Assembly: GCF_029265375.1 (NCBI RefSeq)
Contig: NZ_JAJUJJ010000023.1
Span: forward strand, 1 to 42,547
DNA from: Nesterenkonia sp.
Lineage (GTDB): Bacteria > Actinomycetota > Actinomycetes > Actinomycetales > Micrococcaceae
Direction: 5' to 3'
Length of the DNA stretch: 42,547 nucleotides
In this document: positions 1 to 42,547 of the stretch, in pieces
How positions within the stretch are numbered: position 1 is the stretch's first letter
Layout of the letters: each line of letters opens with the position of its first letter
Made by a program: the position numbers and the translations under genes
The notes under the pieces: generated by a model
What the model was told of the DNA's origin: nothing
Seen by the model: the letters and a program-made list of their open reading frames with translations, nothing else
The model's database searches: none

Positions 1-144
1 GCCACGGCCTACCGCAGCGAAGCAGATCGAGAAGCCTCCTATGAGGACTTCCTGCACTACTACAATCACCACCGCACCCACACCGCCATCGACGGAGAAG
101 TCCCCTCAGCCCGTGTTCACAACCTCACGGGGAAGTACAGCTAG
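1..144 (+). CDS. IS481-family transposase, C-terminal fragment (cut by window edge)
   Basis: Frame 1 is open from the first base to a TAG at 142-144 and encodes about 47 residues. They include HYYNHHRTHTAIDG and end in NLTGKYS. This is the familiar end of IS481-type DDE transposases (YNHHRPHxALGG...NLxGxYS). The rest of the element lies left of the window. Its stop codon overlaps the stop codon of the convergent Na/Pi transporter gene by two bases, so the element end abuts or overlaps the 3' end of that gene. The family assignment is firm from the motif. Whether the element is intact cannot be seen. Confidence 0.82.
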   Translation, partial: ATAYRSEADREASYEDFLHYYNHHRTHTAIDGEVPSARVHNLTGKYS

Positions 145-1382
145 AGCAGGACGATCAGCGCCAGCGGCAGCGCCAGGAAGACGCCCACCACCCAGGCGAA
201 CGCGACTGAGGGGCGCCGGACCGCCAGGTCAGCCAGCCATGCGGCGCCCTTCAGCGGCACCTCCCGGATCCCCGGGATGCCGAAGATCACCACAGTGCCG
301 AAGACGTTGAAGAGCAGGTGGGCCAGTGCGGCGGTGAGCGCAATGGTGCCGACGGGCCCGTCGAACGCGAAGGCGGACACCAGCGCGGTGATGGTGGTGC
401 CGATGTTCGCACCCAGGGTGAACGGGTAGATCTGCCGCAGGCTCAGCGCCCCGGAGCCCGCCAGCGGCACCATCAGCGCCGTCGTGGTGGAGGAGGACTG
501 AACCATCACGGTCACCAGCGCCCCGGAGCCGATCGAGGTGATCGGACCGCGGCCGACGGCGGCATTGAGCACCCGCTGAGCCTTGCCGACCAGCAGCGCC
601 TTGAGCATCCGCCCGATGAGGTTGATGACCGCCAGGATCAGCGCGATCGCCACCACGATCATGGCGATGCCTGCCCAGATCCCCGGCAGCGGGCTGAGCG
701 CCCAGGTGATGAAATCAGCCAGCGGTGAGGTGGCCCCCTTGACCACGGTGCCGATGCCGCCGAAGATCACGGCCACAATGCCGCCGTCCGCGCCGGAGAG
801 GCTGCCCGCAACCGCGGTGGAGAGCCGCTCCAGCAGCCCGAACATCATCTCCAGGGGCAGGAAGATGGCCACGGCCAGCAGATTGAAGAAGTCATGGACG
901 GTCGCGGCGGCGAATCCCCGGCGGAACTGAGTCTTGTCCTTGACCATCCCCAGGCTCACCAGAGTGTTGGTCATCGTGGTGCCCAGGTTGGCGCCCAAGA
1001 TGATCGGAATGGCGATCTCCAGGGGCAGTCCGCCGGCGACCAGGCCCACGGTGACCGATGTGGTGGTGGAGGAGGACTGGGTCAGGGCGGTGGCCACCAC
1101 GCCGATCATCAGACCCACCACGGGGTTGGCGGCGAAGGTGAACAGGGACTCCGCATGGCCGCCCGCCGCCACCGAGAACCCGGAGCCGATGACGCTCACG
1201 GCGGTGATCAGCACATAGACGCAGGCGGCTACGGTCAGCCAGTTCAGCGTGCCCTGCACCCGCGGCGGAAGGCCGCGCAGCAGTCCGCTGCGCTGCAGCG
1301 GAGTGGACGGGGTGGGCGGCGTATCGACGGCGGCGCCGGCGTGGGGCGTATGGAGCTTCTCCGGCGCTGGCAGTACGGCCAT
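141..1382 (-). CDS. Na+/phosphate cotransporter family protein (NptA/PNaS type)
   Basis: A 413-residue polytopic membrane protein with the two inverted halves typical of type II Na/Pi cotransporters. Each half carries the QSSSTTT signature (ALTQSSSTTTSVTVG and VMVQSSSTTTALMVP). The family couples sodium entry to phosphate uptake; substrate here is inferred from the family. I start at ATG 1382 (MAVLPAPEK) because GGAGAG lies just upstream; an in-frame ATG at 1448 has no such support. A direct repeat resembling a PHO box lies about 63 bp upstream (1445-1466) and fits phosphate control. The last codons abut the IS481 transposase end, so the natural C-terminus may have been altered slightly. There is no C-terminal PhoU domain. 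Confidence 0.88.
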   Translation of the reverse strand: MAVLPAPEKLHTPHAGAAVDTPPTPSTPLQRSGLLRGLPPRVQGTLNWLTVAACVYVLITAVSVIGSGFSVAAGGHAESLFTFAANPVVGLMIGVVATALTQSSSTTTSVTVGLVAGGLPLEIAIPIILGANLGTTMTNTLVSLGMVKDKTQFRRGFAAATVHDFFNLLAVAIFLPLEMMFGLLERLSTAVAGSLSGADGGIVAVIFGGIGTVVKGATSPLADFITWALSPLPGIWAGIAMIVVAIALILAVINLIGRMLKALLVGKAQRVLNAAVGRGPITSIGSGALVTVMVQSSSTTTALMVPLAGSGALSLRQIYPFTLGANIGTTITALVSAFAFDGPVGTIALTAALAHLLFNVFGTVVIFGIPGIREVPLKGAAWLADLAVRRPSVAFAWVVGVFLALPLALIVLL

Positions 1383-1444
1383 GACTCTCCGTTCAGACTC
1401 GCGGTGGAACGGTCCAGTTCCTCTACGCCATGCAGAGTGACAGC

Positions 1445-1466
1445 CCAAAGTGAACTCTAGGTAAAC
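1445..1466 (-). promoter_or_regulatory. PHO-box-like direct repeat upstream of the Na/Pi cotransporter
   Basis: Read on the minus strand the site is GTTTACCTAGA followed directly by GTTCACTTTGG: two 11-bp units in direct repeat. They match the Streptomyces PhoP unit G(G/T)TCAYYYR(G/C)G at 9 and 10 of 11 positions by eye. It sits about 63 bp before the start codon of a phosphate transporter gene. The repeat is seen; binding by PhoP is inferred. Confidence 0.55.
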
Positions 1467-1509
1467 ACCGAGGAAAATCAGCTCAACACCGCCAGTATGT
1501 GAGCAAATT

Positions 1510-1540
1510 CACTGCCGCGCGGCCTCGTAGAATGAGCAGT
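1510..1540 (+). promoter_or_regulatory. Candidate promoter of htpX
   Basis: TAGAAT at 1528-1533 is a good actinobacterial -10 (TAnnnT). No convincing -35 is present at 17 bp (AAATTC). It would start the htpX message about 30 bp before the ATG at 1571. Confidence 0.35.
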
Positions 1541-1570
1541 ACATCCCGTCCGCCGAACCGAGGGAGCACG

Positions 1571-2440
1571 ATGCACCACCATCACGGGCGGCTGCGCACC
1601 GCCGGCCTACTGGCTTTTCTTTTCGCCCTGCTGCTGCTGGTCGGCGCCATCGTCGCCTATGCCACGAACATGCCGATCTTTCTGCTCATTTTCGGACTGA
1701 TCGGCGTGGTCTCGGTGGCTTACTCCTACTGGAACTCGGACAAGATCGCCCTGCGAGCCATGCGGGCCTATCCCGTGGACCGCGCGCAGGCGCCCCAGCT
1801 GTACCAGATGGTGGAGGAGCTCGCCGGGCGGGCCCAGCAGCCGGTGCCGCGCATCTTCATCTCCCCGCAGCCGACGCCGAACGCCTTCGCCACCGGCCGC
1901 AATCCGGAGAAAGGCGTGGTCTGCTTCACCGAAGGCATCCTGAATCTGCTGACCCCGCGTGAGCTGCGCGCCGTCACCGGCCACGAGCTGATGCACATCT
2001 ACAACCGCGACATTCTCATCTCCTCGGTCGCCGCCGCGGTGGCCGGCTTCCTCACCACCATCGCGCAGATGATGATGTTCACCCGCATGGGCGGCCGCCA
2101 AGGCGGGAACCCGCTGATGCTGGTGGGCATGATCCTCGCCGCGATTCTGATGCCGGTGGCTGCCGCGCTGATTCAGTCAGCCATCAGCCGCACCCGGGAG
2201 TACGACGCCGACGCCGACGGAGCAGTACTCTCCCAGGATCCGCTGGCCCTGGCCTCTGCGCTGGACAAGCTGGACAACGGCATCTCCCGGATCCCGCTGA
2301 AGGAGGATCCCAAGCATGACGCGCATGCCCATATGATGATCGCCAATCCCTTCGGCCCGCGCGCGAAGCAGCTGTTCTCCACCCACCCGCCGATGGAGAA
2401 CCGGATCGCCCGGCTGAAGGAGATGGCCGGGCAGCCGTAG
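1571..2440 (+). CDS. htpX: Membrane zinc metalloprotease HtpX (M48 family)
   Basis: A 289-residue protein, the usual HtpX length. Two N-terminal membrane segments (about residues 11-30 and 35-52) are followed by a cytoplasmic M48 catalytic domain. The zinc site is HELMH at residues 138-142, with the downstream glutamate in the REYDADADGA motif. Two more hydrophobic stretches lie between them (around VAAAVAGFLTTIAQ and MLVGMILAAILMPVAAALI). HtpX degrades misfolded membrane proteins and often works alongside FtsH, which is also in this window but unlinked. Start ATG 1571 is preceded by GAGGGAGC. It is convergent with the reductase gene, with only 4 bp between the stop codons. Confidence 0.93.
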   Translation: MHHHHGRLRTAGLLAFLFALLLLVGAIVAYATNMPIFLLIFGLIGVVSVAYSYWNSDKIALRAMRAYPVDRAQAPQLYQMVEELAGRAQQPVPRIFISPQPTPNAFATGRNPEKGVVCFTEGILNLLTPRELRAVTGHELMHIYNRDILISSVAAAVAGFLTTIAQMMMFTRMGGRQGGNPLMLVGMILAAILMPVAAALIQSAISRTREYDADADGAVLSQDPLALASALDKLDNGISRIPLKEDPKHDAHAHMMIANPFGPRAKQLFSTHPPMENRIARLKEMAGQP

Positions 2441-2444
2441 TCAG

Positions 2445-3866
2445 CTAGGCGCGGCTGATCCGCACCATCTCTTCGCGCGGAACCACCTTCACGCGTTCGC
2501 GCTCCACCGGTCCCGCGGTGGTGGCCTGCTGGCCCAGCTGGACCTCGTGCTCGTCGAGCTTCAGCCAGCCCTCCCAGGTGGTGTACTCGACTCCTCTGGA
2601 CTCCAGCAGCTCGATCACCGCATTCTCCTCCGGCTGTTCGGCCTCCGGCAGCCGGTCGGCATCGGCGATCAGGCACTCGATGGTCTCCATCGCGTCGCCC
2701 TTGGTGTGACCGATCAGCCCCACCGGGCCGCGCTTGATCCACCCGGTGGCGTAGGTCCCGGGGATGTGGTGGCCGTCGTCGTCGAGCACCCGGCCGGCTT
2801 CATTGACGATCACTCCGCGCTGGTGGTCGAAGGGGATGCCCTTCACCTCGGAGCCGAAGTAGCCCACAGCGCGGTAGACCGCCTGGACCTCGTAGTCGAG
2901 GAACTCACCGGTGCCGCGCACATTGCCGGTTCCGTCCAGCTCCATTCGCTCGAACCGAATCCCCGCCACCTTGCCGGTGCCGGCGCCGTCCTCATCACGG
3001 CCCTCCAGGATCTCCACCGGCCGGTGCAGGAAGTGCAGGTGCAGCCGCTTGGAGGCCTCCTCGGCCCGCTCCTCCTGCTCCACCAGCCAGTTGGTGAGCG
3101 TATTGACCATGGTCTTGATCTGATTGTTGGAGCGGATGGCCTCATCGGAGGCGTCGTCGAACTCGAAATCCTCCTCATAGAGGACGATGTCCACGTCCCG
3201 GGAGTGGCTGAGCTCGCGCAGCTCCAGGGGGGTGAACTTCACCTGGGCCGGCCCCCGCCGGCCGAAGACGTGCACGTCCGTTGCCGGGGAGGCCTGAAGA
3301 CCCTGGTAGACGTTCTCCGGGATCTCCGTGCTCAGCAGGTCCTCGGCGTGCTTGGAGAGCACCCGTGCGACGTCGAGCGCAACGTTTCCATTGCCGATCA
3401 CTGCGATCTTCTCCGCCTCCAGGGGCCACTCGCGCGGATAGTCGGGGTGGCCGTCATACCAGGAGACGAAATCGGCCGCGCCGAAGCTGCCTTCGAGCTC
3501 GACGCCGGGGATGTCCAGGGCGGCATCCTTAATGGCGCCGGTGGCGAAGATCACAGCGTCATAGTGGCGGCGCAGGTCTTCCAGGGTCAGATCTGTGCCG
3601 ATGGCCACATTGCCCAGCAGGCGGATATCGCCGCGGTCCATGACTTTGTGCAGGGCCTTGATGATGCCCTTGATGCGTGGGTGGTCGGGCGCGACGCCGT
3701 AGCGGATCAGCCCGAAGGGCGCCGGGTAGCGGTCGAAGAGGTCGATGCTGAAGCGCAGATCGTGCTTGGCCTGGGCCTTCACCAGGATGTCTGAGGCGTA
3801 GACCCCGGCGGGACCTGCACCGACGACGGCGACGCGGATGGGCCGGTGGGTGAACGTGTCAGACAC
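2445..3866 (-). CDS. fprA: Ferredoxin/adrenodoxin-type NADP+ reductase (FprA-like)
   Basis: 473 residues with an N-terminal FAD-binding Rossmann motif VVGAGPAGVYASD and an NADP-binding motif VIGNGNVALDVAR near residue 160. This is the domain order of adrenodoxin-reductase-like ferredoxin NADP reductases such as mycobacterial FprA. The conserved IKRGPVGLIGHTKGDAMET segment near the C-terminus also fits. It moves electrons between NADPH and a ferredoxin in the cytoplasm; the partner ferredoxin is not in the window. The gene is divergent from the SUKH-like gene and convergent with htpX. Confidence 0.9.
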   Translation of the reverse strand: MSDTFTHRPIRVAVVGAGPAGVYASDILVKAQAKHDLRFSIDLFDRYPAPFGLIRYGVAPDHPRIKGIIKALHKVMDRGDIRLLGNVAIGTDLTLEDLRRHYDAVIFATGAIKDAALDIPGVELEGSFGAADFVSWYDGHPDYPREWPLEAEKIAVIGNGNVALDVARVLSKHAEDLLSTEIPENVYQGLQASPATDVHVFGRRGPAQVKFTPLELRELSHSRDVDIVLYEEDFEFDDASDEAIRSNNQIKTMVNTLTNWLVEQEERAEEASKRLHLHFLHRPVEILEGRDEDGAGTGKVAGIRFERMELDGTGNVRGTGEFLDYEVQAVYRAVGYFGSEVKGIPFDHQRGVIVNEAGRVLDDDGHHIPGTYATGWIKRGPVGLIGHTKGDAMETIECLIADADRLPEAEQPEENAVIELLESRGVEYTTWEGWLKLDEHEVQLGQQATTAGPVERERVKVVPREEMVRISRA

Positions 3867-4052
3867 GGAGAAGCGGATCCTTTCGACAGGAGATGGTGGC
3901 GAATTGCCTCAGGACAGTATGCCGTATTGGACAACGCCGAGCTGCACCGGTGTTGTTCCCCGCTGCTGGGCCGAGTCCGGTCCATTAGTGTGGCATGTGA
4001 GCGGTCCCGTGCCGGTGGGCTGCGCAGTGCACAACGGAAGCGAGTCACTCCC

Positions 4053-4484
4053 ATGGCCGAGATGTTCTTGGACAGGTTCAAAGCCCTGGTGCCGAAGTAT
4101 CTGGATGATCAGTGGACCGACGCGGAGGGATACAGCCCCGAGGAGTTGGAGGAGCTGCTGGCCGATTCGGAGCTTCCCGACAGTGCGCAGCTGCCGCTGG
4201 TCCTTCAGGAGCTCTACCTGGCTCTGGGCCGGTGCGAGGAGATTCTGGAGGCTTACCACTTCATCTTCGATCCCGACGAGCTGGTGACCGAGGAGGGGTA
4301 CCTGCTGTTCCTGGAGGATGAGGACGAACGCTGGGTCTGGGGCGTGGAGGTCTCAGACCTGCGGATCCCCGACCCGCTGATCCACCGCAGGAACAATGAC
4401 AAGCACATCTGGACTCCGGAGGGAGCCACCGTCAGCGAGTTCCTCTTCGACCTGCTGGACTTCTCCTTCGCGGAGGACGAGTGA
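4053..4484 (+). CDS. SUKH/SMI1-KNR4-like protein
   Basis: 143 residues, strongly acidic, with no membrane segment. The middle (EGYLLFLEDEDERWVWGVEV) and the following IPDPLIHRR...W...TVSEFLFDLL resemble the SUKH (SMI1/KNR4) fold, where a WG motif is followed by DPPV and a C-terminal SEFL helix. Many SUKH proteins are immunity partners of polymorphic toxins, but no toxin gene is adjacent, so its role here is unknown. I start at ATG 4053, with GGAAGCGA some 12 bases upstream; the open frame extends further 5' without a better start. Its stop almost touches the HIT gene, suggesting co-transcription. Confidence 0.5.
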   Translation: MAEMFLDRFKALVPKYLDDQWTDAEGYSPEELEELLADSELPDSAQLPLVLQELYLALGRCEEILEAYHFIFDPDELVTEEGYLLFLEDEDERWVWGVEVSDLRIPDPLIHRRNNDKHIWTPEGATVSEFLFDLLDFSFAEDE

Positions 4485-4486
4485 GC

Positions 4487-4999
4487 ATGGCGTACGATCC
4501 GGGCCTCGGCACGCTGTGGACCTCTCACGCCCCGGAAGGCTATGTCTGCCCGTTCTGCGAATTGGCGGCCGGCCGGGCGGATGATCCCGGGAACCGCTGC
4601 GAGCTCTCCGATGTGGTGTACCAGGATGAGGATCTGCTGGTGTTCATCGCCTGCGACGGCTTCGGCCCCTACCCCGGGCACGCGATGATCACTCCGGCTG
4701 CCCACCGGGAGGCGCTCTACGATCTGGAGGATGAGCTGCTGGCCAAGATCAGCATCTTCTCCCGGCATGTGGCCGTGGCCATCAAGCGGGCGTGGAACCC
4801 GCCCGGAACCTCAGTGCGGCAGCACAATGAGCCGGCGGGCAACCAGCATGTCTGGCACTACCATCTGCACGTCTTTCCGCGGTATCCCGATGATCTGCTG
4901 TACCGGCAGATCCGCCACCCGCTGGATGTGGAATTCCGTGCTCAGCGCGCCCGGGAGCTCTCCGCTGCGCTCGAGGAGGTGCTCAGGCACGCATCCTAG
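4487..4999 (+). CDS. HIT family protein
   Basis: 170 residues with the histidine-triad signature HVWHYHLHVFPR near residue 125, matching HxHxHxx with one variation, in a HIT fold. Two cysteines (CPFCELA) near the start are typical of HIT hydrolases with a zinc-like N-terminal motif. These enzymes hydrolyse nucleotide phosphoramidates or dinucleoside polyphosphates; the exact substrate cannot be told. ATG 4487 is chosen over GTG 4481 because GGAGG (4472-4476) is 10 bases before the ATG. It sits directly behind the SUKH-like gene and overlaps the convergent polyprenyl synthase gene by 4 bp. Confidence 0.82.
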   Translation: MAYDPGLGTLWTSHAPEGYVCPFCELAAGRADDPGNRCELSDVVYQDEDLLVFIACDGFGPYPGHAMITPAAHREALYDLEDELLAKISIFSRHVAVAIKRAWNPPGTSVRQHNEPAGNQHVWHYHLHVFPRYPDDLLYRQIRHPLDVEFRAQRARELSAALEEVLRHAS

Positions 5000-6009
5000 C
5001 CCTCGCGGTCGACGACGGCTTCGGCGAAGCTGAGCAGTGAGGACTTGACCACCGACTCCGGCAGCGGTGCGACCGCCTCCTGGGCCTTGGCCGCCCAGCG
5101 GCGGGCCACGGCCCACGCCTCTGCGGTCACCGGGTGGTCGACCACAGTGGACACGGCCCGCTGAAGCGCCTCATCGCTGGTGAGATCGGCCTCCACCACG
5201 TCCAGCACCTCCCGTGCGGAGCGCGCCTGCTCAGCAGTGCCCTGCTCGGCGGTGCGCCGCAGCAGCAGCAGCGGCAGAGTGGGCACCCCCTCCCGGAGGT
5301 CGGTGCCGGGAGTCTTGCCGGAGGTGGCAGGATCTGCGGTCAGGTCGATGACATCATCGGCCAGTTGGAAGGCGATGCCCACCGCTTCTCCGTATTCGCG
5401 CAGCATCTGGGTGACCTCCGCGCCGGCCCCGCCGAAGAGCGCTCCCAGCTGCGCGGCGGTGGCCACCAGGGAGCCGGTCTTATCTGCGATGACGCCCAGA
5501 TAGTGCTCATAGGGGTCCTCGCCCTCGCGCGGGCCCACGGTCTCGTGCAGCTGCCCCATCACCAGCCGTTCGAAGGTTTCGGCCTGGATGCGCGAGCCCT
5601 CCTCCCCCAGCTGGGTCATCCGCTCGGAGGCGCGGGCGAGGATCAGGTCTCCGGTGAGAATGGCCACGGAATTGCCCCACACCTCATGGGCTGAGGGCGC
5701 GCCCCGGCGCACCGGGGCGGAGTCCATGACGTCGTCGTGATAGAGCGTGGCCAGATGCGTCATCTCCATGACCACCGCGGCCTGGCGCACACGGTCATTG
5801 ACCCCCTCCCCCAGCAGCGAGGTGAGGATGGTCAGCAGCGGCCGGACCCGCTTCCCACCGGCCTCGGCCAGGTACCGCGCTGCGGTATTGGCCAGCTCAT
5901 CGGTGGAGGACAGGGCCGCCAGCAGCTGTTCCTCCACGGCGTCGAGGGCCTCTGTCACTTCGGAGGCCAGCTCCTCGTCGCCGGCGAGGACATTGAGTGA
6001 TTCTGTCAT
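4996..6009 (-). CDS. Polyprenyl diphosphate synthase (menaquinone side chain)
   Basis: 337 residues of the trans-prenyltransferase family. The two aspartate-rich motifs are visible: DDVMD at residues 92-96 and DDVID at 218-222. The substrate-binding GGKRVRP is at 51-57. It adds isopentenyl diphosphate units to an allylic diphosphate to make the long isoprenoid tail. The residues before the first motif do not let me fix chain length, but the neighbours (menG, menF, menD, menC) make the menaquinone tail the likely product. It lies 11 bp downstream of menG on the same strand, so the two are probably one transcript. Confidence 0.88.
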   Translation of the reverse strand: MTESLNVLAGDEELASEVTEALDAVEEQLLAALSSTDELANTAARYLAEAGGKRVRPLLTILTSLLGEGVNDRVRQAAVVMEMTHLATLYHDDVMDSAPVRRGAPSAHEVWGNSVAILTGDLILARASERMTQLGEEGSRIQAETFERLVMGQLHETVGPREGEDPYEHYLGVIADKTGSLVATAAQLGALFGGAGAEVTQMLREYGEAVGIAFQLADDVIDLTADPATSGKTPGTDLREGVPTLPLLLLRRTAEQGTAEQARSAREVLDVVEADLTSDEALQRAVSTVVDHPVTAEAWAVARRWAAKAQEAVAPLPESVVKSSLLSFAEAVVDREG

Positions 6010-6020
6010 CGGATTCCAGC

Positions 6021-6740
6021 CTAGTCGTTCCCCGGGGCCTTCACGGCATGATGGATAGCCACGATCCCGCCGGTGAGATTGCGGTACTTCACCCCGGTCC
6101 AGCCGGTCTCAGTGATCATCGCCGCCAGCCCGTTCTGGTCCGGCCAGGCACGAATGGATTCGGCCAGGTAGACGTAGGCCTCCGGATTGGAGGACACCGC
6201 TCGGGCCACCGCCGGCAGCGCCCGCATCAGGTATTCGGTGTAGACCGTGCTGAACGGCGCCCAGCTGGGGTGGGAGAACTCCATCACGGCCAGCCGTCCC
6301 CCCGGGGCCGTGACCCGCAGCATCTCCTCCAGGCCGCGGCGCGGGTCTGCGATATTGCGCAGCCCGAAGCTGATGGTGACCGCCTCGAAGCTGTTATCGG
6401 CAAAGGGCAGGTTCATTCCGTCCCCGGCGACGAAGGTGATCTCCGGGTGGCGGCGTTTGCCCACCTGCAGCATGCCCAGGGAGAAGTCGCAGGCCACAGC
6501 CACCGCTCCGGCGCGGTGGAACGGCACGGTGGAGCTTCCGGTCCCGGCCGCCAGGTCCAGCACCCGCTCCCCCGGGGCCACGTTGAGGGCTTCGACCAGC
6601 TTCCGGCGCCAGCGCACAGTCTGGCCCAGGGAGAGCACATCATTGGTCAGGTCGTAGCGTTCGGCGACCTCGTCAAACATGGAGGCGACGTCTTCGCGCC
6701 TCTTGTCCAGTCCGGCCCGGTTCCCTGTGCGGCGATTCAC
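6021..6740 (-). CDS. menG: Demethylmenaquinone methyltransferase MenG (UbiE family)
   Basis: 239 residues, class I SAM-dependent methyltransferase. The N-terminal [20 protein letters not shown] and the SAM-binding [11 protein letters not shown] are hallmark UbiE/MenG sequences. [21 protein letters not shown] and the C-terminal [14 protein letters not shown] complete the family pattern. It catalyses the last step of menaquinone synthesis, methylation of demethylmenaquinone at the membrane. It is the first gene of a two-gene minus-strand operon with the prenyl synthase and is divergent from menF across 55 bp. Confidence 0.93.
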
Positions 6741-6795
6741 TCCAGCATTCTCGCAGATCCGTCACACAGCGCTGGGCAAGTAGGATGTGCTGGTC

Positions 6796-8082
6796 ATGAC
6801 TTCTTCCGCCTCCGCCCTGCACGCCCACACTGTGGAGGTGGACCTCGACGACGACGGTCTGCCGGGCCTGCTTCCCGGACTGCAGCCCAGCGGAGTGTGG
6901 CTGCGCGAAGGCGAAGGCCTGGTGGGGCTCGGCATCGCTGCGGCCGGACGGGCCACCGGCGAGCGCAGGTTCTCCGAGCTGGCCGACTGGTGGGAGACCA
7001 CCGCGCAGCGGATCCAGCAGCGGGAGTCCGACGCCGAAGCCTCACCGGCGGTCTTCGCCTCAGTGGCCTATGCGGCCTCATCCCAGTACGTCTCCCGGCT
7101 GATTCTGCCCGAGGTGCTGCTGCGCCGTGCGGGGCGGCGGACCTGGGTCACCACCGTGAGCCAGCGGCAGCGGCCGGTTGAAGAGATGCTCAGCGACCAC
7201 GGCCTGCGGCTGCAGCGGGGCAGGCTGCTGCGGGCCGCCAGTTCTTCGACGGCGATGCCGGCGGCTGCTCAGGCACCCGGGCTGCGGTCGGAGCGCCACT
7301 ATCTGCATGCGGTTTCCGCCGGGCTGAGCGCCATAGCCGAGGGCACGGTGCAGAAGCTGGTGCTCGCCCGCGATGTGCAGGTGGCAGCGGACTCGGTGAT
7401 TCCGCTGGGGCTGCTGCTGCGCCGGCTCACCACCGACTACGCGGGCTGCTGGACCTATCTGGTGGGCGGGGATGAGCAGGCCGTACTGGGCGCCACCCCG
7501 GAGATGCTGGTCAGCGTCCGCGGCGCCGAGGTCAGCTCCCGCGTGCTGGCCGGCACTGTGGATCATTCCGCCTCCGAGCATCTGCTCGACGACAGCAAGC
7601 AGCACCACGAGCATGATCTGGCGGTCCGCTCGCTGCTGGACCAGCTGGGCCGGGTCACGGAGACGCTGCAGGCGCCTCAGCGTCCCCGGGTGCTCGAGCT
7701 TCCCAATGTCTACCATCTGGCCTCCGACATCACCGGGCGCCTGGCCCGCGGAGAGGACGGCAGTCTGCCCTCCCCGCTGCTGGTGGCCGGGCAGGCCCAC
7801 CCCACCGCTGCGGTCTGCGGCACCCCCACGCGGCAGGCCGATGATCTGCTGGCCGTGCTGGAGGGTCTGGACCGCGGCCCCTTCGCCGGACCGGTCGGCT
7901 GGATCGATGCCCAGGGCAATGCGGACTTCGGGATCGCGCTGCGCGGAGGGGTGCTGGAGCAGCCCGACCGGATGCGGCTCTTTGCGGGCTGCGGGATTGT
8001 CCACGGGTCTCAGCCGGAGGCCGAGCTGGCAGAGACGCGCTCGAAGCTGCGGCCGATGCTCACCGCACTGGGCGCGGGCTGA
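6796..8082 (+). CDS. menF: Isochorismate synthase MenF
   Basis: 428 residues with a C-terminal chorismate-binding domain. KLVLARDVQV, the ATPEMLVSV segment, the SRVLAGTVD segment, HPTAAVCGTPT, GPVGWID and AGCGIVHGSQPEAELAETRSKL follow the isochorismate synthase order. It converts chorismate to isochorismate, the entry to menaquinone synthesis; menD and menC nearby settle the pathway rather than siderophore or salicylate synthesis. ATG 6796 is preceded by AGGA at 10 bases; GTG 6787 is possible. The last 23 bp overlap the convergent PAP2 gene. Confidence 0.9.
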   Translation: MTSSASALHAHTVEVDLDDDGLPGLLPGLQPSGVWLREGEGLVGLGIAAAGRATGERRFSELADWWETTAQRIQQRESDAEASPAVFASVAYAASSQYVSRLILPEVLLRRAGRRTWVTTVSQRQRPVEEMLSDHGLRLQRGRLLRAASSSTAMPAAAQAPGLRSERHYLHAVSAGLSAIAEGTVQKLVLARDVQVAADSVIPLGLLLRRLTTDYAGCWTYLVGGDEQAVLGATPEMLVSVRGAEVSSRVLAGTVDHSASEHLLDDSKQHHEHDLAVRSLLDQLGRVTETLQAPQRPRVLELPNVYHLASDITGRLARGEDGSLPSPLLVAGQAHPTAAVCGTPTRQADDLLAVLEGLDRGPFAGPVGWIDAQGNADFGIALRGGVLEQPDRMRLFAGCGIVHGSQPEAELAETRSKLRPMLTALGAG

Positions 8083-8932
8083 GCCTGGCCTCCTCGTAGC
8101 GGAACAGGCTGATCCCTGCCGCGGCCAGCAGCCACGCCGGGCCCGCGGAGAGGGCCGTTCCGGCCACCCAGTGCCATCCGCTGGAGGCGCCGTCGAGCGT
8201 GAGCTCCAAACCGGACCAGCCTCCGCCGGCATAGAGGCCCACCAGAGCTGCGCCGCAGAGCAGAACGCCGATGACGGCGCACATCAGCTCCGGTGCATGC
8301 GGGCGCGGATGCGCCGGGGCCGGCCGGTCTGGGACCCGCAGCCGGAGGATCAGCCAGCCGCCCACTAAGCCCCAACCGGCCACCACCAAGTAGGCGGCGA
8401 TCATATCGCTGGGCCGGTGCCAGGACTCCAGGTAGATGTAGGCGCCCCACCCGGCACCCCACACAGCGGCGAGCACTCCGGCTGCCGGACGCCATCGTGA
8501 TCCGGCGGCCAAGAACACGGCGACGGCGGAAGCCGCCGCCATAGTGGTGTGCCCGCTGGGCAGCGCATTGGAGCTCCCTGCGCCGTCGATCAGTTCGGGA
8601 CGCTCCAGCCAGCCGTGCTTGACCACCTGGGTGGTGATATTGGAGGCCACCACCGTGGCGACGGCGATTCCGGCGGTGAGCCAGTCGCGCTGCGGGATGG
8701 TCAGCGCAGCCAGCGCGCCGGCCGGGGGCGCCATAATCCATACCGCGATCCAGCGGTTCTCCGGATCCAGCTCCGGCAGCGGGTGCCAGTGCCGGCCGGT
8801 GACCTCACGCAGCGCCACATCGATCAGCTGCCCTGAGGCGGTCTGGACGAATCCGAGGTAGACGATCAGGAAGGCCGCGGCGCACAGCGCAGCACCGGCC
8901 ATCCACCATGGGGTGCGTAGAGTCGCGGACAC
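8060..8932 (-). CDS. PAP2-family membrane phosphatase, paralogue 1
   Basis: 290 residues, about six to seven hydrophobic segments. The three PAP2 motifs are KHGWLERP, ALPSGHTT and ESWHRPSD, so the catalytic histidines and the phosphate-binding residues are present. Such enzymes remove phosphate from lipid phosphates such as undecaprenyl diphosphate at the outer face of the membrane; the substrate is not evident. GTG 8932 has a TGGAG six bases upstream. It is clearly related to the protein at 12388-13371, sharing GQLI near the first loop, KHGWL and a late long tail. It is inserted between menF and tag. Confidence 0.85.
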   Translation of the reverse strand: MSATLRTPWWMAGAALCAAAFLIVYLGFVQTASGQLIDVALREVTGRHWHPLPELDPENRWIAVWIMAPPAGALAALTIPQRDWLTAGIAVATVVASNITTQVVKHGWLERPELIDGAGSSNALPSGHTTMAAASAVAVFLAAGSRWRPAAGVLAAVWGAGWGAYIYLESWHRPSDMIAAYLVVAGWGLVGGWLILRLRVPDRPAPAHPRPHAPELMCAVIGVLLCGAALVGLYAGGGWSGLELTLDGASSGWHWVAGTALSAGPAWLLAAAGISLFRYEEARLSPRPVR

Positions 8933-8952
8933 AGACTCCAGTATCTCTTAGC

Positions 8953-9540
8953 ATGTTCGCTATGCACGAGCCGATCCGCTGCACCTGGGCCCGGTCCGCC
9001 GCTGTGCTGCGGGAGTACCACGACGCCGAGTGGGGATTCCCGGTGGGCGATGACCGCCGGCTGTTCGAGAAGCTGTGCCTGGAGAGCTTCCAGTCCGGGC
9101 TGAGCTGGCGCACCATCCTGCAGAAGCGGGAGAACTTCCGGTCAGCGTTCTGCGGCTTCGACGCTGCGCGGATCGCCGAGTTCACCGCCGAGGATGTCCA
9201 GCGCCTGCTGGCTGATCCGGGCATTGTGCGCAACCGCGCCAAGATCGAGGCGGTGGTGCACAATGCCGGCTGCGCACTGCAGCTGGCCGAGCAGGAAGGG
9301 TCGCTGGCGCGGTTTGTGTGGTCCTTCGAACCTGAGCAGCCGCCAGCGCCGCAGAGTGTGACCGTCTCGCCGGCCTCGCGGGCGATGGCCACCGAGCTCA
9401 AGCGCCGCGGATGGAAGTTCCTGGGCCCCACCACAGTGTTGGCCTTCATGCAGTCCATGGGCCTGATCAACGATCATGCCGAGGACTGCTTTCTGCGCGA
9501 GAGAGTGGCCGCCGCCCGGGCGGAGTTCCCCCGGCCCTAG
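8953..9540 (+). CDS. tag: DNA-3-methyladenine glycosylase I (Tag)
   Basis: 195 residues. RCTWARSA...YHDAEWGFPVGDDRRLFEKL, then SFQSGLSWRTILQKRENFR, then KRRGWKFLGPTTVLAFMQSMGLINDH match Tag, including the tryptophan-rich pocket and the late zinc-snap H. It excises 3-methyladenine from alkylated DNA. Start is uncertain between ATG 8953 and ATG 8962; no clear ribosome site precedes either, and the message may be leaderless. It is divergent from PAP2 paralogue 1 across about 20 bp and overlaps menD by 4 bp tail to tail. Confidence 0.9.
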   Translation: MFAMHEPIRCTWARSAAVLREYHDAEWGFPVGDDRRLFEKLCLESFQSGLSWRTILQKRENFRSAFCGFDAARIAEFTAEDVQRLLADPGIVRNRAKIEAVVHNAGCALQLAEQEGSLARFVWSFEPEQPPAPQSVTVSPASRAMATELKRRGWKFLGPTTVLAFMQSMGLINDHAEDCFLRERVAAARAEFPRP

Positions 9541-11342
9541 CCGGACAGCTCGGAGGCGGCCTCAGCGATCCTGGCGTGCAGGTCCCGCAGCCGGGTGCGG
9601 TCCGTGCGCACCTCGATGATCCGAATCCCCACCCGGTCCTCCGGGTGCTGCAGAGCCTCTCCAAGCTCTTCGAGGTCCTCGGCGAAGCAGTAGTCGTGGC
9701 CGTAGGCGTCGGCGAGCGCCTCGAAGTCCACGGTCTGCGGTGTGCCGAAGAGCCGCTCCACGGCCTCGGCCCAGCCCGGGCGGCGTCCCACCTGGCCGTG
9801 TTCGAGCTGGTCGAAGATCGCGCCTCCGGCGTCGTTGATGACCACCACATCCAGGCTCGGCGGCTGCTCGGTGAGGGGCACCAGCAGCGCATTGACGTCG
9901 TGGAGGAACGTCAGGTCTCCCACCAGGGCGGTGGTGCGGCGTCCTGCGCCGATGCTGATGCCCGCCGCGGCGGAGATATTGCCGTCGATGCCGGCCAGTC
10001 CGCGCATGGCGTAGATCTCCCGCGGGGCGTCGCGGGTCAGAGCTGCGGCCAGGTCCACATCCCGGATCACTGAGGAGGAGCCCAGCAGCAGAGGGGTGCG
10101 CACCGTTTCGGCAACGAATTGGGCCACCCGGACTGAGCTCAGACTTCCGGCCTCCTGGTCCTCCTCGCGCAGCACAGCATCGATGGTCTGCTGCGCCTGC
10201 AGCCCGGCGGTCTCCCAGGCCTGCGTCCACTCCTGCGGGGCTGGCCCCACCAGCTGCCGCAGCTGGGGCAGCTCGGTGACCACCCGCCGGGGCAGCCGGT
10301 CATCGTGCCAGGGCTCGGCGCGTGGAGCGTATTGAACCACGTCGATGTCGTCGCGGCTGATCAGCCGCTGCACCTCACGGGTGAGGGTGGGGCGGCCGGC
10401 GACGACGACGAGCTGGGTCTGTTCGCGCAGCCGGGCCGCGGCTGAGCCGGGCGGGGACTTCAGCAGCAGCCGGTAGCCCTGCACCGGTCCCAGATCGCTC
10501 CAGCGGGCTCCCGAGGTGGGCTCCGCGAGCATGGGCTGGCCCAGTTCGCGGGCCAGCTCCACCGCCTCGCGGGGGGCCCGGTGGCCCAGGACGAACAGGG
10601 CGGAGGTGGGTTCGGCGGTGCTGGGGCCGGGCTCCCAGGCCGTCTCCTCGGCGTCCAGACTGCCCAACGCCTGAGCCGCGTGCAGATGCTCAGCGGGGCT
10701 GGTCGGTACGGGGGCCGGGAGTCCGGCGCCCTCGGCGGGGACCAGCGGGTCGGCGAATCCGACGTTCAGATGCACTGGGCCGGCGGGGGCATCTGCTGTG
10801 CCGAGCCCGGCGCGCAGCAGCAGCGCGGTCTGCGTCTCGGCGGCGAGCATATCGTCCCGGGACGCCGGCTTCAGCCGGACCTGCCCCTGCTCCAGGTGCA
10901 GCTCATCGCGCACCCGGCCGGCGAACATCCCCTGCTGCCAGGTGGTCTGATTGGCGCCGGTGCCGTGCAGCGGCTCGGGCCGGTCGGCGGTCACCGCCAC
11001 CAGCGGAACGGCGGAGAGGTCGGCCTCCATCACCGCAGGAAGCAGGTTGCCTGCCGCCGTGCCGGAGGTGGTCACCACGGCCGCCGGCCGGCCGGAGGCC
11101 AGAGCGAGACCCAGAGCGGTGAAGGCCGCTGACCGCTCATCGACCCGCGTGTGCAGCCGTACGGCACCGGACTGCTCAGCCTCGGCCAGAGCGTAGGCCA
11201 GGGGGGCGGAGCGGGAGCCGGGGGCCAGCACCACATCGGTGACCGAGAGCACCAAGCCGCGGACTATGCGGCGGGCCAGCTGCAGCGACTCAGCGTCCTG
11301 GGAGTCGTCGAACTCGCAGAAGCCGCTCCGGGCAGAACTCAT
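9537..11342 (-). CDS. menD: 2-succinyl-5-enolpyruvyl-6-hydroxy-3-cyclohexene-1-carboxylate synthase MenD
   Basis: 601 residues, thiamine-diphosphate enzyme. The N-terminal LAPGSRSAPLAYAL and TRVDERSAAFTALGLA, then VTTSGTAAGNLLPAVMEA and TADRPEPLHGTGANQTTWQ are diagnostic of MenD. The ThDP-binding region near the end (LVGDLTFLHDVNALL with VVINDAGGAIFDQLEHG) is complete. It joins isochorismate and 2-oxoglutarate in the menaquinone pathway. It lies 9 bp downstream of menC on the same strand, so menC-menD is probably one transcript starting at the palindromic promoter at 12375-12390. Confidence 0.95.
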   Translation of the reverse strand: MSSARSGFCEFDDSQDAESLQLARRIVRGLVLSVTDVVLAPGSRSAPLAYALAEAEQSGAVRLHTRVDERSAAFTALGLALASGRPAAVVTTSGTAAGNLLPAVMEADLSAVPLVAVTADRPEPLHGTGANQTTWQQGMFAGRVRDELHLEQGQVRLKPASRDDMLAAETQTALLLRAGLGTADAPAGPVHLNVGFADPLVPAEGAGLPAPVPTSPAEHLHAAQALGSLDAEETAWEPGPSTAEPTSALFVLGHRAPREAVELARELGQPMLAEPTSGARWSDLGPVQGYRLLLKSPPGSAAARLREQTQLVVVAGRPTLTREVQRLISRDDIDVVQYAPRAEPWHDDRLPRRVVTELPQLRQLVGPAPQEWTQAWETAGLQAQQTIDAVLREEDQEAGSLSSVRVAQFVAETVRTPLLLGSSSVIRDVDLAAALTRDAPREIYAMRGLAGIDGNISAAAGISIGAGRRTTALVGDLTFLHDVNALLVPLTEQPPSLDVVVINDAGGAIFDQLEHGQVGRRPGWAEAVERLFGTPQTVDFEALADAYGHDYCFAEDLEELGEALQHPEDRVGIRIIEVRTDRTRLRDLHARIAEAASELSG

Positions 11343-11351
11343 GGGGCCATC

Positions 11352-12377
11352 CTATGAGGCGAGCACCTGGTGGGCGGCGCGGACCCGGTCGAACCACCAG
11401 CGGCGACGCGGACCGGTGATCCGGTGCCGCTGCATCAGCTCCGGCACCGGGGCCGGGGCGCAGATCTGCCCGGACTGTGTGGGCACGTCGAGGGTGCCGG
11501 AGACGGGCACCAGCGGCTCATCCACCAGCTCGCCGTCGAAGAGGGTGACGGTGCCCAGCCCGCAGGCGAAGGGAAGCTGAGGAAGACGGGCCGCCAGCGC
11601 CAGTCCGGCCGTCAGACCCACCGAGGTGTCCAGGGCGGAGGAGACCACGGCGGGCAGGCCCGCCTGCCGCACCAGGTCCAGGGCCCGGTCCACACCGCCC
11701 AGCGGGGGCGCCTTGACCACTATGAGATTGGCAGCTCCCAGCTGCGCCACGCGCAGCGGGTCCTCTGCTTTGCGCACGGCCTCGTCGGCGGCGATGGGCA
11801 CCTCAAGCCCTGCGGTGGCCAGCTGCTCGCGCAGCCGTGCCAGGGGCTCCACCCCGGCCACCGGCTGCTCGGCGTACTCCAGGCCGCCGGCGGCCTGGGT
11901 GATATCCCCCAACGCTGCCACTGCCTCCGGGATGCTCCAGCCGCCGTTGGCGTCCACTCGCAGCGCCGCTCTCGGCAGCAGCCGGCGCACTTCAGCCACC
12001 CGGTCGACGTCGTCCTGTCTGCTTTGGCCCGGTTCGGCGACTTTGATCTTCACCGCCGGCACGGCTTCCCCGTAGCGGGCCAGCACCGCTTCGACCCTGC
12101 TGGGGCTCACCGCCGGAATCGTGGCGTTGACCGGCACCGCAGTCCGCAGCGGAGCACCTAGGCCCTGAAAGGCCGCCTGAATCCCTGAGGCGAGCCACTG
12201 GGCGGATTCATCAGGCCCGTACTCGCTGAAGGGGGCGAATTCGGCCCAGCCGGCGGGTCCCTGGAAGATCACTGCCTCGCGGACGGTCTGCCCCCGAAAC
12301 CGGGTGCGCATCGGCAGGGCGACCGCCTCGGCAGTGCTGAGAATCTCGTCCACCTCGGGCACAGGCTGCAATGGCAT
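11352..12377 (-). CDS. menC: o-Succinylbenzoate synthase MenC
   Basis: 341 residues of the enolase superfamily (MenC of the actinobacterial type). AVKIKVAE holds the catalytic lysine pair, and LRVDANGGWS, LEYAEQPVAG and VPIAADEAV carry the three metal ligands. LIVVKAPPLGGV carries the second catalytic lysine. It dehydrates SHCHC to o-succinylbenzoate. I choose ATG 12377 because CATAAT lies 7 bp before it, giving a leaderless message; ATG 12386 is the alternative. It is divergent from PAP2 paralogue 2 with no room for an ordinary intergenic region. Confidence 0.88.
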   Translation of the reverse strand: MPLQPVPEVDEILSTAEAVALPMRTRFRGQTVREAVIFQGPAGWAEFAPFSEYGPDESAQWLASGIQAAFQGLGAPLRTAVPVNATIPAVSPSRVEAVLARYGEAVPAVKIKVAEPGQSRQDDVDRVAEVRRLLPRAALRVDANGGWSIPEAVAALGDITQAAGGLEYAEQPVAGVEPLARLREQLATAGLEVPIAADEAVRKAEDPLRVAQLGAANLIVVKAPPLGGVDRALDLVRQAGLPAVVSSALDTSVGLTAGLALAARLPQLPFACGLGTVTLFDGELVDEPLVPVSGTLDVPTQSGQICAPAPVPELMQRHRITGPRRRWWFDRVRAAHQVLAS

Positions 12378-12390
12378 ACTGATCATTATG
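12375..12390. promoter_or_regulatory. Back-to-back leaderless promoter of menC and PAP2 paralogue 2
   Basis: The plus strand reads CATACTGATCATTATG: a -10-like CATACT, seven bases, then the PAP2 start codon. The minus strand reads CATAATGATCAGTATG: CATAAT, seven bases, then the menC start codon. The core is a near-perfect palindrome (CATA-TGATCA-TATG). Each -10 box thus contains the complement of the opposing start codon. No -35 is recognisable on either side. Confidence 0.5.
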
Positions 12391-13371
12391 TCCGCCGCCT
12401 CTTCATCGCTGCGCCCGCCCGGCCGGCGGACCGGCCTGTGGATCGCCGGCGTGCTGACCTGCTCGGCGCTGTTCATCGGTGTCTATGAGTATTTCGTCCG
12501 CACCTACACCGGCCAGCTGATCGAGTTCTCCCTGCTGAACGCCTCGGAGTTCTTCGAGCATCCGCTGCCGACGCTCAACCTCAGCGTGCCGGCCAATATG
12601 CTGCTGGTGATCGCCGTACCGGCTGTGCTGTTCGCAGTGATCACAGTGGTGCGCCAAAAATTTCTGGCCGCGATGATCGCCGCAGGCGCCATGGTGGGGG
12701 CAAATCTGTCCACCCAGCTGATCAAGCACGGCTGGCTGGACAAGCCGGTGCTGGAGCGGGGGCCGGCCTGGCCCGAGTACTGGATGAACAACACGCTTCC
12801 CTCCGGCCACACCACTGTGGTCACCTCGGTGGCGGTGGCGCTGTTCCTCATCGCCAGCCCGCGGCAGCGCCCGTTCTTCGCGGTGCTCACCGCCTTCTAC
12901 GCCGGCGCGGTCGGGGCCTATACGTTCATCGAGACCTGGCATACCCCGGCGGATGTGGCTGCCGCCTACCTGGTGGTCGCAGTGTGGGCGCTGGTGGGCG
13001 GCTGGCTGATTATGCGCACCGATCCGCGCCGAAACTCTGTGGTCTATGACGCCGAGCCGGATGTGGCGCCAGCGGCTGGGTTCTGCTGGTTCCTGGGCAT
13101 TGTGCTGGGCCTGGGAGCGATGCTGTGCCTGCTGTTCAGCGGCGGGTGGTCGGCTATGGAGGCCTCGCGGGAGGAGCCGAGCCTGTGGCTGTGGTTCGCC
13201 GGAGTGCTGCTGAGCCTGAGCCCGGCGTTCCTGATCTCGGCGGCAGCCATCAATTTCTTCGGCGCCGAGACCGGCCGCCGGCAGCGCGGGGCGGATGTGC
13301 CCTCCCCGCGCGGGGAACGTGCCGTCTATCCCATACCCCCGGAGCTGCGCGAGCTCTACGAGAGGGTCTGA
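12388..13371 (+). CDS. PAP2-family membrane phosphatase, paralogue 2
   Basis: 327 residues, multiple hydrophobic segments. PAP2 motifs are KHGWLDKP, TLPSGHTT and ETWHTPAD. The order and spacing match paralogue 1 (8060-8932), as does GQLI in the first loop (FVRTYTGQLIEFS against FVQTASGQLIDVA). A longer arginine-rich cytoplasmic tail follows the last membrane segment. It probably dephosphorylates a lipid phosphate at the outer membrane face. Start ATG 12388 follows from the palindromic promoter. The FUSC-type gene begins 10 bp downstream, suggesting an operon. Confidence 0.85.
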   Translation: MSAASSSLRPPGRRTGLWIAGVLTCSALFIGVYEYFVRTYTGQLIEFSLLNASEFFEHPLPTLNLSVPANMLLVIAVPAVLFAVITVVRQKFLAAMIAAGAMVGANLSTQLIKHGWLDKPVLERGPAWPEYWMNNTLPSGHTTVVTSVAVALFLIASPRQRPFFAVLTAFYAGAVGAYTFIETWHTPADVAAAYLVVAVWALVGGWLIMRTDPRRNSVVYDAEPDVAPAAGFCWFLGIVLGLGAMLCLLFSGGWSAMEASREEPSLWLWFAGVLLSLSPAFLISAAAINFFGAETGRRQRGADVPSPRGERAVYPIPPELRELYERV

Positions 13372-13381
13372 GCTGAGCACG

Positions 13382-14527
13382 GTGCGCCGCTACCTCGCCC
13401 ACCTTCTCCGCTCCGCGGGGACTGTGCTTCTGCGGCGTGTGCGCACCGGCGCAGTGCGGGCCAGGCGCTCCGTGCTGCCGGCGCTGCAGATGACCGCCGC
13501 CGGCGTGGGCGCCTATGTGATCGCCGAGCAGCTGCTGGGGCACGAGTCTCCGCTGTTCGCCGCCGTCGCTGCGCTGATCGCCTTGGGCTTCACCAAGGAG
13601 CCGCGGCTGCGGAAGGTGATCGAAGTCGCCGTCGGGTGCACTCTGGGAGTGCTCATCGCCGATCTGCTGGTCCACGCCTTCGGCCCCCGGGCGCTGACCG
13701 CGGTGGTGGTGGTCTTCCTTGCGGTGATGCTGGCCCGCTTCCTGGACCCGGGGCCGGTGCTGGCGATGCAGATGGCACTCCAGGCCCTGCTGGTGGTGAT
13801 GGTGCCCGCGCCCACCGAACCCGACCTGGGGCCGCTGACCCGCAGCGTGGATGCCGTCGTCGGGGGCTCCACCGCACTGCTGATCGCCCTGCTGACGCCG
13901 AAGGATCCCCGCGGCGAGCCGCTGCGGACGCTGCAGGGCGTCACCGATGAGCTCACCCGCTCGCTGCGTGAGACCGCTGCCGCACTGCGCAGCTCCGACT
14001 CCCGCGAGGCTTGGCACGCGCTGATCCGGGCGCGCAGCATCCAGGGGCAGATCGATGAGGTCAACCAGGAGCTCACCTCCGCCAAGGAGCTCGTATACTT
14101 CTCTCCGGCCTACCGGCGGCATCGCCACCATGTGCGCCGCCTGGAGAAGGTCGCCGACAAGCTGGACCTGGCCGTGCGCAGCCTGCGTGTGGTCAGCCGA
14201 CGTGCAGTCTCGGCCATCGACCACGCCGCCATGAGCGATGCCGGCACCGAATCTCTGGCCGCGGTGATGGAGGAGACCGCCGATGCGGCCGTTCAGCTGG
14301 CCGGGGCGGTGCGCGAGACCGGGCCCGGCTTCGACCGCCGGATGCAGACCGCCCGCGACTCCTTGGCCGCGGTGGCCGTGCAGCTGCATCCGGCTCGGCT
14401 GGGCCTGGATGATCTGGAGGGCGAGGCGCTGGTGCTGCTGATCCGCACCATGGTGGTGGATCTGCTGGAAACCACGGGCCTGAGCCACCAGGAGGCGGAG
14501 GAGCATCTGCCGGTGCTGCGCAGCTGA
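13382..14527 (+). CDS. FUSC/aromatic-acid-exporter-like membrane protein
   Basis: 381 residues. The first ~170 hold about five membrane segments (for example VLPALQMTAAGVGAYVIAEQ, PLFAAVAALIALGF, ALTAVVVVFLAVMLARFL and MALQALLVVMV). The rest is a long helical cytoplasmic region. The motif SPLFAAVAALIALG followed by a basic stretch is usual for FUSC (fusaric acid resistance/ArAE) proteins. Substrate is unknown. I use GTG 13382, with AGAGGG about 15 bases upstream; the spacing is long, so the start is uncertain. It follows the PAP2 gene closely. Confidence 0.7.
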   Translation: MRRYLAHLLRSAGTVLLRRVRTGAVRARRSVLPALQMTAAGVGAYVIAEQLLGHESPLFAAVAALIALGFTKEPRLRKVIEVAVGCTLGVLIADLLVHAFGPRALTAVVVVFLAVMLARFLDPGPVLAMQMALQALLVVMVPAPTEPDLGPLTRSVDAVVGGSTALLIALLTPKDPRGEPLRTLQGVTDELTRSLRETAAALRSSDSREAWHALIRARSIQGQIDEVNQELTSAKELVYFSPAYRRHRHHVRRLEKVADKLDLAVRSLRVVSRRAVSAIDHAAMSDAGTESLAAVMEETADAAVQLAGAVRETGPGFDRRMQTARDSLAAVAVQLHPARLGLDDLEGEALVLLIRTMVVDLLETTGLSHQEAEEHLPVLRS

Positions 14528-14529
14528 CA

Positions 14530-14569
14530 TTGACATATGGCGATATACTCAGCATCGATAATCGTCGAT
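14530..14569 (+). promoter_or_regulatory. Promoter and ArsR-type operator of the acr3-arsC operon
   Basis: TTGACA at 14530-14535 is a perfect -35 box. The inverted repeat ATCGA-N6-TCGAT occupies 14554-14569. -10-like boxes are TATACT (14544-14549) and GATAAT (14557-14562); neither has ideal spacing to the -35. The same inverted repeat occurs at 17351-17366 before the flavoprotein gene, which suggests one regulator for both. Confidence 0.6.
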
Positions 14570-14610
14570 CAAAACTGAGGTCTCTCATACCCGCACCCCC
14601 GGCGCCTGCC

Positions 14611-15675
14611 GTGTCCCCTCCGTCTGCAGACGCCGTCGTGCAGCGGCTCTCCCTGCTGGACAGGTTCCTTCCGGTGTGGATCCTGGCCGCTATGGGGCTG
14701 GGTCTGCTGCTGGGTGCTGTGGTCCCGACGGTGGGCACCGCTTTGGAGACGGTGAAGGTCGCTGGCGTTTCGGTGCCGATCGCCGTGGGCCTGCTGGTGA
14801 TGATGTATCCGGTGCTGGCCAAGGTGCGCTATGGCGAGACCGCCGCGGTGATGGGAGACCGCCGGCTGATCATCACCTCGCTGCTGCTCAACTGGCTGCT
14901 GGCCCCGGCGTTCATGTTCGTGCTGGCCTGGGTGTTTCTGCCCGACCTTCCCGAGTACCGCACCGGTCTGATCATTGTGGGCTTGGCGCGCTGCATTGCG
15001 ATGGTGCTCATCTGGAACGACCTGGCCTGCGGAGACAGGGAGGCGGCCGCTGTCCTTGTGGCGGTGAATTCGGTGTTCCAGGTGGTCATGTTCGGCGTGC
15101 TCGGCTGGTTCTACCTGCAGCTGCTGCCCGGCTGGCTGGGCCTGCCCACCACATCGGCGGAGTTCTCGGTGTGGGCGATCACCCTGTCCGTCCTGGTGTT
15201 TCTGGGGCTGCCGCTGGCTGCCGGGTTCCTCACCCGCACCGTGGGCGAACACCGGCTGGGACGGGAGCGCTATGAGGAGACGGTGCTGCCCAAGCTCGAC
15301 CCCTGGGCGCTGTACGGACTGCTGTTCACCATTGTGCTGCTCTTTGCCCTGCAGGGGGATCAGGTGCTGGCCGCCCCGTGGGACGTGGCGCGCATCGCGC
15401 TGCCGCTGCTGGTGTACTTTGTGGTGACCTTCGCAGCCTCGATGGCCATCGGCTGGCTGCTGCGCCTGGGGTACGAACGCTCCACCACGCTGTCCTTCAC
15501 CGCTGCGGGCAATAATTTTGAGCTGGCTATCGCCGTGTCGATCGCCACTTTCGGGGCTGCCAGCGGTCAGGCTCTGGCCGGTGTGGTGGGTCCGCTCATC
15601 GAGGTTCCAGTGCTGGTGGCACTGGTGTACGCGGCCCTGTGGGCCCGTAGGCTCTTCCACTCAAGAAAGGCTTAA
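14611..15675 (+). CDS. acr3: ACR3-family arsenite efflux transporter
   Basis: About 354 residues with ten predicted membrane segments. RLSLLDRFLPVWILAAMGLG at the start, the conserved cysteine in GLARCIAMVLIWNDLACGD and AGNNFELAIAVSIATFG near the end identify ACR3. It exports arsenite using the proton gradient. The open frame reaches TTG 14530, but that codon is the -35 box, so translation must begin later; GTG 14611 or GTG 14638 are the candidates, both lacking a clear ribosome site (GAGG is at 14577-14580). arsC follows after 5 bp. Confidence 0.9.
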   Translation: MSPPSADAVVQRLSLLDRFLPVWILAAMGLGLLLGAVVPTVGTALETVKVAGVSVPIAVGLLVMMYPVLAKVRYGETAAVMGDRRLIITSLLLNWLLAPAFMFVLAWVFLPDLPEYRTGLIIVGLARCIAMVLIWNDLACGDREAAAVLVAVNSVFQVVMFGVLGWFYLQLLPGWLGLPTTSAEFSVWAITLSVLVFLGLPLAAGFLTRTVGEHRLGRERYEETVLPKLDPWALYGLLFTIVLLFALQGDQVLAAPWDVARIALPLLVYFVVTFAASMAIGWLLRLGYERSTTLSFTAAGNNFELAIAVSIATFGAASGQALAGVVGPLIEVPVLVALVYAALWARRLFHSRKA

Positions 15676-15680
15676 GACCC

Positions 15681-16082
15681 ATGACCGATGAACCCCAGGT
15701 CCTGTTTGTCTGTGTGCACAATGCAGGACGCTCCCAGATGGCCGCCGCGTGGCTGCGCGAACTCGGCGGCGGACGCATCCGGGTGCGCTCCGGCGGCACC
15801 GAACCGGCCGACCAGGTGAATCCTGTGGCGGTGGAGGTCATGGCCGAGGTCGGCATCGATATCTCGGAGGAGAAGACCCATGAGATGTCGGCGGCCACCC
15901 TGCAGGAATCCGACGTGGTGGTGACCATGGGCTGCGGCGACGACTGCCCCTACTACCCGGGCAAACGCTACGAGGACTGGCCGCTGGAGGACCCGGCCGG
16001 CAAGGATGTGGAGACGGTCCGCCGGATCCGCGACGCGATCCGCCAGCGGGTCGAGAACCTGGTGCGTGAGCTCACCGCCTGA
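15681..16082 (+). CDS. arsC: Arsenate reductase ArsC (low-molecular-weight phosphatase fold)
   Basis: 133 residues. The CX5R loop CVHNAGRS begins at Cys11. Two further cysteines are Cys85 and Cys89 (MGCGDDCPYYPG), and the acidic DP dipeptide is near residue 104. It reduces arsenate to arsenite for export by the adjacent ACR3 protein. The cysteine pair suggests a disulfide relay with thioredoxin or mycoredoxin; which one cannot be told from sequence. It is co-transcribed with acr3 and convergent with the flavoprotein gene (one base between stop codons). Confidence 0.92.
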   Translation: MTDEPQVLFVCVHNAGRSQMAAAWLRELGGGRIRVRSGGTEPADQVNPVAVEVMAEVGIDISEEKTHEMSAATLQESDVVVTMGCGDDCPYYPGKRYEDWPLEDPAGKDVETVRRIRDAIRQRVENLVRELTA

Positions 16083-16083
16083 T

Positions 16084-17337
16084 TCACCGGCCGACGACGG
16101 CGGGCCCGGCGTCCGCTGCGCTGCAGACCCCGGTCTCCGGCAGGTTCAGGTCCTGCGGGGTCGAGTCCTCTCCTGCCAGGTGGGCAGCGATGGAGCGCAC
16201 CTGCTCATACCCGGTGGCCAGCAGAAAGGTGGGCGCCCGGCCGTAGGACTTCATTCCTGCGATGAAGAAGCCCTCCTCGGGGTGGGCCAGCACCTCGGCT
16301 CCATGGGCGGGCACGGTGCCGCAGGAGTGCAGTGCGGGGTCGATGAGCGGCGCCAGGCGGGACGGGGCCTCCACGGCAGGATCGAGCTCTGTGCGCAGCT
16401 CGCGCAGCAGCTGCAGCTCGGGGCGGAATTCAGTGGCTCCGGCCAGTGCGTCCACCTCTGTGCTGCGACCGTCCCGGAACTGCACCGCCAGCCGGCCGGA
16501 GGCGGTGACGGCCAGCTGGTGGACCTCCGCAGAGGTGATCAGGTCTACGATCCCGGCCTCCACCACACGGCGCAGCCGCTCCCCCAGGGCTCCGCGCTCG
16601 GGGAGGCCGTCGGCGTCTCCGCCGCCGTAGCTGCGCTCGGGGCTGTCGGCGCGCAGCGCCCAGGTGATGGTGGCGCTCGGCTCCGCTCGCTTGAGGGCGG
16701 CGAGATTGAGCATCGTATTGACTGCGCTGTGACCCGCCCCGAGGACCATGACGTGCTTTCCCGCTGTGCGGTCCCGGTCGGCGCCGAGAACATCGGGCAG
16801 TGATCCCAGCATGCGCTGGGCGACCTCCGGCTCATCCTCCCCTGCGGCGGGTATCCCTCCGGCGCCCACCGGATTGGGCGATCCCCAGGTGCCGGAGGCA
16901 TCGATGACGGCCGCGGCGGAGAGATCTGCTGCGCCTTCTGATGTGCGGACCCGCACCTGGAAGGGTACTCCCGCGCGGTCATGGGTCTTGTCGCGGTGCC
17001 CTCGGGTGATGGCCACCGCCCGGTGTCCGGTCCTGATGCGGCCGGCCAGCTGCGGCACAGCGGCCAGGGGCTGCAGGTACTCGGCGACCAGGTCAGCTCC
17101 GGTGGGCAGGGCAGCAGGCCGTGGGGCCTCCCAGCCCTGGCTCTGCAGCAGCCGCACGGAGGCCGCATCCAGCACGTAGCGCCACGGGGAGAACAGCCGG
17201 ATATGCCCCCACTCGGAGACGGCGGCGCCGACGTGGTCACCGGCTTCCAGCACGAGCGGCTCCAGGCCGCGTTCTATCAGATGTGCCGCGGCTGCCAGGC
17301 CGATGGGGCCGGCCCCGATGACGACGACGGGATTCAC
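16084..17337 (-). CDS. FAD-dependent oxidoreductase of the arsenic cluster (ArsO-like)
   Basis: 417 residues with an N-terminal FAD motif VVVIGAGPIGLAAAAHL and an internal NAD(P) motif VMVLGAGHSAVNTMLN near residue 195, the two-dinucleotide layout of flavin monooxygenases. Proteins of this kind recur in actinobacterial ars clusters next to arsC and are called ArsO-like; the reaction is not established. GTG 17337 has a GGGGG ribosome site six bases upstream. Its promoter region carries the same ATCGA-N6-TCGAT operator as acr3, which ties it to the arsenic response. Confidence 0.75.
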   Translation of the reverse strand: MNPVVVIGAGPIGLAAAAHLIERGLEPLVLEAGDHVGAAVSEWGHIRLFSPWRYVLDAASVRLLQSQGWEAPRPAALPTGADLVAEYLQPLAAVPQLAGRIRTGHRAVAITRGHRDKTHDRAGVPFQVRVRTSEGAADLSAAAVIDASGTWGSPNPVGAGGIPAAGEDEPEVAQRMLGSLPDVLGADRDRTAGKHVMVLGAGHSAVNTMLNLAALKRAEPSATITWALRADSPERSYGGGDADGLPERGALGERLRRVVEAGIVDLITSAEVHQLAVTASGRLAVQFRDGRSTEVDALAGATEFRPELQLLRELRTELDPAVEAPSRLAPLIDPALHSCGTVPAHGAEVLAHPEEGFFIAGMKSYGRAPTFLLATGYEQVRSIAAHLAGEDSTPQDLNLPETGVCSAADAGPAVVGR

Positions 17338-17350
17338 AGCTGCCCCCTAT

Positions 17351-17394
17351 ATCGATGTTTATCGATCATCCCGCACCCATCGATATCTGTCAAT
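17351..17394 (-). promoter_or_regulatory. Promoter with two ArsR-type operators before the flavoprotein gene
   Basis: Read on the minus strand, TTGACA (17393-17388), 17 bp, then GATGAT (17370-17365) form a promoter. The perfect inverted repeat ATCGA-N6-TCGAT at 17351-17366 covers the -10 and start point. A second copy with one mismatch at 17379-17394 covers the -35. This placement suits repression. Confidence 0.6.
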
Positions 17395-17398
17395 GAGA

Positions 17399-18769
17399 TT
17401 ACTCGGTGCTGAACAGCAGGTTCAGCGCCTCCGGAAGCGAGCCGACCTCTTTGGCCCGGATCCCCGGCGGTGCGGCCTCTGCGCTGCCGGGCGGCACCAG
17501 CGCGTGGGTGAACCCCAGCCGGGCGGCCTCCTGCAGTCTGCGCTGAATCCCGGAGACCGGACGCACCTCTCCGGCCAGGCCCACTTCCCCGACGGCGAGG
17601 AACTTGTTCGGCAGCGGCTTCTCCAAGGCTGCAGAGGCTACGGCCAGGGCCACGGCCAGGTCCGCCGCCGGCTCGGAGATCCTCACCCCTCCCACCGTGG
17701 CCACATAGGCCTCCGACTTCATCAGCGCAGCCAATTTGGCGCGCCGCTGCAGCACCGCCAGCAGCATGGAGACCCGCGGCGAGTCCAATCCGGAGACGGC
17801 CCGCCGCGGCTGGGAGGCCTGCGATTCGGCGATCAGCGCCTGCACCTCTGCGGTCAGCGGGCGGCGTCCTTCCAGAGTGATGGTGATGCAGGTGCCGGCA
17901 ACCCGTTCGGCCATGGCGGAGACGAACAGCCCGCTGGGATCGGCCAGTGACTCCAGCCCGGTCTCGCTGAGATCGAAGCAGCCGACGTCGTCGGTGGGTC
18001 CGTAGCGGTTCTTCACCGCCCGCAGCAGGCGCAGCCGGGAGTGCCGGTCCCCCTCAAACTGGCAGACGACGTCGACCAGGTGCTCCAGCATGCGCGGACC
18101 GGCGATGCTGCCCTCCTTGGTGACATGGCCGACCAGGATGGTGGTCATATTGCGGCGTTTGGCGGCCTCGATCATCGCGGCGGTGACCTCACGGATCTGG
18201 GTGACGCCGCCGGCGGCCCCGTCCACCTCCGCCGAGGAGAGGGTCTGCACCGAGTCCATCACGGTCAGCTGCGGGCCGACCTCCTCGATCTGGGCCAGCG
18301 CCTGGCCCAGGTCTGATTCGGCGGCCAGGTAGAGGCTGTCGGCCAGCGCGTCGATGCGGTCGGCCCGCTTCTTCACCTGGGCGGCCGACTCCTCCCCGGT
18401 GAGGTAGAGCACCGGCGAGTCGGTGTGGGCCCGGGCAACGGCCGCGGCGGCCTGCAGCAGCAGTGTGGACTTGCCCACCCCGGGTTCGCCGGCCATGAGG
18501 ATCACCGCCCCGGGCACCAGTCCTCCGCCGAGCACGCGGTCCAGCTCCCCGAGCCCGGTGGGCCGGAACTCTGCGGCCGAGGCGTCCACCTCAGCGATGG
18601 CCGTCGCCGGAGCGGCAGCGCTGCGTGCCGCCGGGGTGCGGGCGGTGACCTGGCCCTTCTCCTCCACGGTCCCCCAGGCCTGGCACTCGGGGCAGCGTCC
18701 CACCCATTTCACGGTCCGCCATCCGCATTCGCTGCACTCGAACTGAGGGGTGGACTTGCTCTTGGCCAT
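17399..18769 (-). CDS. radA: DNA repair protein RadA (Sms)
   Basis: 456 residues. Zinc finger cysteines are at 12, 15, 26 and 29 (CSECGWRTVKWVGRCPEC). The Walker A motif GEPGVGKS is at 94-101 and the RadA-specific KNRYG at 253-257. The C-terminal Lon-like domain has ISEPAADLAVALA and FLAVGEVGLAGEVRPV. It drives branch migration during recombinational repair. The start ATG 18769 (MAKSKSTPQ) fits the family N-terminus. It is divergent from mutY across 46 bp, which pairs two DNA repair genes. Confidence 0.95.
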   Translation of the reverse strand: MAKSKSTPQFECSECGWRTVKWVGRCPECQAWGTVEEKGQVTARTPAARSAAAPATAIAEVDASAAEFRPTGLGELDRVLGGGLVPGAVILMAGEPGVGKSTLLLQAAAAVARAHTDSPVLYLTGEESAAQVKKRADRIDALADSLYLAAESDLGQALAQIEEVGPQLTVMDSVQTLSSAEVDGAAGGVTQIREVTAAMIEAAKRRNMTTILVGHVTKEGSIAGPRMLEHLVDVVCQFEGDRHSRLRLLRAVKNRYGPTDDVGCFDLSETGLESLADPSGLFVSAMAERVAGTCITITLEGRRPLTAEVQALIAESQASQPRRAVSGLDSPRVSMLLAVLQRRAKLAALMKSEAYVATVGGVRISEPAADLAVALAVASAALEKPLPNKFLAVGEVGLAGEVRPVSGIQRRLQEAARLGFTHALVPPGSAEAAPPGIRAKEVGSLPEALNLLFSTE

Positions 18770-18815
18770 AGGCACCACAGTAGCGGTCGGTGCAGACATA
18801 GACTGGGGCACCGTG

Positions 18816-19739
18816 ATGCCTGATCCCGAACCGGTGCACCACCGCCTCACCCAGTGGTACCGCCATGCCCAGCGGGACCTTCCGTGGCGGCGCGAGGACT
18901 GTTCGGCCTGGGGCGTGTTCGTCTCCGAGGTGATGCTGCAGCAGACCCCGGTGCAGCGGGTGCTGCCGCGCTGGCAGGAGTGGATGCGCCGGTGGCCGAC
19001 TCCGGCTGACTGCGCGGCCGCGGGCACCGCTGAGCTGCTGCAGGTTTGGGACCGGCTGGGCTATCCGCGCCGCGCCCTGCGCCTGCAGCAGGCGGCTGCG
19101 GCCATGGTGGAGCGCCACGGAGGAGAGGTCCCGGCGGATCCGGACCTGCTGCGGGCGCTGCCGGGGGTGGGTGAGTACACCGCCGCTGCGGTGGCCTGCT
19201 TCGCCTTCGGCGTCCCGGAGGTGGTGGTGGACACCAATATTCGCCGGGTCCACGCCCGGGTGTTCGCCGGGGACCCGCTTCCGGGCAAGACATATACCGC
19301 CCAGCAGCGCCGGCTGGCCCGGGATGTGTTTCCGGACCCTGAGATCGACGACGGCGGCTTGGCCTGCACCTGGAACATCGCGGCGATGGAGCTGGGTGCG
19401 CTGGTGTGCACCGCCGCCTCCCCGGACTGCGCCCGGTGCCCGGTGGCTCAGCTGTGCGCGTGGCGGGCGGCCGGGTATCCGGAGCCGACCGAGCAGCAGC
19501 GCGGCCGTGGACAGCCGTGGGCCGGGACCGACCGGCAGGTCCGCGGCCGGATTATGGCTGTGCTGCGCCAGGGCGTCCCTGTGCCTCGGTCCGAGCTGCT
19601 GGCGCAGCTGGGGCTTCCCTCAGCCTCTGCTGAGCAGCGGGCCCGCTGCTTGGATTCGCTGCTGTCCGACGGACTGGCCGAGACTGATGGAGAGCAGGTC
19701 GCCCTGCCCGGCAGCTTGGAGCCTGCCGCCAGCGCGTAG
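18816..19739 (+). CDS. mutY: A/G-specific adenine glycosylase MutY
   Basis: 307 residues. LPWRRED and SEVMLQQTPVQRV open the glycosylase fold. The helix-hairpin-helix LPGVGEYTAAAV is followed by VVDTNIRRV with the catalytic aspartate. The iron-sulfur ligands C-X6-C-X2-C-X5-C are intact (CTAASPDCARCPVAQLC). It removes adenine opposite 8-oxoguanine. The C-terminal part is short compared with MutY proteins that carry a full NUDIX-like domain, as is common in actinobacteria. The start is ATG 18816 or GTG 18813. Confidence 0.93.
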   Translation: MPDPEPVHHRLTQWYRHAQRDLPWRREDCSAWGVFVSEVMLQQTPVQRVLPRWQEWMRRWPTPADCAAAGTAELLQVWDRLGYPRRALRLQQAAAAMVERHGGEVPADPDLLRALPGVGEYTAAAVACFAFGVPEVVVDTNIRRVHARVFAGDPLPGKTYTAQQRRLARDVFPDPEIDDGGLACTWNIAAMELGALVCTAASPDCARCPVAQLCAWRAAGYPEPTEQQRGRGQPWAGTDRQVRGRIMAVLRQGVPVPRSELLAQLGLPSASAEQRARCLDSLLSDGLAETDGEQVALPGSLEPAASA

Positions 19740-19776
19740 GATGCTCTCCGGATGTTCCCTCACCTTCAGGAGTACC

Positions 19777-20241
19777 GTGTTCCGCTCACCCAAGATCTTC
19801 TTCCGAGTGCTGGCCGCCGCCGAGGCGGTCTCCTGGACGCTGCTGATCGGCGGGATGGTGCTGCGCGCCACCCACGGCTTGGACCTCGCGGTGACCATCG
19901 GCGGCGGCATCCACGGATTCGTCTTCCTCGCCTACGCGGCCGCGGCGGTGATCGTGGCCGCCAACCAGCGCTTGAAGCCGGGGCCGGCGGCAGCGGCGAT
20001 CATCAGCGCAGTGATTCCCTACGCCACCGTTCCGGTGGACATCTGGCTCAACCGCACCGGCCGGCTGGACGGCCCGTGGCGGGTCGAGGCCAGCACCGAC
20101 CCGCGCGATCACACGCTGCCCCAGCGGATGCTGCGCATCCTGCTGAACCATCCGGTAGCGGTGGGAGCGGCACTGGTGATCGCCGTGGCAGCGCTGTTCG
20201 TGGTGCTGCTGATCCTGGGGCCGCCGGTGCCCAAGGGCTGA
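19777..20241 (+). CDS. DUF3817 integral membrane protein
   Basis: 154 residues with about four membrane segments. FFRVLAAAEAVSWTLLIGGM and the later GGGIHGFVFLAYAAAAVIV match the DUF3817 family, which has no known function. A basic loop (NQRLKPG) separates the second and third segments. GTG 19777 is preceded by AGGAG with a 4-base spacer; ATG 19741 in the same frame lacks a site. It follows mutY after 37 bp on the same strand and converges on clpC. Confidence 0.8.
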   Translation: MFRSPKIFFRVLAAAEAVSWTLLIGGMVLRATHGLDLAVTIGGGIHGFVFLAYAAAAVIVAANQRLKPGPAAAAIISAVIPYATVPVDIWLNRTGRLDGPWRVEASTDPRDHTLPQRMLRILLNHPVAVGAALVIAVAALFVVLLILGPPVPKG

Positions 20242-20261
20242 GCGGCCCGGGCGCGCTCAGC
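20237..20261. terminator. Bidirectional terminator hairpin between DUF3817 gene and clpC
   Basis: GCTGAGCG and CGCTCAGC form a perfect 8-bp stem around a GC-rich 9-base loop. It overlaps both stop codons of the convergent genes. A short CTTTC follows on the plus strand; there is no long T run. Confidence 0.5.
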
Positions 20262-22776
20262 TTTCGATGGCGGCAGGCTCCTCTGCGGCCTCAATCTGGT
20301 GATCGGCCGGGACCTTCCAGTCGAAGGTGAGCTCGCGGTCTGCGCCTGTTCCGGTGAGTCCGATGCTGATCTCCGCACCGTGCGGGATCTCACCGTAGAG
20401 GATCCGCTCGGAGAGCTGGTCCTCCACCAGCTGCTGGATGGTCCGGCGCAGCGGCCGAGCACCCATGGCCGGGTCGTAGCCCTTCTCCGCCAGGAATTCG
20501 CGGGCCTCCTGAGCCACCTCCAGCGTCATGCCCTGCTCGGCCAGCCGGTCGCGCAGCTTGCCGACGAACAGATCGACGATCTTGACGATCTCCGACTGCT
20601 CCAGCTGCGGGAAGACAATGGTGTCATCCACACGGTTGAGGAACTCAGGGCGGAAGTGCTGGCGCAGCTCCTGGGTGACCTTGCCCTTCATCCGCTCGTA
20701 GTTGGTGGTGGTGTCGGTGGCGGAGGTGAATCCGGTCATCACGCCCTTGGAGATCTCTCCGGTCCCGAGGTTGGTGGTCATGATGATCACCGTGTTCTTG
20801 AAGTCCACCACGCGGCCCTGGGAGTCGGTGAGCCGGCCGTCCTCCAGGATCTGCAGCAGGGAGTTGAACAGATCGGCGTGGGCCTTCTCCACCTCGTCGA
20901 AGAGCACCACGGAGAACGGACGACGACGAACCTTCTCGGTCAGCTGCCCGCCCTCTTCGTAGCCGACATAGCCTGGGGGCGCTCCGAAGAGCCGCGAGAC
21001 GGTGTGCTTCTCGCTGTACTCGGACATATCCAGGGTGATCAGTGCGTCCTCGTCGCCGAAGAGGAACTCGGCCAGGGTCTTGGCCAGTTCGGTCTTGCCC
21101 ACTCCGGTGGGGCCGGCGAAGATGAACGAGCCGGAGGGCCGGTTGGGGTCCTTCAGACCGGCACGGGTGCGCCGGATGGCGCGGGAGAGCGACTTGACGG
21201 CCTCGTCCTGGCCGATGACTCGCTTGTGCAGCTCCTCCTCCATGCGCTTGAGCCGGTCGGACTCCTGCTCGGTGAGTTTGAAGACCGGGATGCCGGTGGA
21301 GAATGCCAGGACCTCGGCGATCAGATCGGCGTCGACCTCAGCGATCTCGTCCATATGACCGGACTTCCAGGCCTCCTCCTTGGCGTTGCGTTCCTCGATG
21401 AGCTTCTGCTCCTTGTCCCGCAGGGAGGCAGCGCCTTCGAAGTCCTGGGCGTCGATGGCGGCTTCCTTCTCCCGCCGGACGTCCTCGATCTTCGCGTCGT
21501 AGTCCTTCAGCTCCGCCGGCGGGGTCATCTTCTGGATGCGCAGCCGTGCTCCGGCCTCGTCGATCAGGTCGATGGCCTTATCCGGCAGGAACCGGTCGTT
21601 GATGTAGCGGTGCGCCAGGGAGGCGGCGGCCTCCAGGGCGTCTTCGGTGATGGAGACCTTGTGGTGGGCCTCGTAGCGGTCGCGCAGGCCGCGCAGGATC
21701 TGCACGGTGGTCTCCACCGAGGGCTCCTCCACCTGGATCGGCTGGAAGCGGCGCTCCAGGGCGGCGTCCTTCTCGATGTGCTTGCGGTACTCGTCCAGCG
21801 TGGTGGCGCCGATGGTCTGCAGCTCCCCGCGGGCCAGCATGGGCTTGAGAATATTGGCGGCGTCGATGGCGCCCTCGGCGGCGCCGGCGCCGACCAGGGT
21901 GTGGATCTCATCGATGAACAGGATGATGTCGCCCCGGGTGCGGATCTCCTTGAGCACCTTCTTCAGGCGCTCTTCGAAGTCACCGCGGTAGCGGGAGCCG
22001 GCCACCAGGGAGCCCAGGTCCAGGGTGTAGAGCTGCTTGTCGCGCAGGATTTCGGGAACATCGCCGTTGACGATGGCCTGAGCCAGGCCCTCCACTACGG
22101 CGGTCTTGCCCACACCGGGCTCACCGACGAGCACCGGATTGTTCTTGGTGCGCCGGGAGAGCACCTGCATCACGCGCTCGCGCTCGTAGTCGCGGCCCAC
22201 CACAGGATCCAGCTGCGCCTCGCGCGCGGCCGCGGTGAGATTGCGGCCGAACTGGTCGAGCACCACTGAGCCGGAGGGCTGGCCCTCGGAGGAGCCGCCC
22301 TGGCCCACTCCGGCGCCCGCCTTCTGCTGGTCGCCTCCGGAGTATCCGCTCAGCAGCTGGATGACCTGCTGGCGGACCTTGTTGAGGTCGGCGTTCATCT
22401 CCACCAGCACCTGGGCTGCCACGCCCTCACCCTCGCGGATGAGGCCCAGCAGAATGTGCTCGGTGCCGATGTAGTTGTGGCCCAGCTGCAGCGCTTCGCG
22501 CAGGGAGAGCTCCAGCACCTTCTTCGCCCGCGGGGTGAAGGGGATATGGCCGCTGGGCGCGTTCTGCCCGGGGCCGATCTTCTCCTGCACCTTTTCGCGC
22601 ACACCGCCGAGGGAGATGTCGAGGGACTCCAGCGCCTTGGCGGCGACTCCCTCACCCTCGTGGATGAGGCCGAGCAGAATGTGCTCAGTGCCGATGTAGT
22701 TGTGGTTGAGCATGCGGGCCTCTTCCTGGGCCAGCACCACGACGCGCCGTGCGCGGTCGGTAAATCTCTCGAACAT
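20257..22776 (-). CDS. clpC: ATP-dependent Clp protease ATPase subunit ClpC
   Basis: 839 residues, the normal length. Two N-terminal Clp repeats each contain [14 protein letters not shown]. The first AAA domain has [10 protein letters not shown], and a UVR segment follows in the linker. The second AAA domain has [19 protein letters not shown]. It unfolds substrates for ClpP and in actinobacteria is essential or stress-related. [11 protein letters not shown] at ATG 22776 is the family N-terminus. A TTG at 22782 two codons upstream has the better-spaced GGGAG, so initiation there is possible. lsr2 lies just upstream on the same strand. Confidence 0.97.
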
Positions 22777-22848
22777 AGCCAACTGACACTCCCTACAGCG
22801 TTGTCTTCCGAGAGTTCAAGGCTACGGGCACCGGAGCCTGGGTCCACC

Positions 22849-22865
22849 CCCTGTTCGCCACAGGG
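22849..22865 (-). terminator. Possible terminator downstream of lsr2
   Basis: CCCTGT and ACAGGG form a perfect 6-bp stem with a 5-base loop, 21 bp after the lsr2 stop codon. There is no U run, so this is a weak candidate. Confidence 0.35.
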
Positions 22866-22886
22866 AAAAGTAGCCGGCGCGCTCAG

Positions 22887-23189
22887 CTACCGCTTCTTGG
22901 CGTTGCGGTAGGCCTCGACGATGTCGCGGTGCAGCCGACCGCGCTTGGCGACGGTGTAGCCGTTGGCGATCGCCCACTCGCGGATCTGCCGAGCCTCGTT
23001 CTGCGGTGAGGGCGGCGGCACGGCGCGAGCCTTGCGGACGTATTTGCGCAGGGTGTCGCGCAGCTCCTTCGCATTCTTCTCCGATAGATCGATCTGGTAG
23101 AAGCGGGCATCCAGTCCGAACTGGATGGTCTCCTTCGCCTCGCTTCCGTCCAGGTCGTCGACGAGAATCTCCTGAACTTTCTTTGCCAT
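22887..23189 (-). CDS. lsr2: Nucleoid-associated protein Lsr2
   Basis: 100 residues. The N-terminal MAKKVQEILVDDLDGSEA is the dimerisation domain and the C-terminal REWAIANGYTVAKRGRLHRD is the DNA-binding domain with the RGR minor-groove hook. Lsr2 is the actinobacterial H-NS analogue that silences AT-rich, often foreign DNA. The upstream region is AT-rich and full of short inverted repeats (23216-23345), which would suit autoregulation. Confidence 0.95.
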   Translation of the reverse strand: MAKKVQEILVDDLDGSEAKETIQFGLDARFYQIDLSEKNAKELRDTLRKYVRKARAVPPPSPQNEARQIREWAIANGYTVAKRGRLHRDIVEAYRNAKKR

Positions 23190-23215
23190 TGATCTGCACT
23201 CCAGGGATATTGAGG

Positions 23216-23345
23216 GCAGCAGTTTCTGCTGCGATTTGGGCGCAAGCCGCTGCGGCCCGATGGGGCCAGCAACACTAAGAGTGTTTCAAGAAAAAGTGAT
23301 AGCCGTCAACTTGCTAAAACCAGGTTAAATCCTGTTACTTCCCAG
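23216..23345 (-). promoter_or_regulatory. AT-rich upstream region of lsr2 with inverted repeats
   Basis: It holds a perfect 7-bp hairpin GCAGCAG-TTT-CTGCTGC (23216-23232), in the likely 5' leader. A 6-bp inverted repeat AACACT-AAG-AGTGTT lies at 23271-23285. An AT-rich stretch (about 23283-23340) stands out against the GC-rich surroundings and contains TTGACG on the minus strand as a possible -35. No clear -10 pairs with it at 17 bp. Confidence 0.4.
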
Positions 23346-23362
23346 CTTATCTGAGGGCGGGC

Positions 23363-23587
23363 TCAGTGCGTCGGTGTCTGCGCAGACCGGGCTGAACCCT
23401 GCTCAGGTGCCGTTGCGTCGTCGTTCCGCCCTGCGGCGTCCTCAGCCTCCAGCTGCTGCCGGATCTGCGCCTCTGCGGCACGTTCACTGCGGTCAGCCCG
23501 GAAAATGGCGCGCATGGCCAGCCAGAAGATCAGCCCCACCCCCACAGATGGGGCGAGAACCTCAAAATAGGGCCAGATATTCTCCAT
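23363..23587 (-). CDS. Small single-span membrane protein, unknown function
   Basis: 74 residues. One membrane segment (about residues 8-27, FEVLAPSVGVGLIFWLAMRA) is followed by a charged, Glu/Arg-rich helix and a disordered tail. It begins 8 bp after the lysS stop codon on the same strand, so it is very likely co-transcribed with lysS. I do not recognise a named family. Confidence 0.65.
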   Translation of the reverse strand: MENIWPYFEVLAPSVGVGLIFWLAMRAIFRADRSERAAEAQIRQQLEAEDAAGRNDDATAPEQGSARSAQTPTH

Positions 23588-23594
23588 AGTTTTC

Positions 23595-25115
23595 TCAGCT
23601 TTCGGGCTTCAGGAGAGGGAAGAGGATCGTTTCACGGATGCCAGCTCCTGTGAAGAGCATCACGAGCCGGTCGATGCCCAAGCCGATTCCGCCCATCGGC
23701 GGGGCGCCGTACTCCAGGGCGCGCAGGAAGTCTTCGTCATACTGCATAGCCTCGTCATCCCCCGCGGCGGCCCGGCGCGACTGCTCCACCAGCCGTTCAC
23801 GCTGAATAACCGGATCAATCAGCTCGGAGAATGCCGTGCCGCGCTCCATTCCGCCGATGATCAGGTCCCATGCTTCGATGACTCCGGGCTTGGAGCGGTG
23901 GGGGCGGGCCAACGGCTGCGCGGCCGGCGGATAGTCGCAGACGAAGGTCGGCTGAATGAGGGTGGGCTCCACGATTTCGCCGAAGAGCTCAATGACCAGC
24001 TTCTCGGCGTCCCAGGCCGGATCCACGCTGATGTCATGGCGCTCGGCCACTGCACGCAGCTCCTCAGCGCTGGTCTCCGGGGTGATCTGCTGCCCCACCG
24101 CCTCGGAGAGTCCCGGGTAGACGCTGACCCAGGCCCAGTCGCCGTCGAGGTTCACCGTGCCCTTCTCGGTCTCTACCTGGCGTCCGGCTCCCACTGCGTC
24201 GGCGGCGGCGAGCACCATCTCCTGCATGCGCTCGGCCATGGTGTACATATCGGCCCAGGCCTCGTATGACTCCAGAGTGGTGAACTCCGGGGAGTGGGTG
24301 GAGTCCACGCCCTCATTGCGGAAGACGCGGCCGATCTCGTAGACCCGGTCGATCCCTCCGACCACGGCGCGCTTGAGGTACAGCTCAGTGGCGATGCGCA
24401 GGGTCATGTCTTGGTCGAAAGCATTCAGATGGGTGGCGAAGGGCCGCGCCTGGGCGCCGCCGTGGACCAGCTGCAGGATCGGGGTCTCCACCTCCACGTA
24501 GTCGTGGGCGTGCAGGGTGTCGCGGATGGCGCGGGTGATCGCGGCGCGCTGGTAGACCATCTGCCGGGCTTCGTCGCGGACGATGAGGTCGGCGTAGCGC
24601 TGGCGGACGCGGGTCTCTTCGTTCAGCTCGGCGTGCAGCACCGGCAGCGGCCGGATGGCCTTGGAGGCCAGGGTGAAGGAGCTGGCCATCACGCTGAGCT
24701 CGCCGCGGCGGGAGGTGATGACCTCGCCGGTGACCTGCACGTGGTCGCCGAGGTCCACCATGGACTTCCATTCAGCCAGTGCCTCTTCGCCGACTTCGGC
24801 CAGCGAGAGCATCGCCTGCAGGCGGGTGCCGCGGCCTTCCGGGCCGCCTTCCTGCAGGGTGGCGAAGCACAGCTTGCCGGTGTTGCGGATGAACATCACC
24901 CGCCCGGCGACCGAGACCGTCTCCCCGGTGGACGCCCCGGGCTCCAGCCCGTCGAAGCGCTGGCGGACCTGGGCCAGCGAGCTGGTGCGCTCCACCGTGA
25001 CCGGGTAGGGAGCCACGCCCTTCTCCAACAGGCGGGCGCGCTTATCCATGCGGACCGCCCGCTGGTCGTTGGTGTCGATCTCTGCCGCCGAAGTCTTCTG
25101 CTCAGTCACGGGCAT
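23595..25115 (-). CDS. lysS: Lysyl-tRNA synthetase, class II
   Basis: 506 residues. After an N-terminal OB-fold (VAGRVMFIRNTGKLCFATLQ) come the class II motifs: motif 2 FRNEGVDSTHSPEFTTLE and motif 3 GIGLGIDRLVMLFTG. It charges tRNA-Lys. It lies 30 bp downstream of the M13 peptidase gene and upstream of the small membrane protein gene, all on the minus strand. Start ATG 25115. Confidence 0.96.
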   Translation of the reverse strand: MPVTEQKTSAAEIDTNDQRAVRMDKRARLLEKGVAPYPVTVERTSSLAQVRQRFDGLEPGASTGETVSVAGRVMFIRNTGKLCFATLQEGGPEGRGTRLQAMLSLAEVGEEALAEWKSMVDLGDHVQVTGEVITSRRGELSVMASSFTLASKAIRPLPVLHAELNEETRVRQRYADLIVRDEARQMVYQRAAITRAIRDTLHAHDYVEVETPILQLVHGGAQARPFATHLNAFDQDMTLRIATELYLKRAVVGGIDRVYEIGRVFRNEGVDSTHSPEFTTLESYEAWADMYTMAERMQEMVLAAADAVGAGRQVETEKGTVNLDGDWAWVSVYPGLSEAVGQQITPETSAEELRAVAERHDISVDPAWDAEKLVIELFGEIVEPTLIQPTFVCDYPPAAQPLARPHRSKPGVIEAWDLIIGGMERGTAFSELIDPVIQRERLVEQSRRAAAGDDEAMQYDEDFLRALEYGAPPMGGIGLGIDRLVMLFTGAGIRETILFPLLKPES

Positions 25116-25145
25116 ATTCTACGCGGCGTAGAGAATCCTGCGCGG

Positions 25146-27167
25146 TCACCAGATGGTGACTCGGTCCTCCGGCGGAAGGTACATACCGTCCGACTCCGTG
25201 GTGGCGAAGGCCTCGTGGAAGGCGTCCACATTCTTCACCGGCTGGGTGGCGCGGAACTCGGCGGGGGCATGCGGGTCGATGCTCAGCAGCGTTAGGGCCC
25301 GCTCGGGCCGGGTGACATTGCGCCATCCCTGGGCCCAGGCGAAGAAGAAGCGCTGGTCCCCGGAGAGTCCGTCGATGCTGTCGGTATCGGTGCGGTCCGG
25401 TCCGTCGACTTCGGAGATGGGCTGATTGCGGTTCTTCGCCGCCAGCCACAGCCGGTACGCCTGGTGGGCGATGCCGATACCGCCCAGGTCGCCGATGTTC
25501 TCCCCCAGGGTCAGCTCGCCGTTGACGGTGTGCTCATCGCCGAGCACTGAGGGGGAGAGCTGGTTGTACTGGTCCACCAGTTTGGCGGTGCGCTCCTCGA
25601 AGGCGGCGCGGTCCTGTTCGGTCCACCAGTTGGTCAGCGAGCCGTCGGCCGCGTACCGGGAGCCCTGGTCGTCGAACCCGTGGCCGATCTCATGGCCGAT
25701 GACGGCTCCGATCGCCCCGAAGTTCTGCGCCATATCGCGCTCGGCGGAGAAGAAGGGCAGCTGCAGAATCGCTGCCGGGAAGCAGATCACGTTCTCCAGC
25801 GGGTGGTAGTAGGCATTGACCGTCTGCGGGGTCATATGCCATTCCTCGTCATCGGGACCGTTGTCGATCTTGTCCAGTTCGCGGTCCCATTCAGCCTCGG
25901 CTGCCCGGGCCACGTTTCCGACGACGTCGTCGTCGCTGACCTCCACCGAGGAGTAGTCGATCCAGCGGGCCGGGAAGCCGATCTTGGGGGTGAAGGCATC
26001 CAGCTTCTCCAGCGCTTTGGCGCGGGTCTCCTCCCCCATCCACTCCAGGGTGCTGATGGAGCGGCGGTAGGCCTCGATGAGCGCGGCGATCAGCTCATCC
26101 ATGGCCGCCCGGGCCTGGGGCGGGTAGTGCCGGGCCACATAGATCTGTGCGACGTCTTCACCGAGGTGGGCGTTGGTCAGCGCCACACCGCGCTTCCACC
26201 GCTCTTTGAGCTTCGGCGTGCCGTTGAGCGTCTTGGAGTAGAAGCGGAAGTGCTCGTCCACCAGCTCGGAGTGCAGCAGCGGGGCCGCCCAGCGCAGCAG
26301 CATTGTGCGCAGCCAGTGCTTCCAGGTCTCCAGGGGCTGCTCGGTCAGTGCGGTCTGAAAGGCCGGCAGCACATCCGGCTGGGAGACCACGATCTCTGCT
26401 GTCTGGGACTCGGAGAGCCCCCAGCCTTCAAAGGCCTCGGCCAGCAGAGGCATCAGCTCCTCGGCCTCCTGGCGGGTGCAGAGGTTGTAGCGCTTCTGGG
26501 CATCGCGGCAGGTGACCCGGTCCCAGTGGGCGGCGGCCAGGACCGACTCCAGGGCGAAGACGCCGTCGGCAGCCTTCTCCGCCTCCTGGATGCCCGCCTG
26601 GCTCAGCAGCCGGGCCAGGTGCTGACGGTACTGCTGACGGATCTCTGCGTAGGTGTCCTCCCGGTAGTAGGCCTCGTCCGGCAGGCCCAGGCCCGACTGG
26701 AAGAGGTGGAACAGCTCGCGCTCGGGGTTGCCGGCGTCGCGCATCACTCCGGCCTGCAGCAGGGAGTCCACGCCCTTGCGCTGCCAGGACGCCGAAAGTC
26801 GGAGCAGCGCCCCGGGGGTTGAGGCGGCCTCAATATCGGAGAGGAAGGGCTCCACCGGAGCCAGCTTGAGCTCTTCGGCGCGGTCGGCGTCCATGAACGC
26901 GGCGTAGAAGGTGCCGATGCGCTGCTGGATCTCCCCGTAGTCGGGGTCCAGGGCGGCGCCCTCGGAGCCGGCGGCCTCCGCTGCCTCCTCCAGGATGGCC
27001 CGCACATCAGCCTCCGCCTTGTCCCGCAGCTCCAGGAAGGAGCCGTAGCCGTCCAGGTCCTCGGGGATCTCAGCGGTCTTCAGCCATGTCCCGTTGACAT
27101 GCTGGTTCAGGTCATCCTGCGGCCGGACGGAGGCATCGATGTAGGGAAAGTCACTCGCGGTGGTCAT
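25146..27167 (-). CDS. pepO: M13-family zinc metallopeptidase (PepO/neprilysin type)
   Basis: 673 residues. The zinc motif HEIGH is at 492-496 (VIGHEIGHGFDDQGS), and the third ligand lies in GENIGDLGG, the second M13 signature. NAYYHPLENVICFPAAILQ and the late RTDTDSIDGLSGDQRFFFAWAQ are also family hallmarks. No signal peptide or membrane anchor is visible, so it is probably cytoplasmic or leaderless, like mycobacterial Zmp1. I start at ATG 27167 (MTTASDFPYID). The 387-bp upstream region contains a long inverted repeat. Confidence 0.93.
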   Translation of the reverse strand: MTTASDFPYIDASVRPQDDLNQHVNGTWLKTAEIPEDLDGYGSFLELRDKAEADVRAILEEAAEAAGSEGAALDPDYGEIQQRIGTFYAAFMDADRAEELKLAPVEPFLSDIEAASTPGALLRLSASWQRKGVDSLLQAGVMRDAGNPERELFHLFQSGLGLPDEAYYREDTYAEIRQQYRQHLARLLSQAGIQEAEKAADGVFALESVLAAAHWDRVTCRDAQKRYNLCTRQEAEELMPLLAEAFEGWGLSESQTAEIVVSQPDVLPAFQTALTEQPLETWKHWLRTMLLRWAAPLLHSELVDEHFRFYSKTLNGTPKLKERWKRGVALTNAHLGEDVAQIYVARHYPPQARAAMDELIAALIEAYRRSISTLEWMGEETRAKALEKLDAFTPKIGFPARWIDYSSVEVSDDDVVGNVARAAEAEWDRELDKIDNGPDDEEWHMTPQTVNAYYHPLENVICFPAAILQLPFFSAERDMAQNFGAIGAVIGHEIGHGFDDQGSRYAADGSLTNWWTEQDRAAFEERTAKLVDQYNQLSPSVLGDEHTVNGELTLGENIGDLGGIGIAHQAYRLWLAAKNRNQPISEVDGPDRTDTDSIDGLSGDQRFFFAWAQGWRNVTRPERALTLLSIDPHAPAEFRATQPVKNVDAFHEAFATTESDGMYLPPEDRVTIW

Positions 27168-27554
27168 GGATGCCACCCTACCGGCCGCCCACGGGTTCAG
27201 CGTGTCGGATGGACCCAAACCCCGGCCCATATTCGGCGAGTTTGGGCCCATCCGGCACGTTATGTGGGGATCCGGTGCTGGTGGGGCGGTGCTGGGCATC
27301 AGTGTCGGGATCAGTGCTGGCGCGGGTTCAGCGCCCAGTCCCGCTGCACTGCCTCGCGCTGCCGCTCGGCGTGGTGAAGCCCGCTGTGGCGGTGTGCGTA
27401 CCGCACGCCCCCGGGTGAGTGGGGCCGAGCGGCGCAGCGGCGCGCTGCGGCACGGTCTGCCCAGTCCGCCAGTAGGCGTGCCAGCATCACAGCTGCTCGT
27501 TGGACAGGGGTGTAGTCATAGACAGCGGTAATGGCTGATCCTTCGGTCGGGCGC
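27168..27554. other. 387-bp intergenic region with a long inverted repeat
   Basis: No convincing gene is present. A 20-bp imperfect inverted repeat spans 27201-27259: arms CGTGTCGGATGGACCCAAAC and GTTTGGGCCCATCCGGCACG, 19-base loop, two mismatches. A smaller hairpin GCAGCG-GCG-CGCTGC lies at 27434-27448. Transcription from the DUF4097 gene would run through both before reaching pepO, so they may terminate that transcript. Neither has a U run. Confidence 0.55.
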
Positions 27555-28436
27555 TTATCCGGCGCGGTGGAGGCTGATGTCGCCGCTGACGGTGCGGGCC
27601 TTCAGCTCCAGGCGGTGGGCGGCGTCGCCGGGACCCTCGGCCTGCTCCAGGGAGGAGCTGAGCCGCCCGGCGACGGTGGAGCAGTCCTGCAGCACGGCGG
27701 TGCCGGCGGGAATGCCGAGGGTGATGGCCCCGGAGGCGGCTGTGGCGGCCACGCTGCCGGCCACTGCCCGTTGGACAGTGATGTTGCCGGAGCCGGTCTT
27801 GGCCCGCAGCTCACCGTGCAGCTGGTCGATGGCGATATCTCCTGAGCCGGTCTTCAGCTCCAACTTGCCGGCTTCGCCCAGCCGGATGTTTCCGGAGCCT
27901 GCGGTGAGCTTGGCTTCTTCGACCACAGCGACGCTGATCTCGCCGGAACCGGCAGCGGCTTCCAAGCGGCCAGCCTGCTGGACAGTGATGTCACCGGAGC
28001 CGGCTTTTGCGTGCATCTGCCCGGCCTGCTGCACGGTGATGCGCCCGGACCCGCAGGAGGTCCGCACCACCTCCAGCGGACCCTCTGCGATGACGCTGCC
28101 GGATCCTGCCCGCGCCCGCAGGCTTGAACCGTCCGGGACCTGGACGTGGATGCTGTACCGGTGGGAGGTCTGGCTGCCGATCTGCAGCAGCCCGAGTCTC
28201 GGCGCGCTCTCTTCGGCTTCGGGGACTTCGATGTGCAGCAGGTTTCCGGAACGCTCGACGACGACATCGCCGGCATCGGCTGCGCCGGCACCGGAGGCCG
28301 GGGTGACCTCTACGGTGATGCTCTCCACCGGACCGGCGGTCAGGTTCAGGCTGCTGGCGCGCAGCTGGGCGTCGATCTGCACTGCGGTGTCGGATTCAAA
28401 GGTGTGGCGCACTGCGCCGTCGGTGGTGGTGCTCAT
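27555..28436 (-). CDS. DUF4097-type beta-strand repeat protein
   Basis: 293 residues of repeated short strands with the recurring GSGxI/ASGxI turn (AGSGSVIAEG, CGSGRITVQQ, AGSGDITVQQ, AGSGNIRLGE, TGSGDIAIDQ). This predicts a right-handed beta-helix or stacked sheet, as in DUF4097/putative adhesin proteins. No signal peptide or anchor is seen, so it is probably cytoplasmic. Function is unknown. It begins 16 bp after the RHH regulator gene and very likely shares its operator-controlled transcript. Confidence 0.8.
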   Translation of the reverse strand: MSTTTDGAVRHTFESDTAVQIDAQLRASSLNLTAGPVESITVEVTPASGAGAADAGDVVVERSGNLLHIEVPEAEESAPRLGLLQIGSQTSHRYSIHVQVPDGSSLRARAGSGSVIAEGPLEVVRTSCGSGRITVQQAGQMHAKAGSGDITVQQAGRLEAAAGSGEISVAVVEEAKLTAGSGNIRLGEAGKLELKTGSGDIAIDQLHGELRAKTGSGNITVQRAVAGSVAATAASGAITLGIPAGTAVLQDCSTVAGRLSSSLEQAEGPGDAAHRLELKARTVSGDISLHRAG

Positions 28437-28452
28437 AGTGGGGCTCCTGATC

Positions 28453-28950
28453 TCAGTGCGCCCAGCCGGTCATCCGGCGGACGCTGCGGTGGGTGGGGAC
28501 GGTGCTGGGGGCCGGAGGGGTCAGTGCCCGCTGGGCGGCCTGCACTATCCAGGTGTTGGTGGACTTGCCGTCGGCTGCGGCGGCTTTCTCTATCTCTGAC
28601 TTCAGCGATTCGGGCAGCCGCAGGGTCAGTCGGGCGGTGCTGGGGTCCTCTGACGACGGCGGCGGCGGTGGGGCCGGGGCTTCCGCCACGCTCTCCGGGG
28701 CCTGGGCGGCCGCCTGCTCCACCACCACTGCGGGTTCGCCGCCGCGGATGTGGATCTCCACCACCGCGCCGTCAAGTTCGGCGGTGATCTGCTCGGCCAG
28801 GTCCGAGGCGAAGCGGGTCAGCGCCAGCCGCGCCTCCGGCTCCAGCGCCTGGCCGATCATCTCTGCGGTGCGCTGCACGTTGTCAGGGGCCAGCTGAGTG
28901 GACCGGGCCAGCCCCTGCTGGATGGAGGTGATGTACTCGTCGAACTGCAT
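28453..28950 (-). CDS. Ribbon-helix-helix regulator (HicB/CopG-like)
   Basis: 165 residues. An N-terminal helical region and a proline/alanine linker precede a ribbon-helix-helix domain at about 105-145 (ARLTLRLPESLKSEIEKAAA...NTWIVQAAQRAL). Such domains bind inverted or direct repeats as dimers. A cluster of TGATGTCA half-sites covers its own promoter and start codon, so it almost certainly represses itself and the DUF4097 gene. No toxin gene is adjacent, so I do not call it an antitoxin. TATAGT lies 6 bp before the ATG, which suggests a leaderless message. Confidence 0.78.
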   Translation of the reverse strand: MQFDEYITSIQQGLARSTQLAPDNVQRTAEMIGQALEPEARLALTRFASDLAEQITAELDGAVVEIHIRGGEPAVVVEQAAAQAPESVAEAPAPPPPPSSEDPSTARLTLRLPESLKSEIEKAAAADGKSTNTWIVQAAQRALTPPAPSTVPTHRSVRRMTGWAH

Positions 28951-29001
28951 GACATCACTATAGCGTCATAGTGATGTCATGTGAGGTCACTTGTGATGTC
29001 A
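28949..29001 (-). promoter_or_regulatory. Autoregulatory operator and leaderless promoter of the RHH/DUF4097 pair
   Basis: A perfect 13-bp inverted repeat ATGACATCACTAT-N6-ATAGTGATGTCAT occupies 28949-28980. Two further direct half-sites follow: TGAGGTCA (28982-28989) and TGATGTCA (28994-29001). Starts of the half-sites are 22, 10 and 12 bp apart. On the minus strand, CTCACA, 17 bp, TATAGT, 6 bp, ATG form the promoter, which lies inside this array. It overlaps the panC stop codon. Confidence 0.7.
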
Positions 29002-29907
29002 GTCGGGCTGGATCTCCATATTGTCGATCAGCCGCACCGGCCCGACCCGTGCGGCCACCAGCGCCAGCGCCGGACCGCGCAGCACTCCGTCGGCGTCGAG
29101 CAGGGCCCCTTCAGGGCGGATCTCCTCCAGAGTGGCCGGGTCCACCACCACCAGGTAGTCCGGCTCGACTCCGGCGGCGTGGTCCAGGCGGGTCCGCAGC
29201 TGATCGATCTGCAGCGGCTGGCCTGCCCGGGCCCGCTCAGCCAGGCTGCGCAGCGCCGCCGAGAGCTCCAGGGCCGCCGGATAGTCCTCCGCGCTGAGCC
29301 GCTGGTTGCGGCTGGAGAGCGCCAGCCCGTTCTCATCCCGGACGGTGGGCAGCACCCGGATCTCCGCCGGGAGGTTCAGATCCTCGGTGAGCCGGCGGAT
29401 GATGGCCACCTGTTCGGCGTCCTTCTGCCCGAACCATGCCTGCAGCCGGGCGGGAGCAGGCGGGGTGAGGATGCTGAAGAGTTTGGTCACCACGGTGACC
29501 ACGCCGTCGAAGTGACCCGGCCGCGAGGCTCCTTCCCATTTGCGGCCCATCTCTCCGGCACTGACGCGTATCCGGGGCGAGGCCGGGTAGCCGGGGTACA
29601 TCTCCTCCAACTCGGGGGCGAAGACCAGGTCGGCCCCGGTGTCCTCAAGCAGTGCCAGATCCTCAGAGAGCTGGCGCGGATAGTGGCGGTAGTCGGCGTC
29701 GTCGTCGAACTGCAGCGGATTGACGAAGATGCTGGAGATCAGCAGATCGCTGCTGGACCGCGCAGCCTCCAGCAGGGAGCGGTGACCGGCGTGCAGCGCA
29801 CCCATAGTGGGCACATACCCGACGACGGGATGTTCGGCGGGGCTGGAGGCGGTTGCCGCGGCCAGGGCGCGGCGCATCTGTTCGGCAGTGTGCAGCAGCT
29901 GGGTCAC
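28999..29907 (-). CDS. panC: Pantothenate synthetase PanC
   Basis: 302 residues. VPTMGALHAGHRSLLEAA is the HIGH-like nucleotide-binding motif, and ALSSRNQRLS the KMSKS-like loop. The dimer and pantoate-binding segments (SIFVNPLQF, AWFGQKDAEQVAIIRRL) are present. It joins pantoate and beta-alanine with ATP. It is the last gene of the long ftsH-fol-pan run, 21 bp after the DUF2520 gene. Its stop codon lies in the RHH operator. Confidence 0.95.
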   Translation of the reverse strand: MTQLLHTAEQMRRALAAATASSPAEHPVVGYVPTMGALHAGHRSLLEAARSSSDLLISSIFVNPLQFDDDADYRHYPRQLSEDLALLEDTGADLVFAPELEEMYPGYPASPRIRVSAGEMGRKWEGASRPGHFDGVVTVVTKLFSILTPPAPARLQAWFGQKDAEQVAIIRRLTEDLNLPAEIRVLPTVRDENGLALSSRNQRLSAEDYPAALELSAALRSLAERARAGQPLQIDQLRTRLDHAAGVEPDYLVVVDPATLEEIRPEGALLDADGVLRGPALALVAARVGPVRLIDNMEIQPD

Positions 29908-29928
29908 TCACCCAGTCTATGAGCCGGT

Positions 29929-30855
29929 TCAGTGCTCCTCGGTGAGCAGGTCCATCAGCTCGGCGGCGGTGCGTTCGCTGATCAGCCCGCGCTCCACGGC
30001 CCGCTGGGCTGCCGAGAGCGCCATGGCCTGGTAGGCCCCGCGCACGTCCTGGGGATGCCCCGGGTCAGCCAGCACCTGCAGATGTTCGGCCACGGTGCCG
30101 GCGTCGCCGCGGGCCACCGGACCGGTGAGCGCCCCGGCGCCGGAGGCCAGCGCATTGTCCAGGGAGGCCTGCATCAGCGGGCCCAGCACCCGGGAGGGGT
30201 CCTCCACACCGATGCCCTCCAGCAGCTGAGCTGACTGCGCGGTGAGGATGTTGAGGTGGTTGGAGGCGTGGGCCAGGGCCGCGTGGTAGGCCGGCCGGTG
30301 CTGCTCGGCGACCACCACCGGCTCTCCGCCCATCTCCACCGTCAGGGCTTGTGCCACCGGCAGCACGTCCTCGCCGGCGGTGACTGCGAAGGCGCAGGCG
30401 CTCAGCCGCTGCAGGTCCAGGCTCATCCCGGTGAAGGTCATGGCCGGGTGGATGGCCAGGGTGACGGCGCCGGCGGCCTCGGCGGGAGCCAGCACCCCTG
30501 TTCCGAAGCGGCCGGAGGTGTGAATCACCAGCTGCCCCGGCTGGAAGTGGCCGGCCTCAGCGGCTCCGCGCACCACCTCGGGCAGCACATCGTCGGGCAC
30601 GGCCAGCAGGATCAGCTCGGCCCGGCGCAGAATCTCCGGGACGTCCAGCACCGGGGCGCCGGGCAGCAGGGTCTCGGCCCGGTCCTGGGAGTCTGCAGAG
30701 ACCGCGTGCACCCCGACCACCTGGTGGCCAGCTGCGCGCAGGGCCGCCCCGAGCACTGCCCCCACCCGGCCGGCGGAGATCACTCCGACGCCGAGTCTGC
30801 CGTCGCGGGCGGAGGGGGGAAGCTCTCCGGCATAGGGGTCGATGGGATGGTTCAT
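29929..30855 (-). CDS. Rossmann-fold DUF2520 oxidoreductase
   Basis: 308 residues. An N-terminal NAD(P) motif GVISAGRVGAVLGAALRAAGH is followed by the DUF2520 domain (RPAYHAALAHASNHLNILTAQ). AIHPAMTF is the conserved loop between them. This architecture occurs next to panC in many actinobacteria, and proteins of the same architecture are candidates for ketopantoate reductase (PanG-type). The position before panC supports this but does not prove it. The start ATG 30855 overlaps the upstream stop as ATGA. Confidence 0.8.
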   Translation of the reverse strand: MNHPIDPYAGELPPSARDGRLGVGVISAGRVGAVLGAALRAAGHQVVGVHAVSADSQDRAETLLPGAPVLDVPEILRRAELILLAVPDDVLPEVVRGAAEAGHFQPGQLVIHTSGRFGTGVLAPAEAAGAVTLAIHPAMTFTGMSLDLQRLSACAFAVTAGEDVLPVAQALTVEMGGEPVVVAEQHRPAYHAALAHASNHLNILTAQSAQLLEGIGVEDPSRVLGPLMQASLDNALASGAGALTGPVARGDAGTVAEHLQVLADPGHPQDVRGAYQAMALSAAQRAVERGLISERTAAELMDLLTEEH

Positions 30856-32537
30856 CTGCTCTGCTCCGCCTCGGGTGCGGTCTGCACCATCTTCTCGAAC
30901 TCGTGCAGCTCCTCCGGCTGCATCCACTGGTTGCGTTCGGCGAGCCGGCGGGCGACGGCGGCGTAGCCGGCCTCGGCCTGGAACAGCTCACGGATCTGCT
31001 CCACGTCCTGGTTCTTGATCCGGGCGGTGATGGGCCCGGCGGGGATGTGGATGTCCAGGGTGGCGATCCGCTTGGCCCGGGCCAGCGGCCCCTGGCTGAG
31101 GGCGGCGGACTGGATGCGCTCATGCGGAACCATGGTCAGCAGCCGGGTGAGCCGGCCGTCGCGGATCATCAGTGCGCTGGGGGTGGCGTAGGAGCCGCGG
31201 CGGGTGCGCACCAGAGGGTCGAAGATCTTCGCGCGGGCGGGCACCTCAGTGAAGCCGCCGGCGGTTCCGGTCCCGGACACGCCCTCCAGGAACAGCTCCT
31301 CGGGATGGTCCACCTGCAGATCGGGGAACATCTCAGCCGTCATGCGCATGGCGTCGTCGACGGTGCCCACCGGCATCAGGGTGGTCCGGTCGGTGATGCC
31401 GTAGCCGGCTACGGTGACCACCACCTTGTACCAGCCGAAGGCGCGCCAGAGATAGGGCTGCTGGATCTGGATGGCTTGGACACGTCCGGGCGGGACGGTC
31501 TGGGTGGTGGTCTCCAGCAGGCCGTACTTCAGCCGCAGGCCGGCCTCGGTCATTGTGGCGGTGAACCGGAAACCGGAGGAGAACTGGCTGTAGTAGGTGG
31601 CCGCGGCGCCCAGCAGCAGCGGGATGAACAGCGGCAGGTCGATCTCTGAGAGCGCCTCACTCAGCGAGTCGTCGGTGAAAATGGCGAAGGCGACGGCGAT
31701 CCCGCCGGTGATCAGCAGCAGGATCAGGCCGATGGCCACCAGGATGATGGTGCCCACACCGACCAGCACTGAGCCGATCAGCCGGCCGATGGGGACCTGG
31801 AGGATCGTCCGCTCCGGCTGCGGCTGGGCGGGCAGCCGATGGGGGTCGGTGCGGTCTGCCTCCGGGACGCTGGGCGCCGGGGGCTGCGGCACATGGTGGG
31901 GCTCCCCCGGCACATGCTGGGGCTCCTCCCCCGGGGCATGCTGAGTCTGCTGGTCTGCGGCCTGCCCCGAGCTCCTGCCGGAGGCGCGGTCCATGATGTC
32001 GGCGCGCAGCTGCTCGGCCTCGCTGCGCTTGAGGAAGGCCAGTGTGGCCGCCGTGCCGTCGCCCTCAGCGACTTCAAACTTCAGCTCGGCCAGTCCGGTG
32101 ATCCGGGCCGGCAGCGGCTGCCGAAGGTCCACCGCCTGCACCCGATCGATCCGCGCCTGCCGGTGCTGCCGGAACAGGATGCCGGACTTCACCATCACAT
32201 GCTCATCGGTGATCTTGTAGCGGGTGAACCACCAGGAGAGGGTGAACCCCACAAAGATCAGCACCGCAAGGGCGAGGAACGCGCCGCCGCCGATCAGATA
32301 GGGAACGGGGTTGCGCTCCAGATTCTCGGCGAGTTCCCCGGAGCGGAAGGAATTCCAGAGATCGGCCCACATCTGCCAGTTGTAGCCGAAGACCGCCACC
32401 GGGATGGCGACCACGGTCAGCCAGCCGCGCACCAGCGGTGAGAGCGGATGGACCTTGGTCCAGGTCTCGTCGAACCAGGCCTCGGCGGCGTCTGCCTCCG
32501 GCGGCTCCGGGTCCAGGGGCTGCTGCGGATCCGTCAT
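30852..32537 (-). CDS. Bacterial PH-domain membrane protein (YdbT type)
   Basis: 561 residues. Two membrane segments near 40-85, then a first bPH2 domain (WFTRYKITDEHVMVKSGILFRQHRQARIDRVQAVD), a Pro/His-rich linker, two more membrane segments near 245-300 and two further bPH2 domains. This triple-PH layout is that of YdbT in Bacillus. It ends in the cytoplasm with an acidic helix. It is paired with the single-PH protein just upstream, as YdbS is with YdbT, and the two probably form one membrane complex. Confidence 0.82.
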   Translation of the reverse strand: MTDPQQPLDPEPPEADAAEAWFDETWTKVHPLSPLVRGWLTVVAIPVAVFGYNWQMWADLWNSFRSGELAENLERNPVPYLIGGGAFLALAVLIFVGFTLSWWFTRYKITDEHVMVKSGILFRQHRQARIDRVQAVDLRQPLPARITGLAELKFEVAEGDGTAATLAFLKRSEAEQLRADIMDRASGRSSGQAADQQTQHAPGEEPQHVPGEPHHVPQPPAPSVPEADRTDPHRLPAQPQPERTILQVPIGRLIGSVLVGVGTIILVAIGLILLLITGGIAVAFAIFTDDSLSEALSEIDLPLFIPLLLGAAATYYSQFSSGFRFTATMTEAGLRLKYGLLETTTQTVPPGRVQAIQIQQPYLWRAFGWYKVVVTVAGYGITDRTTLMPVGTVDDAMRMTAEMFPDLQVDHPEELFLEGVSGTGTAGGFTEVPARAKIFDPLVRTRRGSYATPSALMIRDGRLTRLLTMVPHERIQSAALSQGPLARAKRIATLDIHIPAGPITARIKNQDVEQIRELFQAEAGYAAVARRLAERNQWMQPEELHEFEKMVQTAPEAEQSR

Positions 32538-32545
32538 GCCACCTC

Positions 32546-33058
32546 CTACAGGCCGGCCAGGCGTGCTTGGCCGCGGGCGGAGAGTTCATCACGCAGCCGG
32601 GCGCCCTCGCTGCGCACCGCACCCGGAATGGTGGCGTCGGTGGCGGCCGATGCGGTCTTCAGCTGCACGGTGCAGATCCCGAACTTCCGCATCAGCGGCC
32701 CGGCCTCGATGTCCACATACTGCAGCCGGCCGTAGGGCACGGCCACCACCCGCTGCCAGAGCAGGCCCCGGCGGATGAGCAGGTCGTCCTCGCGCTCACA
32801 GTAGCCGATGGCTCGCACGCGGCGCGGGGTCAGCCCCAAGTCCAGGCCCGCCCAGACCAGCAGCACCCCGAGCACAGGCCAGACCAGCCAATCCGGCAGC
32901 GACCACCAGCCGACCGCGTCAGCGATCAGCGGCAGCGCCACGATGATCAGCACAATCGCCCAGCCGATGAATCCGGAGATCAGCTTGACGGTGATGTACT
33001 TCTCATCCACTCGCGTCCATTCGACCCCTACCGGGTCGATGGCCTCAGAATGCAGCAT
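32546..33058 (-). CDS. Bacterial PH-domain membrane protein (YdbS type)
   Basis: 170 residues. Two membrane segments (about 31-50 and 60-76) are followed by one bPH2 domain with the typical LLIRRGLLWQRVVAVPYGRLQYVDI and GPLMRKFGICTVQLKTA. It precedes its larger partner by 8 bp. Starts at ATG 33058. Confidence 0.82.
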   Translation of the reverse strand: MLHSEAIDPVGVEWTRVDEKYITVKLISGFIGWAIVLIIVALPLIADAVGWWSLPDWLVWPVLGVLLVWAGLDLGLTPRRVRAIGYCEREDDLLIRRGLLWQRVVAVPYGRLQYVDIEAGPLMRKFGICTVQLKTASAATDATIPGAVRSEGARLRDELSARGQARLAGL

Positions 33059-33078
33059 GTATCTCCTTGTCTCGGCGT

Positions 33079-33654
33079 TCAGCTGCGGCTGCTGAACTGT
33101 GCGTGGCGGGCATAGCCGGCCCCGGGCTCTTCATCGAGGCCCTCTGCGCCGTCCTCCGGCGGTTCGGCGCCCTGGTCTGGGGGGAGCCGGCACAGCGACT
33201 CCACCACAAACCCTATGATCACCCAGACCGTAGCCCCAATCATCACACTCAGGGCTGAGATCACATTCGGCGTGGTCACTCCTGCGGCCGGCGCAATGCT
33301 GAGCACCAGTCCGCCGTGCCACCCGGCCAGCAGCGCTCCGGCGTAGGCGCAGGCCTGGCCTGCGGCCACCACGCGCACCGCCTGCAGCGGGTGGAGCCGG
33401 CGGGCGGGACGGACCGCTGGGCTCTGCTCCCGGCGGGCACGGTCAGCCGCCTGCTGCAGGCGCCGCTGGTCCCACCAGACCACCAGCCCCAGGGTGAGCA
33501 CAATCAGGCCGACGGCGGCCAGGGTGATCACCGAGGACAGCGGCAGTCCCGGGGAGGAGTAGCCGGCTGAGGCCATCACTCCGGTGGCCGCGTAGCCGCC
33601 TGCGGCAGCGCAGAGCAGGATGATCAGCAGCCAGACCGGGCGCAGCTGGCTCAC
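33079..33654 (-). CDS. DUF3180 membrane protein
   Basis: 191 residues with four membrane segments in two pairs (residues 7-27 and 40-60; 96-118 and 130-152). MSQLRPVWLLIILLCAAAGGYA is the family N-terminus. DUF3180 proteins stand downstream of folK in many actinobacteria; function is unknown. The start overlaps the folBK stop as ATGA, so translation is coupled. Confidence 0.8.
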   Translation of the reverse strand: MSQLRPVWLLIILLCAAAGGYAATGVMASAGYSSPGLPLSSVITLAAVGLIVLTLGLVVWWDQRRLQQAADRARREQSPAVRPARRLHPLQAVRVVAAGQACAYAGALLAGWHGGLVLSIAPAAGVTTPNVISALSVMIGATVWVIIGFVVESLCRLPPDQGAEPPEDGAEGLDEEPGAGYARHAQFSSRS

Positions 33655-34757
33655 TGCTCGGGCTCCTGGGCGGCGTCGTCGAGCTTGCGGACTTCGTGGA
33701 AGTCGGGGGCCTCACGCGCCAGCTCCCGCACTGGGCGGCCGTTGAGCAGCGCCACCGGGTCCATCCAGGACCAGGGCAGCAGGACGAAGGCCCGCTCTGC
33801 CGCCGAGGGGTGGGGCACCTGCAGCCGCGGGGAGTCGATGGTGGCCCCGGCGTAGGTGACGATGTCCACATCCAGGGTGCGGGGGCCCCAGCGTTCCCGG
33901 CGGACCCGGTTGTGGTCCGTTTCGATCTGCTGGGCCACGTCCAGCAGGTCGTGGGGTGAGAGCTGGGTTTCGATCTCCACCACCTGGTTGAGGTAGTTGC
34001 GCTGATTGGCCGGTCCGCCCACCGGTGCGGTGCTGGCCAGCGGGGAGACGTTGACCACCACCACGGACTCATGGGCCTCCAGAGCCTGCACCGCCGAGGC
34101 CAGAATCGCCCGCGAGTCCCCCAGGTTGGACCCCAGGGCCAGCACGCAGCGCACGGCGAAGGCCGCAGGCAGGTCGGGGTCGCGCAGGTGCTCTGCCGGG
34201 GCCTGCGGGGACAGCTCCGCCAGCGATGCCCTGTCATAGGGCCCCAGCTGGGCGGTGGGTGTGGTCAGCCGGGCTTCGTTCTCCTCCTCCACCGGGGAGG
34301 GGGCGGAGGCCGCTTCGTCGACCAGCTCGCCCTCGTAGACCCCGGAGACCTGGCGGCGCGGCTCGTCGAGTGCGGGAAGGTCCTTCACGTGGGCCCTGCT
34401 GCGTCGGATGGTCACCGAGACGTCGTCGAAGGTCTGGGTCAGCGGCGCCTGCGGCTTGTGCACAGTGACAGCCACCGCGTGGATGCGCTTGTCGTGCAGC
34501 AGGATGGCCCGGGCCAGCGTCTCGGCGAGCGCTTCGATCAGATCGTAGGTCTCCCGGGTGACGACCTCCTGGATGAGATCGGCGATGTGGGCGTAGGAGA
34601 TGGTGTCGTTCAGGTCGTCGCTGCGGCCGGGGCCGCGCAGGTCCAGCTCCAGCTCCGCGTCCACGGTGAAGGGCTGGGGGTCCTCCTTCTCGAAGTCGAA
34701 CACCCCGTGACGTCCGGAGAGCCGAAGCCCGGTGAGGCGGATCATGTCGTGGCCCAT
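33651..34757 (-). CDS. folBK: Fused dihydroneopterin aldolase / HPPK (FolB-FolK)
   Basis: 368 residues holding two enzymes. Residues 1-125 are dihydroneopterin aldolase (GLRLSGRHGVFDFEKEDPQPF, then TYDLIEALAETLARAIL). A linker of about 80 residues, acidic and proline-containing, follows. From about 205 on is HPPK, with LALGSNLGDSRAIL, GPANQRNYLNQVVEIET and RERWGPRTLDVDIVTY. Two successive steps of folate synthesis are therefore fused, as in some other actinobacteria. The start is ATG 34757 or ATG 34745. Confidence 0.92.
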   Translation of the reverse strand: MGHDMIRLTGLRLSGRHGVFDFEKEDPQPFTVDAELELDLRGPGRSDDLNDTISYAHIADLIQEVVTRETYDLIEALAETLARAILLHDKRIHAVAVTVHKPQAPLTQTFDDVSVTIRRSRAHVKDLPALDEPRRQVSGVYEGELVDEAASAPSPVEEENEARLTTPTAQLGPYDRASLAELSPQAPAEHLRDPDLPAAFAVRCVLALGSNLGDSRAILASAVQALEAHESVVVVNVSPLASTAPVGGPANQRNYLNQVVEIETQLSPHDLLDVAQQIETDHNRVRRERWGPRTLDVDIVTYAGATIDSPRLQVPHPSAAERAFVLLPWSWMDPVALLNGRPVRELAREAPDFHEVRKLDDAAQEPEQ

Positions 34758-34795
34758 AGCTCCAGGCTACCGCCCGCGTGCCCGGAATTCAGGCT

Positions 34796-35635
34796 TCAGG
34801 CCGCGGGATTCAGGGCGGCGGCGGCGCGCAGCGCATCCGCGTTCGGCGCCACGGCATGGACGCGCACCGCCCAGCAGCCGGCACAGGCGGCGTGGAAGCT
34901 CAGTGCCGCGGTGGCTGCGTCCCGCTGCGCGGCGGGGCGGTGCCGGTCCTGCCCATCGGCCAGGAGGGCTCCCAGGAAGCCCTTGCGGGAGGCGCCGAAG
35001 AGCACCCGGTGCCCCAGGGCGACGAAGCGGTCCAGGTTCCGGATCAGCTCCCAGTTCTGCTGGTGGGTCTTCGCGAACCCGATGCCGGGATCCACAATGA
35101 TCTGTTCGGGACTCACCCCGGCGTCAAGGTACGTGCTGCGGATGGTCTCCAGCTCAGAGAGCACCTCGGCGACGACGTCGTCGTAGTCGGTGAGCTGCTG
35201 CATGGTCTGGGAGTCGCCGCGATTGTGGGTGATCACGATCTGAGCGCCGTACTCGGCGATGACCTGGGGCATCTGCGGGGCGGTGAGCAGGCCGGAGACG
35301 TCGTTGATGATCAGCTCGGAGGCGCGGTCCCCCGCCGTCTGAAGGGCCGCACGGGCGGTGTCCGGGTGCCGGGTGTCCACCGAGACGGTCACGCCCTCCT
35401 CCAGCAGCGGCTGGAGCACCGGCATGATGCGCCGCTGCTCTTCGGCCGGGGCCACCGGTTCGGCCCCGGGGCGGGTGGACTCGCCGCCGACGTCGATGAT
35501 GGCGGCGCCTTCCTCAGCCATGCGGCGGGCATGCTCCAGGCCGGGGTGGGTCCCGGCCTCAGGCTCGGGCAGGTGCGCACCGCCGTCGGAGAAGGAGTCG
35601 GGGGTGAGGTTGAGGATCCCCATCAGCAGCGTCAT
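34796..35635 (-). CDS. folP: Dihydropteroate synthase FolP
   Basis: 279 residues. GILNLTPDSFSDGG at the start and IIDVGGESTRPGAEPV are the pterin-binding and pABA loops, and VLFGASRKGFLGALL near residue 215 is the third conserved loop. It joins p-aminobenzoate to the pterin diphosphate and is the sulfonamide target. ATG 35635 has AGGAG 5 bases upstream; GTG 35641 is too close to it. It is 9 bp after folE. Confidence 0.95.
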   Translation of the reverse strand: MTLLMGILNLTPDSFSDGGAHLPEPEAGTHPGLEHARRMAEEGAAIIDVGGESTRPGAEPVAPAEEQRRIMPVLQPLLEEGVTVSVDTRHPDTARAALQTAGDRASELIINDVSGLLTAPQMPQVIAEYGAQIVITHNRGDSQTMQQLTDYDDVVAEVLSELETIRSTYLDAGVSPEQIIVDPGIGFAKTHQQNWELIRNLDRFVALGHRVLFGASRKGFLGALLADGQDRHRPAAQRDAATAALSFHAACAGCWAVRVHAVAPNADALRAAAALNPAA

Positions 35636-35644
35636 AGGCACTCC

Positions 35645-36229
35645 TCACCTGTGCAGGATCAGGCTCATGGCCTCGGACCGGGTGGCCGCATTGCGCAGCG
35701 CACCGCGGACCGCGGAGGTGATGGTCTTCGCCCCCGGCTTGGAGACTCCGCGCATGGACATGCACAGGTGCTCGGCCTCGATGACGACGACGGCGCCCTC
35801 GGGCTGCATGTGGGTCATCAGCGAGTCGACGATCTGGGTGGTCAGCTGCTCCTGAACCTGGGGCCGCTTGGCGAAGATGTCCACCAGCCGGGCCAGCTTG
35901 GACAGGCCGGTGACCTTTCCCTCGTCGGCGGGGATGTAGCCGATATGCGCGTTGCCGTAGAAGGGCACCAGGTGGTGCTCGCACATGGAGTAGAAGGGCA
36001 CATCGCGGACCAGCACCAGCTCCTGGTGGCCGATGTCGAAGGTGGTGCCCAGCAGCTCGGCCGGATCCTGGTGGAGGCCTCGGAACGCCTCCTGGTAGGC
36101 CCGGGCCACCCGCGTGGGGGTCTCCTTCAGGCCGTCGCGGTCGGGATCCTCCCCGACGGCGAGGAGGATCTCCCGCACAGCGGCCTCGATGCGGGGCAGA
36201 TCGACGACGTCGTCTCCGGTCTCAGCCAT
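35645..36229 (-). CDS. folE: GTP cyclohydrolase I FolE
   Basis: 194 residues. [21 protein letters not shown] carries the zinc cysteine and histidines, and [12 protein letters not shown] the second cysteine. It makes dihydroneopterin triphosphate from GTP. ATG 36229 follows a strong AAGGAGG. The frame also opens at ATG 36343, which overlaps the ftsH stop as ATGA; translation there would add 38 residues (beginning [10 protein letters not shown]) that are not typical of FolE. I favour the shorter form. Confidence 0.92.
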
Positions 36230-36339
36230 CCCGGCCTCCTTCAGCGCTGCGCGCCGTCCTTCGGTCAGAAATGCGGCTATTTCGCGCCGAATCAGGTGAG
36301 ATTGGCGACAGGACTGACCGCACGATTCCCGGGGTGGGC

Positions 36340-38262
36340 TCATGCATCGGGATCACCTCCCAGCGGGTCTTCGGTGACGATCGGGCGGCGGGGACTGGAC
36401 TCCCACACTTCGCGGCGCGGCCGCTTGCGGACCTGCGCGAAGATCTCGGCGACCTCTTTGGCGCCGAGGGTTTCGCGGCGCAGCAGCTCCTCGGCCAGGG
36501 TGTCGAGGATGTCCCGGTTCTCCGTCAGCGCCCAGTAGGCCTCGTCGTGGGCCTCTTCGATGATGGCGCGGACCTCCTGGTCCACCACGGCGGCCAGCTG
36601 TTCGGAGTACTCCTTGCCGGTGGCCATCTCCTTGCCGAGGAAGGGGTTGGTGTCCCCGGAGCCGAGCTTGACCGAGCCGACCTTGGCGCTCATCCCGTAT
36701 TCGGTGACCATCTTGCGGGCGGTGTCGGTGGCCTTCTGGATGTCATTGGCCGCACCGGTGGAGGGGTCGTGGAAGACGATCTCCTCGGCGACCCGGCCGC
36801 CCATGGCGTAGGCGATCTGGTCCAGCAGCTCATTGCGGGTGGTGGAGTACTTGTCATCCTCGGGCACCACCATGGTGTAGCCCAGGGCCCGGCCGCGCGG
36901 CAGGATGGTGATCTTGGTGACCGGCGCGGAGTAGTTCAGCGCAGCGGCCACCAGCGCGTGGCCTCCCTCGTGGTATGCGGTGACCCGGCGCTCGTGGTCC
37001 TTCATCAGCCGGGTGCGCTTCTGCGGGCCGGCCATCACCCGGTCGATGGCCTCGTCCACCGCTCGGTCGTCGATCAGGTCCGCATTGGAGCGGGCGGTCA
37101 GCAGAGCGGCCTCGTTGAGGACGTTGGCCAGATCCGCGCCGGTGAATCCGGGGGTCTTGCGGGCGATCTGTTCGACGTCGAGGTCATCGACCATCGGCTT
37201 GCCCTTGGAGTGGACCTCTAGGATCGCCTTGCGGCCGGCGAAGTCGGGCGCCTCCACCGGGATCTGGCGGTCGAACCGGCCGGGCCGCAGCAGGGCGGGG
37301 TCCAGAACGTCCGGCCGGTTGGTGGCGGCGATGACGATGATGTTGGAGTTCGGGTCGAAGCCGTCCATCTCCACCAGCAGCTGGTTCAGGGTCTGCTCGC
37401 GCTCGTCGTTTCCGCCGCCGACGCCGGCTCCGCGCTGCCGGCCCACGGCGTCGATCTCATCGACGAAGATGATGGCCGGGGCGTTCTCCTTGGCCTGCTT
37501 GAACAGGTCGCGGACCCGGGAGGCGCCCACGCCCACGAACATCTCCACGAAGTCGGAGCCGGAGATGGAGTAGAAGGAGCCGCCGGCCTCCCCGGCCACG
37601 GCCTTGGCCAGCAGGGTTTTGCCGGTGCCGGGCGGGCCGTAGAGCAGCACGCCCTTGGGGATCTTGGCACCCAGTCGCTGGAACTTCTGCGGCTCAGCCA
37701 GGAATTCACGGATCTCCTGGAGCTCCTCGACCGCCTCATCGGCGCCGGCCACATCGGCGAAGGTGACCTGCGGCATGTCCTTGTCGAACATCTTGGCCTT
37801 GGACTTGCCGAACTGCATCACCCGGGATCCGCCCCCGGACATGCGGGTGATCAGCCAGATGAACAGGATGGCGATCAGCAGGAACGGGATCATGAACCCG
37901 AGCATGCTCAGGAACCAGTTGGACTGCTCGGGCTCGTCGGTGTAGCCCTCCAGGTCGGCCTGGGCGATGGTCTCGGCCACGGTCTCTGCCCGGGCTTGGG
38001 AGAAGTGGAAGTGCACCGCGCCTTCGAGGGTGCGGCCGTCCAGTTCGAAGGGCTCCTCCAGGGTCAGGTCCACCCGGGAGTCGCCGTCGTCGATCCTGGC
38101 TTCGGTGACCTCGCCCTGCTCGATCAGCTCCATGCCGATATTGGTGTCCACGCGCTGGCCAGTGCCGGAGGAGGTCAGCAGCAGGGGAACCACAATGACC
38201 AGACCCAGCAGCACCAGCAGGATCCAGAACAGCGGTCCGGAGATGATCTTCTTGAAGTTCAT
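36340..38262 (-). CDS. ftsH: ATP-dependent zinc metalloprotease FtsH
   Basis: 640 residues. A first membrane segment (10-31), an extracytoplasmic domain and a second segment (118-140) lead to the AAA domain. Walker A is GPPGTGKT (209-216), Walker B IIFVDEID (264-271) and the second region of homology [18 protein letters not shown]. The protease motif HEGGH is at 431-435, with the later zinc aspartate in ATDTARKM. It degrades membrane and unstable proteins. GGAG lies 5 bases before the ATG. It heads the folate operon. The CRISPR array stands 222 bp upstream, where hpt and tilS are commonly found. Confidence 0.97.
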
Positions 38263-38484
38263 GCGGCTCCGTCAGAGGTATGGGCAGTCAGCGTCATACA
38301 GTACTTGCCGCTGCTGCGCTCATGGTAACTGTGCCGCCGAGGTTTCGCGCCGGGCGGAGCACAACGAGCAGCACTCTTCCGCCTCACACAGGAAGGGATC
38401 ATCGCTCCCGCACTTCTCGAAGTGCCGGTGGAAAGCGAGCACTGTGCGATTTTTCACTTGCGGTAAAGGTTGCGCCGCCAGCTG
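38263..38484. other. ftsH upstream region / 5' flank of the CRISPR array
   Basis: This 222-bp stretch separates ftsH (minus) from the first repeat (plus). It contains the small hairpin GCACTT-CTCG-AAGTGC at 38410-38425 and a short AT patch (ATTTTTCACTTGCGGTAAAGG) just before repeat 1. For ftsH, TACTGT (minus strand, 38303-38298) is a plausible -10 with a poor -35. I see no strong plus-strand promoter reading into the array. By position it is the candidate leader. Confidence 0.5.
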
Positions 38485-41269
38485 GTTGAGAATCTCCCCC
38501 TCCACTCCTCGATAGACTGGGGGTGCCGGACGGGTCGCCTAGCGGAGAGTTGAGAATCTCCCCCTCCACTCCTCGATAGACTGGCCGGGGCTGCCGGGGT
38601 GAATATCGAGAAGTTGAGAATCTCCCCCTCCACTCCTCGATAGACTGGGCGCCGGTGTAGTCCACGTCCAGCGGGCGTTGAGAATCTCCCCCTCCACTCC
38701 TCGATAGACTGGTGGTGCGCTCCCCGGTCAGGTCTCCACCGTTGAGAATCTCCCCCTCCACTCCTCGATAGACTGGGTCATGGCCGGCAAGCACGGCAAC
38801 GGTGGTTGAGAATCTCCCCCTCCACTCCTCGATAGACTGGAGACGTTTGAGAAGCCCGGCCGGAAGACGTTGAGAATCTCCCCCTCCACTCCTCGATAGA
38901 CTGGGCGATTCTTCACGCTTGCCGGCTGCCAGGTTGAGAATCTCCCCCTCCACTCCTCGATAGACTGGCCGCCGCCTGGGATGCGCTGAAAAGCATGTTG
39001 AGAATCTCCCCCTCCACTCCTCGATAGACTGGAGGCCGCGCACGTTGGATGCCAGCCCGTGTTGAGAATCTCCCCCTCCACTCCTCGATAGACTGGCGTG
39101 GTCTACCTCTGGATAGTGAACGAGGTTGAGAATCTCCCCCTCCACTCCTCGATAGACTGGCGAAGCTGCGCGCCCACATCGGAGACATGTTGAGAATCTC
39201 CCCCTCCACTCCTCGATAGACTGGCCGGGTGGCTCTACCGCTACTGGACGTAGTTGAGAATCTCCCCCTCCACTCCTCGATAGACTGGCATGAGCAGACC
39301 TGGTACGGGGCACTTCGTTGAGAATCTCCCCCTCCACTCCTCGATAGACTGGTCAGCTTCGGCCAGCAGGCGACCGTCGGGTTGAGAATCTCCCCCTCCA
39401 CTCCTCGATAGACTGGCAGATGTGGTATTCGAGTTCGTCGATGTGTTGAGAATCTCCCCCTCCACTCCTCGATAGACTGGCCGGCCAGTTTGTCTACCCG
39501 GTGGTGGTGTTGAGAATCTCCCCCTCCACTCCTCGATAGACTGGATGAGGCCGGACTCACGGCAGAAATTGCGTTGAGAATCTCCCCCTCCACTCCTCGA
39601 TAGACTGGTGAAGGCCGCGAACACCCTTGCCGAGGCGTTGAGAATCTCCCCCTCCACTCCTCGATAGACTGGCATGGTGGACGACCTTGCACTCCAGCTT
39701 GTTGAGAATCTCCCCCTCCACTCCTCGATAGACTGGAGGAGACCGCCCAGAAGGCCCTGGACGGGTTGAGAATCTCCCCCTCCACTCCTCGATAGACTGG
39801 AAGGGCTGGGCGTTGACGCAAACTCCATGTTGAGAATCTCCCCCTCCACTCCTCGATAGACTGGCGGGCTACCAGGTTGACCGCTCCACTTGGTTGAGAA
39901 TCTCCCCCTCCACTCCTCGATAGACTGGCCCAGGGCGCATCCGGCAAGGAGGCCCCGTTGAGAATCTCCCCCTCCACTCCTCGATAGACTGGCGGCGCTG
40001 GTGGGGCTGGGCAACAACTTGTTGAGAATCTCCCCCTCCACTCCTCGATAGACTGGCTGATGTGGTCGCGCAGTTCGTGCATGTGTTGAGAATCTCCCCC
40101 TCCACTCCTCGATAGACTGGCCGGCTGGGGCCTAGCCCTGTCAAAGAGGTTGAGAATCTCCCCCTCCACTCCTCGATAGACTGGAAAAACGAGGAGGGAG
40201 ACAGCCCATGCAGTTGAGAATCTCCCCCTCCACTCCTCGATAGACTGGGCGACAAGCCGCGACCGAAGGTCAAGCGGTTGAGAATCTCCCCCTCCACTCC
40301 TCGATAGACTGGAGGCAATGGGAGCTGTCATCAAGCACCTGTTGAGAATCTCCCCCTCCACTCCTCGATAGACTGGGTAGTGCCACAGGCCCCCCCGGCC
40401 GGGTTGAGAATCTCCCCCTCCACTCCTCGATAGACTGGCGATCACCCAGAAGCCCGAGGCGCAGAGGTTGAGAATCTCCCCCTCCACTCCTCGATAGACT
40501 GGGCAGCCTCGACGAGGTCAACGACATCATGTTGAGAATCTCCCCCTCCACTCCTCGATAGACTGGTCACGTCCCCGCGGAAGTCGGTCATGCCGTTGAG
40601 AATCTCCCCCTCCACTCCTCGATAGACTGGATATCCAGACCACACAGATCTATGTGGGGTTGAGAATCTCCCCCTCCACTCCTCGATAGACTGGAGGTGC
40701 CCGCCGACCGACCGGAGACGTTGTTGAGAATCTCCCCCTCCACTCCTCGATAGACTGGTGCATGTCTGCCTCGGACATCGCGTCGTGTTGAGAATCTCCC
40801 CCTCCACTCCTCGATAGACTGGTCTCGGTGAACTCCGAGACATCATCCACGTTGAGAATCTCCCCCTCCACTCCTCGATAGACTGGAAGCCCACAGTAGA
40901 GACCCTCCAGGACTGTTGAGAATCTCCCCCTCCACTCCTCGATAGACTGGATGGCGAACGCTGCGCCCAGCTGTTCAGTTGAGAATCTCCCCCTCCACTC
41001 CTCGATAGACTGGTTGGCGGTCTGAGCCTCATAAAGCTCAGGTTGAGAATCTCCCCCTCCACTCCTCGATAGACTGGAGGAAGCAGAGCAGGAGCCCGGC
41101 CACACGTTGAGAATCTCCCCCTCCACTCCTCGATAGACTGGCCCTCCGGCCATGAGACCTGGCCCTGACGTTGAGAATCTCCCCCTCCACTCCTCGATAG
41201 ACTGGTGAGCGTCTTCTTTCTCTACAAAGTGAAGTTGAGAATCTCCCCCTCCACTCCTCGATAGACTGG
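38485..41269 (+). CRISPR. CRISPR array, 44 repeats, type II (Cas9/tracrRNA-dependent)
   Basis: 44 copies of a 36-bp repeat that begins GTTGAGAATCTCC and ends CTCGATAGACTGG. All copies appear identical, including the first and last. They are separated by 43 unique spacers: 41 are 28 nt, spacer 30 (40377-40402) is 26 nt and spacer 39 (40951-40977) is 27 nt. The regular period is 64 bp. Spacer 30 contains a run of seven C, so its short length could be a base-count error. Crossing bases on either side of the repeat are not conserved, so 36 is the true length. The plus strand must be the crRNA strand because the tracrRNA downstream (41397-41540) pairs with the plus-strand repeat. No degenerate repeat marks the old end. 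No cas gene is in the window. Confidence 0.98.
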
Positions 41270-41295
41270 GGTATAGGGCAAAATAGCCTAGTCAG

Positions 41296-41337
41296 AGGCC
41301 ATTTCTCAGCACTTTTTGGTAGTGAGAAACGGCCTCC
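41296..41337 (+). terminator. Hairpin just after the array (likely pre-crRNA 3' end)
   Basis: Arms of 18 bases match at 15 positions around a TTTTTG loop: GAGGCC-A-TTTCTCA pairs with TGAGAAA-C-GGCCTC. It is 26 bp beyond the last repeat and 24 bp before the tracrRNA promoter. There is no downstream U run, so termination is inferred from position and stability. Confidence 0.5.
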
Positions 41338-41361
41338 ACTGGGTTTTGGCAGGCGCCGACG

Positions 41362-41390
41362 GTGACACTTGAGGTCAAAACTGCTAAGGT
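41362..41390 (+). promoter_or_regulatory. tracrRNA promoter
   Basis: GTGACA (41362-41367, one mismatch to TTGACA), exactly 17 bp, then TAAGGT (41385-41390, matching TAnnnT). The predicted start is near 41397, two bases before the anti-repeat. Independent agreement between promoter and RNA structure makes this a good call. Confidence 0.7.
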
Positions 41391-41396
41391 TGCATC

Positions 41397-41540
41397 AACT
41401 ATCGAGGAGAATCTGGGGAGATTCTTAATAAGGGTGAACTTCGGTTCCCTGACTTCTCCGCCCTACCGGGTTGCACCGGTTGGGCCATATAACTAGACAT
41501 ATGAAGCTCCGGACATTTTCCGGGGCTTCATATGTCTATC
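41397..41540 (+). ncRNA. tracrRNA of a type II CRISPR-Cas system
   Basis: The anti-repeat is at 41399-41429. Its 3' part (GGGGAGATTCTTAAT, 41415-41429) pairs with repeat bases 1-15, including two G-U pairs. Bases 41410-41414 face repeat bases 16-20 as a 5x5 internal loop. CTATCGAGGAG (41399-41409) pairs with repeat bases 21-31. The order, lower stem next to the nexus and bulge then upper stem, is that of Cas9 guide RNAs. After AATAAGG comes a nexus-like hairpin with a UUCG loop (41431-41450). Next is a hairpin GCCC-U-ACCGG/CCGGU-U-GGGC (41460-41485), then a very long final stem (41494-41538). The AATAAGG next to the duplex resembles the AAUAAGG of S. pyogenes tracrRNA. Expression is inferred. 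Confidence 0.88.
41494..41538. terminator. 20-bp near-perfect stem at the tracrRNA 3' end
   Basis: TAGACATATGAAGCTCCGGA, loop CATTT, then the complementary arm, with one G-U pair and no other mismatch. It contains the restriction-like palindrome CATATG in each arm. No T run follows. It could end the tracrRNA, or be a symmetric element that also stops transcription arriving from the transposase side. Confidence 0.6.
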
Positions 41541-41603
41541 CGGACTTTACCCACTCTCCGCAGGGTGTAGACACCGTAGGACGCCCATTCTGGGTAAGCG
41601 GCA

Positions 41604-41700
41604 AGAATGTGTGTACAGCCCGGGCGTGTCATCCCCGGCCTGCCCAACCTTTCCTGGCCCAGAGCCCGTCCTCTGCGGCGATGCCGGTGCCGTAGGTCTC
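41604..41700 (-). pseudogene. Remnant of a second IS1249-like transposase (3' end only)
   Basis: On the minus strand the frame ending at the TGA (41631-41629) reads ETYGTGIAAEDGLWARKGWAGRG. The intact neighbour ends RSYGTAATAEEGLWARTGWAGRP. The 26 bp beyond each stop, AATGTGTGTACAGCCCGGGC plus GTGTCA, are identical in both (41606-41631 and 41715-41740). A stop codon interrupts the frame upstream of ETYG, so only about 24 codons remain. It is the decayed end of a related element lying beside the present one. Confidence 0.75.
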
Positions 41701-41714
41701 GGGTTATAGGAACA

Positions 41715-42547
41715 AATGTGTGTACAGCCCGGGCGTGTCAGGGGCGTCCTGCCCAGCCTGTTCGGGCCCAGAGTCCTTCCTCGGCAGTAGCAGCAGTCCC
41801 GTAGCTGCGCGGACCGAGAGGTTCCTCCGGTTCGGTTATGTGTTGGGCTGCCTGAGTAGCTGCCCGGCGGTGCCGCTGTACCAGTTCCCAAGGGTCATGT
41901 GGGTGCTCGGTGAGGTTGTTGAGCAGCCAGTCCACGGCTTTGCGTGCGTGATGGTCGGGCATGCCTCGGTGGTGGCGCAGCAGGTGTTTGATCGCGCTGT
42001 TGGGCCCGCCTTCTAGCCTGGAGGTGGCCCGTTCCACCGTCCTGACGCCTTCGCTGGTGTAGTGCTGGTCGAGGAATGTGAACAGGGACTTATCCCGGAT
42101 CAGCTGCCGGTAGAGTCCCTGGACTCGGCGCAGCCGGATGTGGGTGTACCACCAGTTCTGGTTCGGCTTAGCCCAGGATGGCCGTTCCACGCCTTTCTTG
42201 GCGTAGGTGCGCTGCTTGAGGAACCTTTCCCACTTCGCTTCCCAGGAGCCGTAGGCGCCCATCCATGCTGCGGCGGCATCGAGGTCCTGGACCCGCATGA
42301 GCTCCCTGGTCAGAGCCAGGATCTCCTTACCTGCCTCCAGTCGTGGATTCAGGGTGGTGTGCCTCACCACGGCGGCGCGGATGTGGAAGTAGCAGCGTTG
42401 GACCCTGGTGCGGCGCCACTGCTGATCCAGAGCCGCCCGCAGCCCGGCCCCGCCGTCGGTGACCACCACATCCGGGGCGGGGAGCTGGCGGAACAGTGCT
42501 GCCCAGGCGGCTTTGGACTCGCGGTCGCACCACTGCCAGCCGATCAC
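41715..42547 (-). mobile_element. IS1249-like insertion sequence, left end and transposase (partial)
   Basis: The element's end is placed near 41714, where the sequence shared with the neighbouring remnant begins (AATGTGTGTACAG). I cannot verify its inverted repeat because the other end is outside the window. No target duplication can be scored. Confidence 0.6.
41738..42547 (-). CDS. IS1249-like (IS256-group) transposase, 5' part beyond window
   Basis: 269 residues are visible and the frame is still open at the right edge. VVVTDGGAGLRAALDQQW carries a catalytic aspartate, followed by VQRCYFHI, and the later SRLEGGPNSAIKHLLRHHRGM carries the glutamate. These are the mutator/IS256-type DDE motifs, and the overall sequence resembles IS1249 of corynebacteria. 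The C-terminal end is intact. The element sits between the tracrRNA and whatever lies to the right, where cas genes would be expected. Codon use and GC content look similar to the host. Confidence 0.85.
   Translation of the reverse strand: MIGWQWCDRESKAAWAALFRQLPAPDVVVTDGGAGLRAALDQQWRRTRVQRCYFHIRAAVVRHTTLNPRLEAGKEILALTRELMRVQDLDAAAAWMGAYGSWEAKWERFLKQRTYAKKGVERPSWAKPNQNWWYTHIRLRRVQGLYRQLIRDKSLFTFLDQHYTSEGVRTVERATSRLEGGPNSAIKHLLRHHRGMPDHHARKAVDWLLNNLTEHPHDPWELVQRHRRAATQAAQHITEPEEPLGPRSYGTAATAEEGLWARTGWAGRP

Follow-up and report, generated by a model that had tools for sequence, protein, structure and literature searches.

The segment at positions 41397-41540 of the window, by which we mean the whole stretch of 42,547 nucleotides that was analysed, is almost certainly the tracrRNA gene of a Nesterenkonia species with a complete CRISPR-Cas9 system of type II-C. 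This assignment is built on genes, anti-repeat, promoter motif, fold, conservation and co-occurrence, all of them read directly in the DNA, and they suggest a course for transcription, processing, loading and cutting. The tracrRNA would pair with every repeat of the plus-strand pre-crRNA, RNase III (a gene for which is present in the source genome) would trim the tracrRNA:repeat duplex, the hairpin scaffold would load the dual RNA into the Cas9 of 1117 residues encoded on another contig, C17, and the loaded Cas9 would cut matching phage or plasmid DNA. The system adds an uncharacterised set of Cas9, tracrRNA and repeat from Nesterenkonia, a genus in which many species are halophilic or alkaliphilic. 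Moreover, it illustrates that sequence by itself can suffice to recognise a tracrRNA correctly, even when the cas genes lie on another contig. The features of the locus are collected in Table 1.

Table 1. Features of the array, the tracrRNA gene and their surroundings, in window coordinates.
Feature	Position	Strand	Remarks
ftsH	36340..38262	-	Chromosomal gene next to the array, on the side away from the tracrRNA
CRISPR array	38485..41269	+	36-nt repeat in 44 identical copies, separated by 43 different spacers
Hairpin between array and tracrRNA	41295..41336	+	Fold of 41290-41340, -23.7 kcal/mol (energy given without shuffle control); no U-run
-35 element GTGACA	41362..41367	+	TGACA kept in N. 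alkaliphila
Extended -10 TGCTAAGGT	41382..41390	+	Fits TGnTAnnnT; -10 TAAGGT at 41385-41390
Anti-repeat	41399..41429	+	11 bp (41399-41409) and 15 bp (41415-41429) flanking a 5x5 internal loop
Stem-loop 1 (nexus), UUCG loop	41432..41450	+	Forms if the anti-repeat is omitted from the fold
Single-stranded linker, 9 nt, between stem-loops 1 and 2	41451..41459	+	Unchanged in N. alkaliphila
Stem-loop 2	41460..41485	+	Two compensatory base-pair changes in N. alkaliphila
Stem-loop 3, 20-bp hairpin	41494..41538	+	Three compensatory base-pair changes in N. alkaliphila
IS1249-like transposase, partial	41738..42547	-	265 bits, family cut-off of 300 not reached; contig of the window ends within it

The crRNA sense of the array is that of the plus strand, and 129 nt separate its end from the tracrRNA element. 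Nearly all of its spacers have the same length (28 nt in 41 cases, with single spacers of 26 and 27 nt). The 3' end of the repeat carries TAGACT, in agreement with a -10 position that is conserved among 45 distinct repeats from relatives. In these relatives the repeat ends in a motif like TGnTAnnnT, with T26 in 39, G27 in 41, and T29, A30 and T34 in 43 each of the 45 repeats; the Nesterenkonia repeat has CG in place of TG ahead of TAGACT. A start about 7 nt past this element would yield guides of 24 nt. The hairpin between the array and the tracrRNA lies in a flank that is partly conserved in Nesterenkonia alkaliphila, and it is possibly an end signal for the array transcript or a piece of the flank at the acquisition, or integration, end.

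Complementary to the CRISPR repeat and situated outside the array, the anti-repeat was confirmed by folding it together with the repeat: nucleotides 1-15 and 21-31 of the repeat pair with its 15-bp and 11-bp arms, respectively, at -44.2 kcal/mol, which is exactly the geometry of the original prediction. Of 500 dinucleotide-shuffled repeats, one attained the ungapped pairing score of 51.6 when both strands of the whole window minus the array were searched, and none of 500 did so when the search was confined to the 475 nt next to the array. The promoter that had been claimed on the plus strand is likewise present, with 17 nt between its -35 and -10 elements, and the tracrRNA is predicted to start near 41397. 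A search of both strands of the window for TGnTAnnnT returned a single occurrence, the one in this promoter.

Repeat and anti-repeat also pair nearly as well on the minus strand (score 50.8, -42.8 kcal/mol), and the plus-strand transcript loses stem-loop 1 when it is folded alone. If the RNA were read from the minus strand, there would be no plus-strand tracrRNA and the direction of the array would be reversed. We think this very improbable, since the extended -10 precedes the anti-repeat on the plus strand in all four tracrRNAs examined (two from Nesterenkonia and two from Rothia) and the conserved hairpins come next on that same strand.

Behind the anti-repeat, the plus-strand reading is sustained by the fold of 41429-41540 as three hairpins, with -59.2 kcal/mol, a z-score of -8.3 and none of 200 shuffled sequences equally stable. 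Judged by motif and fold, promoter upstream and hairpins with terminator downstream all lie on one strand, and stem-loop 3, which has no U-run, is the probable terminator of the tracrRNA. A nexus followed by two stem-loops had been proposed, and three hairpins are indeed found at 41432-41538, but the nexus is lost if the anti-repeat is folded unpaired: in the fold of 41397-41540 the anti-repeat then pairs with downstream bases and displaces stem-loop 1, while hairpins 2 and 3 remain. Therefore, stem-loop 1 should form only after crRNA binding. Compensatory changes between the two sequences available, that of the window and that of N. alkaliphila, affect five base pairs, all in hairpins 2 and 3; stem-loop 1 is absent from the consensus of these two sequences and is not covered by the covariation. 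A consensus of four sequences that includes Rothia retains stem-loop 2 but just a part of everything else. A search of the region against known covariance models had been proposed as a check; no Rfam family matches at its gathering threshold, and the three matches returned are unrelated and due to chance (E 2-5). To our knowledge, tracrRNAs are too diverse for a single covariance model, so a match in Rfam is not defining. Past the tracrRNA, two adjoining copies of 104 nt that are 74% alike were observed at 41592-41695 and 41701-41804.

A Cas9-type system had been claimed with no cas gene in view, and the genes were found in the same genome (2.72 Mb in 58 contigs, the window being the end of contig C58). 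The genes cas9, cas1 and cas2 are consecutive at C17:105365-109919, with intact reading frames. The Cas9 matches TIGR01865 at C17:106178-108022 with 156 bits against a cut-off of 100, and Pfam Cas9_a, HNH, RuvC_III and Cas9_C all exceed their cut-offs; thus, it is a Cas9 with both RuvC and HNH domains, as in type II systems, and its His599 in the HNH domain aligns with His582 of AnaCas9. The repeat might instead belong to a Cas cluster of type I or III, which would make the likeness to a tracrRNA accidental, but we give this reading hardly any credence: a genome-wide search found a single cas1, which adjoins cas9 and is matched best by type II Cas1 models, and the same repeat stands beside cas1-cas2 in N. 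alkaliphila, which carries this Cas9 too.

For the type II system, the layout of the locus can be proposed across the contig gap. Of a type II-C operon, which comprises cas9, cas1 and cas2 but neither csn2 nor cas4, contig C17 shows the three genes and then ends, 341 nt past cas2. At the end of the window stands the partial IS1249-like transposase, of which a 91% copy lies on contig C54. We infer that contigs C17 and C58 adjoin, and the partial transposase suggests that the assembly broke in IS sequence. Since hpt precedes cas9 on C17, ftsH borders the array and the two genes lie within about 1.5 kb of each other in 14 of the 27 Nesterenkonia loci checked, the locus is probably placed between them, in the order hpt>cas9>cas1>cas2> (IS) <tracrRNA<array, ftsH>. 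In the other 13 loci, which include the source genome and a few cut by contig ends, ftsH was not seen near hpt. In this order, the tracrRNA has cas2 on one side and the array on the other and is read from the strand opposite to the cas genes, an arrangement that in the source genome extends across the gap.

With the transposase behind the tracrRNA and both contigs ending in that interval, it might be argued that a transposition event between cas2 and the tracrRNA has severed the array and tracrRNA from cas9 and left them as an inactive remnant. However, all 44 repeats are identical, the frames of cas9, cas1 and cas2 are intact, RNA and protein are able to act in trans, and none of the 43 spacers is found among the 23 of the N. 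alkaliphila array, from which it follows that both arrays have been altered since the two lineages diverged. In our opinion, a remnant is therefore unlikely.

N. alkaliphila F10 (NZ_WRPM01000007) provides the closest comparison. Its repeat is identical to that of the window, the anti-repeat and the linker are unchanged, and the tracrRNA beside its array is 84% identical (131 nt matched) and folds into the same three hairpins, with a z-score of -4.5. The 3' part of cas1, cas2, the tracrRNA and the array are on one contig and show the same cas2>/<tracrRNA<array layout, although, unlike in the source genome, there is no IS between cas2 and tracrRNA, which are 78 nt apart. A separate contig carries cas9 along with the 5' part of cas1, the break falling inside cas1. 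The split cas1 lies at two contig ends (L044:1-70 and L068:1-70) whose flanking sequence does not continue the gene; it looks interrupted by an insertion, and spacer acquisition may have been lost there. A group II intron was considered as the source of this break, but Rfam gave no match.

The Cas9 of N. alkaliphila F10 is 75% identical (833/1117) to that of the source genome, with an identity of 81.5% over residues 1-870 as against 50.2% over the last 247 residues (871-1117) and 42% over residues 1003-1117. It is conceivable, though rather doubtful, that the guides of this pair are interchangeable, because repeat and anti-repeat are identical, while the PAMs would differ because the C-terminal part has been replaced or has evolved fast; in the same proposal, the tracrRNA, placed at the acquisition end of the array rather than ahead of cas9, would share its upstream region with the spacer-integration flank. 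Neisseria Cas9s are a similar case of shared guide parts with a diverged end. A relative with the same repeat and anti-repeat and a differing presumed PAM-reading part offers a pair for tests of PAM change at a fixed guide.

Comparison with phages and plasmids gave one credible spacer, spacer 33 (window 40567-40594), with 25-26 of 28 nt matched in seven virus loci, namely four named phages of Mycobacterium and Gordonia and three unannotated viral contigs. The target in each of the named phages is a methyltransferase by annotation in at least one record. Spacers 20, 23 and 26 have imperfect matches (25, 24 and 26 of 28 nt, respectively) within Nesterenkonia genomes. That of spacer 20 (window 39737-39764) is at G153:C2:35447-35475, in a frame that by eye resembles a DnaB-like helicase, and the 48-kb contig holding it may be a phage. 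That of spacer 26 (window 40121-40148) is in its own genome at C26:25880-25907, by eye directly behind a small glutaredoxin-like reading frame, with the mismatches near the 3' (PAM) side. The 3' flanks of the imperfect protospacers of spacers 20, 23, 26 and 33 share no motif beyond conserved codons, and no PAM could be derived from them. When viral contigs were scanned with parts of spacers 26, 43 and 12, no match emerged, and the remaining phage matches, 13 records for the N. alkaliphila array and 6 plasmid records were judged to be chance.

A covariance model made from the two Nesterenkonia tracrRNAs matches only those two among 30 genomes of the genus, and full-length Cas9 is found in the same two. 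At the family level, 311 of 395 genomes show some match; in 5 it spans nearly the whole Cas9, and the others among the matches listed are short stretches near the HNH domain. At the order level, 21 of 396 genomes match at E up to 1e-60. Applied to 85 sources, the RNA model recovered no Rothia tracrRNA, its only match outside the genus being a weak one in Dermabacter (E 0.09), at the anti-repeat before cas9.

In the available text of PMC12080349, PMC12638026 and PMC3936727, type II-C systems are described as having an array that opposes the cas operon, promoters within the repeats and new spacers joining the 3' end. That the array is transcribed against the cas operon can be seen directly in N. 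alkaliphila, relative to cas1-cas2, and in Rothia, relative to cas9; in the source genome it is deduced across the contig gap. No decay was seen among the 44 repeats, so polarity has no direct mark in the window; acquisition at the 3' end nevertheless fits, as the array points toward the tracrRNA. A wider survey of contigs found no relative with a single Cas9 protein as query, and 112 with an alignment as query. Arrays were called in 65 of the 80 relatives kept, and 60 could be oriented by repeat sequence after dropping five short or irregular calls. Among these named actinobacterial loci, 55 arrays are antisense to cas9 and 5 share its direction, which agrees, as does N. alkaliphila, with the direction originally deduced from the tracrRNA strand. 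In those 55, end repeats decay only at the cas-distal side in 20, only at the cas-proximal side in 3, at both in 2 and at neither in 30. The place of the tracrRNA, which is reported to vary among systems in the available text of PMC7606464 and PMC3936727, was scored in 61 loci: it precedes cas9 in 15, which is the clearest position, lies between cas2 and the array in 6 and beyond the array in 13, and is undecided in 27. At least two of the 6 and several of the 13 are repeats.

The original prediction also raised an undescribed actinobacterial Cas9. Our search of the open-access literature turned up no publication on a Cas9 from Nesterenkonia or Rothia, and neither genus is named in the available main text of the Cas9 catalogue PMC7606464; nonetheless, to judge from its sequence, the system is a new ortholog in the well-described type II-C group of AnaCas9 and AceCas9 and no new kind. 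The nearest solved structures are AnaCas9 (4ogc, E 2.5e-159, the best) and AceCas9 (8d2k, E 2.8e-154). The repeat of Actinomyces naeslundii, the source of AnaCas9, differs from that of Nesterenkonia, and the best anti-repeat of its locus L161 (-33.3 kcal/mol) lies beyond the array and not between cas2 and the array. In the type II-C loci of Rothia (R. aerolata L194/L046 and G214 L045), cas9, tracrRNA and array follow in this order on one contig, the latter two on the strand opposite to cas9; as in Nesterenkonia, the tracrRNA sits between cas9 and the array. Their Cas9s are about 42-44% identical to that of the source genome, their repeat sequence differs, and their tracrRNAs have the anti-repeat and only two hairpins, whereas those of Nesterenkonia have three; that of L045 ends in a U-run. 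By fold, the linker between stem-loops 1 and 2 has 9 nt in G214 L045, as in Nesterenkonia, and 7 nt in R. aerolata L046. AceCas9, from Acidothermus cellulolyticus, is homologous to the source-genome Cas9 over nearly its full length. Its PAM is NNNCC, with only imperfect protospacers to compare in Nesterenkonia. As given in the available text of PMC7733487, its guide consists of the repeat:anti-repeat, stem-loop 1, a connecting loop 2 of 9 nt (in sgRNA94) and stem-loop 2; both Nesterenkonia guides have a linker of this same length between stem-loops 1 and 2, and carry the third hairpin in addition.
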